Source: Candidatus Gastranaerophilales bacterium (GTDB lineage Bacteria > Cyanobacteriota > Vampirovibrionia > Gastranaerophilales > Gastranaerophilaceae). From it: 64,000 nt of DNA. The DNA lies in contig CALVEK010000002.1 of assembly GCA_944326555.1 (NCBI GenBank), positions 62,001-126,000 of the forward strand. The letters run 5' to 3'. Of this stretch, positions 1 to 64,000 are shown piece after piece (within the stretch, counting starts at the first letter, position 1; each line of letters starts with the position of its first letter). The translations under genes were made by a program, and so were the position numbers. Under the pieces are notes generated by a model. It searched no databases and was not told the origin of the DNA. It was given only the letters and a program-made list of their open reading frames with translations.

Positions 1-135
1 GATAAAAAGCAGAATAAACAATTCTTTTACTCTTTTCAATTAGACATATCAGTAGAAAAAAGAATACATTAAATAACCGATTAAACTAAATCAAAATATG
101 TTTATACTGAAATAAAATATGGGGAGAATGTTTTT

Positions 136-618
136 ATGGGAATACAGGTAAATGATACAAGCCTGCAAAATGGGGTAATAAATAATCTCTATACAAAAGT
201 ACAGGGATATACTTCTCAGTTTTTAAATACAGATACAAGGGATTTTGGCAAGTATTTAAAAGAAAATTTTGATTCTATTGACTCAAACAAAGACAGTGCG
301 TTATCAAAAAATGAAATTTCAACGGCAGTAAAACAAGATATTAGAAACCAAGAATTACAAAAACTTATAAACAATAATAATCTTGAAAAAATGTTTGCTA
401 ATATCGATACTAATGATGATGGAAATATTTCTTACAGTGAAACAAATCCTAACGGAAATCTGTCAGGAATACTAAAATCAGCATATAATCAATACAAAGC
501 AGACTCAAATAACTTAGGTAATGCTGCTTTAAGTTTGACTCAAAATTTATGCAAAAATTATTACGCATCATCTACAATGACAAAACTTGCAACGAGTGCC
601 ATAACAGCTCTTGTGTAA
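136..618 (+). CDS. EF-hand calcium-binding protein
   Basis: A 160-residue protein with two canonical EF-hand loops, D49-E60 (DSNKDSALSKNE) and D91-E102 (DTNDDGNISYSE). Acidic residues sit at loop positions 1, 3 and 5 and a Glu at position 12, so both hands should bind Ca2+. The spacing between the hands is typical of one EF-hand pair. No signal peptide or transmembrane segment is visible, so a cytosolic Ca2+-responsive role is the default. The C-terminal third is Ala/Thr/Leu-rich without a recognisable domain. A strong Shine-Dalgarno (GGGGAG) precedes the ATG. The partner or process it serves cannot be read from the sequence, and the neighbouring transporter gene has its own start 80 bp downstream. 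Confidence 0.85.
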   Translation: MGIQVNDTSLQNGVINNLYTKVQGYTSQFLNTDTRDFGKYLKENFDSIDSNKDSALSKNEISTAVKQDIRNQELQKLINNNNLEKMFANIDTNDDGNISYSETNPNGNLSGILKSAYNQYKADSNNLGNAALSLTQNLCKNYYASSTMTKLATSAITALV

Positions 619-697
619 CATTAATCATCTAAATTATTGCATGTTTTATAATTAACCGTTATGATAAAATTCGGTTTATAAAACAGGCTAAACATTA

Positions 698-2266
698 ATG
701 ATTAATATTACATCAATAAAAAAAGATTTTTTGGCATCAGTCATAGTATTTCTTGTTGCACTTCCGCTTGCAATAGGGATATCCATAGCTTGCGGATTAC
801 CAATATACTCGGGGATAATTTCGGGTATTATAGGTGGTATTGTTGTGGGAGCATTTTCAGGGAACTCCTTACAAGTATCAGGACCTGCAGCAGGGTTAAT
901 ACTGATTGTTGTAGACATTATAGCAACACTTGGAATAGAAAAATTATTTTTAATAATTTTTGTTGTCGGATTGATTCAGATTCTTTTTGGATTTCTCTCA
1001 CTTGGTAAGTGGTTTAGAGCAATATCACCTGCAATAATACAAGGGATGCTTGCAGGTATCGGTATTTCTATATTTTTGTCTCAGTTTCACATAATGCTTG
1101 ACAGCAAACCCCAAAACTCTTTTTTGGAGAATATTTTTGACCTGGGCAAAGTAATATACCAATCAGTTTTGCCCCTTAACGGTTCACCACACCACTTGGC
1201 TAGTATTGTAGGTATCGTAACAATAGCAATAATAATTATCTGGAACGCTATCCCATCAAAAAAATTGAAGTCCATTCCGGCGGCACTCGTTGCAGTAATT
1301 GCTGCATCTTTATTGGCAAATTTATTACACTTTGACATAAATTACATTTCGGTTGGAGATAATTTTTGGAGTGATGTTTCGTTTCTAAAATTATCGCAGT
1401 TTTCACAAATATTTGATATAAAAGTATTGATTAGCGCCCTTGTTATTACATTTATTGCAAGTGCTGAGACATTGCTGACTTCAACGGCAATAGATAAAAT
1501 GAGCGATAAATCTAAAACAGATTATAATAAAGAAATAATAGCTCAAGGAATAGGAAATTCTCTGTCCGGTTTAATTGGCGGTCTTCCAATCACAGGAGTA
1601 ATAGTCAGAAGTGCAGCAAACATTAACGCTGATGCTCAAACCAGATTATCAGCAATACTGCACGGTTTTTGGATATTACTTTTTGTCAGTTTGTTTCCTG
1701 CAATATTAAACTATATTCCGATATCTTCACTCGCAGCAATATTAGTCTATACAGGCTATAAATTGGTTGATGTACAAGCGGCTAAACATATTCTAAAGCT
1801 AAGTAAAGGTGAATTTGTTATATACGCAATTACACTAGTCAGTATACTTTTTACAAATCTTTTTGAGGGTATACTTGTTGGTTTCTTCTGTGCACTGGTC
1901 AAAAGCGCATACAAAGTGCTAAAAGTAGATATAGATACAGAATACTCTGAAGAAACAAACACAGTAACGGCAAAAATACATGGAAATATTACTTTCATAC
2001 AGTTGCCTACTCTTATTGATGCATTAGAAAGTTTGCCAAAAGACAAAAACATCACTCTTTGTGCAGAAAGACTTCATTACATTGACCACGCTTGCATTGA
2101 CTTCATAAAAGAATGGGAAAAAGAACGTCAAAGTGAACTTAAAGCAAAAGAGCTAAACTACGATGTACATGTTGCTTGGGAACAGATGAAAGAAACTTAC
2201 CCATCCTTTAGATGGGGGCATTTTCACAAACATTCCGAAGAAAAAAATTCCGATTCCTTGCACTAG
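698..2266 (+). CDS. SulP family anion transporter with STAS domain
   Basis: A 522-residue inner-membrane transporter of the SulP/SLC26 family. About 400 residues of hydrophobic helices open with a typical N-terminus (FLVALPLAIGISIACGLP) and contain the SGPAAG motif near residue 60. A cytoplasmic STAS-like domain follows (about residues 415-500). SulP proteins carry sulfate, bicarbonate or other anions, often with Na+ or H+. The substrate cannot be told here, because no carbonic anhydrase or sulfate-assimilation gene is adjacent. The His-rich C-terminus (WGHFHKH) is a local oddity. The gene ends four bases before the converging PQ-loop gene. Confidence 0.88.
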   Translation: MINITSIKKDFLASVIVFLVALPLAIGISIACGLPIYSGIISGIIGGIVVGAFSGNSLQVSGPAAGLILIVVDIIATLGIEKLFLIIFVVGLIQILFGFLSLGKWFRAISPAIIQGMLAGIGISIFLSQFHIMLDSKPQNSFLENIFDLGKVIYQSVLPLNGSPHHLASIVGIVTIAIIIIWNAIPSKKLKSIPAALVAVIAASLLANLLHFDINYISVGDNFWSDVSFLKLSQFSQIFDIKVLISALVITFIASAETLLTSTAIDKMSDKSKTDYNKEIIAQGIGNSLSGLIGGLPITGVIVRSAANINADAQTRLSAILHGFWILLFVSLFPAILNYIPISSLAAILVYTGYKLVDVQAAKHILKLSKGEFVIYAITLVSILFTNLFEGILVGFFCALVKSAYKVLKVDIDTEYSEETNTVTAKIHGNITFIQLPTLIDALESLPKDKNITLCAERLHYIDHACIDFIKEWEKERQSELKAKELNYDVHVAWEQMKETYPSFRWGHFHKHSEEKNSDSLH

Positions 2267-2269
2267 AAA

Positions 2270-2551
2270 CTACTTTTCATTAGATTGCAACACAGGCGCA
2301 GGGTTGTTTCTGTATCTGTAATATAAAATCATATCGGTGATTAAAAACGCCATATTTGCTATATAAAGCCAAATTACCAAATCAAGACTATATATCAGCT
2401 TATGAAGCAAACCGCATATATAACCTGCAAGTATTAAATATGAAAACTGAATACTTTTCCCATGTACACACTTACTCTTATATGTTTTATAAGCAGCAAT
2501 CGGCCAACTTATACCAAAGCAAACCATCATTCCGGCTTCAAAAATACTCAT
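2270..2551 (-). CDS. Small PQ-loop (SemiSWEET-like) membrane protein
   Basis: A 93-residue membrane protein with three hydrophobic segments. It contains the GISWPIAAYKTYKS motif followed by GKSIQF and an L..GYICG..HK stretch, a pattern seen in small bacterial PQ-loop proteins. SemiSWEETs of this size work as dimers to move sugars, but the substrate here is unknown. I place the start at 2551 because a GGAG ribosome-binding site lies at the right distance. A longer upstream reading runs into the end of tpsA and has no such site. It converges on the SulP gene and follows tpsA closely on the same strand. The call rests on motif and topology only. Confidence 0.6.
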   Translation of the reverse strand: MSIFEAGMMVCFGISWPIAAYKTYKSKCVHGKSIQFSYLILAGYICGLLHKLIYSLDLVIWLYIANMAFLITDMILYYRYRNNPAPVLQSNEK

Positions 2552-2630
2552 AAAATCTCCAACCTTAAAATATTTTGTTTTAACACAAAATATTATTGCT
2601 CTACTCAAAAAAATTGTAAACAACTTTTTT

Positions 2631-5600
2631 CTATAGATTTTCTTGTTCCATACACCAGAACAGCATAACATTTTCTGTTAATTTATCTATATTTATAAAT
2701 CCGATTTCAACAATCTCACCGTTTATATCAGAAACTTTACCGTCTATATTAAATGATGCATTGTCTTTTTTCATCTGAATATGCAATACATCACCTTTTT
2801 TGAGACCTGTTTTAGGATTTGTATCAGCAATCATTAACACGCCTTTTTGAGAAATACCGACAAGTGATTTGACAATAGGATCGTGAATTTGGTCTGAAGC
2901 ACCTATAACATCGTTATTTAGATTTCTGACAACCCAAGCTATATTCTTGTAAGCAGTTGACTTTTCACTATTTACTGCACTATTATCATCTCCATCAGGA
3001 TTAGGTTCTTTTGTCAGAGAATCCACAGTCGGTATTTTTACTATTTTGTTAGGATCATTATCCAACACATAATCCGGATTAACAGGACTAATTGGCTTCA
3101 CATCAACCTCAATAGTATCTGACATTTTAAGATTAAATGAAGTTTTATTATTGATTACTTCATCAGGCTCATCATCATAATGTATGTTTATCGGATAATC
3201 CTGAGAGATATCAGTGTTATTAACATCAACACGGAACTTATTATTTCTAAAAATAGCTTTTTCGCCAATAATACCGCTTTCCAACATAATTGTTGAATAA
3301 GCAGAAGGATCTGACACAACCGTATCCACAAAAGCATAATCAGAATAAAGTTTTTTAAATGTTGCACCCAACTCAGCACCATCAACCGAATCACCAATAG
3401 TTATATGAACATTGAGTGCATGTTTATCATCTGCATCAGGTTGATAATAAGAGTTATGAGGATTAGAACCGACATCTTCTTGAGCATAATTTGCGCCTTG
3501 TATATCAAACTCAAGTAATTGTCCGTTTTTATTAGCATTATGGAATCCTGTAGCCTTATTTCCATTAGCATCTACTCTAATATCGCCTTTTTGTGCACCG
3601 TCAGAGATATCGTAAACCTGAGCGGTTATTGTATCGGCTTTTAGTGTTACTTTATCTTGTACATAGGCATTATATATATCAAGTTTACTGTTAGGACCTA
3701 CGTTATTTATTTCATCATAAGACATACCGGGACGATAATCAGAACCGGAATGAGGTCTTTTTGCATCTTTTACCGTCAAATTAACAGTTTTTGGTATTAT
3801 TGTTGTGTCTCTTTCCACACGACCTAAATTATTTATAGTAAGTTTTTCATCTTCTACATTTATGGTTATATCATTTGCCGCAGCAATTTCATTAATGTAA
3901 GTATTTCCTTCTGAATGTATTTTTATGGAACCATTTTTACTCAGCATAGAATCAGCATTTAATGCAATTTCGCTGTTAATAACAGTATCCAGTACAGACT
4001 CAGAAGACAAAGTACCTGAGTTTGTTAAGCTATCAATATTAATAGAAGCACCACTGCCTTGAGCTAAGAGATATAAGTTATTCGTATTAACATTATTTGC
4101 AGAAATAGAACCGTTTATCGTTGCTAAAATTGCATCCTGTGCAGATACCGTTCCAAAATTAATATTTTTATTTGACAAAATATTCAAATCATTATCAGCA
4201 CTTGCATTAACAACCCCTCCTGCAGAGATATGAATAGCATTATCAGGATTCAAATTACTAAAGCCGTCTTGTACAATATTTAAATTTTCATCAACTTTTC
4301 CAATACTTCCGCCTGTTACATTTATATCAACAGTTGAACCGGCCAAGATACCTGTATTATTTTGTGAATTTGTCGTACTGTTCAACAGGCTTCCGTTTGT
4401 AATATCAATATCTATTGCTCCATCAGCAATCAAAGAACCATTTGCTTTATCATGAGCAATATTAACATCTGAGTTTTCGTTTTCTATTTGTACAGAATTA
4501 CCTTTGGCAACACCATCTATTGTTATACCCTGTGCTCCTGTATTTTTAAGATACAATTTACCGCCGGATGTTAAAGTAGTAGTTTGCTCTATATCTATAC
4601 CTTCAGCACCTTGGTTATCCAAAGTCATATCAGATTTGGAATTAACCTTTGAACCGGAGCCCAAAGATATACCAGCTGAACCACTGTTAGTCATAACAAG
4701 TTTACCGTCTGTATTTATTGTTGCATTATTGTTAAATACGACACCACCATTAGCACCTGTGTTTGTAATATTTGTATCATTTTTTGATGTAATTACAGCA
4801 CTATCTCCAAAATTAATACCGCTATTACCGTTATTTTCAATATTTATATTCTGACCCGATGTAATTTGAGAAGAAGCTCCCAAAGAAATTCCATCTGTAC
4901 CCATATTTACCAGCGTAATATCTTTTGTTGCAGACAACACAGCATCGTTTCCAAAAGTTATTCGTGATGTATTCACACCATTATTGGACAGATTAATCGA
5001 AGAATTAGATGAAAGATTAGCATTATTTCCAAAAATAATAGAACCTTGAGCATCTTTTGTAATATTCAAATCAGCATCAGAAGAAATAGCCATATCATCG
5101 CCAAAAGATATATTTCCGATACCTTCATCAGTTATCTCAACACCAGATGCCGAAAATTCTCCGCCACCCAAGTGAGTAATACCTCCATCACCGGTATTAT
5201 TAATAGTCAATTTATCATTAGTTTTTACATCGACACCTTGAGAAAAACCTATTCCACCCTTGTTGTTAGAGATAGTAACACTATTATTCTTAGCATCTAT
5301 GCCTGATGTTGCACCAAAAGAAATACCGCTATCAGAACCTGTTGCAGAATTTGTAATATTTATTGAACCAACAGGTGCATTGTCTAAACCGGATATTTTT
5401 CCATCTATTTGAATCTTTCCACCAGTTCCTGAATTATTCAAATTCAATGTACCTGTATAAATATTGCCGTTATCAAGTACACTATATACAGTTATCATTG
5501 CATTTTCACCGAGAACAAGATTTCCTGTACCTGTATTGGCAAAAGTTAATTCCGTTCCTTTATTTTCAATATCGGAATTTATTGTCAAATCGGCATTACC

Positions 5601-8600
5601 GCCCTGTGTAAAGGTATTTTTTGAGCCCAATTCAGCATCTATTGCTCCGGCAATATTCATCGAACCTGAGTTATTTTCTACATTCAATACACCTTTATTT
5701 ATAATATTTGAAGAAATCGATAAGCCTCCATCACCATTATTTATGATGGTTAAAGTATTACCTGACCCGTTTGTTTTACCGTTTTCAATTTGAGAAGATG
5801 TAATAGAAAGTGCTCCGGCATTATTCTGAATAGTTATATCAGAATGAGCTCCCGAAGAATCGTTTATAAGGTCATTATTAATATTTCCTTTTATTTGTGT
5901 ACCGGCTTGACCGTTCGAAGTTATATTCAAAGAACCCTTATTATTGTTTATTGATCCGTTCAACACAATGCCTGAATCACTACCTGAACTATTAGCAGTT
6001 ATAGTAGAATTTCCGTTATTATTAAGTGCACCGTTAACAGATAACAAACCGTTTCCAAAATGGGTAATATCAAATTTACCGCCTGCCGTAATTTTGTTTA
6101 CAGACAGTGAATTATTTCCTGTTGAATTGTTAGTAATTGTCAAATCACCATTTTTAGCAACTACACTACCTGCAAGGTTCATATCGCCATTATTGGCAAT
6201 TATAGAAACATTACTGTTATTTGATGTTATTGAAGACTGGGCATTTTGTGAAATACCGTCTTGGGCATTAATATCAACAGAATTGTTAGCCAAAATATTA
6301 TCATTAATATTTATATTTGCACCTGATTCCAATTGAACAAGCCCATTTGCTGTGATTGAGCCAATATTAAAATCTGTATCAGGACTTGAGAGATAAATAT
6401 CGTTACCTGTAGCCGTAACATCTCCATTTGCTTGAAGAATCATTGATTGACTGTCAGAACCAATATTATTTCCGGCGATTATCGAAATATTTCCATCAGA
6501 AATAAGTGTTGTTAAATTTCCGACCTGAGAAACATTTTGTGAAGAATTTATATTAATACTACTACCATCAATTATGGCATCAATAAGCACATCACCGTCT
6601 CTTGCAACAAGTTCAATATTACCTTGAGCGGTTAAGTTCTTGTTCAACTCAAGAGAATTTGCAGAATCGAGACTAATATACCCTCCTGCATTTAGAGCAT
6701 CCGTAACAGTGATATTTCCTGAAGCTGTAGTTGTTAGATCTATATCATTTTTAGCTTTTATGGTCGAAGTGCTGATATCACTATCAATACCTTTTAAGAC
6801 AACTGAACCGTTTCTTTCGGCATCGGCATTAACAACACCGCCGCCTTGCAAGGAGAAGCCTATGGCATTGCCGTTTGGTGTACCTATATTTCCTGACTCA
6901 CTGTACAAATTAATATTGCCGCCTGTAGCTTCAATTGTTTTGCCGTCATTAATTTGAGTAATATCATTTTGAGCATTCAAATTAACTTCATTTGCCTTAA
7001 TTAGTCCATTTAGACTTATATCTTGTGCGGATTTTACATTAGCACTATTCTTAGCAGTTATGTTCCCTGCTTTAAACGTTCCATCACTTGCTAGATATAT
7101 ACTTCCATTTGCGGCATCTGCGTTAACCAATCCTGAAACAGATGTTTTGATAGAATTAGCAGAAGATTCACCAATATTTGCAGTTTTACTTATTAAATCG
7201 ACATTACCACCTGATATTACACCGTTTTTAGAATAATCAGCCTGCAAAAGATTTCCGTTAGCGGTCAGTTTAATGTAATTATCAGCGTTAATTTGCCCTA
7301 TTGTAAAATCACCGGAAGTATCTTCTAAGTAAACATTCTTTGAAGACTCAACATTAACTGAATTGTTAGCATTTACCAAGACAGATTTATCAGCAGAACC
7401 AACATCTTTAGCATTTATTATGTTAATGTCATTATTTGCATTCAACGCAACATCATTTATCTGCTGCACAATATTGGCATCTGTATCAATATTTATATCT
7501 GTGCCTGCAGTTACAATTGAATTTAAAATAATATCTCCGTTTTTAGAGCCAAGAGAAACAAATTCTTTTGCCGTAACGTTCTCATTCAAAGTCAACCCGT
7601 CAACAGAATCGAGATTTACATAGCCGTTCGCTGCATTGAGCGCAGACGAAACAGTAATAGTACCTGATGTTGTTGTGGTCAAATCAATATTTTTGTCTGC
7701 GATAATTGAACTTGTATTAATATCTGATTCCACACCGTTTAAAACAACAGAACCGCCCGTTGAATGAGCTTCTACAGTTCCTGCAGAAAAATCGATGGCA
7801 TTGGCTTCGACATCACCAACGGCAGCCTCTCCAATATCACCATCATTGGCATTCAATAACAAATTAGAATCTGCTTCAATCGATTTATCAAGAGAAGAAT
7901 CCTGAGTGATACTCTTTGCTGAATCTATTGTAACATTACCACCCTTAACCAAGCCTGCAAGATGAACATTACCGTCTCCGGTTGTTGAAAGTTTTACAGT
8001 TCCACCGTTTGTAGAAGTTACGGAAGAAATATTCAATTGTTGGTTTGGACTTGTAAGATATATATTTTGTCCTGTAGCATCAACATTTCCACCAGCGTTT
8101 AGCATAATTGACTGGTTATTAGCACCGATATCACCACCTGCTGACAATGAAATATTTTTGTTCGCATTCAAAGTAGTATTATTACTATCCTGCGTAATTT
8201 TTCCTGCAGCATTTATTATAATATCGCTTGTATTTGATGTAATTATATGATTCAACAAAATATCTGTTTTAGCAGCCAGAGAAACAAAATCTTTTGCAGT
8301 TAAATCACCATTTAAGACCAAAGCATCGGCAGAATTTAAGCTAATATAGCCTTCTTGCGCATTTAAAGGAGAAGTAACAGTAATGCTGCTACCTGCACCT
8401 GTTGTTGAAAGGTCAATATTCACACCTGCTTCGATAGAATCGGTAGTAATACTTGTGTTTACACCGTTTAAAACTATAGAACCTTTTTTAGCAGAGGCTC
8501 TCAAGCTATCTGTTGCTGAAAAATCGATTGCATTTGCAGGCTTACCCTCTTGAGCACTTTCACCGATACTGCCTTGAGTACTTGTAAGATTAACAGTAGA

Positions 8601-11600
8601 AGCCTGTATTGACTTATCCAGACTCTCATTTTGAGTTATATCATTAACAGCAGTCAAAATTGCATCTTTTGCTGTAATTAGCCCATCTAATCGCAATGCG
8701 GCAGAAGAATTGATATCAACCGTATGATTATTTGCAGTAATAGTACCAGTAGTCAAATCTCCCTCGGGGCTGTTTAGATATATATCGCCTTGAGCAGATG
8801 CATCAACCTTTCCGCCCTCTTGAACTTTTATATCAAGAGCATTTCCACTTTCGCCAATAGAGCCGTTATTTGTAATTAAATTAATATTTTGAGCATCTAT
8901 TGATTTATCCAATCCTGAATCTTGAGAAATTGCCGTAGCAGAATCAACCGTAACATTGCCGCCTTTTACCAGACCGACAAAATGAACTTTACCTGTATCC
9001 GTTTTAAGGTTTACAATGCCGTTTGCATCAGGTTTATCACTATTTATGCCTGCAATATTTAGGTTCTTGTCCTTACTGCCAAGATAGATATCTCCGCCAT
9101 CTGCTTTTATTGTTCCATCAGCGTTAATCAATATAGAATTTGAATTTGAACCAATATTTTGAGCAGCATTCAAAACAACATTAGATGATGTCGTTAAAGC
9201 ATTATCAGAAGTTGTTTGATTTATACTACCTGCAGAATTAATCTCTATGTCATTTGTTGTAGCATCAATCACCCCTGAAAGTGTTACATTTTTACCTTCA
9301 ACAGTAGCATCTACCGTAACTTTTCCACCTTGCGCAGTTATATTTGCCAAAGTAATATCACCGGTTGCATCAATGTCAATAGCATTACCTGAAACATCCG
9401 CACCATTTGCCGTTATAGAACCACCCAAATGGATAATATCTCCGTTTGCATTAATACCGATATACGAATCAGATACTATTGCAGAATTTATTGATATATT
9501 TCCATCTTGAGAAACAAGATTTATGTTTTTAGATGCAGTTATATCATGATTAACATTAAGTCCCTTTGCAGAATTTAAGCTAATATAGCCATTATCCGCA
9601 TTTAAAGAATTATTGACAATAATATTTCCCTTGGATGGATCTTTATCAATCGTTGTAGACAAATCAATATCAGTACCGGCATTTATAGAGCTGGTTATAA
9701 TATCAGTATCAATACCGTTAAGAACAACGGCTTCACTTGCAGATGCAGACAAGTTACCACCTGCTGAGAACATTATTGCAGAACCTGCAGAACCGATGCT
9801 TCCGTTCTGTGCTGTCAAAGAAACATCCTTAACAGCTTCAATAGCTTTTGTAATAGATGCACCCTGTTGAATTGATTCTGACGAATTAAGAATTACATCT
9901 CCGCCTTTGATTAGGCCGTTAATAACGATGTCTCCACCATCAACCGTATTTATATCAACAGTGCCGTTTGCGTTATCTTTATGACTGTTTATTCCTGCAA
10001 TATTAAGATCATTTGTATAGCTGTCAACATAAATATTATTGCCATCAGCAGTAAAAGAACCGTTATTTATGCTTATTCTTACGTGATTTTCATCCGTACC
10101 AATATCTTTAATTGCATTTAATATGATATTACCGTCTTGAGCAACGAGACCAGCTGATAATATTGTGCCGTCATCAAAAATACTGCCTGCAGCTCCGATT
10201 GTAATACTTTTACCTGAATTGATACCTCCCTGTATTGTTACATTACCATCTTGTACAGCATTAGTAACATCTAATGTACCGGAAGACGTTATGTTCCCTA
10301 TAGTTATATTGCCTGTTTGAAGTCCGCTCTCTTCTGTAACAGCCTCATTATTTATAGAGATATTTCCTTTATTTGCAGATGCATTTGTAACATTAATATC
10401 TCCGCCATTTTTATTTGTTATGTTTATTCCACCATCGCCCTGAGCAGTAGCAGCATTTGTTCCGCTTTGAATAACACCTGCAGTTTGATTAATTCCGCCA
10501 TTTGCATTTAAGATTATATGCTTACCGGCTTTAATATTCTTGTCTATAACCAAAGACTCTGCTGAATCAAGTCTTACATATCCGTCTGAGGTTTCTATAT
10601 CATTAGAAACCGTTATTTTACCCGAATTTTGAGTCGAAAGGTCAATATCATTTTTTGCAATAATCGAAGAAGTATTTATATCAGTATCGATACCATTCAA
10701 ATATACAGAGCCTTCAGCCGCAGACGCAGACAAAGAGCCGCCTGTAGAAAAGTCTAAAGAATTACCGCTTTGTCCGATATTGCCTTTATTTGCAGTAAGA
10801 GTTAAATTTCCTTTTGCATCCAAAGATGAAGTATCAGCTTCAGCAATATCTTGTATAATACTGCCTTGAGCATTTATATCGATATCCTGAGCAGATATTT
10901 TATCCTTTAAAACAACATCACTGTTTGAGCCATCTGTGTTATTACCTGTGGCAGATACTTTTACAGTACCTGTTGAATTAATAACACCGGCATTAAGAGT
11001 CTTATTCTGACTTGTTATATAAACATTACCGGGGAGCGGTACAGCAGAAGAATCCTTATTTACAGTAACAATACCATCCGCATTGAGTAATATAGACTTG
11101 TCAACAGAGCCTATATCGGAATTTGCTGACAAATTAATATCTCTACCTGCATTTAATACAGTATCGTTATTAGAAACTTCCTGTTTTATACTTCCGTTGG
11201 CAGTAACGTTAATATCTGTTTTTGCTGTTAATATCGAATTGAGAAGAATATCTCCGCCATTAGCCGCAACATCAATGTAATCATCAGCGGTGAGATTTCC
11301 GCTTAAATTAAGTTCATCGGCAGCATTAAGTTTAATATGACCTTTTGCAGTAATATCTTCGTTTACATTAATATCTCCGGAACCTGTTGTTGTGAGGTCT
11401 ATATCATTAAGAGCAACAATATCTTGCGTGTTGATTGTTGTCTCAATACCATTGAGATACACAGACCCCTGTGCAGCTTTTGCGCTCAAAGAATCACTTG
11501 AGAATTTTATAGCTCCGCCATTTTCCTCTAATGCACCAATGTTTCCTGTAGACGAAACAAGAGTCAGTGCACCAGATGCATTGATAGCCTTATCCGTATA

Positions 11601-14600
11601 ATCCTTGCTTTGAACAATATCATCAATGGCATTTAACGTAACATCTTGTGCATTAATAAGCCCGTTTAGCTCCATACCTCCTGATGATCCGGTATTTGAC
11701 AATGTAACATTTCCTGTCGCATCTATATTACCTACAGAAAGGTTACTATCCGGACTTGCTACATTAACATCTTGAGCCTTTGTAATATTCAAAGACGCAT
11801 CTTCACCTGTAATATTAACCTTTAGAGCATTTTCAACACCACTTTGTGCACTTCCGATACTGCCCAATTCACTTCTCAATGTTATACTGCCTGCAGAATA
11901 AATAGCTACCTCATCAGGATTGCTTTGGAGAATGTTACCTTGAGCCTTGAGTGAAAGATTATTATCAGCATACATCTGCCCGATTACAAAATCACCTGAT
12001 TCGTCTTCCAGATATATATTTCCTGCATGCCTGTCAGCAGTACCGACATTAACCTCACCTTTTGCATCTACAACAATACCTTTTTCAGCAGTTCCTGCAT
12101 TTGCTGCAGTTATATTTATATCCTTATCAGTTGTTAAAGAGGCCCCTGTCAAAGAAGAATCCTGAATAATATCTTTTTGAGCATTTATAGTAATGTTATC
12201 CGTTGCATTAATTTTTTGTTTTAACTCAACGTTTTCAGCAGAATCAAGATTTATATGACCAGTAACATTCTGAGGGTTTGAAACAATTATATTACCGGAA
12301 TTTGTAGTGAATAAGTCAATATTTTTTGCTGCATTTACATTAGTTGTATCAATATCGGTATCTATACCATTTAGGGCAATAGAACCGCTTGTTGCATTTG
12401 CAGAAAGAGTCCCGCCTGACGAAAAGCCTATCGTCTTAACCTCATCGCCTGTTGAATCGCCAATATCTCCTGTATTGGCAGTGAGTTTAAGACTATTTCC
12501 TGCTTCAATGGTCTTATCCTTTACATTATCAGTTTCTTGAAGAATACTTCCTCTTGCATTCAAATCGATATTTGCACCGGAAACGAGATCCGTAAGAATT
12601 ATGTTCTTATTCGTATTTCCTAAATAATCAGAAGTGGTTATACGAATCACACCACCGTCAGAATCAGAAGACACAGTTCCAAGTCTAATATCTGCACCTG
12701 GGCTGTCAAGATAAATATCAGAACCGGTTGCATTAACAAGATTGTCTGCATTTAGCTTTATTGAACTATCAGAAGAGCCAATATTACCATCGGCGGTCAA
12801 ATCTATATTGTTACCGGCATTAATAGCCAAATTACTTGTTGACTGTTTAATATCACCTCTTGCATCCAATTCAACATTTGAATCTGTAGAAATAACAGAA
12901 TTCAAAATCAAATTTCCGTCTGTCGAATTATTTGAAACATATATATCACCACCTGTGGCAGAAATATTTCCAACAGAAACATCACCTGTGGCAGTTTCCA
13001 CATTTTCGACTCTAACACCACCTTTGTGGGCAGTAACATCGGTTAGAGTAATTCCATTACCGCCAAAATTAGTAATTTCTATGTTTCCACTAACAGCATC
13101 ACCCAAACCGCTTTCTATATTTGTACCATCAGTTTGAATGATACCATCTTTAGAAATTAACGATATATCACCTGCTGCCGTTATATCATCGGTAATATTG
13201 AGAGTTTTATCAGTATCAAGTTTTATACTTCCGTTTTCATTATGAAACGCACCACCAAGGATAATATTTCCATCCCCTGTAGTTCCTAAATTGTAATCAG
13301 TACCTGCCTTGATTTGAGACAAAATTATATCAGTGTCTTTACCCTCTATATTGGCAGAAAGATTTGCATCAACATTCACATTTCCATCAGTCTGTACAAT
13401 TACTCTCTGGCCATCAGAACCAACATTACCTGCAGTTGAAGTAAGAGTGATATCTCCTGCAGCTTCCAAAGTACTGTCTTGAATAGTTTGAGTTATATCA
13501 TTCTTTGAAGTTATATCAATTGTACCGTTTTCACTCTTAATAAGATTATTCAAAACAACACTGTCAGAATTAATGTCAATGTTATCGGTGCCGGTTACTT
13601 TTTGCAAACTCGTTTCACCGCCAGCATTAATATTAACTGAGTTATTATTTAATGGATTTTTAGCCCCAGCAGAAATTAATCCGTCTTGTTTTTGCGTAAC
13701 ATTGCCTTTGGTTGTTATATCGACAAAGCCATGAGTTCCCGTAAGATTATTGAATGCAATATTTCCATTTTCAGCATCATTTTTCAAGACAATATTACCG
13801 GTGTTGTTTGTTATATTATGGAGATTCATATCTCCTGCAACAGAGTTGGTAATAGAAAGCTCTCCACTGCCATTGTGTACAATATCAGCATCTGCAGCTT
13901 GATTAATGCCTCCTTGAGAAGATATTGTTAGAGAATCATTGGCTGTTAGGGAATTATTAATATTTACGACACCACCAGCTGCTGTATTAGAAACAACAAT
14001 ATTCCCTGTTTCTGAATTTACTTTGCCGGTAGAAATATCACCTGAAACTTTGTTAGTAAAACTGACATCGCCACCATACGTGTATATTTCTGAATTCTTA
14101 GACTGATTAATTCCGGTATTAGCGTCAAATGTTACATCACCAGTAGATGCAGTAATATTTCCTGTTATATTAATACCATTATCAGATGTGGCCTTTAAAT
14201 AAGCCGAAGAACTCGAAGATATTGTTAAATCATTATCACCTGTGCCATGTATATTCGCACCGTATCTGCCTGTATTTATTGTTACATCATCACCGGCAGA
14301 GACCTTTATGGCCTGATCGTCAGAACCCAAACCACCTGTTAAGATATTAAAATTAATGCCTCCGTCTGTTTCTATTGCAGTAAAATCATCCCTTGTTTGA
14401 TTTATACTACTGGCTCGAATGTCAACATCTTGAGTTGCCGATATTGTATTATTTAAGGTTATCGTTCCTGTGTTTAAACTTATTCCTCCATTTTTTGCGG
14501 TCAATTTTTCAATATTAACAGCATTAGGAGTTTCTACAGAAATATTCCCAATACCTTCATTTAAAATCTCAGAACCCGAGCTTTGGTTCAATATACCGGA

Positions 14601-15779
14601 AACAACAATATTCCCTTGATTCGTACTTTTTATTGTAGTATTTTCCCCTTGAGAAATTGTACCTGCATCAAGACTTATATTGCCACCAGCAGTCATATTA
14701 GAATTTGCATTTAACTCTCTAAAGACATCGACGGTAATTGAGCCATCTTCTGCTGTAGTTGTTAAATCTGCACCTTCCATAAGAGAAACAGTATCACCGC
14801 TTATCTTTATATTTTGGGCATTAATTTTATCACCCAACTCTACTCTTGATGTAATATCAGTAGTTTGTTCACCATTCCTATGACCGATTGTTACATCTTT
14901 TCCTGCCTCTATTCGAGAATCAATGCTGATAGTGGAATCCGCTGCTGCGGATGGAGTATCAATAACGACATTACCAGTGGAATGTATTAAACTGCCTCGA
15001 ACACCAGGAATTTGAGAAGTAATTTCCTTTGAAGTAAGTTTTATACTTCCTGATGTTCCTGACAAATATTGAGAATCGACAATACCTGAAGAATTGACAA
15101 TTCCTGACAAATCCCCCAATTTTGTCTTATTAAAACCATCTGCATTAAACCCTGATACAATATTGGCATTTCTACCTATTGTAATCTTGTTCGCTTCACC
15201 TATGTTTACACTATTTTGTGCAAAAATACTACCGCTTATATCAGTACTTGAGGTAGAACTATCATTCTTTAAAGCTGTAATATTTTCATACTTGATTCTT
15301 CTGCCTAAAGCAACAACGTCATTGTAATCAGACACATTTGGAGTAATTGTCTGCAAACTGCCGACATTCATAACACCCGAAGCACCAACTATCATTCCGT
15401 TAGGAGAAACAAAAACAACATTACCTGGAACACTACCGTTAAAGGCATTAAAAATACCGTTAATTTGAATTTGATTATCCACCAAATTCACATATCTGTT
15501 GGCAGAAGAAGCCCAAGCCATATTGGCTGTATCACCTTGCGACAATATAAAATCAAAAAAGTGATGAAAACCTGTACCATTATTTATTTTACCACCTGAA
15601 ATTATCCACTCACCATCAGCTCCAGGTCTTGCAACTGTGTCAAACGCAGAATCTCCGGTTATTGTTGTGGCATAAGAGCCCTGTACACCAAAAATAAATA
15701 AAGAAAAAGACATTGCAAGAGACTTTTTAAAAAGTTTTAAATAATCAATATCTGTTTTTTTCTTGATATCTTTTTCCAT
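2631..15779 (-). CDS. Giant filamentous haemagglutinin-type exoprotein (TpsA, LktA-like)
   Basis: A 4,382-residue exoprotein of the two-partner secretion type. A signal-peptide-like segment with an extended charged N-terminus (about residues 1-38) precedes the TPS/haemagglutination activity domain (about 45-290, with NRYVNLVDNQ and VVFVSPNGMIVGASG). These features steer export through the outer membrane by the TpsB protein encoded divergently. Over 3,000 residues of beta-helix repeats follow. A long repeat of roughly 230 residues recurs several times, marked by DIDLSTT...GYI.L.SA and LDKSI.A..., while the second half has shorter NTG-rich units. The last ~130 residues leave the repeat pattern and look PilZ-like. 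The start is supported by a GGGG site just upstream. The likely role is surface adhesion or shielding. It resembles Fusobacterium leukotoxin LktA-family adhesins in domain order. Confidence 0.9.
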   Translation of the reverse strand: MEKDIKKKTDIDYLKLFKKSLAMSFSLFIFGVQGSYATTITGDSAFDTVARPGADGEWIISGGKINNGTGFHHFFDFILSQGDTANMAWASSANRYVNLVDNQIQINGIFNAFNGSVPGNVVFVSPNGMIVGASGVMNVGSLQTITPNVSDYNDVVALGRRIKYENITALKNDSSTSSTDISGSIFAQNSVNIGEANKITIGRNANIVSGFNADGFNKTKLGDLSGIVNSSGIVDSQYLSGTSGSIKLTSKEITSQIPGVRGSLIHSTGNVVIDTPSAAADSTISIDSRIEAGKDVTIGHRNGEQTTDITSRVELGDKINAQNIKISGDTVSLMEGADLTTTAEDGSITVDVFRELNANSNMTAGGNISLDAGTISQGENTTIKSTNQGNIVVSGILNQSSGSEILNEGIGNISVETPNAVNIEKLTAKNGGISLNTGTITLNNTISATQDVDIRASSINQTRDDFTAIETDGGINFNILTGGLGSDDQAIKVSAGDDVTINTGRYGANIHGTGDNDLTISSSSSAYLKATSDNGINITGNITASTGDVTFDANTGINQSKNSEIYTYGGDVSFTNKVSGDISTGKVNSETGNIVVSNTAAGGVVNINNSLTANDSLTISSQGGINQAADADIVHNGSGELSITNSVAGDMNLHNITNNTGNIVLKNDAENGNIAFNNLTGTHGFVDITTKGNVTQKQDGLISAGAKNPLNNNSVNINAGGETSLQKVTGTDNIDINSDSVVLNNLIKSENGTIDITSKNDITQTIQDSTLEAAGDITLTSTAGNVGSDGQRVIVQTDGNVNVDANLSANIEGKDTDIILSQIKAGTDYNLGTTGDGNIILGGAFHNENGSIKLDTDKTLNITDDITAAGDISLISKDGIIQTDGTNIESGLGDAVSGNIEITNFGGNGITLTDVTAHKGGVRVENVETATGDVSVGNISATGGDIYVSNNSTDGNLILNSVISTDSNVELDARGDIKQSTSNLAINAGNNIDLTADGNIGSSDSSIKLNADNLVNATGSDIYLDSPGADIRLGTVSSDSDGGVIRITTSDYLGNTNKNIILTDLVSGANIDLNARGSILQETDNVKDKTIEAGNSLKLTANTGDIGDSTGDEVKTIGFSSGGTLSANATSGSIALNGIDTDIDTTNVNAAKNIDLFTTNSGNIIVSNPQNVTGHINLDSAENVELKQKINATDNITINAQKDIIQDSSLTGASLTTDKDINITAANAGTAEKGIVVDAKGEVNVGTADRHAGNIYLEDESGDFVIGQMYADNNLSLKAQGNILQSNPDEVAIYSAGSITLRSELGSIGSAQSGVENALKVNITGEDASLNITKAQDVNVASPDSNLSVGNIDATGNVTLSNTGSSGGMELNGLINAQDVTLNAIDDIVQSKDYTDKAINASGALTLVSSTGNIGALEENGGAIKFSSDSLSAKAAQGSVYLNGIETTINTQDIVALNDIDLTTTGSGDINVNEDITAKGHIKLNAADELNLSGNLTADDYIDVAANGGDILLNSILTAKTDINVTANGSIKQEVSNNDTVLNAGRDINLSANSDIGSVDKSILLNADGIVTVNKDSSAVPLPGNVYITSQNKTLNAGVINSTGTVKVSATGNNTDGSNSDVVLKDKISAQDIDINAQGSIIQDIAEADTSSLDAKGNLTLTANKGNIGQSGNSLDFSTGGSLSASAAEGSVYLNGIDTDINTSSIIAKNDIDLSTQNSGKITVSNDIETSDGYVRLDSAESLVIDKNIKAGKHIILNANGGINQTAGVIQSGTNAATAQGDGGINITNKNGGDINVTNASANKGNISINNEAVTEESGLQTGNITIGNITSSGTLDVTNAVQDGNVTIQGGINSGKSITIGAAGSIFDDGTILSAGLVAQDGNIILNAIKDIGTDENHVRISINNGSFTADGNNIYVDSYTNDLNIAGINSHKDNANGTVDINTVDGGDIVINGLIKGGDVILNSSESIQQGASITKAIEAVKDVSLTAQNGSIGSAGSAIMFSAGGNLSASASEAVVLNGIDTDIITSSINAGTDIDLSTTIDKDPSKGNIIVNNSLNADNGYISLNSAKGLNVNHDITASKNINLVSQDGNISINSAIVSDSYIGINANGDIIHLGGSITANGADVSGNAIDIDATGDITLANITAQGGKVTVDATVEGKNVTLSGVIDATTNDIEINSAGSINQTTSDNALTTSSNVVLNAAQNIGSNSNSILINADGTIKADGGDIYLGSKDKNLNIAGINSDKPDANGIVNLKTDTGKVHFVGLVKGGNVTVDSATAISQDSGLDKSIDAQNINLITNNGSIGESGNALDIKVQEGGKVDASAQGDIYLNSPEGDLTTGTITANNHTVDINSSAALRLDGLITAKDAILTAVNDITQNESLDKSIQASTVNLTSTQGSIGESAQEGKPANAIDFSATDSLRASAKKGSIVLNGVNTSITTDSIEAGVNIDLSTTGAGSSITVTSPLNAQEGYISLNSADALVLNGDLTAKDFVSLAAKTDILLNHIITSNTSDIIINAAGKITQDSNNTTLNANKNISLSAGGDIGANNQSIMLNAGGNVDATGQNIYLTSPNQQLNISSVTSTNGGTVKLSTTGDGNVHLAGLVKGGNVTIDSAKSITQDSSLDKSIEADSNLLLNANDGDIGEAAVGDVEANAIDFSAGTVEAHSTGGSVVLNGVESDINTSSIIADKNIDLTTTTSGTITVSSALNAANGYVNLDSVDGLTLNENVTAKEFVSLGSKNGDIILNSIVTAGTDINIDTDANIVQQINDVALNANNDINIINAKDVGSADKSVLVNANNSVNVESSKNVYLEDTSGDFTIGQINADNYIKLTANGNLLQADYSKNGVISGGNVDLISKTANIGESSANSIKTSVSGLVNADAANGSIYLASDGTFKAGNITAKNSANVKSAQDISLNGLIKANEVNLNAQNDITQINDGKTIEATGGNINLYSESGNIGTPNGNAIGFSLQGGGVVNADAERNGSVVLKGIDSDISTSTIKAKNDIDLTTTASGNITVTDALNAGGYISLDSANSLELNKNLTAQGNIELVARDGDVLIDAIIDGSSININSSQNVSQVGNLTTLISDGNISIIAGNNIGSDSQSMILQANGDVTATGNDIYLSSPDTDFNIGSITANGLVQLESGANININDNILANNSVDINAQDGISQNAQSSITSNNSNVSIIANNGDMNLAGSVVAKNGDLTITNNSTGNNSLSVNKITAGGKFDITHFGNGLLSVNGALNNNGNSTITANSSGSDSGIVLNGSINNNKGSLNITSNGQAGTQIKGNINNDLINDSSGAHSDITIQNNAGALSITSSQIENGKTNGSGNTLTIINNGDGGLSISSNIINKGVLNVENNSGSMNIAGAIDAELGSKNTFTQGGNADLTINSDIENKGTELTFANTGTGNLVLGENAMITVYSVLDNGNIYTGTLNLNNSGTGGKIQIDGKISGLDNAPVGSINITNSATGSDSGISFGATSGIDAKNNSVTISNNKGGIGFSQGVDVKTNDKLTINNTGDGGITHLGGGEFSASGVEITDEGIGNISFGDDMAISSDADLNITKDAQGSIIFGNNANLSSNSSINLSNNGVNTSRITFGNDAVLSATKDITLVNMGTDGISLGASSQITSGQNINIENNGNSGINFGDSAVITSKNDTNITNTGANGGVVFNNNATINTDGKLVMTNSGSAGISLGSGSKVNSKSDMTLDNQGAEGIDIEQTTTLTSGGKLYLKNTGAQGITIDGVAKGNSVQIENENSDVNIAHDKANGSLIADGAIDIDITNGSLLNSTTNSQNNTGILAGSTVDINVTGGSIGKVDENLNIVQDGFSNLNPDNAIHISAGGVVNASADNDLNILSNKNINFGTVSAQDAILATINGSISANNVNTNNLYLLAQGSGASINIDSLTNSGTLSSESVLDTVINSEIALNADSMLSKNGSIKIHSEGNTYINEIAAANDITINVEDEKLTINNLGRVERDTTIIPKTVNLTVKDAKRPHSGSDYRPGMSYDEINNVGPNSKLDIYNAYVQDKVTLKADTITAQVYDISDGAQKGDIRVDANGNKATGFHNANKNGQLLEFDIQGANYAQEDVGSNPHNSYYQPDADDKHALNVHITIGDSVDGAELGATFKKLYSDYAFVDTVVSDPSAYSTIMLESGIIGEKAIFRNNKFRVDVNNTDISQDYPINIHYDDEPDEVINNKTSFNLKMSDTIEVDVKPISPVNPDYVLDNDPNKIVKIPTVDSLTKEPNPDGDDNSAVNSEKSTAYKNIAWVVRNLNNDVIGASDQIHDPIVKSLVGISQKGVLMIADTNPKTGLKKGDVLHIQMKKDNASFNIDGKVSDINGEIVEIGFINIDKLTENVMLFWCMEQENL

Positions 15780-15872
15780 CTATATCCCCAACTTATCTAA
15801 CCATTTATATCATAACCCAATTTAGTATTACAGTAAATAATATATCCGTATTAATAACTTTTTTACGTTTTG

Positions 15873-15900
15873 TTGACTTTAAACCAAAAAGTAATATATA
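15873..15900 (+). promoter_or_regulatory. Candidate sigma70-type promoter for tpsB
   Basis: TTGACT (15873-15878) and TATATA (15895-15900) are separated by 16 bp, about 30 bp before the tpsB start. The 152-bp spacer between the divergent tpsA and tpsB genes should hold both promoters. Only this one is clear by eye. Confidence 0.45.
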
Positions 15901-15931
15901 TTTATATTATTTGTAGGAATTGTAGATTAGG

Positions 15932-18457
15932 ATGAAAAAAATACTATTCTTAATAAGCGTATGTTTATTAAGTCAAGGCTTTACCATAGCAACAGAATGC
16001 GGGAGAGATCGTCTTAGTAAATCAGTACCTTTGCCGACCATTGCGGGTGCAGAGGAAGTTTTGCAGCCTTCTTCATCATTGCAAGAAACAAAAAAAATAC
16101 AGCCTCAAGAACAATTGATGGCAAATGTTCCCCTGCCTAAAACAAATAGTAAGATTGAACAACAAGCAATACCTACGGACTTTGAAAACGAACCTGTCCC
16201 AACGGTTCCTATGCCTATGATTCTTCAGACCGAAGAAATGACAACACAAGACTCAAACAAACAAACTATCAAATCATCAGTTAATTCCTATATTGAAACA
16301 GCTGAAATCATTGAAAATGAGCCGGTTCCAACAGTTCCTAAACCTATGCTTCAAAAACAAGACAATATGCCTATTCCAAAAGAGAACAGACAAATTGTTG
16401 AATCATCTGTTAATTCCTATGTTGAAAAAGCTGAAATCGTTGAAAATGAGCCGGTTCCTACAACACCAAAACCTATGCTTCAAAAACAAGACAATATGCC
16501 TATTCCAAAAGAGAACAGACAAATTGTTGAATCATCTGTTAATTCCTATGTTGAAAAAGCTGAAATCGTTAAAAATGAGCCGGTTCCTACAACACCGAAA
16601 CCTATGCTTCTTCAAAACAAGAATACCCTTGTTAAGCAAGAAGACAATGCCGAAAATGCAAAAAAAGAAAACAAGAGAAAACTACGCATAGTCGGTCCTC
16701 CAACACCAAAATCAAACGAAGAAGTTAAACAAGAATACATAAAAACTGTTCAAGATGAACAAAAATACAAAATATATAGTGATAAAAAACTGCAAAATGC
16801 TTTAAATCCAACACAAGAAAAGCAAGAAGAAAAAAAATTAAATCTTTGGGCTGAATACAAGAAAAAACAGTCATCAAGACCACCAATAATAGTTGAAGAT
16901 AACCTATCACAACCTACAGATTCAAATGAAGTTCGTGCAACCATAAAAAGAGTTGAATTTTCAGAATCCAAAGTATTTACACAAGAAGAACTTCAAAAGT
17001 TAGCAGCACCACTGCTTTCACAACCTGTAACAATTCAAGATATAAGAAAAGTTGTTGACGGAATAACAAGATGCTATATCCTTGGAGATTACGCAACTTC
17101 AAAAGCATACCTTCCCCCGCAAGATCTGACTGACGGAGTACTAAAAATAGGATTAATGGAAGGAACTGTAGGGAAAGTTACTGTTCAAGGTAATCGTTGG
17201 ACAAGAACCTCATACATTACAAAAAGAGTTGCACCAACTCCGGGCGACCTATTAAAAGTCAGCGATATAGAAGAAGATATCATCAAGTTTAACAACAACA
17301 ATACGGTAAAATTAAATGTTGCACTCAGTGCAGGTGAAGAACAAGGACAATCGGACATAACGCTCAATGCATTGGATCCGTTTCCTTTTCATATAGCATT
17401 TATGACAGATAACCAAGGACGTCAAGCAATAGGCACAACCCGTTGGGGCGGTATGCTTGCTGCTGACAGTCTTTTTGGATTTAGAGACAGATTATCACTT
17501 GGTGGATATTTAGGAAGAGGAAACAGAGTCGGATTTGCAGATTATAACATTCCTGTTAACAGATTCGGAACAAGGCTTGGTGCATCGATTTCTGCAGGAA
17601 ACATATCGGTTGTAAACGGGCCAATGAGAGCTTTTGGCGTTGGAGGTACATCTCAGGTTTACACAGTCTACGCAACACACCCTCTTTTTGACAGAGAAGA
17701 TGCCAATATAAGCTCTTACACCTCTGTAAACTGGAAACGTTCTACTTCTGATATTGCTGATTTCAAAATTTATGACAAAAACTCTTTCTCTCTATCTCAA
17801 GGTTTCACCGCCAGAAAAGATACCCAAAGAGGTATATGGTATACAGGGCATTACGGTTCTGTTGGTATGAAAGCAATGAATGGAGATTATGATTTCTTCA
17901 AGTATGAAGGTAATATCACAAGACTCCACGATTTTGGTAAAGGTATAATAGGACAATTTAGAATATCAGGACAGTATTCTCCTAATGACGATCTTCCTTG
18001 GATGGAACAATTCCAAATTGGTGGTCTTTCCACAGTTAGAGGCTATTCTGAAGGTCTGTTGCTTGGAAAAAGCGGTTATTTTGCCAGTGCGGAAATCATA
18101 ACACCATTACCAATTCTTCCTAAAAGAATCGGTTCCGATAAACTAGGATATATATATCCCAGAGAAATGATTAAAGGTGCCGTATTTATGGATAACGGTA
18201 TGATATTCCCTTATAAATACGGTAACGAAAGTATTGATAGCGGAGACTTCCTTATGAGTTGGGGTCTGGGACTGAGAATAAACTTAAGAGAAGATCTTGC
18301 AGCTCGTTTATATTGGGGCTTTGGACTCAACAACAAATATGATGTTGATCAAAAACTCGGCAGATTCCATTTTGATATAACTTGTGCCCCTGATATAGGC
18401 CGAGTTGTAGCAGAAAGACATCCTAAACAAAATAAGAATAAGAAAGAAAACTTATAA
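15932..18457 (+). CDS. Two-partner secretion outer-membrane transporter (TpsB, ShlB/FhaC type)
   Basis: An 841-residue Omp85-superfamily transporter expected to export the adjacent giant exoprotein. A signal peptide (about residues 1-20) is followed by a roughly 300-residue Pro/Glu/Lys-rich linker with repeats. Next comes a POTRA_2 domain (about 335-420, around TIKRVEFSES and QDIRKVVDGIT), then a second POTRA and a 16-strand-type barrel. Motif 6 of the family is present as TVRGYSEG, which normally sits at the tip of the loop plugging the pore. Length exceeds the family norm (~550) because of the N-terminal linker. Divergent pairing with tpsA is the usual sign of a cognate pair. The short secreted protein downstream probably shares its transcript. 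Confidence 0.9.
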   Translation: MKKILFLISVCLLSQGFTIATECGRDRLSKSVPLPTIAGAEEVLQPSSSLQETKKIQPQEQLMANVPLPKTNSKIEQQAIPTDFENEPVPTVPMPMILQTEEMTTQDSNKQTIKSSVNSYIETAEIIENEPVPTVPKPMLQKQDNMPIPKENRQIVESSVNSYVEKAEIVENEPVPTTPKPMLQKQDNMPIPKENRQIVESSVNSYVEKAEIVKNEPVPTTPKPMLLQNKNTLVKQEDNAENAKKENKRKLRIVGPPTPKSNEEVKQEYIKTVQDEQKYKIYSDKKLQNALNPTQEKQEEKKLNLWAEYKKKQSSRPPIIVEDNLSQPTDSNEVRATIKRVEFSESKVFTQEELQKLAAPLLSQPVTIQDIRKVVDGITRCYILGDYATSKAYLPPQDLTDGVLKIGLMEGTVGKVTVQGNRWTRTSYITKRVAPTPGDLLKVSDIEEDIIKFNNNNTVKLNVALSAGEEQGQSDITLNALDPFPFHIAFMTDNQGRQAIGTTRWGGMLAADSLFGFRDRLSLGGYLGRGNRVGFADYNIPVNRFGTRLGASISAGNISVVNGPMRAFGVGGTSQVYTVYATHPLFDREDANISSYTSVNWKRSTSDIADFKIYDKNSFSLSQGFTARKDTQRGIWYTGHYGSVGMKAMNGDYDFFKYEGNITRLHDFGKGIIGQFRISGQYSPNDDLPWMEQFQIGGLSTVRGYSEGLLLGKSGYFASAEIITPLPILPKRIGSDKLGYIYPREMIKGAVFMDNGMIFPYKYGNESIDSGDFLMSWGLGLRINLREDLAARLYWGFGLNNKYDVDQKLGRFHFDITCAPDIGRVVAERHPKQNKNKKENL
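16184..16613 (+). repeat. 129-bp (43-residue) tandem repeat inside tpsB
   Basis: Four units begin at 16184, 16313, 16442 and 16571 with an exact 129-bp period; the fourth is partial. The second and third are almost identical. Each encodes NEPVPTxPKPM, a Lys/Gln/Asn-rich stretch and SSVNSYVEKAEIV. The repeat lies in the periplasmic linker before POTRA_2. Confidence 0.93.
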
Positions 18458-18487
18458 ACCGGTAAATTGAATGAGTTGGAGAAGATT

Positions 18488-18784
18488 ATGCAAAAAATAT
18501 TATTAACTTTGTTTTTATTTCTTATTTGTTCATACCCATCAATAGCAGATCAAATGATGTCATTACCCGATACGGTAAATTCGCATATATTTTCTACAGA
18601 TGCAACAAAACCATTAATGAACCTAGAAAGAACACAATATACCAATAAAGCAATAATGCAAATTGAAGATAAGCAAAAACCGAAAAAAGAAAACTCCGCT
18701 GACAGTAAAAAAGAAGATGAACAAATGGTAAAAGAAAAAACTAAGTTCAAAGATTTGTTTAAAGGTTTTGTAATTGAATATTAG
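18488..18784 (+). CDS. Small secreted protein downstream of tpsB
   Basis: A 98-residue protein starting MQKILLTLFLFLICSYPSIA, a clear signal peptide with probable cleavage after SIA. The mature part is hydrophilic and Lys/Glu-rich (KPKKENSADSKKEDEQ) with no domain I recognise. The start at 18488 is chosen over an upstream TTG because GGAG lies 7 nt before it. The gene follows tpsB by 30 bp and is probably co-transcribed, which suggests an accessory role in secretion or stability of the exoprotein. That role is inference from position only. Confidence 0.6.
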   Translation: MQKILLTLFLFLICSYPSIADQMMSLPDTVNSHIFSTDATKPLMNLERTQYTNKAIMQIEDKQKPKKENSADSKKEDEQMVKEKTKFKDLFKGFVIEY

Positions 18785-18922
18785 TAATATTGTGATTTTT
18801 TAATATAAAACACATAAATAAAAAGGTTTTTCTAATGTTACGAATACTTAAATAAACAACAGATAATTAGCAAAAAAAAAGTAATTTGAGCGTTGTACAT
18901 AAGGATGTAGTGGAATGAAAAG

Positions 18923-19489
18923 ATGTCTATAGTAGTTAATAACAAAGTACGACGTTTTGTATCAAACAAAATCGGAGTATATATAAACTCACCGGAACAA
19001 AGGTTGATACAAGGGATTACAGCTCTTGGTATGCAACCTTTAATAGACTACTACAACCACAAGGCAGATGATGAAACGAGAGCTGTATCAGTAGCAAGGA
19101 CAATAGGTAAAATTATTGCAGGTACTGTTGCCGGAGTTGCTATAAGATACATAGCAATCCATGCAGCAAAACAATTTAGTGCTTATGCATACAAGGAGAT
19201 TATTGGCGGATACGTAAAAAAAGTTGGTCCCAAAAGAAGAAGAGATATCTTCATGCCAAACTATGAGTTTGCAATCCCCAGTAAAACGCCAAAAGAATTT
19301 AAAGCGATGCATGAAAATTATGCAAAAACGATGGGAACGCTTCTTGCTACAGGAGCGATGGTCTTTACAAACTTTTTAATAGATGCTCCGCTGACAAGAA
19401 TAATAACAAAACACCTTACCCCGACAGTAAAAAAACACATAGACAATCAAAAAGCAAAGAAAATGGAGGTTGATAATGGCTCCATTTAA
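18923..19489 (+). CDS. Lineage-specific membrane protein, first of a pair
   Basis: A 188-residue basic protein with two hydrophobic segments (about residues 60-85 and 135-155) and charged, Lys/Arg-rich flanks such as KKVGPKRRRD. I do not recognise a family. It overlaps the next gene by 14 bp, so the two are translationally coupled and probably act together. No signal peptide is evident. The gap before it (18785-18922) contains only AT-rich sequence and a weak GGATG-type upstream site. Confidence 0.6.
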   Translation: MSIVVNNKVRRFVSNKIGVYINSPEQRLIQGITALGMQPLIDYYNHKADDETRAVSVARTIGKIIAGTVAGVAIRYIAIHAAKQFSAYAYKEIIGGYVKKVGPKRRRDIFMPNYEFAIPSKTPKEFKAMHENYAKTMGTLLATGAMVFTNFLIDAPLTRIITKHLTPTVKKHIDNQKAKKMEVDNGSI

Positions 19490-20288
19490 TCCGTATAATG
19501 CATTACTATCCAAAATTTTTAACTACTATGGTCAAGATGTCGGCAAATCTTTAATACATCTTGGGGCGTTGGGTTGGTTTTTGAGTGCACTTGCACAAGT
19601 TACAATGATTATAAGAAACAAGGATATTGATAAAAAAGAAAAACAATTCCTTGTTCCGCAAGAAATTGCTGATGGGGTAATAAATGTAGGATTGTACTAT
19701 ACAATTTGCCAAGGTATAAAATCCGGTTGCGACAAAATGTTGGAAAAAGGGCATATCTTAACAGAAAAATCCCTAAGAACAATTTTGCAACTAAAACCGA
19801 CCCCCAATTCTTGTTCCGATTACATAAAAGGTATGAACGAAATCTTTTTGGCAAGAGGTTTTGTCAAAAAAAATAAATCAGTGGGCCCTTTAACTAACTT
19901 TTACAATGGTTCTATGTATATGCTTGAACTATTTAGAAAAAAGCCGGCTGAGGTAGATAAAATTCTTGATAATAATCCAATGCTAAAAAGTACATTTGGA
20001 AATATACGCAGTGATGAGCTGATTAAAAGAACTGACCGTTTTTTAAATAGAGCAGCCAAAGAATATGCCGGATTCAAAAACGGTATGGGGGTTGTAGCTG
20101 CAGTTGGAGCATCTATTTTAGCTTGTAACCTTATTACGCCAATAACAAGAAATATGACAGCCAGTGCATACCAAAAGAGAGTATTAAAACGTCAACAACA
20201 AATAAAAAACAAAACACAACTTGCTGTTAAACAAACTGATTATTTTAACACCAGCATCTCAAACACATTCAGTCATTTTAAAATTTAA
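19476..20288 (+). CDS. Lineage-specific membrane protein, second of a pair
   Basis: A 270-residue protein with hydrophobic segments near residues 25-45, 70-85 and 205-225 and a basic C-terminus (KRVLKRQQQIKNK). The ATG at 19476 is preceded by a perfect GGAGGT five bases upstream, so it is preferred to the TTG six bases earlier. Both proteins of the pair begin with a short cytosolic stretch and then pass the membrane, which suits a two-subunit complex. The gene converges on gmhA-gmhB with an 11-bp overlap. No known domain was recognised. Confidence 0.6.
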   Translation: MAPFNPYNALLSKIFNYYGQDVGKSLIHLGALGWFLSALAQVTMIIRNKDIDKKEKQFLVPQEIADGVINVGLYYTICQGIKSGCDKMLEKGHILTEKSLRTILQLKPTPNSCSDYIKGMNEIFLARGFVKKNKSVGPLTNFYNGSMYMLELFRKKPAEVDKILDNNPMLKSTFGNIRSDELIKRTDRFLNRAAKEYAGFKNGMGVVAAVGASILACNLITPITRNMTASAYQKRVLKRQQQIKNKTQLAVKQTDYFNTSISNTFSHFKI

Positions 20289-21336
20289 TTTTTAAAAGAC
20301 TGTCTACAATTTGACCTTTTGATGATTTCACATTAGACTCAGAATCAAAAAGATATGCCGTTCCAACACCTGCATTCAAAGCTGCATCAACATCTCTTTC
20401 TTTATCACCTACAGCTATAGAATTTTTCATATCAATATTATAGCGTTGCTGAGCTTTCAAAAACATTCCTGGAGATGGTTTTCTATCAGGATGTTCTAAA
20501 TACGGGCAGCAATAAATATCAGTAATATCTATACCTTTTTTACTAAACTCTTCTTTCATAAAATTATTGAAATTATTCATTTGTTCAATTGTATAATACC
20601 CGCGTTCAACTCCTGATTGGTTAGTTACAACAAAAATTTTAAAACCATTATCTTGGGCTTTTTTACAAAGTTCAAATATACCATCTATAAAATGTAATTT
20701 TTCTGGTTCAAAAGTGTAACCATAATCAACATTTATTGTCCCATCTCTATCCAAAAACAAAGCCTTAATTTTTGGAGCAAGTTCTTTTTCAATAAAACCA
20801 CAGATAATATGGCCCACAGCAATATGCATTTCTTGAATATGATTTGTAACATCAGATGGGACATTGATTGCAATATCTGCTGCATCTTTCATTTTTCCGC
20901 CTTTTTCACCTGTAAATGCAATTGTTGTAATTCCAAGAGTCTTGGCTTTTTCCATTGCGAGCAGAACATTTTTGCTGTTACCGCTGGTAGATAACCCTAC
21001 AAGAACATCTCCTTTTTTTCCAAGCCCATCTACTTGTCTCTCAAAAATAGTGTCATAGCCAAAATCATTTCCAACAGCAGTCAAAATAGAAGTATCGGTT
21101 GTTAAGGCAATAGAATTTAATGCCGGTCTATTCATTTTATATCGTCCGACAAGTTCAGCAGCAAGATGCTGTGAGTCTGCAGCAGAGCCGCCATTACCAC
21201 AAAACATTACCTTACCGCCGTTTTTAAGAGAATCAATACAAACCTTACATGCCTGTTCTATTTGTGGAGTCAATTTTTTTATTTTCAAAAAATTCTCAGA
21301 AATTGTATCAAAATCTTTATTTATTTGGTTGTACAT
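20278..21336 (-). CDS. Fused sedoheptulose-7-phosphate isomerase / heptose-1,7-bisphosphate 7-phosphatase (GmhA-GmhB)
   Basis: A 352-residue fusion of two steps of ADP-heptose synthesis. Residues ~1-190 are a SIS-domain isomerase with the GmhA signature GNGGSAADSQHLAAELVGR and a second sugar-phosphate site at STSGNSKNV. Residues ~190-352 are a HAD phosphatase with motif I FLDRDGTIN, motif II VTNQSG and motif IV VGDKERDVDAA. GmhB normally holds a structural zinc through Cys/His residues in the CxH...CxC loop. Here that loop reads CPYLEHPDRKPSPG and lacks the second Cys pair. With the neighbouring HldE it completes the route from sedoheptulose 7-phosphate to ADP-D-glycero-beta-D-manno-heptose for an LPS inner core. 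It lies 24 bp downstream of hldE on the same strand. Confidence 0.9.
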   Translation of the reverse strand: MYNQINKDFDTISENFLKIKKLTPQIEQACKVCIDSLKNGGKVMFCGNGGSAADSQHLAAELVGRYKMNRPALNSIALTTDTSILTAVGNDFGYDTIFERQVDGLGKKGDVLVGLSTSGNSKNVLLAMEKAKTLGITTIAFTGEKGGKMKDAADIAINVPSDVTNHIQEMHIAVGHIICGFIEKELAPKIKALFLDRDGTINVDYGYTFEPEKLHFIDGIFELCKKAQDNGFKIFVVTNQSGVERGYYTIEQMNNFNNFMKEEFSKKGIDITDIYCCPYLEHPDRKPSPGMFLKAQQRYNIDMKNSIAVGDKERDVDAALNAGVGTAYLFDSESNVKSSKGQIVDSLLKIKF

Positions 21337-21360
21337 CCGTATTTTCCTCTTAACACTCTC

Positions 21361-22857
21361 TTATTTTGTCTCAACTAAATCCAAGTTATCTATTTTTTTT
21401 AGAATTGCATTTGTAGAGTAATCTTCTATTCTTTCTAATTCAACAGCTCTTCCGCCATATGATATTACTTTTTGAGCTTCAGGCCAATCTTCTATTTTAT
21501 ATCCCTCTTTTGCTATAACATCAGGTCTGAGTTCTTCAACAAGCTCAAGAGCCGTATCCTCGTCAAACAATACAACATAATCAACGAACTCTAATGAAGC
21601 AACAACATAAGCTCTTGTTTTTTCATTTTGCAAAGGATACTGTTCTCCCTTTATATTTTTTATGGATTTATCAGAATTTACACCAACAAACAAGCAATCG
21701 CATTCATTTTTTGCACCCGCAAAAGAATGAATATGCCCAAGATGCATTACATCAAAGCCGCCATTAGTAAAACCAATGATTTTACCTGATGACTTAAGTT
21801 CTTTAGCAATTTTTTTAGCATCTTCCAAACTTATTATTTTTGAGGCTTGAGCAAGTTTTTGAACACCGTTTGCCCTATCAATAGCAATAGAAAGTTCCTG
21901 AGGCGTAACGCAAGCAGTACCCAATTTGCCTACAACAATGCCCGAAGCCAAATTTGCCAATCTCATCGCATTAGTGATAGGCATACCTGCTGCAATAGCT
22001 GCCCCCATAACAGCCAAAGAAGTATCCCCTGCCCCTGACACATCAAAAACTTCCTTAGCTTCTGCACTGATATGGACAGCACTTTTCACATCACTTGAGG
22101 GAACAAACATCATTCCATCCTTGCTCAATGTAATCAAAAGATTTTTGATATTGTATTGCTGCATTACTTTTTGGGCTGTTTTTTGAATTTTAATTTTAAA
22201 ATCATCATCCTTGGTATCAAACTTTTCCCCACTGACAAGTTCAAACTCTTTGAGGTTTGGTTTTACAATATCAGCACCCGAATACTTTGAGAAATCTCTC
22301 TCTTTAGGGTCAACAAGAACTTTTTTACCATACTTTTTACACAACGATATGATTATTTGAGTTGTTTCATTAGTTAAAAGCCCTTTTTTATAGTCAGAAA
22401 CCAACACAATATCAGAGTCTTTAATTTCTTGTTCTACAAGCTCCTTAAATTTATTAATCAAAGACGCATCCAACTTTAAAAAAGTCTCTTTATCAGCTCT
22501 TATCAAATGATTATTATTGGCAATCATTCTAATTTTTGTAGTTGTAGGATAATTTTCAGGTTTTATCAGCTTATATTCACAATTTGTCTTATCCAAAAAA
22601 GCCTCTAACATTAAACCGGACTCATCATCGCCCGAAACTCCGACATACTTTGTTTTAATTCCCAAAGAAGCGAGATTGGCAATAACATTACCCGTTCCAC
22701 CCAGCATAGATTTTTCTTTTAATATCTTGAAAATAGGTACAGGCGCCTCAGGAGAAATTCTTTCTACTTCTCCATAGTAAAACTTATCCAGCATTATATC
22801 GCCAACACACAACACAGTAAGTTCTTCAAAGCTCTTAAGAATATCTTTAGTAAGCAT
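21361..22857 (-). CDS. hldE: Bifunctional heptose-7-phosphate kinase / heptose-1-phosphate adenylyltransferase
   Basis: A 498-residue bifunctional enzyme. Residues ~1-330 are a PfkB-type sugar kinase with GGTGNVIANLASLG and the anion-hole/catalytic motif DVSGAGDTSLAV. Residues ~355-498 are a cytidylyltransferase-like adenylyltransferase with FTNGGFDVMHLGH (HxGH nucleotide site) and a terminal EDYSTNAILKKI. Length and domain order match HldE (RfaE). It phosphorylates heptose 7-phosphate at C1 and, after GmhB acts, adds AMP to give ADP-heptose. The usual FTNGCFD motif has Gly in place of Cys, a harmless variant as far as can be judged. It is the first gene of a two-gene operon with gmhA-gmhB. 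Confidence 0.93.
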   Translation of the reverse strand: MLTKDILKSFEELTVLCVGDIMLDKFYYGEVERISPEAPVPIFKILKEKSMLGGTGNVIANLASLGIKTKYVGVSGDDESGLMLEAFLDKTNCEYKLIKPENYPTTTKIRMIANNNHLIRADKETFLKLDASLINKFKELVEQEIKDSDIVLVSDYKKGLLTNETTQIIISLCKKYGKKVLVDPKERDFSKYSGADIVKPNLKEFELVSGEKFDTKDDDFKIKIQKTAQKVMQQYNIKNLLITLSKDGMMFVPSSDVKSAVHISAEAKEVFDVSGAGDTSLAVMGAAIAAGMPITNAMRLANLASGIVVGKLGTACVTPQELSIAIDRANGVQKLAQASKIISLEDAKKIAKELKSSGKIIGFTNGGFDVMHLGHIHSFAGAKNECDCLFVGVNSDKSIKNIKGEQYPLQNEKTRAYVVASLEFVDYVVLFDEDTALELVEELRPDVIAKEGYKIEDWPEAQKVISYGGRAVELERIEDYSTNAILKKIDNLDLVETK

Positions 22858-22918
22858 GATTTTATTCCTTACAACTACAATGAATTAAATTTTAACATTC
22901 TCAAACATTATTATCAAA

Positions 22919-25786
22919 CTAGAGTTCATAAGAAACAGGATCTCTGTTTAAAAGATTAAGAGCGTTCTTAGCTGTATTATTTATTGTCCTCATATTTTGA
23001 ACCAGATTTTCTGAATCTTTGTCCGCAGACAATTCGTCTATAACAAATCTTGAAACCTCTTTTATTTGTTCAAGGATATCAACTGTTCTGTTTACAGATT
23101 TTAGAAAATCTCCTTCATTAAAAGTTTTTGAAGTTTTTGTATTATCTTTTATAAGTTTTTCCCACCCTAATCTTGATTCTTCATCATTGGATGACTCAAC
23201 ATTTACCCATTGTGAGATATATTGAACATCTTTTCTGTTAAGTTTGTTATCAGGGATATTAACGTGCTCTGAATCCTGCAAGGCTAAAACTTTTTGATAC
23301 AACTTATCTATTCCCCACAAAGTATCAGAAACAGTCTCTTCAAGATGGACAGGCTCTTCAAACTCATCATTAGATGGCCTATCATCAAAAGGAGTTAAAG
23401 CACAAGCAACGCAAGCAAGCTCTTGAGGAGTTAAATACTGTAAACCTGAATTCAAAATAGTTTCAGCAAACAATAAGCCATCAACACCTCTTGCCTTGGC
23501 AACAATCTCACCTTTTATTGTAGGAATAAGAACACCATCTATATTTTCAAAACATTTCAATTCAGGATTTGTAAGAACTTTTGCCATTGCATTAAATTGT
23601 TTTTTTATTCCACCCATCACTCTATATGGTTTTTGACCAATCGATTCAAGTCTTTCTTTTAAGAAAGATTTATCAACTGCATCCGATAAATTATCAGCAG
23701 AACCCTCATTTGAGATAAAATGACTTATAAAGCTATAGGTCGGTTTAAAACTACTGTTAATTGGGTCGGGTTCGGAATTAGCAAGATTATAAATACTTGT
23801 TACTCCGTGGTCTTTATCAGGAATGACAACAACATTCCCTATTGAATCCTTACCTCTTCGACCAGCCCTACCTGCCATTTGTTGAAATTCACTTGGGGTC
23901 AAGGTAACAAATTTTTCTCCGTCTTGATTTTCATTAGCACCTGAAAACCTTGTAAGCTGGGTAAACACTACAGTTTTTGCAGGTACATTTATACCTGCAC
24001 CAAGAGTAGAAGTTGCAAACACAACCTTTATAAGTTTATTTTGAGCCAGTTCTTCGACAAGAGCTTTATATGATGGCATTTTACCTGCATGATGAACGGC
24101 AACACCTGTCAATAAAGTTGACGGATCTTCATTAGTACCCAAAAAGACACCTTTATCTAAATGTTTTTTTATTATCGCTGAGGCTCTCTCTTTTTCCTCA
24201 TCATTTAAAAGACTTTCTCCAGTTTTTAAAAAGCCTGCTCTTAAATTATTGCACTGTTTCTTTGAAAAATTAAAGAATATAGCGGGCAACTTATCCTCTG
24301 TCTGAAGAACCTTTATCAAGTCATACTCATAAGGAGTGTATTCACTTCTTTTTACAACGGTAAGAGAAGCAGCAATCTTGTCAGCCAACATCGGCTTTAA
24401 TCCTGTGTTAATTAATCTTTTATTAAACTCTTTAACACCCATATCAGAGTTATTCAAAATAGATTTTATTTTCAAAAGCCCATCCTTGGCAGTAGCATTA
24501 CCCCCCGTAATCCTGCTATATTGGGCAAAGGCTCTTTGTGTATTATGAGACATCAAATCAGTTTCCAAATATTGAGAAACTTTGTCAGTACTTATAACTT
24601 TTTGCATTGCACCATTCGAATAAAACGAACGTTTTTGTTCTTTATCGGATTTTTCTGTTTTCAGTTTTTCATTAATTTTACGCTCACTTTTATCACACAA
24701 AATAGCAGCAGCTCTTTCGGCATCCTGTTTAGAATAACCTAATTTTTTCACCAACAATTGAGACAAGTTCTCGGGCTTGCCTTTAAAATCAATGTTCTTC
24801 ATCAAAAATTGCAAACCATCTACAGCAGAAGAATCTCCTCCTGATTTTGCACTTATTTCTATTAAAACATCTGTCTGTTTATCGGAAAGATTTTTCTTAC
24901 TTTGAGGATTCAATGCCTTACCTAGTTTTTGCAAATTATATGACTCCTCTGTAAGTGGGGTGATAGAAGTTTTGGATCTTTTGGGGTCAAAAACATAATA
25001 TTTAAGAGGAACATGTCTTTCTTCTGACGGAACATTGACTATTTGAGAAACTCGTTGAGAAGATTTTTCAGTAAGTAATCTATTCATCCATTTCTGCAAG
25101 ACTTCGCCATTTTGTGCTGTTGCAGAAAGTAATAACTGCTGGACCTTAGGAGGTGTATACATTATAGAAGTTTCCCAAACTTCGCCTCTTTCCGGATCAT
25201 TCATATAATGAAATTCATCATAAATAACAGTTGCAACATCTTTTAATCTGTCTGAAAGTTCTTTTTTCTTATCTCCAAGGAGCATATTACGATAAATTTC
25301 AGTGGTCATAATAACAATAGGAGCATTACCATTAATTTTTATATCACCGGTTAAAAGCCCGACATTTTCTTTACCGTATAATTTACAAAAATCTGTATAT
25401 TTTTCATTTGATAGAGCTTTTAACGGAGTGGTGTAAAATGTAGTCTTTCCCTCAGATAAATTTTTATTTATCGCATACTCGGCAATAAGAGTCTTACCCG
25501 TTCCTGTCGGAGCCAAAATGAGAGGATCCGCACCATCATATATATATTTTGCAGCCTCTATTTGATACTTATCAGGTTTAAGTCTAAAATATTTGTGCAA
25601 ACTTTCTTCAAACTTCACATCTTCGGATTTATTGTTTATTGTTGAGCCAAAAGATAACGGATAAAAATATATAAAATCTTTAGTATTTACTGTTTTAGAG
25701 CTTTTATCCACATTAATTTTGTTTGATTGTTTTAAATTGCCGGCTTTATTATATAGAATTGGTGATATAACTTTTTGAACAAACAT
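22919..25786 (-). CDS. Ski2-like DExH superfamily 2 RNA helicase
   Basis: A 955-residue helicase. Motif I is LAPTGTGKTLIAEYAI, motif II DEFH (VIYDEFHYMND), motif III LLSATA, motif V TSTLGAGINVPAKTVVF and motif VI QMAGRAGRRG. The DE(V/F)H box and GAGINVPA match the Ski2/Mtr4 branch, found in cyanobacteria as well as eukaryotes. Roughly 200 extra residues between motifs III and V and a helical C-terminus complete it. It probably unwinds structured RNA, but the substrate is unknown. I start it at 25786 because AAGGAG sits 9 nt upstream; the GTG eight codons earlier would place that site inside the gene. It is monocistronic or weakly linked to hldE (61-bp gap). Confidence 0.88.
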   Translation of the reverse strand: MFVQKVISPILYNKAGNLKQSNKINVDKSSKTVNTKDFIYFYPLSFGSTINNKSEDVKFEESLHKYFRLKPDKYQIEAAKYIYDGADPLILAPTGTGKTLIAEYAINKNLSEGKTTFYTTPLKALSNEKYTDFCKLYGKENVGLLTGDIKINGNAPIVIMTTEIYRNMLLGDKKKELSDRLKDVATVIYDEFHYMNDPERGEVWETSIMYTPPKVQQLLLSATAQNGEVLQKWMNRLLTEKSSQRVSQIVNVPSEERHVPLKYYVFDPKRSKTSITPLTEESYNLQKLGKALNPQSKKNLSDKQTDVLIEISAKSGGDSSAVDGLQFLMKNIDFKGKPENLSQLLVKKLGYSKQDAERAAAILCDKSERKINEKLKTEKSDKEQKRSFYSNGAMQKVISTDKVSQYLETDLMSHNTQRAFAQYSRITGGNATAKDGLLKIKSILNNSDMGVKEFNKRLINTGLKPMLADKIAASLTVVKRSEYTPYEYDLIKVLQTEDKLPAIFFNFSKKQCNNLRAGFLKTGESLLNDEEKERASAIIKKHLDKGVFLGTNEDPSTLLTGVAVHHAGKMPSYKALVEELAQNKLIKVVFATSTLGAGINVPAKTVVFTQLTRFSGANENQDGEKFVTLTPSEFQQMAGRAGRRGKDSIGNVVVIPDKDHGVTSIYNLANSEPDPINSSFKPTYSFISHFISNEGSADNLSDAVDKSFLKERLESIGQKPYRVMGGIKKQFNAMAKVLTNPELKCFENIDGVLIPTIKGEIVAKARGVDGLLFAETILNSGLQYLTPQELACVACALTPFDDRPSNDEFEEPVHLEETVSDTLWGIDKLYQKVLALQDSEHVNIPDNKLNRKDVQYISQWVNVESSNDEESRLGWEKLIKDNTKTSKTFNEGDFLKSVNRTVDILEQIKEVSRFVIDELSADKDSENLVQNMRTINNTAKNALNLLNRDPVSYEL

Positions 25787-25950
25787 GGACAAATTCTCCT
25801 TTTTTTGCACTAAAAACCAAAGCTAAAAATAGTTGTTATTTTCTAAAAATTGTTTGATAAAACTTTACATCGCAATTAGTTTATTTGCTTACAAGTAACA
25901 AATTTTTTTTATTACAATATTTAGAAAATTAAAGAAGTGATAAAAAATCT

Positions 25951-26853
25951 ATGAAGATATCAAATAGCAAAAATATTTTTATCAGAAAAATATCAACAGC
26001 AACAAAAGTACTGATGAGCAGTTTTTTGTTGTCATTGCCCACACCTTTGGCCAAAGATACTTTTACAAAAACACCACAAATTACAGAAATAATACCACGC
26101 CATATTGTCCCAAAACTTAATAAATCACTTACAAAGGGACTAAAAATTGTAGAAAATATAAATATAAGAGGAGGCGTAACACACTGTTACAATGATAGTT
26201 CTATGTTAGTCTTACAAAAAAGACTTTTAAATACGGGAATAAAAGGTCAATACACCTGCCCTATTGATACAGCAATAAAGCCATATATACCATCAACCGG
26301 TCAGTTTGGTTCGATAAGACCAGCAGGAAGGACGCATCTAGGAATAGATATTTACCCAAGATTATACGGAAGAAAACCTAAAAAACCTGTAGCCGTTGTA
26401 TCGGCAACAGATGGGATTGTTGTAAGTGTAAAAAAATCTCCGCAAAATGACCCCAACAATTTGATTGCAAACAACATAAAGATTATGGCTCCCGATGGAA
26501 AAATATACTCTTATGACCATTTAGGAAGAAGAGAAGATTATAAAGGTGCAAAATATACAGAATTAAAAGAAATAGGAAGCATAATCCATGCAGGAGATAC
26601 ATTGGGAACAGTTGGCCATACAGGAGAAACAGCTGTGTGGCATCTACATTTTTCTGTAGAAGATTTGAACATAAAAAAAGAACAAGAACATAGTAAGCTT
26701 TGGAAAGACTTACACAAAAGATATTCTGTATATGCCACACCTAGAGGACAGATTGATCCACTAGATAAAGAAAAGGCAGGCACAATTGCTGATTTTTTAA
26801 ATCTTTACCGAATTGATAAGGGTGAAAAAGTTTCTTATTATGCAAGTTTATAA
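25951..26853 (+). CDS. M23 (LytM-type) zinc peptidase, secreted
   Basis: A 300-residue protein with a basic N-terminus and a hydrophobic stretch (about residues 18-32) that should act as a signal peptide or anchor. The M23 domain spans about residues 118-245. Zinc ligands H129 and D133 lie in RTHLGIDIY, and H231/H233 in WHLHFSVED. All residues for an active peptidoglycan endopeptidase are therefore present. A ~60-residue region before the domain and a Tyr-rich tail lack recognised motifs. The likely role is cell-wall hydrolysis during growth or division. It stands alone between the helicase and the parvulins. Confidence 0.9.
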   Translation: MKISNSKNIFIRKISTATKVLMSSFLLSLPTPLAKDTFTKTPQITEIIPRHIVPKLNKSLTKGLKIVENINIRGGVTHCYNDSSMLVLQKRLLNTGIKGQYTCPIDTAIKPYIPSTGQFGSIRPAGRTHLGIDIYPRLYGRKPKKPVAVVSATDGIVVSVKKSPQNDPNNLIANNIKIMAPDGKIYSYDHLGRREDYKGAKYTELKEIGSIIHAGDTLGTVGHTGETAVWHLHFSVEDLNIKKEQEHSKLWKDLHKRYSVYATPRGQIDPLDKEKAGTIADFLNLYRIDKGEKVSYYASL

Positions 26854-26930
26854 ATTTAACCTTTTATATGATTGTACTAATGAACATTTTTTTATAAAAT
26901 CAGTTAAATAAAAAGAATGGAGTTTATAAA

Positions 26931-27338
26931 ATGAGTAATTTTTCCAAGATAATTTTGTCTTTAGCCTTTGCAGGTATGCTATCTTTGTGCACAGCAACAA
27001 TAACAACACCCTCAACAGCTGCGCAAGCAGAAGCAGAAGACCCAACATTATACAAAACAGTTAGAGCAAGTCATATTCTGGTTGATACAGAAGATCAGGC
27101 ATGGGCAATAAAAACAAGAATCACAGAGGGAGAAGACTTTTCAAAACTTGCACAAGAATATTCAAAATGCCCATCAAAAGACAAAGGCGGAGATTTAGGG
27201 TATTTTAACAGAGGACAAATGGTTCCTGAATTTGAATACGCAGCATTTTCCACACCAGTTGGAGAAGTATCGGATCCTGTAAAAACCAGATTCGGCTGGC
27301 ATTTAATCAAAGTAACAAGAAAGATGTTGGCAAGATAA
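26931..27338 (+). CDS. Secreted parvulin-type peptidyl-prolyl isomerase
   Basis: A 135-residue protein with an N-terminal signal peptide (about residues 1-30, ending TAAQA). One rotamase (PpiC) domain follows from about residue 43: [43 protein letters not shown] in segments, and FGWHLIKV. The conserved HIL, GGDLG, G.M..EFE and GWHxI elements are all present. It should isomerise prolyl bonds in exported proteins in the periplasm. Such single-domain PpiC proteins may help fold outer-membrane proteins like those encoded in this window. GGAG lies 7 nt before the ATG. Confidence 0.9.
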
Positions 27339-27411
27339 ATTGCAAATGTTTTAAAAATTCTATAATATGGGTATATAGAGGATAGTACACAATGTATGGA
27401 GGAAATCTCAC

Positions 27412-27792
27412 ATGAAAAAGTTATTTTTGACTACAGTAGTAGCTTTGTTTGCAACAATGCTGGTAATCCCCGCATTAAATGAAAAATCATCTGTTGCATA
27501 TGGAGCTCCAACTTATAAAACTGTAAAAGCACAGGTTATAGTTGTTAATTCAAAAGCAGAAGCCGACAAAGTAAAATCAGAACTTAACAACGGCGGAAGT
27601 TTTTATGCTATAGAAAAGAAATATTCAATATCTGAGCTGGATAGCTATAGAACAATGACCAAAACTGAAATTGATCAGAATTATCCAGAGTTAAGCGAAC
27701 TTGCCAAAACAATGAAATCAGGAGAAATATCTAACCCTGTTGAAACACAAGATGGTTGGGTTATTATCAAAATGATATCTCGCACATATTAA
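27412..27792 (+). CDS. Degenerate parvulin-like secreted protein
   Basis: A 126-residue exported protein, paralogous to the PPIase upstream. A signal peptide (about 1-27) is followed by the same YKTVKAQVIVVNSKAEADKV layout and a closing GEISNPVETQDGWVIIKM. The central catalytic part (SHIL, GGDLG) is missing or replaced by SISELDSYRTMTK, so isomerase activity is doubtful. It may keep only a binding or chaperone role. Strong AGGAAA-type ribosome site; 73 bp separates the two genes. A 10-11 bp inverted repeat follows at 27906-27940. Confidence 0.7.
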   Translation: MKKLFLTTVVALFATMLVIPALNEKSSVAYGAPTYKTVKAQVIVVNSKAEADKVKSELNNGGSFYAIEKKYSISELDSYRTMTKTEIDQNYPELSELAKTMKSGEISNPVETQDGWVIIKMISRTY

Positions 27793-27905
27793 TCAAGTGT
27801 ACTATTTAAAAGTTCTTGACGACAAAATATGTTGTTGATAAACTTTAGATACTTGATAGATAGTGCATTGAAAATTTAATACTAAACGTTTTATACATTT
27901 ACGTT

Positions 27906-27940
27906 ATTGAGCAATGTAATATATGATTGCATTGCTCAAT
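27906..27940 (+). repeat. Perfect 11-bp inverted repeat
   Basis: ATTGAGCAATG and its exact reverse complement are separated by 13 bases. No T-run follows, so it is a poor Rho-independent terminator. It belongs with the palindrome-rich DNA that begins here and runs to the tRNA genes. The rest of 27793-27965 holds nothing I can name. Confidence 0.6.
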
Positions 27941-27965
27941 ATATTTGATGATGTTGTGTAGCTTT

Positions 27966-28250
27966 TGACTCTGCTGACGAGAATGATTGATTATCATTCG
28001 AGGAGAGGTAGCACCGTAGGTGCGCTACATTAAAATTATAAAACGGGATGTGGCGCAGCTTGACTCTGCCGACGAGAATGATTGATTATCATTCGAGGAG
28101 AGGTAGCACCGTAGGTGCGCTACATTAAAATTATAAAACGGGATGTGGCGCAGCTTGACTCTGCCGACGAGAATGATTGATTATCATTCGAGGAGAGGTA
28201 GCACCGTAGGTGCGCTACACTAAAATTATAAAACGGGATGTGGCGCAGCT
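27966..28250 (+). repeat. Three 95-bp tandem units carrying the 5' end of tRNA-Pro
   Basis: Units begin at 27966, 28061 and 28156 with an exact 95-bp period. Units 1 and 2 each run into a full 5' tRNA-Pro end (CGGGATGTGGCGCAGCTTG); unit 3 runs into the real gene. Each unit then contains ACTCTGCCGACGAG, a 7-bp-stem palindrome (GAATGAT-TGATT-ATCATTC), GAGAGGTAGC, and GGTGCGCTAC. The last is the exact reverse complement of the tRNA-Pro segment GTAGCGCACC. Divergence from the tRNA begins in the D-loop. None of the partial copies could fold as a tRNA. Confidence 0.92.
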
Positions 28251-28307
28251 TGGTAGCGCACCTCGCTTGGGACGAGGGGGTCGCACGTTCAAATCGTGTC
28301 ATCCCGA
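28234..28307 (+). tRNA. tRNA-Pro (TGG)
   Basis: Cloverleaf: acceptor CGGGATG pairs with CATCCCG. The anticodon stem CCTCG/CGAGG encloses the loop CTTGGGA (anticodon TGG), and the T-loop is GTTCAAATC. Discriminator A at 28307; CCA is not encoded. Confidence 0.95.
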
Positions 28308-28350
28308 TTTTTTAAATTTTGTACACTGAAAAACAAAAGTAAGAAGAATT

Positions 28351-28520
28351 AACTCAATGCTTAGAGAGCAAAGCTCTCGAGTATAGATTACTACCTGCCG
28401 TAGAAGGCAGGATTGACAATTAAATTTGCGGAAGTAACTCAATGCTTAGAGAGCAAAGCTCTCGAGTATAGATTACTACCTGCCGTAGAAGGCAGGATTG
28501 ACAATTAAATTTGCGGAAGT
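28351..28520 (+). repeat. Two 85-bp tandem units carrying the 5' end of tRNA-Gly
   Basis: Units begin at 28351 and 28436; the third 85-bp step (28521) is the real tRNA-Gly. Each unit follows AACTCAATG of the tRNA D-arm, then diverges in the D-loop into a hairpin (GAGAGC-AAA-GCTCTC). Next come CCTGCC...GGCAGG, where AGAAGGCAGG is the inverted copy of the tRNA anticodon arm, and then the AT-rich leader and GCGGAAGT again. This is the same design as at tRNA-Pro with different palindromes. Confidence 0.92.
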
Positions 28521-28587
28521 AACTCAATGGTAGAGTACCTGCCTTCCAAGCAGGCTGCTGCGGGTTCGAGTCCCGTCTTCCGCTCCA
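28513..28587 (+). tRNA. tRNA-Gly (TCC)
   Basis: Acceptor GCGGAAG/CTTCCGC; anticodon stem CCTGC/GCAGG with loop CTTCCAA (anticodon TCC); T-arm CGGGTTCGAGTCCCG. CCA is encoded (28585-28587). Confidence 0.95.
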
Positions 28588-28591
28588 TTTG

Positions 28592-28758
28592 CACATTAAA
28601 TGAAAGATATTGACTCTCACACGTATTTCTAAGCAAATAAATTTGCAAGAAATACGGTTTACGTGTTCGATTTGCTAAAGCAAATCGCCAGCACCCGACA
28701 TTCTACAAAATCATAGATTTTTTGAATGTCGTGCGAGTCCCGTCTTCCGCTCCATTTG
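28592..28758 (+). repeat. Palindrome-rich segment ending in a second tRNA-Gly 3' end
   Basis: A 25-nt tract from the tRNA-Gly T-loop through CCA (28567-28591) is repeated exactly at 28734-28758. The intervening DNA contains four strong palindromes. These are GTATTTCT..AGAAATAC; ATTTGC-TAAA-GCAAAT directly after GTTCG; GACATTC..GAATGTC; and, nested in the last, AAATC-ATA-GATTT. It looks like a tRNA 3' half whose T-loop has been split by palindromic inserts, or a duplication of the tRNA end. Confidence 0.8.
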
Positions 28759-28764
28759 TTGTAT

Positions 28765-28835
28765 GGCGGCATGGCCAAGTGGTAAGGCAGAGGCCTGCAA
28801 AGCCTTTATCCCCAGTTCGAATCTGGGTGCCGCCT
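28765..28835 (+). tRNA. tRNA-Cys (GCA)
   Basis: Acceptor GGCGGCA/TGCCGCC; anticodon stem GAGGC/GCCTT with loop CTGCAAA (anticodon GCA); T-arm CCCAGTTCGAATCTGGG. CCA is not encoded. This is the only tRNA in the cluster without a partial copy in front of it. Confidence 0.95.
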
Positions 28836-28845
28836 TTTTGAATAG

Positions 28846-28870
28846 AAAGACCTCAAAAGAGGTCTTTTTT
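28846..28870 (+). terminator. Rho-independent terminator after tRNA-Cys
   Basis: AAAGACCTC / GAGGTCTTT stem with an AAAA loop and a T6 tail. It could also serve the HTH gene that converges from the right. Confidence 0.85.
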
Positions 28871-29084
28871 AGTATCTTTTTCTCTTATCGACGAATTTGA
28901 TATCATAATCCAAAATCTCAGCAATAAGCTTAATCTCACGATAGGGAATCGTTTCTTTTCTGAGCTTTTGAGATAGATTTGCCATTGTGTATTTTTTGTT
29001 TAATTTCTTAGACAGTTCGTTTGCTAGGTCTGTTAGTGTAAAATCTCTATCTAAAATTAGTTGTTTTATTTCTTTAATAATCAC
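28869..29084 (-). CDS. Small Xre-like helix-turn-helix protein
   Basis: A 71-residue protein whose sequence (LTDLANELSKKLNKKYTMANLSQKL in parts) reads as a helix-turn-helix of the lambda-repressor type: an A-E-L helix, a turn, and a recognition helix MANLSQKLR. A closing helix IKLIAEILDYDI follows. It has the size of tiny DNA-binding proteins found in Firmicutes and their elements. I choose GTG at 29084, which has TAGGTG about 6 nt upstream; the GTG three codons earlier overlaps that site. Its 3' end overlaps the tRNA-Cys terminator. The target is unknown. Confidence 0.55.
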   Translation of the reverse strand: MIIKEIKQLILDRDFTLTDLANELSKKLNKKYTMANLSQKLRKETIPYREIKLIAEILDYDIKFVDKRKRY

Positions 29085-29168
29085 TAGTAGCACCTAAATT
29101 CAACTATATGATTAACAATTATACAATATGTTTTAGTATTCAATTAATAAGTTGAGTTAGATGAAAAA

Positions 29169-29342
29169 ATGGAATCAAAAAAACTAAATATTATAGAAAG
29201 CAACATAGCTAATATAGACTCTATTGTAGGGGTTTGCATAAACTCAATATGCTACGAGCCTGAAAATACTGCACCTGTTGTTTATTTATATTTTTTTGAA
29301 ACGATACAAAAGAAGTTGAAAGTCATAAGAGAGCAGTTTTGA
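29169..29342 (+). CDS. Possible 57-residue small protein
   Basis: A short reading frame from ATG 29169 (MESKKLNIIESNIANIDS...) with ordinary amino-acid composition, divergent from the HTH gene. No ribosome site better than GAG is visible and I recognise no family. It ends shortly before the tRNA-Val pseudo-copy. It may be a real small gene or a remnant. Confidence 0.3.
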   Translation: MESKKLNIIESNIANIDSIVGVCINSICYEPENTAPVVYLYFFETIQKKLKVIREQF

Positions 29343-29374
29343 CAAAAATTTTTTTATGCTATTATTAGCGAAGA

Positions 29375-29485
29375 TTGACAAATCAATAAATGGGCGGTTG
29401 GCACTCTGCCGAACGAATTGACTAAATGTCAATTTGTGAGAGGTGGTAGCGCATCTCAAAGCAGAGCTTTGACAAATCAATAAAT
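29375..29485 (+). repeat. 94-bp duplicated leader with a partial tRNA-Val copy
   Basis: TTGACAAATCAATAAAT plus the first 11 nt of tRNA-Val (GGGCGGTTGGC) occurs at 29375 and again 94 bp later at the real gene. In the copy, the tRNA diverges in the D-arm into ACTCTGCCGAACGA, a palindrome (AATTGAC-TAAAT-GTCAATT), GAGAGGTG, then the D-arm 3' strand GTAGCGCATC, then a CAAAGC-AGA-GCTTTG hairpin. The ACTCTGCCG and GAGAG flanks match those in the tRNA-Pro units. Confidence 0.88.
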
Positions 29486-29561
29486 GGGCGGTTGGCGCAG
29501 TTGGTAGCGCATCACATTGACATTGTGGGGGTCGCTGGTTCGAGTCCAGTATCGCCCACCA
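29486..29561 (+). tRNA. tRNA-Val (GAC)
   Basis: Acceptor GGGCGGT/ATCGCCC; anticodon loop TTGACAT (anticodon GAC) closed by TCACA/TGTGG; T-arm CTGGTTCGAGTCCAG. CCA is encoded at 29559-29561. Confidence 0.95.
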
Positions 29562-29565
29562 TTTA

Positions 29566-29595
29566 AAAAAGAGGCTTCTATAAAGCCTCTTTTTT
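29566..29595 (+). terminator. Rho-independent terminator after tRNA-Val
   Basis: AAAAAGAGGCTT / AAGCCTCTTTTTT hairpin immediately after the tRNA. The following 218 bp to the next gene are AT-rich with no feature I can support. Confidence 0.88.
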
Positions 29596-29813
29596 ACTGC
29601 GAAATTTACCGTCAGTAGCGAGCTTTTTGTTAATCAGCATCAAACAGAGAACACAAAGTTAATATTTTTGAGAAAATAAAATATTTAAACAATAAAATTC
29701 TCTTTTTTACACATCATAAGCCCCTAAAAATTAATTTTTTATTATTTTTTATTGAATATCAAGATATCTATGTAGAATTATAGTATGAAATATTTAAAAT
29801 AAAGGAAGAAACA

Positions 29814-30062
29814 ATGTGGCAAATACTTCAACAACCATCTTGTGCATCACAGATAACCAAAAATCCGATAGACGATTTAACGCAGAATACATATAATTCT
29901 TCTGAGACACTAAGACTACTTTTAAAAGAAAGTAGAGAATCACAAAAAAGGTCTAATAGCCAATTTGTAATAACAACGTTAATCACTCTTGCTACATTAT
30001 TTTTGGCAGCACTTCCTTATATAGAACGCATAAAGTCCTTTTTTAGACTAATACATTTTTAA
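29814..30062 (+). CDS. Small tail-anchored membrane protein
   Basis: An 82-residue protein with a hydrophilic first half (SSETLRLLLKESRESQKRSN) and one hydrophobic helix near residues 52-70 (FVITTLITLATLFLAALPYI), followed by a short basic tail. GGAAG lies 7 nt upstream of the ATG. Its end overlaps the 3' end of the convergent recombinase gene by 20 bp. No family is recognised. Such small membrane proteins often sit at the edge of mobile elements. Confidence 0.55.
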   Translation: MWQILQQPSCASQITKNPIDDLTQNTYNSSETLRLLLKESRESQKRSNSQFVITTLITLATLFLAALPYIERIKSFFRLIHF

Positions 30063-31647
30063 AAAGTTTTCTTAAACTCAAGTCCACATCCTGAGTTCCA
30101 TTTAAAATATCCTCTTGTATGTTTGGCGGCAAAAATCTGAGTGACATAATTTGTCTAATATATTTTTTATCTTTCATATTTTCAAAACGTTGGATATCGG
30201 TTATTGTTTTACAAAGACCTTTCTGTAACAGACCGTGCCAATAGTAACATCTTGTTAGTGCTTTTATTAGTGTCAAATTATATTTTTGAATTTTGGAATT
30301 TTCTGGAATTATCAAAATTTTACCTTTGGTTGGTGTTCTAGCAATTTTTATTTTCTTATCAAATGAAATAAATTCTGTAGGCTCTTCACAACACGATATT
30401 TCTAATTTACTTTTATATACAATTGATAAAAGAACTGGGATCAATGTATTTTTCTTTATTATAATTTGTATCCTATCTGCATATAAAATAACATTGAAGA
30501 TTAATGCTCTTATGAAAAAAGGTTCAAATGTTTCTGTATTTTCAAGATATTTGATTATTGCAATTTCTTGCTTTATATCTAAAGTTGTAAGATAAACTTG
30601 TATTTGATTTGTATTTTTTAGAAAACCGGTAATTTCATCTTTGACAACTTTTTCAATTTCTAATGCAGGAATTTTTGTTACAGAACCAGATTTTTCTTTA
30701 TTAAGCCCGAGTATAGCCTGACTTACGTAATATCTGTATTTCTTATTTCTTGTATTGCTGAGACTAGTCGTCATTATATTTTCTTTGTCGTCATACAACA
30801 AACCTTTTAAAAAAGAATCACTGGTGTTTTTACTTGTGCCTTCAATTGCATTAAGAGACAATATGTTTTGCACTTCTTCAAAAAGAGAAGGTTGAATAAT
30901 AGCAGGATGCTCACCATCGTATTCGTTTTGTTTATGAACAATCTTACCTGTATAAATCTTATTTTTCAGTATGTAATAAAGATTTCCTTTTGAAAAATTT
31001 TTACCGGATTTTGTTTTGATTTTGCTATCTTTCAGGTATTGCATTAATTTTGAGACACTTTTAAACTCTAAATATTTATTAAAAATAAGCTTTATTTTTA
31101 AGCTATCTTTCTCATTGATTTTTAAAGTTCTATTATTCTTGTCGTACCCCAAAGGTACAACCCCTCCCATCCATAGACCTTTTTTCTTTGATGCTGCGAA
31201 TTTGTCCCGAATCCTTTCTCCCGTTACTTCTCTTTCAAATTGAGCAAAGGATAGCAAAATATTTAATGTCAGTCTACCCATAGATGTTGTCGTATTAAAA
31301 TGTTGTGTTATAGAAACAAAAGAAGCTTGATGCTGATCAAAAATATCTATGATTTTTGAAAAATCCATAAGAGAACGGGTTAACCTGTCCACCTTGTAAA
31401 CAACCACAATATCAATCTTGTCTTCTTTTACATCTTGCAATAGTGCTTTAAAGGAAGGTCGTTCCATTGTTCCACCGGAATACCCGCCATCATTATATTG
31501 CGTATCTATCAATATCCAGCCCTCATTCTTCTGTGATTTAATGTAGGCTTCACAAGCTTCTCGCTGAGCATCTAGTGAATTAAAATCCTGCTCCAGACCT
31601 TCTTCTGTTGATTTCCTTGTATAAATTGCACATCTGATTTTTTTCAT
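30043..31647 (-). CDS. Large serine recombinase
   Basis: A 534-residue site-specific recombinase. The N-terminal resolvase domain (about 1-150) has the nucleophile Ser in YTRKSTE, plus DRLTRS and FAQFEREVTGERIRDK. A recombinase domain (about 160-260) follows with GKIVHKQNEYDGEHPAII. The C-terminal part ends in LRFLPPNIQEDILNGTQD. Large serine recombinases integrate and excise phages and genomic islands. This gene lies at the left edge of the accessory region, close to tRNA-Val. It is intact and starts with a normal ATG. A truncated relative of its C-terminus lies at the right edge (60781-61032). Confidence 0.92.
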   Translation of the reverse strand: MKKIRCAIYTRKSTEEGLEQDFNSLDAQREACEAYIKSQKNEGWILIDTQYNDGGYSGGTMERPSFKALLQDVKEDKIDIVVVYKVDRLTRSLMDFSKIIDIFDQHQASFVSITQHFNTTTSMGRLTLNILLSFAQFEREVTGERIRDKFAASKKKGLWMGGVVPLGYDKNNRTLKINEKDSLKIKLIFNKYLEFKSVSKLMQYLKDSKIKTKSGKNFSKGNLYYILKNKIYTGKIVHKQNEYDGEHPAIIQPSLFEEVQNILSLNAIEGTSKNTSDSFLKGLLYDDKENIMTTSLSNTRNKKYRYYVSQAILGLNKEKSGSVTKIPALEIEKVVKDEITGFLKNTNQIQVYLTTLDIKQEIAIIKYLENTETFEPFFIRALIFNVILYADRIQIIIKKNTLIPVLLSIVYKSKLEISCCEEPTEFISFDKKIKIARTPTKGKILIIPENSKIQKYNLTLIKALTRCYYWHGLLQKGLCKTITDIQRFENMKDKKYIRQIMSLRFLPPNIQEDILNGTQDVDLSLRKLFKNVLV

Positions 31648-31728
31648 ACTGTATCTATCACTCTAAAAAATTATGTTCTAAAGTGAATTCAAGACATTTG
31701 TATCAATTGGACATATTGAATATAAAAT

Positions 31729-34383
31729 TTAGATCTTTATTGATATTTTTTCTTTCTCTAATTCTTTAAAATTTATACTTTCAAAAACTGGCATTTGTTG
31801 ATAACGGAAGTAATAATAATAATTTTCATCTATTTTAGCTTTAATAATTTTTTGCGCTTCTTCTTGTTCATCTATCAAAATATATGCTGCGGCTTTTTCC
31901 ATTGTATCTTTAGTATTATCAAAAATAGGCTCTAAATTAACTTTTGTAATTTTAGATGGATTTTTTCTTCTTTTTTTTGCTAAATTATAATTGATTTTTA
32001 AAATGTTATCATTTTTATTAACTAATATATTAGATTTATCATTGATTAATTTTTGGTATATTTCATAAATTTCATCATATTCTTCAAGTTTCAAAAGATT
32101 GTATGTATATGTAATATAGTCAGATGTTGTTTTGTCACTTTTTTCAAACTCATCCATTATCTTATCAAAAAATTTATTCTTATCTATGTGAAATAAAATT
32201 TCATTATAAACATCTAGCCTCATTAACTCAGATGCATCAGGCTGTCTATTTATAATATCAAAAGCTTTTTGATATTCATTATTAAAAAACAACAAACTTA
32301 TATACAAAGAAAAATACTTTAATCTGTCATTTCTCGCAATCTTTAATAGTCTTGGGTCAATACTTTCTATATTTTTTATCGCCAAGTTTAAATTTCTAAA
32401 ATTAACTAATATACATCTTGTTTTATTTAAATTATATAAAATACTATCTTTATATTGAAGGTCATTATCCGAAAATATTTTTATTAATTCATCACAATTG
32501 TTTAACTTTGATAAAATTTTAATATATTCAGATAAGTAAAAAATGTTTCTTTCATAAATTCTATTATTTTTTAAATACTCATTAAAGATGTCTTTAAGTT
32601 CTAACAAATATTTTTTTTCATTATCTTTATCATTTTTAATTTTTCTATAAATTTTTTCTATTTTTGCATCATAAACAGGCATTGAATAATTATCTTTAGA
32701 ACCCAGATCATTTATAATTTGATCACAAACATCAATAATTTCTTGGACATCATTATGTCGTTCAATCACAAAAGACAATTTATCCATATATGCATCATTA
32801 TCAGACGTTTTTGATAAATCAATCGATTTATCATATAGTTGCATAATTTCCCTCCAGGAATCTTTAGAAAAATCATTTAGCTCTATTTTATATTCTGCTA
32901 TATTGTTAAGAATTATATAATTGGATGAATCCAAATTAAAAGCTTGCTCAAGAATAGATATTTTTTCATTTATATCCGGAACAAGGCTTGCTTTTTTTAT
33001 TAAATAAGGGATATTAGAATCTTTTTTGTGCTCATTATTGTATTGCATAACTTTGTCAATTGTCTGCAACGCTAATTGTTTCTGTTCTAATCCAACAAGA
33101 CAATTAATTTTGTGGTACACATATACATTATATAAAAATGAGGGAACATCCTTATTTGTTATATTTTTCTCAATAAGTTCCAATGCTTGATTAAATTGTT
33201 TATTTTTAATAAGAATTCTTATATCTTTTTCTTCTGGTACATTATATTCACTCTTTAGTTCTTTTTCTTTTATCTCGTATTTAGAATTTTGGTCCATATT
33301 ATTTTGTTCAATCTGCTCATGAGAATATGAAGCATCAAATTGTGAATTATTTATATCATTTACGATTAATTCGCAATCATTAAACTTTTCTTTTTGTTCC
33401 ATAAAATATTCTTGCTGTTTGGTAACACGAGCACTTGCCAACATACCTAATTGTATAGGAGAATTAACTTTACCTTCTTCATTTAATACAAGATGTGCTA
33501 GCTGTGCACAAAAAACATCGAAATTATCTATTAAAACGTAATATACTTTATCTTTTTTTAATAAATCTATAACTTTTTTACTAATATTACCGTTATTAAA
33601 ATCTTCCTTTCTTATACACCAATATATTCCATTATTAAGATATTCTTCTTTAGTCAATAAATCATTCAAAACTTTCATAATAGAGTCATCATTACCCGCA
33701 TACCCCACAGTAATCAATCCATAATTTTTTAAAAATTCTTCAAATTTACTTTTCATATTTGTTTCTAAATCGCTTAGTTCATCATTTGTCGATTTAAGTT
33801 TCTTAAAAAGGAAATCACCGTGTAATTTTATGATCTTAGTTCTCTGCGAACGAATGCTAATATTAAAAATCGAAGAATCATGTGCACAAACAATAGGACG
33901 TTTTATATCGTTATATGGAGACATTGACTGTTCAAGTAAATCATCAAAATTAGTTGTAAAAAAAGTGTCAATTTCACCGTTATGAGCAAGACGATTGAGA
34001 TATTTATATCCAATCGACGGTTCCTTTGCTTTTATGACTTCACGTTCAATAAAATTTCTTCGTTGATTTGGTAAATCATACAATTTACCAAATAATGACC
34101 CGTATTCATTGTTTTCATCATACCAAGAGCGTTCATTTTCTCTTAAATATTGTCTAATTTCATCAGGACTAATTGCATTTATATCTTCATTTTTTAATCT
34201 CCTATAAACCTCTGTAAGCCATTTTTCCACTAAAACTTGACCTGTTCTAATACCTGACGACGCAGAAGCTCCAGCACCAAGCAACATGCAATACAAAGCT
34301 TGTTTGTCTTCTGGTTTGTTTTTTATAAATGTTGCCAAATCTTCAATTGTTCTTAATTTTTCTGTATTGATATCCAAAGCCAT
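31729..34383 (-). CDS. SIR2-domain protein with helical repeat C-terminus (probable anti-phage defence)
   Basis: An 884-residue protein. The N-terminal ~300 residues are a SIR2-like NAD-binding fold: LLGAGASASSGI, FFTTNFDDLLEQS, KLHGDF and LITVGYAGNDDSI are the G.GAS, TxNxD, catalytic His and C-terminal pocket elements. The remaining ~580 residues are all-helical, with TPR-like A/B spacing in several stretches and no ATPase motif. SIR2 plus helical repeat is the layout of defence sirtuins that deplete NAD+ on phage infection (DSR type). Which phage component it might sense is unknown. The start is placed at 34383, where AAAGGT precedes the ATG; a 16-codon upstream extension lacks a ribosome site. 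It sits alone between recombinase and autotransporter genes. Confidence 0.8.
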   Translation of the reverse strand: MALDINTEKLRTIEDLATFIKNKPEDKQALYCMLLGAGASASSGIRTGQVLVEKWLTEVYRRLKNEDINAISPDEIRQYLRENERSWYDENNEYGSLFGKLYDLPNQRRNFIEREVIKAKEPSIGYKYLNRLAHNGEIDTFFTTNFDDLLEQSMSPYNDIKRPIVCAHDSSIFNISIRSQRTKIIKLHGDFLFKKLKSTNDELSDLETNMKSKFEEFLKNYGLITVGYAGNDDSIMKVLNDLLTKEEYLNNGIYWCIRKEDFNNGNISKKVIDLLKKDKVYYVLIDNFDVFCAQLAHLVLNEEGKVNSPIQLGMLASARVTKQQEYFMEQKEKFNDCELIVNDINNSQFDASYSHEQIEQNNMDQNSKYEIKEKELKSEYNVPEEKDIRILIKNKQFNQALELIEKNITNKDVPSFLYNVYVYHKINCLVGLEQKQLALQTIDKVMQYNNEHKKDSNIPYLIKKASLVPDINEKISILEQAFNLDSSNYIILNNIAEYKIELNDFSKDSWREIMQLYDKSIDLSKTSDNDAYMDKLSFVIERHNDVQEIIDVCDQIINDLGSKDNYSMPVYDAKIEKIYRKIKNDKDNEKKYLLELKDIFNEYLKNNRIYERNIFYLSEYIKILSKLNNCDELIKIFSDNDLQYKDSILYNLNKTRCILVNFRNLNLAIKNIESIDPRLLKIARNDRLKYFSLYISLLFFNNEYQKAFDIINRQPDASELMRLDVYNEILFHIDKNKFFDKIMDEFEKSDKTTSDYITYTYNLLKLEEYDEIYEIYQKLINDKSNILVNKNDNILKINYNLAKKRRKNPSKITKVNLEPIFDNTKDTMEKAAAYILIDEQEEAQKIIKAKIDENYYYYFRYQQMPVFESINFKELEKEKISIKI

Positions 34384-34490
34384 TTTTATTATTACCTTTA
34401 CTATTAAATAGATGCATGATAATTTTAACATCAGAAATCAAACATTTCATTTCATATTAAGTAAATATTACAAAAGCATAATGAGAAACA

Positions 34491-37400
34491 TTACTTACCG
34501 ACTTTACTTCTTAAACCGACTGAGAACGCAACACCTTCTCTGCCCCCGCTTCTGAACATTGCCTGTCCATAGCCTGTGAATCTTTCTCCCCAGCGTTTTT
34601 GTACACCCAGTCCGTATTCGACGTAAGGTCTTACGGCTAATTCCGGTAAACTTACATCATTAGCCTGAAATTTTGTTTTATCCATTATATTCCAGATAAA
34701 GTTCACCCCGAGATATGGCTGCCATCCGTTAGAACAGTTGCCTACAAGTTTTATTCCCGGTACAACCTGAATTGCATTTAGCGGGTCAGAAGTAATATTT
34801 ACACCGGCTGCATTGTGATAATCAAATGTATTTACAAATGAGTATGACATTAAATAGCTTGGCTGTAGTATCATTTTGCTGTTAAACAGTTCCCAATTAT
34901 ATCCTGTTTTTATTGCAGTACCGGCTAAAAGCATACCAAAGTTTTCAGAACCTCTTGAGGTATTTGCATCTGCTCCGTTTGCACCTACGTTAGCCGTCCA
35001 CGCACCAAACCAGTTACCTTTGTACAATGTACCTGTTGTCCCCAGTGTACCGCCATTTTGATATATGCTGTTTCCCTGATATGCCTGGTGGCTTCCGTTG
35101 TAACCCGCATAGAGACTGAACACTCCCTCAAAGCCGTGACCGAGTTCTTTTATTGCAGAATCACCTCCGATAAAAGAACCGTACATTACGTTAGAAACTC
35201 TCGGACCGCCTCTTAAAGCAACGCTTTCAAATGATGAATAAGGTCTTGCCCAGAGTCCTTTGTTTTCTTCGGGCAACTGTGTCGGAGCGTATGTGTACAT
35301 TGAATCAGAGTATGCATATTTATTTCTGTTTTTCATAGCTTCTCTGTCAGCTTTTGACATAAGCATCGTGATATCCATATTGGCAAATGCCTGATCGTAT
35401 GAATTTAATAATGTCAAATATCCGCCTGCTTGCGCAGCAACAGAAGATACCATAACAGACGGATTTACGTTTGCATAATCAGATGATGAACCTCTTGTAA
35501 ATGCAAATTCACCTGTTGTTGGGTCATAGCCTACACCGTATTTATAAATTGCTGAATAAGCAACATCTTTTACAGAAGTAGTCACATGGCCTTTTAACTC
35601 ATCAGGCGCAAAGGAAATAACTGTTTTGTCTTTATTAGCATCACTCAAAAGATTTATATTGCTTACATTTAATTTTCCGTCTGTAACCTTGTATCTGTCT
35701 GCAGAAATGCTATCCATTTTTTCTGCTGCCAAATCTGCATCCACAGATATATTAGAATTTTTATTTAGCTCAATTGAAGCAAGAGAAATGTCATTAACTG
35801 TTCCATTTGCAAGGTTCAACAAACCTCCGCTAAAGTTTACGCTGTTTTTGTTTCCATCAGGATTTGACAGGTATTCGTCTTTTGTGAAAGTAACACTGCC
35901 GCTGTTTATATTGTATTGCAAAGCGTCTATGTAGTTGTTGTGAACAGTGTCTTTGTTTTCATTGTTAATTGTAAGAGGATCTATTTTTCCGTTGAATACA
36001 ATCCTTCCGTCTCCTCGCAAAGTCATTTCATTAGAAACATTTGCTGAACGAATATCATTCCTGATTTCAACAGTTCTGCCTGATGAAGCGGAAATATCTG
36101 CTTTTGCTGTTGTTCCATCCAAATATATTGCGTTTGCTTTATCGGCTTCCGATATTATGTTGTTTATTGAAATATCATTATTTATTGCATTAATTTCAAG
36201 TTTTCCTCCGTCTTTTACAGTTAAAGCCCCTTCATTTGCTGCTGAGGTCTTAAAGTTAGAAATATTTGCATCGCTTATTTTTAAAGTCTGGTTGTTGTTA
36301 ACAACTATTCCGCTGTTCTGGTTTCCGTCTATTGTGTAACCGTTTCCGTTCACAGTCAACTCGGTACCGCCGAGATTTCCTGTCCATCCGGTCTGAAGTC
36401 CTGACCCGGATATAACAATATCTTCATTTGCAGAAAAGCTTCTTTCATCTGCCAGATTTATGTCTTTATTGTTTTGAGATATTGTATCTGAACCGCTTAT
36501 TACAAGTGAAAATCCGTCTATTTCAACAGTCTTGTTTTCATCATCAACCAGTCTTGAAATATTCAAATTTTTGCCATCGGCATTGATTGTATAAAGATAT
36601 TTATTTGTTAAAACATCAAAGTTTTGATGTGAATTTATGCTCAAATCGGAAGACATCCCTTTATCTGTAAAAGCTGTAGTATAGCTGTTTACACCATTTT
36701 CAAAATCAGATACGAGATTTACATTTGTCAAGTTTAAAGTACCTGTTGACGGTCCTTTTGCAACAATAGTATCAAAGTTTTTATTTTCCGCATCTATATC
36801 TATCGCAATATTTGCATTGTCAGCACTAAACGTATTCAGGCTCATTGTACCTGCTTTGTTATTTGAAAGATCCAAAAAAGTACCACTTGCAAGTATTACT
36901 TCTGTGTCATTCAAATTTGAATCGTTATTTAGAACAACATTTCCGCTTTTGACGTTTATTTGTATTCTTGATGAAGGAACTGGCACAACAGGAGCGTTAA
37001 AAACAACTGTTCCAGCATTACCTACTGTTTTATTATTTATATTGATATTTGGAATATATTCTTTTGTTATAGTTTCGCCTTGTTCGTTTTGATAATTTAT
37101 TGCAAAACTTTCACCTGTTATACCACCGTTAAACGTAATGCTTTTACCGCTTGTTGTATTTAGATTTAGGTTCGAACCACGAAGATATATGTCGGCTCCT
37201 TGATTTGCCGTGTTATCCTTAAACTCAATATTTTTATTTTCCGCACTGATATTAACAGATGGTGTTTTATCTATATCCAAAGCATAGCTCTCTGATGCAA
37301 TAGCAGCGCCAAATTCGGCTTTATTTCCGACAAAAGAAGTGTCTTTTATATTCACATCCGCTTCCAGGTTATAGATAGCTCCGCCAGAATATGCTGAATT

Positions 37401-39311
37401 TTCGACAAAATATGAGTCTGTGACGTTTGTTACCGAATTATATCCATTGAATATGGCACCACCATTACCTCGTATCCCCTCATTGTGAATTTCAATAACT
37501 TCTGGTTTTAAATTCTCATCAGGAAGGCCTACTGTAAGAACATGTGATTCCCATTTTGTAACAGATGTGGAATTGTTTTTAAATGTTGAGTTTTTTATGT
37601 CTAATGAATATGTATCTGTATAATCAGTAACATTGTTATCCAAGCCGTTCGCAATTGCGCCACCGGCAAATCCGGCTATATTATTGCTAAATTCTGCATT
37701 ATCAATTACAGTTGTTCCTTCATTATGAATAGCTCCGCCAATTCCATTGATTGTATAAACATAACCTGTTTTATCTGTAAAATCATGTTTTACTTTTAAA
37801 TCATATTCTGATTTTGCAGTGTTATTGCTAAATTTACTGCCGCCTGAAACGGATAAAGTTCCTTTGTTATAAATTGCACCACCTTTTTGAGCAGCTATGT
37901 TATTATTGAATGTCGAATTATTTATATTTGCAATGTTTTCATTGTAAATAGCTCCGCCATTACCTTTTGCACCTGTTTCGATTTGATTTATTATTTCAGG
38001 AATAAGAGAAGGATTATCTTCATTATTTTCTTCATTTTTGTATTTTGTATATGCTTTGTTTGAATCAAAATTTGACTCCGACAATGCTAGTATTGTGTCT
38101 TTTTCATTGCAAATGGCACCGCCTTGCAGTGATGCAAAGTTGCCTTTAAACTCTGAATTCGATATTTCAACAGCCGGAATAGTTACATCTTCATCGAATT
38201 TTTCAAAACTCAAGTTCACAGCACCACCTTGCTGACCTGATTTGTTTGAATCAAAGATCGAATTTTGAATGTTTAGTTTTGAATTAAAAAAATTAGAACC
38301 GTAAAAATCGACAGCACCGCCATGTGTACCTGCTTCATTTGCAATAAAAGTAGAATCTTTTATAATCGTGTCGGAACTAGTGCTTATAGCTCCGCCGGCA
38401 CCTTGAATTATGTGACTTTCTTTCCATTTGTAATTTGTTTCATCATATAGTTTTGAGTCTCGGTTTGACTTTGCAATATTGTTTTCAAATGAAGAGTTTA
38501 GAACTTCGAGTTTGCCTGTGCCTGAGCTGTCTGTTTTTCCCTCTGAATTTATTGCACCGCCTTGAATAGCGGCAATATTTGAGTTGAATTTTGCTCCGTT
38601 AATTTTTAGCGAACCATTATTTGAAATTGCCCCGCCAAATCCGTTGTAATCATTGTCATAGCCATCTATAAGTTCATTGTTTACTTTGTAAGTATTAACT
38701 CTAAAGTATTCAGAATACGCTTTGTTTCCGATAAATTCATTGTTTCCAATAAGATTTAGTGTACCATTTCTATCGTTAAAGATAGCACCACCCATTTGCG
38801 CGACAATATTGTTTTTAAAAATAGAGTCAGAAATTGTTGTATTACTATGGTTTGCAATCGCACCGCCATAACCGAGGGACATATCAATATTTTCTTGTAC
38901 AATACTGCCAACTTGCTGTTCAGGTACTTTAAAAAAATAGTGATACAATGCAGAGGTTGTATTATTTTCAAAAGTTGAGTTTTCTATGTTCATTTCACCG
39001 TAATTTGAAACAGCTGCTCCTTCTACAGTGTAGTCATAAGGTGATATTTCTGTTTGTTCTGTTGGAAAATCTGGTTCGATGGAGTTGTTTTTAAATGAAG
39101 TGTTTTGAATATTTACCGTACCTTCATTGTATATACCGGCTCCGGAAGATTCGTGTTTTAGACTTTCAAAACGGTCATTGTTTATATCTAACGTATCAGG
39201 AACAGGAACAACAACTCTGTCATTAGCAAAAGTGACACTCCCTACGGTAAGCATTACAGCTAAAAGCAAGGGAGTATAGACTCTGCTTTTATTAAAAATC
39301 TTTTTCTCCAT
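34491..39311 (-). CDS. Pmp-type autotransporter adhesin
   Basis: A 1,606-residue type V secreted protein. A signal peptide ends near residue 30 (LTVGSVTFA). The passenger contains many polymorphic-outer-membrane-protein repeats: GGAI(Y/S/N)N paired with FxxN segments such as STFENN, SNFDSN and STFNNN, between about residues 60 and 720. A less regular beta-helix follows. The last ~290 residues form the autotransporter barrel (WARPYSSFESVALRGG, then alternating aromatic strands to the C-terminus). The passenger should be displayed on or shed from the cell surface and act in adhesion. Its C-terminus ends ...RSKVGK, without the usual terminal aromatic. The promoter must lie in the 150-bp gap shared with the divergent Xre gene. 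Confidence 0.9.
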   Translation of the reverse strand: MEKKIFNKSRVYTPLLLAVMLTVGSVTFANDRVVVPVPDTLDINNDRFESLKHESSGAGIYNEGTVNIQNTSFKNNSIEPDFPTEQTEISPYDYTVEGAAVSNYGEMNIENSTFENNTTSALYHYFFKVPEQQVGSIVQENIDMSLGYGGAIANHSNTTISDSIFKNNIVAQMGGAIFNDRNGTLNLIGNNEFIGNKAYSEYFRVNTYKVNNELIDGYDNDYNGFGGAISNNGSLKINGAKFNSNIAAIQGGAINSEGKTDSSGTGKLEVLNSSFENNIAKSNRDSKLYDETNYKWKESHIIQGAGGAISTSSDTIIKDSTFIANEAGTHGGAVDFYGSNFFNSKLNIQNSIFDSNKSGQQGGAVNLSFEKFDEDVTIPAVEISNSEFKGNFASLQGGAICNEKDTILALSESNFDSNKAYTKYKNEENNEDNPSLIPEIINQIETGAKGNGGAIYNENIANINNSTFNNNIAAQKGGAIYNKGTLSVSGGSKFSNNTAKSEYDLKVKHDFTDKTGYVYTINGIGGAIHNEGTTVIDNAEFSNNIAGFAGGAIANGLDNNVTDYTDTYSLDIKNSTFKNNSTSVTKWESHVLTVGLPDENLKPEVIEIHNEGIRGNGGAIFNGYNSVTNVTDSYFVENSAYSGGAIYNLEADVNIKDTSFVGNKAEFGAAIASESYALDIDKTPSVNISAENKNIEFKDNTANQGADIYLRGSNLNLNTTSGKSITFNGGITGESFAINYQNEQGETITKEYIPNININNKTVGNAGTVVFNAPVVPVPSSRIQINVKSGNVVLNNDSNLNDTEVILASGTFLDLSNNKAGTMSLNTFSADNANIAIDIDAENKNFDTIVAKGPSTGTLNLTNVNLVSDFENGVNSYTTAFTDKGMSSDLSINSHQNFDVLTNKYLYTINADGKNLNISRLVDDENKTVEIDGFSLVISGSDTISQNNKDINLADERSFSANEDIVISGSGLQTGWTGNLGGTELTVNGNGYTIDGNQNSGIVVNNNQTLKISDANISNFKTSAANEGALTVKDGGKLEINAINNDISINNIISEADKANAIYLDGTTAKADISASSGRTVEIRNDIRSANVSNEMTLRGDGRIVFNGKIDPLTINNENKDTVHNNYIDALQYNINSGSVTFTKDEYLSNPDGNKNSVNFSGGLLNLANGTVNDISLASIELNKNSNISVDADLAAEKMDSISADRYKVTDGKLNVSNINLLSDANKDKTVISFAPDELKGHVTTSVKDVAYSAIYKYGVGYDPTTGEFAFTRGSSSDYANVNPSVMVSSVAAQAGGYLTLLNSYDQAFANMDITMLMSKADREAMKNRNKYAYSDSMYTYAPTQLPEENKGLWARPYSSFESVALRGGPRVSNVMYGSFIGGDSAIKELGHGFEGVFSLYAGYNGSHQAYQGNSIYQNGGTLGTTGTLYKGNWFGAWTANVGANGADANTSRGSENFGMLLAGTAIKTGYNWELFNSKMILQPSYLMSYSFVNTFDYHNAAGVNITSDPLNAIQVVPGIKLVGNCSNGWQPYLGVNFIWNIMDKTKFQANDVSLPELAVRPYVEYGLGVQKRWGERFTGYGQAMFRSGGREGVAFSVGLRSKVGK

Positions 39312-39468
39312 TTAATAACTCCAAACTAAAACTTATTGTAATATTTTATATTTTTATTGTTTTTATTTAATACCATAGTAATTTTATACTATGTAATAAT
39401 ATAAATCAAGGGATTTTATAGGTCGTTATAGTATTATATTTTTTTACCCAATATTCGATAATAACTTT

Positions 39469-39780
39469 ATGAGCAACATAAAAAAATTATTGGGTAACAG
39501 AATCCGAGAAATAAGACGTTCCAAAAATTTGACACAAGAAAAGCTAGCAGAACTGGTAGGCATTGGCACGCCCAATATCAGCTATATTGAAACCGGAAAA
39601 TTTGCACCATCAATGGATACTCTTGAAAAAATAGCAGAAGTCCTCGAGGTAAAACCCTTTGAGTTGTATATGTTTGAACCCCTAAAACCTGCAAATGAAT
39701 TGCGTCAGGAATTAATAAAAGCTATGGATGATGAAAACTTGCTCAAACTGCTTTATAAGTTTTATTTGACAATAAAGTAA
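39469..39780 (+). CDS. Xre-family transcriptional regulator
   Basis: A 103-residue regulator with a classic HTH_3 domain in residues 5-65: LGNRIREIRRSKNLTQEKLAEL, a turn, then GIGTPNISYIETGKFAPSMDTLEKIAEVL. The short C-terminal part is helical and may dimerise. There is no ribosome-binding site, and GATAAT lies 6 nt before the ATG, which suggests a leaderless transcript. It is divergent from the autotransporter and upstream of the candidate RNA and toxin cassette, so it may control any of these. Confidence 0.85.
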   Translation: MSNIKKLLGNRIREIRRSKNLTQEKLAELVGIGTPNISYIETGKFAPSMDTLEKIAEVLEVKPFELYMFEPLKPANELRQELIKAMDDENLLKLLYKFYLTIK

Positions 39781-39802
39781 TCATTAATATTTTATAAAGA
39801 TT

Positions 39803-39832
39803 TTGAAATATTCAGAAAAATTAAGCTAAACT
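39803..39832 (+). promoter_or_regulatory. Candidate promoter for the structured RNA
   Basis: TTGAAA (39803-39808) and TAAACT (39827-39832) are spaced 18 bp, placing a start near 39839 where the GC-rich sequence begins. Confidence 0.45.
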
Positions 39833-39838
39833 GATAAT

Positions 39839-40090
39839 GTCGAAAGACCCTGAAAAAATACGGTCAGGTATCGTATGCGAAGTACGGAGTAGCGGCAGGT
39901 TCCGTGAAGAAAACAATCCGCCTGTGCAATCATAGATTGCTTCGTTCGATAAACTTTGTTTATCTCTCAACGGCGGCATAGAAAGGTTACACCATTTGGG
40001 CTTCGAGTTCTCGAACCCCGTCGGGTTTCACACACTGTTCTTTTAGCCCGGGAGGCTATCTCACAAAGGTTCAGGTAATCTTTGTTCTAT
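39839..40090 (+). ncRNA. Candidate structured non-coding RNA of about 250 nt
   Basis: A 250-nt tract near 48% GC in otherwise 30% GC surroundings, with no reading frame. It has a promoter-like start and many local helices: CGTAT-GCGAA-GTACG, GCAAT-CATAG-ATTGC, GATAAAC-TTT-GTTTATC, TTCGAG/CTCGAA, TAGCC-CGGGA-GGCTA, and a closing ACAAAG...CTTTGT near 40070-40090. The first part (GGTCAGGT, GGAGTAGCGG, CAATCCGC) recalls pieces of bacterial signal-recognition-particle RNA. The diagnostic GGAAGGAAGCAGC-like apex is absent, so I do not assign it. It lies between the Xre gene and the first toxin-like cassette. Confidence 0.45.
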
Positions 40091-40192
40091 TTAATAAACA
40101 AATAACAACTATTTAAGTAATAGTTTGTTTTAATTTGTTGCGCCTTAATAATATTACACAATTGCTGCATTTATGCAGCTAGAAAGATTTTT

Positions 40193-40696
40193 ATGAAAAA
40201 TTTAGATTACAAAACCGTATCAAAATTATTATTTCCAGAACAACAAGAACTTCCTCAAAATGCATCCCAAAAATTTGATGATATCTTAAGAAGCGACTTT
40301 TACAATATGCAACAAGAACGTTTTAAAAAGTTAAATCCAAATTTAGCACCGCAAGTTGAGCAAGAACAGAAGTACAAAGAAATTGCAGATTTTATGAAAG
40401 AGCACATTATTTCTATCGGTAAGGAGCAAGCTATTAAGGATTTTCAAACAGGGATTAACTTTTTGCATATTGATATAAAGGATTTTATCAAAGAAGATGG
40501 TGACTTCGGAGAAAACACATTTAAAGCATTTTATGAAATATGCAAATTTTACGGGCTTGATGTTATCAAAGAAGCGATAAGAAAGGGTGCTGTGAGTAAT
40601 GCGGTTCTTGATAAAACAGAAAATCCGAAAATTAACACTGATTTTCTTATACACAACATAAATAAAAATTTAAATATAAACAAGGAGGTGATTTAG
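40193..40696 (+). CDS. Cassette 1 protein A: DGDFGE-motif protein
   Basis: A 167-residue hydrophilic protein, homologous along its length to the product of 60011-60532. Shared elements are KEQAIKDFQTGINFL / PKQAILDFQVGINLL, then EDGDFGENTF / EDSDFGEKTF, then IRKGAVSNAV / IKLGAANNAI. The DG.FG..T pattern resembles the peptidoglycan-binding modules of phage lysins (PG_binding_3-like); that is a resemblance only. Its stop lies one base before the start of gene B, whose ribosome site (AAGGAGGTG) is inside A, so the two are translationally coupled. It may be an adaptor or loader for B. No signal peptide is seen. Confidence 0.65.
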   Translation: MKNLDYKTVSKLLFPEQQELPQNASQKFDDILRSDFYNMQQERFKKLNPNLAPQVEQEQKYKEIADFMKEHIISIGKEQAIKDFQTGINFLHIDIKDFIKEDGDFGENTFKAFYEICKFYGLDVIKEAIRKGAVSNAVLDKTENPKINTDFLIHNINKNLNINKEVI

Positions 40697-40697
40697 T

Positions 40698-41812
40698 ATG
40701 AAAAATAAAGAATTTCAATTGTCAGGTCACGTTAGTTACAGTATTAAAACCAAATACAAATGGTTGACAGAGCCCGGTGCTTGTAAAACCTGTCTTTCAA
40801 TGCATGGCAAAATCTATGACAAAGAAGGAGTTCCTAAAAAACCTCATCCAAATTGCAGTTGTCATGTTGAAGAGATTAGTGTAATAGACCCTGAAATCAG
40901 TGCTCAATATGAATACAAAGAAGAAATAGAGCTATTAAAACTTGAAGCAGAGAAATTATTGGGGATATACGGGCATCAAAAAACAATCTTAAATCGACAA
41001 GGTCATACAAGCTAAGTCTTGAAACACAAAATGAAAAAACGTTATTACTACAAGAGGCTGATTATACAGAAAGTCAAATAAATGATTTAATAACCGGCCT
41101 GAATTCAAAAGTTGTTATTTATAATATCAATTATATAAAAGAGAAGCATCAAGAAATTTCTAATTTAAGGCAAGCAGTAATTTCTTTAAATAAAAGAATA
41201 GAAGATTTAATTGTAAAAATTAAAAAAGAAACTGTTAATGAGCTTGTAAAAAAAGGAGAATTTTTGGCCCCTGATGCAGCAGCTCTTTGGAAATTGTCCG
41301 CTACAAAATTTGAAGATGGCTTGGATTACATAAAGCAAAACGGTTATCTTGTATCACAAGTATCTTCTTTAAAAAATTCAAAGTTAGAGAAAAAAGTAAC
41401 AGAAAAATTACGTTCACAGAGGCTCAATACTAATTCTAAGGGTATTGTTTTCCACAGCAACAGTTCTTTAGCAAAAAGTATAACTGGCGCTAATATATTC
41501 AAAGATTTTGTTAAAAACAATGCTGTAGAATTAGCCCTTAATGACAGAGTTCCTGATAAAAGCTTAAACTTTGGCTTTTTAAATTCTTCATCAAACAACT
41601 CATTAGCTATTCATCGATGTGATATTGTTGATATTTATTTAGACAACAAGAACACTATACATGCAAAAGTAATTGATACTGTAGATTACAACGCTGATGA
41701 ACCTTGGGTAGAATACCCGCATGCGGTGCAAGAACACGGACTTCTCGAAAATTATTATATAATAGTTGAAATTGAATACCCGTATGAAAAGTGGAAAGAA
41801 TATCTGGACTAA
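40698..41812 (+). pseudogene. Cassette 1 protein B: toxin-like protein, one frameshift
   Basis: Two frames together encode a homologue of the intact 387-residue protein at 58846-60009. Frame 1 (40698-41015) gives the N-terminus with C29, C32, H50, C53 and C55 in GACKTC...KPHPNCSC. The reading then moves by -1 at an A6 run (40978-40983) and continues without a stop to 41812. It passes through a coiled coil, APDAAALWKLS, SKGIVFHSNSSL and a C-terminal domain (CDIVDIYLD...QEHGLLENYY). The N-terminal ligand set is like phage Mu F/minor head proteins. The C-terminal ~120 residues match the other copies but are well diverged, as in polymorphic toxins. The shift may be decay, a sequencing error or real slippage. 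A perfect AAGGAGG site precedes the ATG. Confidence 0.7.
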
Positions 41813-41821
41813 TTAATATTC

Positions 41822-41855
41822 ACAAACAGGGATAGCTATTGTTATCCCTGTTTGT
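41822..41855 (+). terminator. Terminator-type hairpin between cassette 1 B and C
   Basis: A 13-bp perfect stem, ACAAACAGGGATA / TATCCCTGTTTGT, between the B stop and the C start. It has only a short T tract. It separates transcription of B from C. Confidence 0.75.
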
Positions 41856-41861
41856 TATAAT
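41856..41861 (+). promoter_or_regulatory. TATAAT box directly before cassette 1 C
   Basis: An exact TATAAT ends 6 nt before the ATG at 41868, too close for a 5' leader. The same layout precedes all four members of family C in this window. No good -35 is visible. Confidence 0.5.
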
Positions 41862-41867
41862 TTGAAT

Positions 41868-42335
41868 ATGAAAATTTTAAAATTCTTAGGGTTAATTTTA
41901 TTTAATATAGTGTATTTATGCATTAATTTTTTTCTTTGTTATAAATTTTACAAATGGATTTATTATGATGTTTTAAACACACATTTGTATATCGATTCAT
42001 TAGAAGGTTTTGATATTTTTTTAGTATGTATTCTTTGGGTATGGATAGTTAAGTTCGCTTTGTTTCCGGCTTTATTAATGATTGGAAGAAAGATTAAATA
42101 TACAAAAACAACGGTCCAAAAAATAGAAAATAGCATTGCCAGTAATGGCTGGCTTGTTCCTCAAGCTTTAATTTTTGACTGTATTTTATTATTAGGTGCT
42201 TCTGTCTTAACAGCAAATGAAAGATGTCATGGTTTTTTCATGCTGATTCTAGTATTTATCCTTTGCGGTGGGGGAGTGATTCCTGCCTATTTAAGCCTAT
42301 CGTTTTGGAGCTTTTTTAATAAAGATAATATTTAA
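41868..42335 (+). CDS. Cassette 1 protein C: 4-TM membrane protein, immunity-like
   Basis: A 155-residue protein with four hydrophobic segments. It shares with three other products in this window an Asp inside the third segment (LIFDCILLLGA) and a GGGVIPAY motif in the fourth. Multi-pass proteins of this size directly after toxin genes are typical immunity proteins against membrane-active toxins. That role is inferred from position and paralogy only. ATG 41868 has no ribosome site and follows TATAAT by 6 nt; a TTG two codons upstream is less likely. It follows B by 55 bp across a hairpin. Confidence 0.65.
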   Translation: MKILKFLGLILFNIVYLCINFFLCYKFYKWIYYDVLNTHLYIDSLEGFDIFLVCILWVWIVKFALFPALLMIGRKIKYTKTTVQKIENSIASNGWLVPQALIFDCILLLGASVLTANERCHGFFMLILVFILCGGGVIPAYLSLSFWSFFNKDNI

Positions 42336-42375
42336 AAATCCTGTTATCATTTACTTATTTTATCTTTAAAGCAGG

Positions 42376-42696
42376 TTACGTGACTCCAAAAAATTTATTT
42401 CCGTTCCAGTGAGAACCAGTTATTTCATTGGCAATTGCTGATAGACTTTTATAAACTTTATTTTGGAACAAATATCCGTCTTTGACAGTAAGGACTTCGT
42501 ATTTATTACCCTTGAATTCTCTTATAAGTTTTGTCCCCGGAATTATTGTTGTTGTCTTTTCATTCTCTATGTTTATTGACCTCGTTTTTTCGTATTGCTT
42601 TATAAGTCGATTGAGTTTCCTTTGCGCTTTTAATGACAAAGCCCCATGCATTTCTTTCCATCGGTTGACTTTTTGTTCATAAGTGTTTTTCATCAT
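42376..42696 (-). CDS. DUF2924 family protein
   Basis: A 106-residue basic protein ending in the DUF2924 signature. A strand-rich part (GTKLIREFKGNKYEVLTVKDG) is followed by KSLSAIANEITGSHWNGNKFFGV. DUF2924 proteins are usually encoded beside phage-type serine recombinases and may help recombination directionality or DNA binding, but their function is not established. GGAAT lies upstream of the double ATG. Here it is separated from the recombinase by 11 kb, which suggests rearrangement of the island. Confidence 0.8.
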   Translation of the reverse strand: MMKNTYEQKVNRWKEMHGALSLKAQRKLNRLIKQYEKTRSINIENEKTTTIIPGTKLIREFKGNKYEVLTVKDGYLFQNKVYKSLSAIANEITGSHWNGNKFFGVT

Positions 42697-42775
42697 AGCT
42701 ATTCCTTTTTAGTTTTTGCTACAATATAAATCGCTCTATCTTGCAAATAATACAAGAGATTTCATACAAAAATTA

Positions 42776-43258
42776 TCATTCTTGAATAAAAACAATATTT
42801 TTTAGCGCGACATTATCAACAATATTAATCAGTCGTTGAGACCTCGATTTATCACTTATAGATGCATCATCAGATAAATTGCCCGCAGGAATTTGGTAAA
42901 AAGTGATATTTTTGTCATCAGAACAGATTAAGAGTTTTGGATTATAGCAATTTATTGTTAGTGCCGTATCTTTCATATGATCTTGTTTAACTGATTTTGT
43001 ATTAAACCTGATTTTACCAATTCCATTGTGATATTTTTTTGATAATTTCAACACTTCTTGCAGATCAGCCTTACCATAAAAATCGTTTTCAAGCATATTC
43101 AATAACATTGACAACAATCGTTTCTCACTACGACTGTATGAAAGTCCTGTTGAGGTTTCGCAAAATACTTTTTTACAGTCTTTGCAGCGATAACGCTGCT
43201 TTCCCGACTGAAATCCATGCTTGATAACTTTTTTAGAATTACAAAAAACACAAATCAT
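42776..43258 (-). CDS. Transposase-like zinc-ribbon protein
   Basis: A 160-residue protein beginning with a zinc ribbon of the IS1/IS1595 InsA type: CVFCNSKKVIKHGFQSGKQ, then RYRCKDCKKVF. A helical region containing EKRLLSMLLNMLEND follows. The rest does not show a DDE transposase core and looks divergent. It may be a truncated transposase DNA-binding part or a domesticated regulator. No inverted repeats are seen at its ends. Confidence 0.55.
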   Translation of the reverse strand: MICVFCNSKKVIKHGFQSGKQRYRCKDCKKVFCETSTGLSYSRSEKRLLSMLLNMLENDFYGKADLQEVLKLSKKYHNGIGKIRFNTKSVKQDHMKDTALTINCYNPKLLICSDDKNITFYQIPAGNLSDDASISDKSRSQRLINIVDNVALKNIVFIQE

Positions 43259-43427
43259 TTCTAAACTTTAAAACAAAATTAATTCAATAACAACTAAAAT
43301 ATCCAAAATAGTTGTTGTATTTATAAACAACAAAAGGGGAAATGAGTAATAACAATGCATTAAGACAACTTATATAATTTTTTTGATCTACATATATTAA
43401 CTTTGTAGGAAAAAGAAAGGAGAAAAA

Positions 43428-43692
43428 ATAACAAGACTAGATGATCTTGAAGCTCAAAAAGATAAACTGCTTGTCCATCAGGCATATGAAAAAGCAAATC
43501 TTAACAACAAAATACGAACGGAGAAATCTCGGCAAAAAAGAGAAAAAGAAAAAAAAGAAAGAACAAAGAGATGCTGCGTATAAGGATTTTAAAACTAAAA
43601 CAGAAGGAAAAGAAACACAAAATTTGATTAAAAAACTAAAAAGAATTTTAGAGGAGATAGAAATAGAATGGCAAAAGATAATACGCAAATAG
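43428..43692 (+). pseudogene. Small charged coiled-coil protein, frameshifted, AUA at the start position
   Basis: After AAAGGAG (43416-43422) the plausible frame begins with ATA rather than ATG and reads TRLDDLEAQKDKLLVHQAYE. It ends out of frame in the poly-A tract around 43540-43560. A second frame continues DAAYKDFKTKTEGKETQNL to 43692. Together they give one Lys/Glu-rich helical protein of about 85 residues. It lies just upstream of, and overlaps, the methylase remnant. Small proteins of this kind precede phage packaging genes. The upstream stretch 43259-43427 holds nothing else I can identify. Confidence 0.4.
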
Positions 43693-44947
43693 TTGTAAAT
43701 AGTGTAACTTTAAAGGATTTAAAAGCAAATCCTAAAAAGATGAAAAAATACACAGAGCATGAAATTTCCATAACAGCCAAGGTCTTAAAACGTTTTGGGG
43801 TAGTTTTGCCCGTAATTATAGATAAGTCAAAACAAATAATTCTTGGGGATCATCTAGTTCAGGCAGCAGAAAAGCTAGGTCTGTTAGAAATACCATCCAT
43901 TGAAATAAAGCATCTCTCAGAAGATGAGATTCAAATGTTTGCATTGGCAATGAATAAAATCTTAATAATGGGCGAATTACAACTTGAGGAGTTAAAAAAA
44001 AATGGCTTTTCGATACAACAATTGATATAACGCCAGAGGAACTTGGTTTTTCTTCAGTCGAAATGGATAATTTGCTTTTTACGTTAAATGTAGAATCTTC
44101 AGAATCTGAAGTTCAAGAGATAAAAAAAATACCTAAAGTACCTAGAGTAGTAAAAAAAGGTGATTTAATCCAACTTGGCAGACATAGATTGTATTGTGAG
44201 GATGCCCTACAAGTGGAAAATTACAAAACTTTATTGGGTATAGAATTAGCAGATATTGTAATCACAGACCCTCCATACAACTTAAAAATCAGTGGAAACG
44301 TGACAAAAAGACATCATCACAAAGAATTTACACAAGCTTCTGATGAAATGACTCAGTCTGAATTTACAGAGTTTTTAAACCAGAGTGTAAAAAATCTTTC
44401 GGCTTATTCAAAGAAAGGATCTGTTCATTATCTTTTTATGGATTGGAAACACATTTCAGAAATTCAATCTGCCTGCAAATATGTATACCAAAAACTTCTT
44501 AATATATGTGTTTGGAATAAAAAACGAGGAGGAATGGGTAGTTTTTACCGCAGTCAACATGAGCTCTGTTTTGTTTATCAAAATGGTTCTGGAACACACA
44601 ACAATAACATTAATTTAGGGAAAAATGGCAGAAACAGAACAAATGTCTGGGATTACACAGGGATGAATATTAGTAACAAGCAATCATAAATACTAGGAAA
44701 CATGCATCCAACAGTTAAGCCACTTGCAATGCTTGTTGATATTTTGCTTGATGCTTCAGACTACGGTGATATTGTTCTAGACTGTTTCGGCGGTAGCGGG
44801 AGTACATTAATTGCAGCACAACAATGCGGAAGACGGGCAAGAATTATCGAAATTTCGCCTGAATACTGTGATGTAATCATATATCGTTGGGAAGAGTTAA
44901 CAAAACAAAAACACACTATTTTATACAGGGAGGGAAAAAATATCTAA
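43668..44947 (+). pseudogene. ParB-like / DNA modification methylase, broken in two places
   Basis: Three pieces form one phage-type adenine or N4-cytosine methyltransferase with a ParB-like N-terminus. The first (43668-44030) gives NPKKMKKYTEHEI and a ParB-like fold, and breaks at an A9 run (43994-44002). The next frame continues DTTIDITPEELGF into 44063-44689 with the catalytic DPPY (VITDPPYNLKISG). It stops after NISNKQS. The third piece (44702-44947) holds MHPTVKPLAML and the SAM-binding DCFGGSGST motif. The catalytic and cofactor motifs survive, but the protein cannot be made whole without repair. Such methylases travel with phage terminase genes. Confidence 0.75.
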
Positions 44948-45452
44948 ACGTAAAAATAAAAAAGAAAAAAATGAATACGAAGTAGGTTACTGTAAACCAC
45001 CAGAAGAATACAAATGGAAAAAAGGCTGCAGAAGTCCGAATCCATCAGGTCGCCCTAAAAAAGTTAAAAATTTACAAGAAGCATTACAACTTTCACTAAA
45101 CAAAGAAGTAAATACAAAAGATGCTAATGGAGTTCTGAAAAAAGTTAGCTGTTTCGAGGCTCTTGCGACAAAAACCGTTATTGACGCAATTTCAAAAGAC
45201 GGACCAACAAGAAGAATGCTTTATCGAGCAGATTTACTTCTATTGCAATCAAAAGAAGAAAATCAAGAAGACGAACAAATCAAAAAAGTCACTAAAGAAG
45301 AGTCTTCCGATTCTACAGAAGTTGAAAAAGAATATGGAAAACTGCTAAAGCAATGGGTGGAAATGGAGCCTAAGCATAGGGAATTTTTTGCAAGTCAAAT
45401 GAAAAAACTTATAAAACAAGAATTGCATAAGCGTTTTAAGACATGGAAATGA
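44940..45452 (+). CDS. DUF5681 family protein, possible AUA start
   Basis: A 170-codon frame with the DUF5681 hallmark VGYCKPPEEYKWKKG, then NPSGRPKKVKNLQEAL. A helical Lys/Glu-rich C-terminus ends in MKKLIKQELHKRF. DUF5681 proteins are small phage-associated proteins, often near the terminase. The only start position that fits the strong site (GGAGGG) is ATA at 44940, overlapping the methylase stop; no ATG, GTG or TTG is in frame nearby. Either ATG has mutated to ATA or an unusual start is used. The next in-frame ATG is 92 codons in and would lose the domain. The 120 bp after it contain only a weak hairpin. Confidence 0.6.
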   Translation: MSKRKNKKEKNEYEVGYCKPPEEYKWKKGCRSPNPSGRPKKVKNLQEALQLSLNKEVNTKDANGVLKKVSCFEALATKTVIDAISKDGPTRRMLYRADLLLLQSKEENQEDEQIKKVTKEESSDSTEVEKEYGKLLKQWVEMEPKHREFFASQMKKLIKQELHKRFKTWK

Positions 45453-45573
45453 AAATTTCCCTGTTTTTTCACTGTTAATTCAGTGTTTTTAGATAATGAA
45501 ATACTGTACAATATAGGCAACGCTTCAATTTAGGGGATTTATAATTTTTTATAAAAATTTGCAATCACCAATA

Positions 45574-47322
45574 CTATTTATAAGTCTTATCTAATATCCT
45601 TTTAGCTTCTTCCTCATAGCTTACAGCAATTTCTTTCAAAATACAGGATAATCTAACAAAGCCTTCACTTTCAGCATTTTGAGCTTGTTTTGTGTATTTT
45701 TCTGCAAGTTTTTTTTCCGGTTTTGCGGAAGGATCTACTGTGTGAACACCTCTTGAATTGATACATTCAGAACTGTAACCTCTTCTTAAAAATTCGTTTT
45801 CTTTTTTATTTAATATTTTTGCAACCGTTTTATTTATAAAAAATCCTGTTTTATCTTTTGGGGTATAGAATAAGACTTTTCCAAGACTTAACAAACAGGC
45901 TTTTAGATGTCCTGACTCTGTACATATTTCAACAACTTTTTTGTACCAGTTTTCAAAAGCATGTTCATCAAATTTCCCATTTGCATTGGTGCCGGGAGGT
46001 ATTTTCCATTGTTGTAAGATTTTCGAAGCAAGTTTTGCTGTTTCTTCATCTTGTTTAGACAAGACCTTTTTCTGGTTATCTTCTTTATCTGATTTATAGG
46101 CTAATTGTACACATTCACAGAAAAAGTTGGGATCATTACATAACTTTTTATTGACAGTGACCGGTCTTACACCTTCTGTACCATCTAACAAAGGGAAATA
46201 TTTTATTTCAATTGAGAATAAATCATCTATTAAAACAGTTGAATCTTGTTGTAATGCACTTATTAACCTTACTATATGATGATATTGAATTTTTTTAATA
46301 TCATCGCTATTACTCAAAAGCATATTTAAAACATGAATAATTTTGTCAGAATTAACTTTTTGCTTTTCAAATAATGCAACATAAATACAGTTAATAATAT
46401 CAGCTGGTCTTTCGTATTCAATTAGCTTATCAATAATTGTATCTAGACTACTATTTGTCCAATACGGATTTACATCAACATCATTCCAATATAAATTTTC
46501 AATATTTTGGGACATATTGGCAATTCTATCCCAAGTATCTTTACAAAATGGCAAAAAAGTATATAGTGTTGATATTTCTTCGTCTTGCCAATCAGAAAAA
46601 GAAAACTCATCTATCCAATCCCATCCGCATACAGAAAACTTAGCTGATATGTATGCTCTAACAAATCCCTTTAGTTTCTGATTTTTATTATTGAGTAATT
46701 TCGGTATTAAAAATGGATCATAGTTAGTCGAATTAAGTTTACCAAGTGTTTCTCCCAGTATATCAGGCCTTGTAGATTTATTAATAAGTTTACCTATAGC
46801 AACCCAAAAATCATACTCTTTCAAGATTTCAGTTAGTGATTTTTCTCTTGCATTAGAAACTTTTTTATTTGTTTCTTTGTAATCAAAAGATGAACCTTCT
46901 TTGTATGGTTTTTCAAACTCTTCAAAGATTTCTTGTTCAAAAAGTCTTGCGGATTTATTTATAAGGTTTTTAGGTTCCAATTTATTTGCTATATTTTCAA
47001 GTCTTTGTAAATTATTCCCTTTAATTGCCCAGTCTGAATTGACAAAATGTTTATGTCTGGCAATTAAACTTTTCAATTCTTCCCATAGTAGGTTTTTGTC
47101 ATTTTCTTTTGCCGACATAATAAACTCAGCATCCAGCAAATCCAAATATTTGTTTAAACTGTCTATAGGCAATGAACTTATGTCTTTTAGTAATTGTTTG
47201 ACTTTGCTTATATCATTTTGGGCTTGTTCAATAAGATAATCAGAGCAAAACAAAACCTGATCAACATATTCCTTTTTAGAAACATTTTTCTTCCAATCTT
47301 TCGGAATGTAATTTCTATACAC
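45574..47322 (-). CDS. Helical C-terminal part of a large, probably defence-related protein; N-terminus missing
   Basis: A 582-codon frame from a GTG, all helical and hydrophilic, with conserved-looking patches: YRNYIPKDWKKN, CGWDWIDEF, LLDGTEGVRPV, KIPPGTNANG, SRGVHTVDPSAKPE. From memory these resemble the C-terminal region of ~1,200-residue proteins with an N-terminal NTPase or similar module, but I cannot confirm the family. Upstream in frame there is a stop only ~12 codons away, and the DNA immediately before is the tail of a decayed toxin-like gene (47340-48544). I infer that the 5' two-thirds were lost by recombination. Translation could start at GTG 47322, with AAAGGAG rather far (13 nt) upstream. 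Confidence 0.45.
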   Translation of the reverse strand: MYRNYIPKDWKKNVSKKEYVDQVLFCSDYLIEQAQNDISKVKQLLKDISSLPIDSLNKYLDLLDAEFIMSAKENDKNLLWEELKSLIARHKHFVNSDWAIKGNNLQRLENIANKLEPKNLINKSARLFEQEIFEEFEKPYKEGSSFDYKETNKKVSNAREKSLTEILKEYDFWVAIGKLINKSTRPDILGETLGKLNSTNYDPFLIPKLLNNKNQKLKGFVRAYISAKFSVCGWDWIDEFSFSDWQDEEISTLYTFLPFCKDTWDRIANMSQNIENLYWNDVDVNPYWTNSSLDTIIDKLIEYERPADIINCIYVALFEKQKVNSDKIIHVLNMLLSNSDDIKKIQYHHIVRLISALQQDSTVLIDDLFSIEIKYFPLLDGTEGVRPVTVNKKLCNDPNFFCECVQLAYKSDKEDNQKKVLSKQDEETAKLASKILQQWKIPPGTNANGKFDEHAFENWYKKVVEICTESGHLKACLLSLGKVLFYTPKDKTGFFINKTVAKILNKKENEFLRRGYSSECINSRGVHTVDPSAKPEKKLAEKYTKQAQNAESEGFVRLSCILKEIAVSYEEEAKRILDKTYK

Positions 47323-47339
47323 AGGTTTTGCAGTTCTCC

Positions 47340-48544
47340 TTTTTGTTGCAATTTTTCACCTATTTGTCCCTTTACACTTGTTCTACCAGCGTTAAAGTTG
47401 TAATAATCTTCTATCAGCATAATTAGATTGTTTTCTGAATCTAAATAAGCATCTTTAACCATTGCTCCATGTAATGATGAGTATAGATCTGAATCTATAC
47501 TTTTAAATTCCATTGTTTTATTAGTTATTCGTTTTCCTTCTTTGAGAAATATCATGTTTTCTGCTAAAAATTTACTTAGTTCATGGCTGTGTTCAATTTT
47601 TTTGAAATAGAACTGTTTGAATTTAGAACAAGAACTTTACAATCATTTTCATTTTTTCTTTTCCTTTAAATTTTTCTTCTTGTATTCGTGTTTGAATATC
47701 TTTTATTTTTTGTTCGATATTTAAATTTTTTATATTACTGTATAATTTTCCGTTTTTATTAACATACTTTTCATTATAATTGTCTACTCCTAAAGCAATT
47801 TTAAATAATTCATAAGATTCAGGCATATTATATAACTTTAAATAAGCTGCTCCTAATGCTAATGACCGTTCCTTATTAGCATATTTAATTACATTTCTTT
47901 CTGCAACTTTTACCATATTTTCTTTAACCTTGTCTATTTCTTTTTTGTTTTTGTAATACGCAATAACAAGGCTATCTGAGTAGGCTTTTGCATATTCATA
48001 ATAATAATAAAGTTTATCAATTGCACTAGTCATATCATTAGAGTATTGGACATTATCCACTTTATTTTTTATTAAGTTAACATGCTGCTTTGTTTTCTCT
48101 GCCTTATATTTAGCAGAATTTATCTGTTCTTTTACATCTTTTACTTTTTGCTGGTCTTGGAATTCAAGTTTATTTATATCAATAGAATTTTCTAACTTGT
48201 TTAACTCTTTTTCCTGCTTGTTTACTTATCTTATATACTCATCAATCTCTTCTTCTAAAGATTTTGTATCACCTAAAAGTTTTGCTAGCACAAGTTCATT
48301 TCTTTTCCTGTCTTTTATCTTTTTTCTATGCGCATCAATTGGATCTTTGTTAGTTTCATCAGATTCCTTTTCAAGAATTTCAATATGACACTTGCAGTTT
48401 GGGTGTGGACGATCAGGTATTTCATCTGCTGACTCAAATAGTTTTCCATCCATTTCTTTGCATACTTCACAAGCACCTGACTCTGAACTCCACTGATAAA
48501 TTACGTTTTCTTTAACTGCATATCCATATAATTTTTTTTGCCAT
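47340..48544 (-). pseudogene. Decayed cassette B gene (third toxin-like copy)
   Basis: Pieces in several frames align in order with the intact B protein at 58846-60009. They are the N-terminal CEVCKEMDGKLFES...RPHPNCKC, a coiled coil, KYANKERSLALGAAYLKLYN (48060-47623), NSNSSISKK, and the C-terminal domain LHGAMVKDAYLDSENN...DYYNFNAG...LQQKGELQN. Breaks lie at homopolymers: an A8 where seven would keep frame just after the ATG (48532-48539), around 47655, and an A7 near 47600. The end is cut off at about 47340, where the next gene fragment begins. The first ~310 bp are nearly identical to the other copy, while the C-terminal domain differs strongly. No gene A precedes it. Confidence 0.8.
48234..48544 (-). 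repeat. Near-identical N-terminal block of gene B (copy 1)
   Basis: About 310 bp that match 59699-60009 in the same orientation with only scattered differences. Similarity continues ~18 bp upstream of the ATG (the GGATTAATTAA leader) and then stops. It indicates a recent duplication or gene conversion of the conserved end of B. Confidence 0.85.
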
Positions 48545-48723
48545 CTTAATTAATCCTTTCATTGCAAATTTAGGCCATTTTTGTCCAAAAGGAAACTATT
48601 AGAGAACTGGTGAAAAAGTTTTGTATAAATAAGCAAATACCTTTCTCAAAAATGATTTTACTTTATAAAGTTTTGCAATAGCTTTAAATAGCAAGAAAAT
48701 TATATTATAGCGAGCAGCTTCTT

Positions 48724-49266
48724 TTAATTAGATTGATGAAACAAATGTTTCTTTTTTTTCAAAAAAGAATGTGTTTTTAAGAATAATAAAAATATTGAAT
48801 AACTTGTTGTCACTCCACCACCCCAGCATATATAAAGAATCAACGAATATCCAAAAATTAAAAAAATGTCAGTAATAGGTTTTTTAATTAATGTAAAACA
48901 TACAAGAACTGTAATAATATAAGCACTTATATCCAAAAGAATTGCTTTTTTAAACACAGATTTTCTGAAATGATTTTTTCTTTTGAAGTTTTCTAAAAAT
49001 TGATTTAGATAAGAAAAAACATTTTTCGATTTATAAAAAATAATAAATGTAAATACTTTTAAGATTAAATACAAAAGCCAAAATAATATAATCAGGGATA
49101 TGTAATAACCATCTTGCTCACTTGAAACAGGGGAAAAATTGTTCAAATAGGTTGAATGCCAAAAACTAAAATGTTCTGATAAAAAGAATATTAGAAGCGA
49201 AAAGCTAAAAAATAAATTTATTAAAATAAACAATATTTTCTCTAAATTCAACAAATTTTTATTCAT
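48724..49266 (-). CDS. Orphan family C membrane protein, immunity-like
   Basis: A 180-residue protein with four hydrophobic segments. The family signature is intact: Asp in TM3 (KAILLDISAYII) and GGGVTTSY in TM4. The N-terminal half resembles the split family member (MNKNLLNLEKILFILINLFF versus MNNQLKKFEYFLFICLNLFF). TATAAT lies 6 nt before the ATG and a strong hairpin (49284-49320) precedes it, the same control layout as the other C genes. It lies upstream of the decayed B gene on the same strand, so its original partner is uncertain. Confidence 0.65.
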   Translation of the reverse strand: MNKNLLNLEKILFILINLFFSFSLLIFFLSEHFSFWHSTYLNNFSPVSSEQDGYYISLIILFWLLYLILKVFTFIIFYKSKNVFSYLNQFLENFKRKNHFRKSVFKKAILLDISAYIITVLVCFTLIKKPITDIFLIFGYSLILYICWGGGVTTSYSIFLLFLKTHSFLKKKKHLFHQSN

Positions 49267-49283
49267 AAAATGATTATATAAAA

Positions 49284-49320
49284 AAATAGCCGCACTGTAT
49301 ATTCTTACAAGCGGCTATTT
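49284..49320 (-). terminator. Bidirectional hairpin upstream of orphan C
   Basis: AAATAGCCGC / GCGGCTATTT, a 10-bp perfect stem with an AT-rich loop and T-rich flanks in both directions. It insulates orphan C from upstream transcription. Confidence 0.8.
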
Positions 49321-49341
49321 GCGTTTAAAGCTGTAATCCCT

Positions 49342-49530
49342 AACGATGGAAAACAAACACCAATGCGCGGTAACCCTGTATTTATTGCACAACACGCAAC
49401 AGCAACCTGTTGCAGGGGTTGTATTGAAAAATGGCACCACTACCCAAAAGGTATTGAGTTAACACAAGCTCAACAAGAACACCTTGTCTCTGTGATTATG
49501 GAATGGATAAAACTACAGATTGATCAATAA
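49342..49530 (+). pseudogene. C-terminal fragment of a DUF4186 protein
   Basis: An open frame of 62 codons reading NDGKQTPMRGNPVFIAQHA, then CCRGCIEKWH and a closing IMEWIKLQ, which is the conserved core and C-terminus of DUF4186. The N-terminal half, including any start codon, is missing. The function of DUF4186 is not established. It lies on the opposite strand between two family C genes and is probably a relic of an earlier insertion. Confidence 0.75.
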
Positions 49531-49548
49531 TTTAGTAAAAGAATACAT

Positions 49549-49878
49549 TTATGAGTTCTGATTGCTTTTTAATAACTTTAACCAGATAAACATAACTATA
49601 TAAGGGAAAAAGACTCCGCATCCAAAAATAAAATACAAAATAATATTCATTTTTATTGTTGAAAAAATGCAAACTTGAGCCCCATTATAAATGTCGTTTA
49701 GTATATTTAAAAGAAGAAATATAAAATCCAACAACAATGCGATTAAAAATATTACGTATTTTCTTTTTGGTATATTCACAAACTGTTGAAAAAACTCATG
49801 AATATATGGAAATATCTTTTTCATTGAATAAAAAATCGGAAATAAAATCAGTTTAAGTATTATATAAACAAAATAAAA
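49549..49878 (-). pseudogene. 3' part of a family C gene interrupted by the transposon
   Basis: After removal of the transposon and one copy of the 8-bp target repeat, this part joins in frame to 58030-58220. It restores a 170-codon 4-TM protein: ...WCILFY + FVYIILKL.... This portion supplies TM2-TM4, including the Asp of TM3 (LIALLLDFIFLL) and FGCGVFFPY in TM4. A reading frame that starts in the transposon end (to 49923) exists but has no ribosome site, so product is unlikely. Confidence 0.88.
49871..49878. repeat. 8-bp target-site duplication, left copy
   Basis: AAATAAAA on the + strand, identical to 58030-58037, directly outside the inverted repeats. Eight base pairs is the length made by IS1595-family transposition. 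Confidence 0.9.
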
Positions 49879-49905
49879 GGGACTTATATCGCAGTTTACA
49901 CTAAA
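49879..49905 (+). repeat. Left terminal inverted repeat of the transposon
   Basis: Starts GGGACTTATATCGC and ends ACACTAAA. It is the reverse complement of 58003-58029 except for one base (G/A at the fifth position). Confidence 0.92.
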
Positions 49906-50057
49906 CGAGGCTAAAAAACACACGTAGCAATTATTTCAACCCTATTAGTTTCATTTTTCACGTTTTCATTTCCCTGTCAAAAATTTTTTCATCCAAAACT
50001 TAGATGAGTCATCTAGGTACCTAACAGTTGATACAAAGAAAACGAAAGGATGAAAAA

Positions 50058-51359
50058 ATGAACAACGAAATTAAATGTCCGAAATGCGGAGAAATCTTCC
50101 AGGTAGATGAAACTCTTTATACGGCTATAGTAAAACAGGTTAGAGATAAAGAATTTCAAAAAGATTTAAAAGACAAAGAAGCTCAATTTGAAAAAGATAA
50201 AGAGAACCTGCTTTTATCAACTAAACTTGAAATTGGAAAAACATTTGACAAAGAAATAAATGCTAAAAAAGCTGAAATAATACAATTAAAATCAGAAATA
50301 AAATCCGCACAAATAGCAAAGCAGGCTGAAATTAACAAAATTATTTCAGAAAAAGACAATGAAGTTAATGAACTTAAATACAGGTTAGAAACTTTCAATA
50401 AGGACAAAGAGCGTGAAATTGCAAATATTGTAGTGGATATGAATAATAAACTTTCTGCTCAAGAAAAGTTTATCTTAAAGATTACTAATGAAAGTGAACT
50501 GGCTGAAAAAGAGCATAAATTATTGGAACAATCTTTAAAAGAAAAATATGAGACAGAGATAAAGTTCAAGAATGACGAAATTGAACGATTAAAGGATTAC
50601 AAACTGAAACTATCTACGAAAATGGTAGGTGAAAGTCTTGAACAGCACTGTGAGATTGAGTTTGAAAAATTACGTGCTACAGGGTTTAAAGCTGCTTATT
50701 TTGAAAAAGATAATGAAGTGAAATCCGGCAGTAAAGGTGATTATATCTATCGTGATTATGATTCTGACGGTAATGAATTTATCTCAATAATGTTTGAAAT
50801 GAAAAACGAAGCTGATACAACTTCTACAAAGAAGAAAAATACGGATTTCTTAAAAGAACTTGATAAAGACAGACGTGAAAAGAAATGTGAATATGCTGTT
50901 CTTGTTTCAATGCTGGAACCTGAGAATGACTTGTACAATAACGGAATTGTTGAAATGTCTCATTATTACGAAAAAATGTATGTAATAAGACCGCAGTTTT
51001 TTATACCTATAATCACAATTTTAAGAAATGCTGCATTAAACTCTTTAGAATACAGGAAAGAACTTGCTGTTATAAGAGCACAGAATATAGACGTTGCAAA
51101 CTTTGAAGCAGCCATGAATGATTTTAAAGATAAGTTTTCAAAAAATTATGAGCAGGCAAGTAAAAAGTTTAAAATTGCTATTGATGAGATTGATAAGACT
51201 ATAGAACGTTTGCAGAAAGCTAAAGAAGCATTATTATCTTCTGAAAACAATCTGAGGTTAGCGAATAACAAGGTGGAAGATTTAACAATCAAGAAACTTA
51301 CGAAGAATAATCCAACTATGCAGAAGAAGTTTGAGGCGGCGAGACTTATTGTGAAATAG
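50058..51359 (+). CDS. DUF2130 domain protein (zinc ribbon, coiled coil, nuclease-like C-terminus)
   Basis: A 433-residue protein. It opens with a zinc-ribbon half ([14 protein letters not shown]), continues as a ~170-residue coiled coil rich in Lys/Glu, then has the DUF2130 core. That core reads [40 protein letters not shown] and [21 protein letters not shown]. The Glu/Asp/Glu-x-Lys arrangement looks like a restriction-endonuclease-fold (PD-(D/E)xK) site; DUF2130 has been placed near RmuC-like proteins, but its role is unproven. The start at 50058 follows AAAGGATG; the TTG ten codons earlier is unsupported. As transposon cargo beside an RM operon it may act in DNA defence. Confidence 0.78.
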
Positions 51360-51380
51360 AAGAAAAACGTAAATCTAAAA

Positions 51381-51420
51381 AAAACAGTAGTGACTGACAT
51401 TATAGTTACTACTGTTTTTT
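51381..51420 (+). terminator. Terminator after the DUF2130 gene
   Basis: AAAACAGTAGT ... ACTACTGTTTTTT hairpin with an extended stem and T-run, separating the DUF2130 gene from the RM operon. Confidence 0.8.
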
Positions 51421-51490
51421 ATATTGGTACTCCTTAGTAGATTAAATAGCAATTTATTTAATGTTCACAACTTCACGATTCTTATAAATT

Positions 51491-51521
51491 TTGACACATT
51501 ATATAATGTCTGTGGTATACT
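51491..51521 (+). promoter_or_regulatory. RM operon promoter with a palindromic operator
   Basis: TTGACA (51491-51496) and TATACT (51516-51521) are 19 bp apart. A perfect 14-bp palindrome, ACATTATATAATGT (51496-51509), occupies the spacer. A repressor bound there would block polymerase, and the long spacer also makes the promoter intrinsically weak. The Xre protein at 54587 is the obvious candidate regulator. Confidence 0.55.
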
Positions 51522-51542
51522 AAATTTTACGGTAGAGGTTGT

Positions 51543-52415
51543 ATGAGTAGGGAAATTTTTATATTAGAAGATAGTGAATTAGATTGGCTATCCGGAGAAA
51601 TTAAAAAATTCAGGAATGAATATATAAAATCTCCTGATGAATATTTACAATTATTAAAACAAGATAAAAATATAAATTTTGCAAAGATAAAAGAAAATGT
51701 ATCCGATGGACTTGAAAGTCTCAGAGAAGGATGCTGGAATTTGTATCTGAAGGATGAAGCTATTTTTAATAAAAAATTTATTGCTCATTTAATTAAAGCA
51801 AGGTCTTTTCCTCATTCCAAATTAAAAGAATACATTGAAACCTTTAATATAAAGCATAGTACGAATTTTGATGATGATTTAAGTGATTTAATCGGTGAAT
51901 ATACCGGTAGTATAATGCCTTATTTGTATAAACTCGATTTGAGTACGACAAATTCCCGTCGTTCACGTTCAGGTAAAACGTTTGAAGCGATAATTAAATT
52001 TTTAATTAAGGATGTATATGGTTATCCATTTACTGACCAGTCTAACGTTGGGGAAGGCTTTTTTCAAGAACACGGTATAGGTAAAATTGTTGATGGCATT
52101 ATTCCAGGGAAAGAATGTTATGTTGCTAATAGAGCCAAAACTCTTATTATCACAATGAAAACATCTCTTCGTGAACGCTGGCAAGAAGTTGTTGAAGAGA
52201 TAAAAAGAACAAATATTCCTCAAATTTATTTGTTAACAGTTGACGAAGGATTAACAGATAGTAAACTTAAAACAATGGCTCATCAGAATATTTGTGTAGT
52301 AAATTATGACTCTGTTAAAGAGAAATTTAAAAAACACACTAATGTTATATCGTTTACAGAATTTTTTAATAGAGAAATCCCGCATTGTTTAGAATACTGG
52401 GAGGCTCAAAAATGA
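51543..52415 (+). CDS. Type II restriction endonuclease, EcoRII-C-like
   Basis: A 290-residue endonuclease. The catalytic half shows the EcoRII C-terminal-domain pattern: RSRSGKTFEAI (E148), then VDGIIPG (D184), then ITMKTSLRERWQEVVEE (K206, with the family's RW), then IYLLTVDEGLTDSKL. EcoRII-C relatives cut at CCWGG- or CCNGG-like sites, so a CC-type site is expected but not proven. The N-terminal ~130 residues are a separate helical region. Its stop overlaps the methyltransferase start (ATGA), so restriction and modification genes are coupled, in the order R then M. AGAGG precedes the ATG. Confidence 0.82.
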   Translation: MSREIFILEDSELDWLSGEIKKFRNEYIKSPDEYLQLLKQDKNINFAKIKENVSDGLESLREGCWNLYLKDEAIFNKKFIAHLIKARSFPHSKLKEYIETFNIKHSTNFDDDLSDLIGEYTGSIMPYLYKLDLSTTNSRRSRSGKTFEAIIKFLIKDVYGYPFTDQSNVGEGFFQEHGIGKIVDGIIPGKECYVANRAKTLIITMKTSLRERWQEVVEEIKRTNIPQIYLLTVDEGLTDSKLKTMAHQNICVVNYDSVKEKFKKHTNVISFTEFFNREIPHCLEYWEAQK

Positions 52416-53389
52416 TTAAAATAATTGATTTATTTGCCGGTATAGGCGGAATAAGAAAGGGGTTTGAAATAGCATTCGGGAATAACATTGATTGTGTTAT
52501 GACAAGTGAAATAGACAAACATGCTATTGAAACATATAAGGCAAACTTCGGTGATGAAAATATCTATGGGGATATAAAGGAAATTAAAGAAGAAGATGTT
52601 CCTGACCATGATATTCTGCTTGCCGGTTTTCCGTGCCAGCCATTTTCTCAAGCCGGATTAAAAAAGGGATTTAATGATACACGCGGGACATTATTCTTTG
52701 ATATTGAACGTATACTAATTGAAAAACAGCCGCAGGCATTTTTACTGGAAAATGTAAAACAATTAAAAGGACACGATAAGGGTCATACATTAAAAGTTAT
52801 CCTTGAGCATCTCGATAAAGCTGGATATAAGACATTCGTAAAAGTTTTAGCTGCCCGTGATTTTGGTGTACCTCAAAATAGAGAACGAATTTTTATAGTA
52901 GGTTTTCTTGACCACAGTATTAATTTTGAATTTCCAGAACCAACAGGAATACCAACAAAAGTAGGTGATATTCTTGAACATGACGTGGATGATTCTTTCA
53001 CTATCTCAGATAAACTTTGGGCTGGTCATCAACGCAGAAAAGAAGCAAATAGACTTAAAGGTAAAGGGTTTGGATACAGTTTATTTGACGAAAATTCACA
53101 ATACACAAATACTATTTCAGCCCGCTATTATAAAGATGGCAGTGAAATTTTAATAGCTCAGAAGGGTAAAAACCCGAGAAAATTAACTCCCAGAGAGGCT
53201 GCCCGTTTACAGGGGTTCCCCGAGGATTTCATTATTGATAAGGTGTCAAATGCTCAGGCATATAAACAGTTCGGAAACAGCGTTTGTGTTCCTGTAATAG
53301 CAGCAGTTGCATCTCAAATGAAGAAGTATATTAAAGAAAGCAAAAATGCTAAATCGTCAAGAAAAAATAAGGAATTAATTGCTGTATAA
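52412..53389 (+). CDS. DNA cytosine-5 methyltransferase
   Basis: A 325-residue Dcm-type enzyme with all key motifs: I (DLFAGIGGIRKGFE), IV (GFPCQPFSQAG, catalytic C75), VI (LLENVKQL), VIII (VPQNRERIFIVGF), IX (LTPREAARLQGFPEDF) and X (YKQFGNSVCVPV). The target-recognition region between VIII and IX is short. It protects the host from the partner endonuclease by methylating C5 of a cytosine in the same site. The start at 52412 follows GGAGG and overlaps the endonuclease stop. A frame extending nine codons upstream is only the tail of that gene. The stop overlaps the next start as TAATG. Confidence 0.93.
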   Translation: MIKIIDLFAGIGGIRKGFEIAFGNNIDCVMTSEIDKHAIETYKANFGDENIYGDIKEIKEEDVPDHDILLAGFPCQPFSQAGLKKGFNDTRGTLFFDIERILIEKQPQAFLLENVKQLKGHDKGHTLKVILEHLDKAGYKTFVKVLAARDFGVPQNRERIFIVGFLDHSINFEFPEPTGIPTKVGDILEHDVDDSFTISDKLWAGHQRRKEANRLKGKGFGYSLFDENSQYTNTISARYYKDGSEILIAQKGKNPRKLTPREAARLQGFPEDFIIDKVSNAQAYKQFGNSVCVPVIAAVASQMKKYIKESKNAKSSRKNKELIAV

Positions 53390-54036
53390 TGTTTGGGACG
53401 AATGATAAAAAACTGATTAGTTATTTTCGCAAAAAACTAATTAGCTGGGAGCTGGATAATTTTGCAGCTTTTCCATGGCGATTTTGTCAAAATAAATGGC
53501 ATTCTCTTGCTGTTGAAATAATGTTACAGAGAACTAAAGCCGAACAGGTATTACCGGTATTTGAAGATTTTTGTAAAAGGTATCCGGAACCTGAATTATA
53601 TTATCGTGATACAGATGCTAATATTTTTAATTCACTGGGATTACAGCAGAGAAATCGAGAATTTAAGCTTTTAGCAAAGGAACTTTCAATTAAAGATATT
53701 CCAGAATCAAAAGAGTTATTGCTACAGTTGCCTGGTGTTGGCGAATATGTTGCATCTGCCTATTTATCATTACACAGAAATAAAAGAGCCGTAATTATTG
53801 ATAGCAATGTTGTTCGTTTGTACGGTCGTTTCTTCGGTTTTGGTACTGACGGAGAAACAAGACGAAAGAAATGGTTTATTGAACTTGCAGGCAACTTAAC
53901 CCCTGTAAGGAATTTTTATTATTTCAATTATGGTTTACTGGATTTACCACGTAATTTATGTAAGATAAAACCGGACTGTAATAGATGTCCATTAAAAAAG
54001 AAATGTAAATACTATAACACGGTTAACGTTGTTTAG
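53389..54036 (+). CDS. Mig-type T:G mismatch DNA glycosylase (HhH-GPD, 4Fe-4S)
   Basis: A 215-residue helix-hairpin-helix glycosylase: VEIMLQRTKAEQV (E43), LPGVGEYVASAYLSL (114-128), the catalytic Asp in IIDSNVVRLYGR (D138), and a 4Fe-4S set C191, C197, C200, C206. Position 120 is Tyr, as in the thymine glycosylase Mig of Methanothermobacter, whereas MutY has Ser there; I therefore prefer T:G over A:G repair. Deamination of 5-methylcytosine gives T:G mismatches, so a glycosylase behind a C5 methyltransferase does the job Vsr does elsewhere. The start overlaps the methyltransferase stop, giving a coupled three-gene operon. Confidence 0.85.
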   Translation: MFGTNDKKLISYFRKKLISWELDNFAAFPWRFCQNKWHSLAVEIMLQRTKAEQVLPVFEDFCKRYPEPELYYRDTDANIFNSLGLQQRNREFKLLAKELSIKDIPESKELLLQLPGVGEYVASAYLSLHRNKRAVIIDSNVVRLYGRFFGFGTDGETRRKKWFIELAGNLTPVRNFYYFNYGLLDLPRNLCKIKPDCNRCPLKKKCKYYNTVNVV

Positions 54037-54406
54037 CATTTAACAGTTCAATAATTTTGTCCTGTTTTTTTAATTGTTGTTCGTACTGTTTAGCAGCACT
54101 ATTTGAAGATATACAACTGTAGATTAAAGAAATTAATGCAATTATAATTGCTATAATTGAAATTGTAATAGATGCCTTAAATTGTTTATCACCGGATATT
54201 TGATTTTGACGCGTGCATTCTAGTATCTGACGGGTACAATTAGTATATTCAGCACTTAATTCTTTTGCTTCTTCTAATAATGAAGTTTGTTTTTTAGTTT
54301 GTTCAGCCTGCTCATTTAATCTACGTTTATGTTCTGCTTTGGCTTGCTCCTGTGTTTGAACTAACCGGTGAAAACTTTCTGCTGAACTAATATTTTCAAA
54401 TAGCAT
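54023..54406 (-). CDS. Coiled-coil protein with one transmembrane helix
   Basis: A 127-residue protein. A long Gln/Glu/Lys-rich coiled coil (about residues 8-75) is followed by one hydrophobic helix (SIIAIIIALISLIYSCI, about 82-100) and a short coiled tail. It converges on the glycosylase gene with a 14-bp overlap. No family is recognised. It may anchor a coiled-coil assembly at the membrane; a link with restriction is not evident. Confidence 0.55.
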   Translation of the reverse strand: MLFENISSAESFHRLVQTQEQAKAEHKRRLNEQAEQTKKQTSLLEEAKELSAEYTNCTRQILECTRQNQISGDKQFKASITISIIAIIIALISLIYSCISSNSAAKQYEQQLKKQDKIIELLNAKQR

Positions 54407-54586
54407 TTGTATATTCCTTTCAATAACAGCATCTTAACACAAAACTATTAATCACATATATTTGTTCCGGTATTTATGCTTTTATCACCTATTCTAACCT
54501 TCAGGTTAAAATAGGAAGTATTTATATGTGTTTTACAAATCATTACAAATTGAAAAGAGTTAACCCTATAGTGTATATTAGTTGTC

Positions 54587-54928
54587 ATGAACACAGAAAA
54601 TAAACTAGGTAAAAAGATAAAAGAATTACGAAAGTCAAAAGGCTTTACGCAGGAAAAAGTAGCTGAACTTGCCAACATTGATGCGAAACATTTGTCTAAA
54701 ATTGAAAACGGAGTTCATACACCGTCATATAATACACTGAAAAAACTTTCAGATATTCTTAACTTTAACTTACGGGATATAGATTCTGAAACACAAACGG
54801 AGAATGCTATTATACAATCTCCGTTATATGGAAAATCCCTTAAAATATTAAACTCTGCAAAATCAGAAAAAGAATTACAAAATTATTATGATGTCCTGAA
54901 ATTAGCAAACAGACTGATGAATAAGTAA
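54587..54928 (+). CDS. Xre-family regulator, probable controller of the RM operon
   Basis: A 113-residue protein with an HTH_3 domain in residues 6-62 (LGKKIKELRKSKGFTQEKVAEL, then AKHLSKIENGVHTPSYNTLKKL) and a helical C-terminus. Size and fold match C-proteins and other Xre controllers of restriction operons. It has no ribosome site; TATATT sits 7 nt before the ATG, so the message is probably leaderless, as is common for C-protein genes. It lies 550 bp from the end of the RM operon on the same strand. The palindrome in the operon promoter is a plausible target. Confidence 0.8.
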   Translation: MNTENKLGKKIKELRKSKGFTQEKVAELANIDAKHLSKIENGVHTPSYNTLKKLSDILNFNLRDIDSETQTENAIIQSPLYGKSLKILNSAKSEKELQNYYDVLKLANRLMNK

Positions 54929-54929
54929 G

Positions 54930-56234
54930 TTAACTTCCGCTGTTTACTTGAGTTAATGTAACATCAAGGGTTATATCCTCTCCAGTAGTAACCATTGGAT
55001 TATCTTCATTGCTAGCTACTGCTCCTGTTGTTTCATCCGCTATCTGATAAACAAAATGCATACCGCCCTGGTCGCCTATAACTTTTGCCTGGTAAACCCC
55101 CGGAGTTTTTTCAACAAACATTAATGTTCCCATTTGTCGAGCTTCGCTCAGATTATCATTATCAACTATATATCCATTTGCCGTAGCCCCAGAGGTTCCA
55201 ACATTTAATGTAATGGTGTATCCTTCCTGTGTGAAGTCTGGAGTAATGTTAACAGTAGTTCCAATAGTGCCTGTTGTGGTTGTTCCAAGTAAGACAAAGC
55301 CATTAACCAAATCTGAACAAGAATAATATGTTATTTTTTCAGGGGGAACTGATTGCGAGAATAACCCTAGTGCCCCCATCGTACCTACCGCAACAAATTT
55401 ACCATTATCGTCTTCAAATATAAAATTAAGTAAAACTCCAACAGCAGGTAAATCAAATACTGGGGTTATATTTGTACCCCCCATGTCATCAAGTATACCT
55501 GATATGTTGACCATGTCTTCAATATCACGCGGAAAATGTACTTCAACATCAGTACATCCGTCAAGCATAGAGTCGAATTGCTGGTGCCCTTGATAAATTG
55601 TTCTCGCATCTAATGAAGGGAAAGAAAGTGTTTTTAAACTCGTACAATCTTGAAAACAGGACATTAAACACCCCCTCGAATTAACATCCCGTAAATTACT
55701 TAAATTAACAGATGTTAAACTAATACATCCGCGGAATGAATCACTTAATACCTGTTCCTCTGCCCACTCCAAGCCACTTAAATCAACAGAAGTTAAATTA
55801 GTACATCCAGAAAATGTCTCTTGTAATCCATTCGAGTTAATATATGTTAACTTGCTTAAATTTACTGAAACTAAGTTCGTATTATTGGATAAGAGATTGG
55901 AAGCATAATAGGGTTCTTCTATTCTAGTCAAATTCGTACTAACAATAAAGGGTTCTTCAGGTGAGGTCACACTCCCGTCAGCAATATCTTCTAACAATAT
56001 TACAGGGTAATTTTCAGGTAATACTCCAGCTTCTCCATTCAACTCATCAATAACACTCTGAAAAGCAGCTTCAATATCCGGATGAATACAAATATCTGCA
56101 TTCTTTTCAGCAGTATTTTCAGTGATTTGTATACCATCCCCTGCAACTAACTTGTTTTGTTTATGCTCTGTCCTTGAATTAACAAGATTTATAATAGTAT
56201 TACCTAAAGTCGTAAAAGTGTCTGAAAGTGCCAT
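54930..56234 (-). CDS. BspA-like leucine-rich repeat protein
   Basis: A 434-residue protein. The first ~90 residues (LSDTFTTLGNTIINLVNSRTE, LVAGDGIQI) resemble the start of phage tail-fibre-type proteins. Then come BspA/LRR_5-type repeats of ~24-27 residues: LVSVNLSKLTYIN, FSGCTNLTSVDLSGL, FRGCISLTSVNLSNL, FQDCTSLKTLSFPSL. The C-terminal ~150 residues form a beta-rich domain. No signal peptide is visible at the chosen start (56234, with GGGGGAG upstream); the 18-codon upstream extension lacks a ribosome site. It may be a binding protein, either cytosolic or exported by another route. Its presence as transposon cargo is unusual. Confidence 0.65.
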   Translation of the reverse strand: MALSDTFTTLGNTIINLVNSRTEHKQNKLVAGDGIQITENTAEKNADICIHPDIEAAFQSVIDELNGEAGVLPENYPVILLEDIADGSVTSPEEPFIVSTNLTRIEEPYYASNLLSNNTNLVSVNLSKLTYINSNGLQETFSGCTNLTSVDLSGLEWAEEQVLSDSFRGCISLTSVNLSNLRDVNSRGCLMSCFQDCTSLKTLSFPSLDARTIYQGHQQFDSMLDGCTDVEVHFPRDIEDMVNISGILDDMGGTNITPVFDLPAVGVLLNFIFEDDNGKFVAVGTMGALGLFSQSVPPEKITYYSCSDLVNGFVLLGTTTTGTIGTTVNITPDFTQEGYTITLNVGTSGATANGYIVDNDNLSEARQMGTLMFVEKTPGVYQAKVIGDQGGMHFVYQIADETTGAVASNEDNPMVTTGEDITLDVTLTQVNSGS

Positions 56235-56548
56235 ATAATCTTTCTCCCCCGTTTCGTTTATCCAATTCAAAGAAAAATATAACAGCAAATACTTTAGTTA
56301 AAGAAAATAAAGATGTTGTTATACATAACAATATTTATAAATAATAAAGTTGATGAACTCATCGTGTATATTAAAGTCTGTTTTTTGGAGAATATGAGTA
56401 ATCTGAAGGAAGAAGGAAGTTTACAAAATTTTACAAAACTTTAAAAATATTAACCAGACTTGCATAGGAAAAATAAGAAAGGAGTATAGTTAGGCTTAAC
56501 AAGTTTCTACTGAAGCAATTTTGTTAAGTACATCAACTTTACATATAT
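56235..56548. other. Non-coding stretch between the BspA-like gene and the transposase
   Basis: 314 bp of AT-rich DNA that must hold two divergent promoters. A Shine-Dalgarno-like AAAGGAG near 56480 is followed by no reading frame. I see no terminator or inverted repeat that stands out. Confidence 0.5.
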
Positions 56549-57496
56549 ATGAAAATAGGCGAAGCATTAATAAAACAATTTAAAACTATATTTGACATGC
56601 TGGACGTTCTTAAAACGAATAAGGACTGTATAAAATTTTTAGAAGAATTAATCTGGGAAGATGTTCCCGTAAGTCCATTTGACTATACGTCAAAAGTATA
56701 CAAGTGTAAGAATGGTCGCTATAAGTGCAAAAACACGAATAAATATTTTAATATCCTTACTGGAACTATATTTGAAAATACTAAGATATCGCTTAGATAC
56801 TGGTTTGTAGCAATATATGAAGAGCAAGTATCCAGAAAGGGCATAGCATCTACTGAGCTTGCAAAAAGGCTAAATATCACCCAAAGTACAGCCTGGTATA
56901 TGCTACAGAAAATAAGAAGATGTATGGAGAAAGAAAATTTCCAAAAACTTAAAGGTACAGTTGAAGTTGATGAGTTTCATGCAGGCGGTTCTCTGAAAAA
57001 TATGCACTATAATAAAAAATTAGAAGCAAGAGAAAAGGGTATATTCCAAAATAAAACTCTGTTACAAGGATTTGTAGAACGCGGTGGAGATGCTGTTATC
57101 TGTTTAATTCCTGATAAGACAGATAGTACTTTAATTGCCGGCATTCTCAGACATGTTGAACACGGTTCAACCTTGTATAGTGACGACAATCCAAGTTACC
57201 AAAAGGTTCCTCATCTTTATAATCAGGCTAATGTCGTTCATAGTAAGGGAAATTATGTGAGCAAAGATGATAAAAATGTACATACAAATACAGTTGAAAG
57301 TGTTTGGGCTACACTTAGCAGAACAATAGATACATATATACATGTTTCTAAAAAGCATACGCAAAATTATGCAAATGAAACAGTTTTCAGGTATAATACA
57401 AGAAAAATGGAACCAACTGACGCACTTATTTGGTTATTGCAAAACCTTACAAATACAAGGATAACAAGGAAGGAAATTCTACTTGGGATATACTAG
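56549..57496 (+). CDS. IS1595 (ISXO2-like) family transposase
   Basis: A 315-residue DDE-type transposase. The N-terminal zinc-ribbon region (about 40-70, VYKCKNGRYKCKN and the LTGTIFENTKISLRYWF motif) has lost some of the usual Cys pairs. A helix-turn-helix follows (AKRLNITQSTAWYMLQKIR). The catalytic core has VEVDEFHAGG (D141), LYSDDNPSY (D212 or D213) and HTNTVESVWATLSR (N247/E250), ending with the family's YANETVFRYNTR. The triad is complete and the frame intact, so the element may still be mobile. It is the first of two overlapping genes at the right end of the transposon. Confidence 0.92.
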   Translation: MKIGEALIKQFKTIFDMLDVLKTNKDCIKFLEELIWEDVPVSPFDYTSKVYKCKNGRYKCKNTNKYFNILTGTIFENTKISLRYWFVAIYEEQVSRKGIASTELAKRLNITQSTAWYMLQKIRRCMEKENFQKLKGTVEVDEFHAGGSLKNMHYNKKLEAREKGIFQNKTLLQGFVERGGDAVICLIPDKTDSTLIAGILRHVEHGSTLYSDDNPSYQKVPHLYNQANVVHSKGNYVSKDDKNVHTNTVESVWATLSRTIDTYIHVSKKHTQNYANETVFRYNTRKMEPTDALIWLLQNLTNTRITRKEILLGIY

Positions 57497-57959
57497 AAAT
57501 ATAATTGAAATCAAGAGAGGTATTATTAAAACATGCTGTGAGTTTATAACGGAAGTTATTGCCACTCACCCTAAATGCGAAGATTTATATCAGGATATAT
57601 TCACATTATATGGCTTGCACTATGACACTGAAACTATAAAGCAGAAACGTGTCTTTGTCGCAGCGGCTACAGAGTATTTCATTGTGAAAAGATGCGGTTT
57701 TAAAAGGATAGGGAAAGATAATAAATATAACTGTAGTAAAAGTGCCAAGAACAAAAAAGCTATTATTAAAACTATAGATACATATTTTGAAATACGACAA
57801 GAATGTTCAGATAGTTATTCTTTTAGAGAGAGATTTGCAGAATTTTACAAAGACGAAGTAAAAGATTTTTCTGAAGAAATAAGTATTAACAGGGATGATA
57901 CTCTGTCTGATTTTGCCAAAGCTGTTGAGAAACTGTATTATTTTAAAGATGAAGATTAG
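57483..57959 (+). CDS. Unknown protein coupled to the transposase gene
   Basis: A 158-residue hydrophilic protein starting with TTG inside the end of the transposase gene (14-bp overlap); AAGGAAATTC provides a ribosome site. It is Lys/Asp/Glu-rich and helical, with two CGF/CEF-type cysteines and no recognised domain. Tight coupling to the transposase and position next to the right end suggest an accessory transposition protein, or a passenger. It ends 43 bp before the right inverted repeat. Confidence 0.6.
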   Translation: MGYTRNIIEIKRGIIKTCCEFITEVIATHPKCEDLYQDIFTLYGLHYDTETIKQKRVFVAAATEYFIVKRCGFKRIGKDNKYNCSKSAKNKKAIIKTIDTYFEIRQECSDSYSFRERFAEFYKDEVKDFSEEISINRDDTLSDFAKAVEKLYYFKDED

Positions 57960-58002
57960 TTTCTGTATGTCAATGTAAATAATTATTAACAGTATTTTTT
58001 AA

Positions 58003-58029
58003 TTTAGTGTAAACTGCGATATAAATCCC
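58003..58029 (-). repeat. Right terminal inverted repeat of the transposon
   Basis: Reads TTTAGTGT...AAATCCC on the + strand; it matches the left end as an inverted repeat at 26 of 27 positions. Confidence 0.92.
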
Positions 58030-58037
58030 AAATAAAA
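58030..58037. repeat. 8-bp target-site duplication, right copy
   Basis: AAATAAAA, identical to 49871-49878. It lies within the coding sequence of the split family C gene. Confidence 0.9.
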
Positions 58038-58220
58038 TAGAATGCACCAGACAATAAATGGAGTATAGTTGTCAGAAATGGCAGCATCTACATTAGCAAT
58101 ATATTTTGATGATGAATAACCTAAATACATAATTACAATTGATAATAAGTGTCCAATACTAAAAAAAAGATTTAGGCATATGAATAAAAAATATTCAAAT
58201 TTTTTCAATTGATTATTCAT
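58030..58220 (-). pseudogene. 5' part of the family C gene interrupted by the transposon
   Basis: The first 63 codons of a membrane protein (MNNQLKKFEYFLFICLNLFF...) up to WCILFY, where the target duplication begins. The frame runs on into the transposon for ten more codons before a stop. It aligns with the N-terminus of the orphan C protein (48724-49266). TAGAAT lies 7 nt before the ATG and a strong hairpin lies just upstream, as in the other C genes. Confidence 0.85.
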
Positions 58221-58238
58221 AGATTACATTCTATAAAA

Positions 58239-58270
58239 AAACAGCCTATTTGTACACAAATAGGCTGTTT
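58239..58270 (-). terminator. Strong hairpin between cassette 3 C and the split C gene
   Basis: A 14-bp perfect stem (AAACAGCCTATTTG with its complement) around a 4-nt loop, with T-rich flanks on both sides. It terminates upstream transcription before the split C gene. Confidence 0.88.
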
Positions 58271-58342
58271 AAGATTTATATTTTTTTGTAAAATTCTAAT
58301 TTTTCTTTAGGTATTTTTATATCGATTATTATATAGTAATTT

Positions 58343-58795
58343 TCAATTTTCCTTAAATCTGTTTTCTAGCCAAGGACCAATTAAAAAAGATACATAACTT
58401 ATAAACACCCCTCCTAAACTAAAAATATAAATTAATATCAATGAATTAAAATTCCAGTTATTGTACTTAAAAAACAAATAATTTAGCACAAAAAAGAATA
58501 AATCCACTATAAATGTTAATATTAAAAAGTATTTTTTAAATTTTATATTTGTTTTAATTTTATCTAATATTTGAGCTTCATATTTAAAAACAAAAGGATA
58601 TTTAGTCAATAAAAAAAAGATTTCTAGTTTAAAAAATGAATATAAGAATAAAAAAGCAACAAACAATAATCCTGTATAAGCCATAATATCAATTGAGTCG
58701 TCTACATTAAAAAAGCAATTCCAATTTAATATAATATAAATAGGGAAATTAGAAGATAAGCAAAGATTTAGCAGGATAAAATTCATTTTTTGCAT
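58343..58795 (-). CDS. Cassette 3 protein C: 4-TM membrane protein, immunity-like
   Basis: A 150-residue hydrophobic protein with four membrane segments. The Asp in TM3 (LILTFIVDLFFFVLN) and the LGGVFISY motif in TM4 place it in the same family as the products of 41868-42335 and 48724-49266. It follows the intact B gene by 50 bp, across a hairpin, and TATAAT lies 6 nt before its ATG with no ribosome site. I infer immunity to the B protein from position, topology and the repeated pairing. Confidence 0.65.
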   Translation of the reverse strand: MQKMNFILLNLCLSSNFPIYIILNWNCFFNVDDSIDIMAYTGLLFVAFLFLYSFFKLEIFFLLTKYPFVFKYEAQILDKIKTNIKFKKYFLILTFIVDLFFFVLNYLFFKYNNWNFNSLILIYIFSLGGVFISYVSFLIGPWLENRFKEN

Positions 58796-58815
58796 AGACG
58801 TATTATAGCAAAAAT

Positions 58816-58835
58816 AGGGCTATATAAATAGCCCT
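58816..58835 (-). terminator. Terminator hairpin between cassette 3 B and C
   Basis: AGGGCTAT-TTAT-ATAGCCCT followed by ATTTTT on the minus strand. The TATAAT box of C follows immediately, so B and C should be transcribed separately. Confidence 0.8.
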
Positions 58836-58845
58836 TAAAATAAAT

Positions 58846-60009
58846 TTAGTAATTTATCCAAATATTTTTAGGCACTATAATTTCTGTTATTGTGTAATAT
58901 GTTTGTATCTTACCCTTTTCTTGCAATTCTCTTGCGGTTCTAACTTTCCAGTCTTTTTCATTTGGGTTAAAATCATAAGTATCTAATATTTTTGTGTGTA
59001 AATCGCCTGTAGATTTATCAATATAAGTATCTATTATATCAACATTATGTAAAGCATTTTTCAAATTGCCACTTGTGAATTGAATAGTTTTATCTTCTAT
59101 TTTACCATTTTTTAGTAAAGCTGTTTTATGTGATTTTATAAAATCTCGAAATTCTAATGAATTCTGAATTGCAACTGAAAGAGAGCTTTTATTACTAAAT
59201 ACAATGCCTCTACTATCATTAACTTTCATTTGTTTCTGTATTTTATTTTTAATAATATTTTGTAATTTATCATTTTTTAAATCTGTTATGGTATTATAAA
59301 TTTTCCCTTGAGTTTTAATATATTTGTTACTTGTTTGCAATCCATCAACTGAAATATTCCATAATTCCGCTGCATCAGGCTGAGATAAAAAGCCAATAAC
59401 ATTAATACCTAATGTGAAAATTGTTGACTTGGTAGATGTTATTAAATTTTCTGTATAATTTTTTATTTTTTCAAATTCAAATTTTAATTTGGAAATTTCT
59501 TCGATAGTCATATTTGAGTGTTGCATATTATTTTTTATATATAATATATCTTGCATTGATTTATCAGCTTTATGTTTAGCAGCGTTTATCTGTTCTTTAA
59601 CCTCTTTTAATTTTTGCCTGTCTTTTGACTCAAGTTTATTTATATCAATAACATCTTCAAACTTGTTTATCTCTTTTTCTTGCTTGTTTACTTGTTTTAT
59701 ATATTCTTCAATCTCTTCTTCTAAAGATTTTGTATCACCTAAAAGTTTTGCCATTTCAAGTTCATTTCTTTTCCTCTCTTTTAACTTTTCTCTATACGCT
59801 TCAATCGGATCTTTGTTAGTTTCATCAGATTCCTTTTCAAGAATTTCAATATGACACTTGCAGTTTGGGTGTGGACGATCAGGTATTTCATCTGTAGACT
59901 CAAATAGTTTTCCATCCATTTCTTTGCATACTTCACAAGCACCTGACTCTGAACGCCACTGATAAATTACGTTTTCTTTAACAACATATCCATATAATTT
60001 CTTTGTCAT
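58846..60009 (-). CDS. Cassette 3 protein B: intact toxin-like protein
   Basis: A 387-residue protein, the only unbroken B copy. N-terminal ligands C25, C28, H47, C50 and C52 (GACEVC...RPHPNCKC) form a zinc site like that of phage Mu F/minor head proteins. A Lys/Glu coiled coil follows (about 60-165), then a short hydrophobic patch (IFTLGINVIGFL), LWNISVDGLQ, SRGIVFSNKSSL and the C-terminal domain (VDIIDTYIDKSTGD, DTYDFNPNE, ELQEKGKIQTYYTI). The N-terminus is almost invariant between copies while the C-terminus diverges, the hallmark of polymorphic toxins. I recognise no known toxin fold. ATG 60009 follows AAAGGAT, one base after the stop of A. Confidence 0.65.
   Translation of the reverse strand: MTKKLYGYVVKENVIYQWRSESGACEVCKEMDGKLFESTDEIPDRPHPNCKCHIEILEKESDETNKDPIEAYREKLKERKRNELEMAKLLGDTKSLEEEIEEYIKQVNKQEKEINKFEDVIDINKLESKDRQKLKEVKEQINAAKHKADKSMQDILYIKNNMQHSNMTIEEISKLKFEFEKIKNYTENLITSTKSTIFTLGINVIGFLSQPDAAELWNISVDGLQTSNKYIKTQGKIYNTITDLKNDKLQNIIKNKIQKQMKVNDSRGIVFSNKSSLSVAIQNSLEFRDFIKSHKTALLKNGKIEDKTIQFTSGNLKNALHNVDIIDTYIDKSTGDLHTKILDTYDFNPNEKDWKVRTARELQEKGKIQTYYTITEIIVPKNIWINY
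59699..60009 (-). repeat. Near-identical N-terminal block of gene B (copy 2)
   Basis: Matches 48234-48544 in the same orientation with few differences, including the GGATTAATTAA leader, whereas the remaining ~850 bp of the two genes are well diverged. Confidence 0.85.
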
Positions 60010-60010
60010 T

Positions 60011-60532
60011 TTAATTAATCCTTTCATTTAATTGTTGAGTAATTTCTGAGATTTTTTTATCTGTATCAATTTGTTTATTATTTTTTGTGCTCCAAATTGC
60101 ATTGTTTGCAGCGCCAAGTTTTATATACTGCTTAATTACATCAATAGAATAGTTTTTAAGCACACCAAACAATGCTTCAAAGGTCTTTTCTCCAAAGTCA
60201 GAATCTTCTTCCAGTTGTATTTTTGAGCTAATCAAAGAATCTTTTTTATACCCGTTTAACAAATTAATGCCAACTTGAAAATCTAATATTGCTTGTTTGG
60301 GTCCAACCTTTCTTACGTACTCAGCAACGAAATCAGCAAGTGCAGAAATTTTCTGATAATCTTCCTCTGAAATTTCATCTGTTTTATCAGCAAATAGCGA
60401 TGGTTTTAATTTTTTGAGTTTTTCCTCTTTGATTTTTTCTACTTTGTTTTTGATTTCTTCATTCATTTTCTCTGATGGTTGTTTCGTCGAGAACAATTTT
60501 TCTCTAACCTGTTCTAAAGTTGATTTTGCCAT
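60011..60532 (-). CDS. Cassette 3 protein A: DGDFGE-type protein
   Basis: A 173-residue protein homologous to the product of 40193-40696. The N-terminal ~60 residues are Lys/Glu-rich and variable. The conserved part has YVRKVGPKQAILDFQVGINLL, EDSDFGEKTFEALF and IKLGAANNAIW. AAGGAGG lies 6 nt upstream of the ATG. Its stop is one base before the B start, exactly as in cassette 1. It is hydrophilic with no signal peptide. The motif hints at a peptidoglycan-binding module; it could equally be a relic of phage head genes, as B's N-terminus also is. Confidence 0.65.
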   Translation of the reverse strand: MAKSTLEQVREKLFSTKQPSEKMNEEIKNKVEKIKEEKLKKLKPSLFADKTDEISEEDYQKISALADFVAEYVRKVGPKQAILDFQVGINLLNGYKKDSLISSKIQLEEDSDFGEKTFEALFGVLKNYSIDVIKQYIKLGAANNAIWSTKNNKQIDTDKKISEITQQLNERIN

Positions 60533-60562
60533 TTTTCCTCCTTTTTATATTTTTGACAAACA

Positions 60563-60592
60563 AAAAGAGACCATTGTTTTATGGTCTCTTTT
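60563..60592 (-). terminator. Hairpin upstream of cassette 3 A
   Basis: A 12-bp stem, AAAAGAGACCAT / ATGGTCTCTTTT, with T-runs both ways, about 30 bp before the start of A. The stretch from here to 60780 has no other feature that I can support. Confidence 0.82.
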
Positions 60593-60780
60593 TTATATAA
60601 ATTAGTACAATTATGCTAGCTCAAATATTGCAGCTAAAAATGAGCACAGTTATGCATAAATTTTGATAACGTGGGCGTGTTCGTAAAGTCGATGAACAAA
60701 CCTGTTAAAAGACGTTGTCGTCAATTTTATCCTACACTATTTTTTATACTAATCTTATTTTCTTTAGAAAATATTAATGA

Positions 60781-61032
60781 TTACATTTTTCAGAAAAACT
60801 CAATTATGACATAAAGCTGATTCAAGCGGTTATAAAAAGCTTTTGGTACAACAAACTCGGTGCCGAAAGACGCTTACCTAAAGAAGCAAGAAATGGAAAC
60901 AACAAAAGATTACGCAAACTAAGATTTCTACCACCTGAAATTATAGAAAGCATAATGAACGGAACTCAAGATCCTGAATTGAATGTGAAAAAGCTTATTG
61001 CTATTGCTGATGATTATGGGCAAGATTTATAA
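60781..61032 (+). pseudogene. C-terminal fragment of a serine recombinase
   Basis: A frame open from a stop at 60778 and lacking a start. It reads LNYDIKLIQAVIKSFWYNKL, a basic stretch, then LRKLRFLPPEIIESIMNGTQDPELNVKKLI. It aligns with the last ~80 residues of the intact recombinase at 30043-31647 (LRFLPPNIQEDILNGTQD). It is the tail of a related but different enzyme, so the right side of the island once held its own integrase gene. Confidence 0.82.
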
Positions 61033-61044
61033 AAAATGTAATAT

Positions 61045-61857
61045 TTATATAGGCCAAGGTCTATTACGTTTTAAATATTTTGATTTCATTTTTAACGTCA
61101 TATTAAATTTCTTATTTTTTATTGAAATAGGAGCTTTTAAAACCTCTTTTAAAAATTCTATATATCCAAATACAAGACCGCCCCATAGGAATATTACAAA
61201 CAAAACGGCACCCAATATTTCACAAAATGTTGGAAAATAATCTAATAAAAATAAATGGATATGATTTTTTAAATATTTAAAAACTTTATAACTATAAAAT
61301 GATAAGAAATTTTCATTCTCATGCAACAAATAAGGTGCTAAAATTTTGGGGATAACATTATGATGCTCTATATATCTTGTTACAACCTCATGATTTTTAC
61401 AACATTTATCATCTGTTTTATCCCAAAGGTATTTTTTTACTTCAAGCAGATATTCTTCGCAAAATGTTTCTAATTTATCAAAATCTTTTGGTTTAATTAA
61501 AAACTGATTAAGTTGCATTTTTTTATTAAATTCATCTTTTATTTCAAAATACCTAGATTGAATATCTTGAATAGTTAATTTACTTTTTTCCTTAACTTTT
61601 TTTGAATAAGAATAAATTATATCGCTGTATTCACATACCAATTCATTACATTTTGAAAACATTAAATTAACTTCTTGATAAAGATTTTCATATCGCAATT
61701 TAAATAATTCTTTTCGCGCAGATTTTTCAGCAATTCTATTCTGACCATTAGCGGCTGTCCAAGCCAACAAACCTATCATTATAGTAGCACCAGCTTGAAT
61801 AAACAACGCTAATGCTTGTTTATCAGTTCCAAATAAATCTATAATTATATTGTTCAT
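61045..61857 (-). CDS. Membrane protein of unknown function
   Basis: A 270-residue protein with one N-terminal membrane segment (ALFIQAGATIMIGLLAWTAA), a ~150-residue helical cytosolic or periplasmic middle with a Cys-Cys-His patch (DKCCKNHEVV), a second membrane segment (CEILGAVLFVIFLWGGLVFGY) and a basic tail. I recognise no family. It is convergent with the recombinase fragment (12 bp apart). Two-TM proteins of this design occur in phage-exclusion loci, but there is no specific evidence for that here. Confidence 0.55.
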   Translation of the reverse strand: MNNIIIDLFGTDKQALALFIQAGATIMIGLLAWTAANGQNRIAEKSARKELFKLRYENLYQEVNLMFSKCNELVCEYSDIIYSYSKKVKEKSKLTIQDIQSRYFEIKDEFNKKMQLNQFLIKPKDFDKLETFCEEYLLEVKKYLWDKTDDKCCKNHEVVTRYIEHHNVIPKILAPYLLHENENFLSFYSYKVFKYLKNHIHLFLLDYFPTFCEILGAVLFVIFLWGGLVFGYIEFLKEVLKAPISIKNKKFNMTLKMKSKYLKRNRPWPI

Positions 61858-62235
61858 ACTGAAATACTAGCATAAAATACGAGTTTAAAACACAAAAAGG
61901 ACTCTTTTTATTAGTCAAAAGAGAATTTCGCTTAAATTTATAAAAAATCTTCCAAAAATCAGAACAAGAGATTCTCTGATGTTTGGTAAAACGTGCAAAC
62001 TACGGGATTTTGGTATAAAAAAAGAGACCTTTTTAGGTCTCTTATATTTATTGGTGGTCAAATCAAGAATCGAAAAACTACCTAAAGTTCTCCATTCTAT
62101 CATTTATCGTATTTACAGTATTGCTCTATATCCCTTTGATATCAAGTGTTTTATAGCTTTTTTACATTTCAACACACATAACAAAAAAAATATTTTATGA
62201 GTTTTATTAAAACTAAAAATTTATTAGGATTTGGC
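61858..62235. other. Intergenic stretch before the M16 peptidase gene
   Basis: 378 bp, AT-rich. It contains one clear terminator (62022-62043). Short frames on both strands lack ribosome sites and coding character. I found no tRNA end or att-like repeat of the left-hand tRNA-Val here. Confidence 0.5.
62022..62043 (+). terminator. Bidirectional terminator hairpin
   Basis: AAGAGACCT-TTTT-AGGTCTCTT, a 9-bp stem flanked by A- and T-rich sequence. The stem core is related to the hairpin at 60563-60592 (AGAGACC). Confidence 0.75.
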
Positions 62236-64000
62236 ATGCAAGTTCAACAAATAAATACGTTATCAAATTATGTTGTTTATAAAAAAAACAAAATAAATAA
62301 AGAAGTTTTTGGAAATTTCACCTGCGAAAATTCTTTGGAACCAACAATCCCGTTGAATGTTTCAAAAGCATATGCATCATCGCAACTTTATCCCGAGTAC
62401 AAAGTATTGGAAACATTCAAGCTGCCAAACACTGGAGTAGGCAAAGTTTATCAATTAAGAAACGGTCACAAAGTTGTTGTTTTGCCTAAAAAAGGGCCGA
62501 CTGTAGTAAACACCTATGTTCGTGCTGGCTGGGATAATGAAAAAGCAGATAAAAGAGAATGCGCACACTTACTGGAACATGTTCTTGGTAGTAGAATTTT
62601 GACACCCCAAAATCCTAATACACAAAAAATTGTTCAAGAACTTTCATTATATGTAAATGCAGCAACAAATAATGATTATACACATTATTATATCGAAGCA
62701 CCTATTGCTGACAGTAGTGATTTGGAAAATATAATTAAGCTGCAATATGAAACAATAAAACAGGAAGAACTGGATGAAAAAATTGTTGAAAAAGAAAAGA
62801 ATATAATTCATCAGGAAGCTTATGAAAGAAGTTTGAAAGAATCATCAAATAGGCTATTATACAATACTTCTATTAAAAACTTATTGAATTTAAAAGATTC
62901 CGATACTTTTTTACAAAATCTTAACCATGAAGCTGTTCTATCTTTAACCCAAAATGATGTTCAAAGCTTTTACACACAGAACTATAGTCCTGACAAAATG
63001 GTTACAACAATAGTCGGTAATGTTGATGATAATACAATAAAAATAATTTTAAAATATTTTAATCAAATTAACCCCCCTGTTTTAAAAGATTCTAATTTTG
63101 AATTAAAAAAACAATTAGAAAACACCATACAAAAAACTGTGCGTACTGATTTGGTTAACCCCGATAAAAATTGCATTCCTTATAAAGTTTCACTAAATTT
63201 TCTAAACAAACAAAGTACCAATCCAAAAGAGCAAGTTATCAATGAATTTATTGTCAAAGCATTAGAGGAAAAACTAAATAATATATTTTTAAATGCGGAA
63301 TGTTTCAAATTAGGTATTAGCAATTTGAAGCCTGATTTGCATATGACCGGTTTAAGAATAATGACAAACTCTGATGACATTGAAACAGAACTAAAAAGAT
63401 TATATTCACAAATACAAGACTTTATCCAAAAGCCACTGTCTATAGATGAATTCAATCAAACTAAAGCCTCCATAAAATCTAATAGAGCGGATTTGTATGA
63501 AGATTCATTAAAGCTGTCGAATGTATTAGCGTACGCACTTTTCTTTTCTCCCGATATTAATATAGAAAAAGAAATGCAGATATTAGATACATTAACTCCA
63601 AAAGACGTTCAAGAATATACACAAAAACTGTTGGATTTATCAAAAGCATCACTTACAGTGCTACACCCTCAAAGAAAAAGTGAAAAAGTTTCTTTTAAAG
63701 GGAATCTAAATCTTGCAAAAGAAATTGATTTGAAAGAATATTTATTGCCAAACAACATGCAGGTAATTTTTGATGAAGCACAAAACAGTATAAAAAGTTC
63801 GATAACATTTAGAATTGATGCCAAGAATAAAATACAAGTTCCGTCAGAAACATATTCTTTTATGCTGGAAGCTCTTGAGAAAGAATTAGAAAAAATATGC
63901 AAGCAAAGCAGCATTGATTTTGGGATTTATGGTAATAATCAGCATATTGAATTAAAATTGACAGGAATACCAAAACAGCTTGAGTCAGAACTTCCTGTTA
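62236..64000 (+). CDS. M16 family zinc peptidase (partial, runs off the window)
   Basis: At least 588 codons without a stop to the end of the window. The inverted zinc motif HxxEH is present as CAHLLEHVLGS (H111, E114, H115), within the usual TYVRAGWDNEK...ECAHLLEH context of the active M16 domain (about residues 65-280). A second, inactive-type M16 half follows (from about 500, LKEYLLPNNMQVIF). M16 peptidases degrade peptides, often in the periplasm; no signal peptide is obvious here. I prefer ATG 62236 (AGGA 6 nt upstream); an ATG at 62197 adds 13 codons but has no ribosome site. The 3' end is missing. Confidence 0.88.
   Translation, partial: MQVQQINTLSNYVVYKKNKINKEVFGNFTCENSLEPTIPLNVSKAYASSQLYPEYKVLETFKLPNTGVGKVYQLRNGHKVVVLPKKGPTVVNTYVRAGWDNEKADKRECAHLLEHVLGSRILTPQNPNTQKIVQELSLYVNAATNNDYTHYYIEAPIADSSDLENIIKLQYETIKQEELDEKIVEKEKNIIHQEAYERSLKESSNRLLYNTSIKNLLNLKDSDTFLQNLNHEAVLSLTQNDVQSFYTQNYSPDKMVTTIVGNVDDNTIKIILKYFNQINPPVLKDSNFELKKQLENTIQKTVRTDLVNPDKNCIPYKVSLNFLNKQSTNPKEQVINEFIVKALEEKLNNIFLNAECFKLGISNLKPDLHMTGLRIMTNSDDIETELKRLYSQIQDFIQKPLSIDEFNQTKASIKSNRADLYEDSLKLSNVLAYALFFSPDINIEKEMQILDTLTPKDVQEYTQKLLDLSKASLTVLHPQRKSEKVSFKGNLNLAKEIDLKEYLLPNNMQVIFDEAQNSIKSSITFRIDAKNKIQVPSETYSFMLEALEKELEKICKQSSIDFGIYGNNQHIELKLTGIPKQLESELPV

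Follow-up and report, generated by a model that had tools for sequence, protein, structure and literature searches.

Tandem partial tRNA copies with palindromic hairpins in Gastranaerophilales and their probable origin from a mini-element

Within one tRNA operon of a gut bacterium, the genes for tRNA-Pro, tRNA-Gly and tRNA-Val are preceded by short units that repeat the 5' end of the respective tRNA, break off in its D-arm and continue with palindromes. The question raised by this locus is what such units are and how they arose next to tRNA genes. Essential single-copy tRNA genes should be the least suitable landing place for a parasite, yet throughout the order to which this genome belongs a palindromic element resides in their loops and the genes are still intact.

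Anatomy of the operon and its units

The window, i.e., the whole stretch of 64,000 nt that was analysed, is part of a Candidatus Gastranaerophilales genome of 2.08 Mb. The hairpins of its Pro and Val units share one design, referred to as element E in the following: ACTCTGCCGA, a variable perfect stem with its loop, and GAGAGGT, spanning about 42-46 nt including the ends. The features of the operon, with intact tRNA genes as located by ARAGORN, are

27816..27882 (+): operon leader 5' of the Pro array, with promoter-like TTGACG...TATGTTGTTGATAAAC and with TTGAAAATTTAATAC, which we take to be boxA-like; conserved in the array-free operon of a sister species
27968..28009 (+): first E element before tRNA-Pro (ACTCTGCTGA variant); a decayed 5' fragment of tRNA-Pro lies ahead of it (~27945-27967)
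28008..28028 (+): hairpin 2 of Pro unit 1, GTAGCACC-GTA-GGTGCGCTAC, including an inverted copy of part of tRNA-Pro
28044..28062 (+): copy of the first 19 positions of tRNA-Pro
28063..28104 (+): second E element before tRNA-Pro
28139..28157 (+): another copy of the first 19 positions of tRNA-Pro
28158..28199 (+): third E element before tRNA-Pro
28234..28307 (+): intact tRNA-Pro (TGG)
28346..28430 (+): Gly 5' unit 1, with partial tRNA-Gly, hairpin 1 in its D-loop (28364-28378, GAGAGC/GCTCTC), hairpin 2 (28394-28411, CCTGCC...GGCAGG) and leader
28431..28515 (+): Gly 5' unit 2, hairpins at 28449-28463 and 28479-28496
28513..28587 (+): intact tRNA-Gly (TCC)
28588..28758 (+): Gly 3' unit, with hairpins and, behind them, a copied 3' end of tRNA-Gly (28731-28758); also found in relatives
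28765..28835 (+): intact tRNA-Cys (GCA)
29375..29402 (+): Val leader and partial tRNA-Val copy (positions 1-11), an exact repeat of 29469-29496
29403..29444 (+): E element (Val), loop TGACTAAATGTCA, in place of tRNA positions 12-17
29445..29455 (+): D-arm 3' segment GGTAGCGCATC of the partial tRNA-Val copy
29486..29561 (+): intact tRNA-Val (GAC)

That is, each 5' unit combines the leader with a tRNA 5' end that reaches position 11-19 and breaks off in the D-arm; a hairpin replaces part of the D-loop. The unit lengths named in the original prediction were reproduced: three units of 95 bp precede tRNA-Pro (98-99% alike), two of 85 bp precede tRNA-Gly (99% alike), and one of 94 bp precedes tRNA-Val, where exact 28-nt repeats are spaced by 94 bp. 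The common flanks reported for the Pro and Val hairpins, ACTCTGCCG...GAGAGGT, are present as well, while the Gly hairpin belongs to another family than E. The copy of the tRNA-Gly 3' end had been overlooked.

It had also been claimed that the extra hairpins of the Pro and Gly units hold inverted copies of the tRNA's own next segment. For Pro, this is exactly the case, since GGTGCGCTAC is the reverse complement of GTAGCGCACC within the tRNA. For Gly, 9 nt are exact (GAAGGCAGG, the reverse complement of CCTGCCTTC), but the 10-mer AGAAGGCAGG contains one mismatch. The Val unit, unlike the Pro and Gly units, carries no inverted copy of its own tRNA.

In a sister species (L414), the same Pro-Gly-Cys-Val operon is compact and free of units, with a length of 334 bp compared to 1,328 bp in the window; this empty state may be the ancestral one or result from secondary loss. 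Both operons retain the leader with its promoter-like and boxA-like motifs, and in the window the Pro array lies between this leader and tRNA-Pro. Because the conserved leader is located upstream of the array, the units are probably part of the primary transcript, as judged from the sequence. A 16S search of the window genome's assembly, done to obtain a boxA reference, returned no rRNA.

The surroundings of the operon were inspected, too. No Rfam family other than tRNA scores above threshold within 27300-30100. A gene for a large serine recombinase, a distant CcrB/XisF relative (30043-31647, -), starts 480 bp downstream of tRNA-Val; beyond it follow a SIR2-like ORF (31729-34431) and an autotransporter-like ORF (34491-39311), both judged by eye.

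Spread of E and its orientation at tRNA genes

Next, we considered whether the design extends beyond this operon. The search for like structures at other tRNAs of the genome and its relatives, which had been proposed along with the original prediction, clearly found them. E itself occurs at Pro, Val, Lys, Leu, His, Met and further tRNAs, while other hairpin families show the same habit at Gly, Ala, Ser, Thr and more. The common E loop TGACTAAATGTCA is found in 14 copies in the window genome compared to 0 for a reversed-pattern control, such that its recurrence is not due to chance. Of 286 genomes from the uncultured order Gastranaerophilales, 197 carry exact E cores, with up to 61 exact copies in a single genome (reversed-pattern controls: 3 matches in all). 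Searches of 5 genomes from a different order of the class and of about 135 further Cyanobacteriota found no E core, and the control gave 0 in 244 genomes. Where records with a genuine E hairpin carry a name, it is mostly Candidatus Gastranaerophilales or that of an unclassified gut bacterium; matches to E in clearly different organisms from a collection of 85,000 species lack the stem and were dismissed as chance. This confirms that the observation is real and lineage-wide. We found no published description of E in the open-access literature.

Partial copies were also counted irrespective of E. A strict 11-mer test on both sides of each gene identified them beside 12 of the 38 distinct tRNA genes of the window genome (6 upstream, 8 downstream), and looser inspection adds further tRNAs. 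The same test applied to one genome each from two E-free families of the order yielded 0/17 and 1/18 tRNAs. Numerous contigs of the window genome terminate at tRNAs, as would follow if the arrays interrupt assembly.

The habit extends beyond E, as seen for genome G007 from another family of the order: here, a different hairpin family (GCGAGCGAGC...GACCGAGCAAGACA) together with a tRNA 3' end lies 3' of tRNA-Asp (L484), and the family recurs at Ser-GCT and Gly-GCC. At four further loci (L399, L401, L409, L415), a second hairpin family, GGACTCCGT...ATGGAGG, occupies the Pro D-loops 5' of tRNA-Pro; behind it stands CCAAGCTGCGCC, which repeats the D-arm of tRNA-Pro in inverted form.

With regard to location, 28 of the 51 hairpin-true E matches in named genomes are within 250 bp of a tRNA, while about 1% is expected, with the GAGAGGT side towards the tRNA in 26 of these 28. 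We also sorted 101 hairpin-true E contexts near 22 tRNA species by strand. In the 84 same-strand (upstream-type) contexts, which carry the tRNA 5' half, the break follows positions 18-20 in 41 cases, i.e., beside the two conserved D-loop G residues, and positions 10-12 in 34 cases. The 17 opposite-strand contexts are nearly all downstream and carry the tRNA 3' half, broken in the T-loop or anticodon loop. Upstream copies thus hold E in their D-loop, and downstream copies hold its reverse complement in their T- or anticodon loop. Since upstream and downstream copies mirror each other, the orientation of E is set by the copied tRNA end and not by transcription. The tmRNA of one relative likewise carries three antisense T-loop units with E. 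Away from tRNAs, E lies within a larger hairpin in 29% of cases compared to 16% by chance; this being weakly above chance, we dropped the rule that E is always enclosed by an outer hairpin.

The stems were compared within and between copies. Among copies pre-filtered for a stem of >=5, the arms of E match over 8.5 bp on average within one copy and over 3.9 bp when swapped among copies. Non-standard stem pairs are G-T in 12 of 59 cases, roughly what a lack of wobble preference would give. The Gly unit has orthologues in at least 14 genomes of the genus. Its hairpin 1 is paired in 97% of cells (at most 45% in slid controls) with 8 cells changed on both sides, while its hairpin 2 is invariant, CCTGCC...GAAGGCAGG, and at the same time antisense to the anticodon arm of the tRNA. 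Second hairpins show C-GNA-G triloops in 22/45 cases compared to 46/449 in control windows, and GNA triloops are a signature of DNA hairpins. Because the stems covary without G-T excess and the orientation tracks the tRNA end, a DNA-level element is favoured over a regulatory RNA. The stem features are suggestive of maintenance at the DNA level, be it hairpin-templated repair or selection on the DNA hairpin, and would fit this better than selection on RNA.

Phage contig, dispersed repeat and RAYT genes

E is also found away from tRNAs. One copy is located on a tailed-phage contig (L111, 3447-3492, -), in the gap after a tail ORF between tail genes; the contig encodes Mu-like portal, terminase and baseplate ORFs (by eye). 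A viral vehicle was considered and set aside: among the viral matches listed, a few have stems of 5 bp or longer (L102, L111, L132), and of these L111 alone is E-like while the others look like chance. E also lies inside a dispersed 150-190-bp repeat of the genus, of which another copy lacks it. Both states are seen at one locus of a relative (L363), where direct copies of the repeat (GTCAACTGACCCCG...CCCACTCAGACAAT; 1135-1421 and 1999-2191) flank a RAYT gene, with E in one copy and ACTCC in the other.

As a RAYT gene adjoins E in one genome, we evaluated RAYT as the mover of E. RAYT genes, identified via NF047646 and as relatives of PDB 4er8, were detected in 72 of the family's 191 genomes, in 58 of these above the curated cut-off. 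Where examined, they are flanked by GTAGGTTGGG-type (GTAG) palindromes and not by E, and 4 of 30 loci family-wide are near a tRNA. Furthermore, E is common in genomes without RAYT, and the window genome harbors a RAYT remnant alone, which is decayed with two stops (contig C29, 912-1085). The candidate was therefore rejected, i.e., RAYT is a neighbour with a similar preference for hairpin loops and not a proven mover of E. Such a preference is seen at a 3' array of tRNA-Phe (L364, 1232-1951), where a RAYT gene with its GTAG palindromes lies exactly in the loop of an E hairpin; that is, a RAYT hairpin element is nested in an E hairpin, which is nested in a tRNA copy. We found no enzyme that moves E, which counts against reading it as a mobile element.

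Explanations for the arrays

The explanation we prefer, with a probability of roughly 58% for the whole, is a lineage-specific palindromic mini-element that enters tRNA and tmRNA loops with coupled partial duplication and tandem growth. E would be a mini-element of Gastranaerophilales, one among several hairpin families of the same habit. E or its cousins may enter an arm loop of a tRNA or tmRNA as a hairpin, via ssDNA insertion or template switching in replication. Surviving insertions would be those that came with a partial duplication, in tandem, of the adjacent tRNA half plus its flank, i.e., the leader on the 5' side and the terminator on the 3' side, such that one intact tRNA is left. 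Insertion and duplication presumably occur together, and the inverted tRNA pieces behind the hairpin may reflect fold-back copying at the jump. Units would then multiply in tandem, accumulate within the tRNA operon and be inherited with hairpins that are still complementary, the arrays being mainly selfish or neutral. This agrees best with one of the earlier proposals, a palindromic mini-element that targets tRNA D-loops and duplicates its target, which has to be extended to T-loops, anticodon loops and tmRNA. Two points pull the other way: the genus-wide conservation of orthologous units could also be a sign of function, and gene conversion could be behind part of the spread of E among D-arms.

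The two further proposals of the original prediction fared less well, so that its interpretation is supported in part. If the units acted within the pre-tRNA transcript as a structured tRNA-mimic RNA by which the downstream tRNA is adjusted in its processing or folding, the Pro array would be well placed between the conserved promoter/leader and the tRNA. The covarying Gly hairpin and the Gly unit kept in 14 relatives, with its invariant hairpin antisense to the anticodon arm, would suit such a role, too. However, downstream units carry antisense E past terminators, non-standard stem pairs show no G-U excess, no non-tRNA Rfam family reaches threshold and the sister species does without any unit at these four tRNAs. 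A regulatory leader is thus disfavoured and, in our view, rather unlikely. Template switching at tRNA hairpins, yielding tandem duplications and fold-back copies whose palindromes are perfected by hairpin-templated repair, would do without any mobile element. It may well be the copying route, because inverted partial tRNA copies are present in the Pro and Gly units; stems that remain perfect while their sequence drifts and stable triloops at fold-backs agree with it. As sole cause it is largely refuted and improbable, because the conserved ends ACTCTGCCGA and GAGAGGT are common to 22 tRNA species, tmRNA, an intergenic repeat and a phage, for which independent origin is impossible.

The units might also be worn remnants of tRNA-targeting integrative elements that were reduced to their ends. 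Integration at tRNA genes classically leaves partial tRNA copies at the ends of the element (PMC9897764), and the serine recombinase gene next to tRNA-Val would fit. But the units are tandem, cargo-free and 85-170 bp long, they share one conserved hairpin among 22 tRNA species, use 5' as well as 3' halves with mirrored hairpin orientation, and show no associated recombinase across loci, which leaves this account a distinctly small probability. An artefact of short-read metagenome binning would be in line with the several tRNAs at contig ends, where repeats break assembly. Its probability is nonetheless negligible given the same design in about 200 independent genomes, some with at most 10 contigs, and in contig-internal positions.

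For the preferred mini-element, a further-reaching version is possible but tentative: E may be the first of a class of target-restoring mini-transposons, whose ssDNA hairpins specifically enter tRNA/tmRNA arm loops while the same event copies the acceptor-side half with its leader or terminator, such that the essential RNA gene is re-formed beyond the insertion. A coupling of insertion and target repair, if real, would be a new answer to the target-damage problem of mobile DNA as well as a compact model of hairpin-directed ssDNA insertion. In practical terms, the arrays may account for Gastranaerophilales assemblies breaking at tRNA genes, and the tRNA fragments are at risk of misannotation.

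Comparison with known systems

REP/REPIN sequences are similar to E in being short, selfish-looking palindromes of many copies with ssDNA-hairpin character, and RAYT genes occur in the family. E also agrees with the description as imperfect multi-copy palindromes of 20-40 bp, given its ~42-46 nt including ends. REPs are further defined by an unpaired GTAG or CGTC tag at one end (PMC3733652), while E ends in ACTCTGCCGA and GAGAGG; the TAG that follows E is tRNA sequence in type I sites and variable elsewhere. Moreover, no cognate RAYT flanked by the same palindrome was found for E, and it resides in tRNA loops instead of generic intergenic sites.

Structured regulatory RNAs such as T-box leaders are expected to match a known RNA family and to be sense to the transcript. 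Here, tRNA is the sole match and 17/101 E contexts are antisense.

Rickettsia palindromic elements and cyanobacterial small dispersed repeats are tiny palindromic or structured inserts in structured RNA genes and intergenic sites. We know of no targeting of tRNA loops across most isoacceptors by either, nor of target-restoring duplications. In E. coli tyrT, tandem repeats downstream of the tRNA each begin with the tRNA 3' end, which makes them the nearest single-locus analogue of the downstream units. Unlike the E arrays, they are confined to one locus and have neither a common hairpin element nor 5'-half units.

Finally, the units resemble tRNA attachment sites (attL/attR) and tRNA-integrated islands in that a partial tRNA copy forms a direct repeat beside the restored intact gene, with break points in the T- or anticodon loop. 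In contrast to islands, what lies between the copies is hairpins and leader instead of integrase and cargo, and in contrast to attachment sites, the units are about 100 bp long, stand in tandem and most commonly consist of 5' halves broken in the D-loop.
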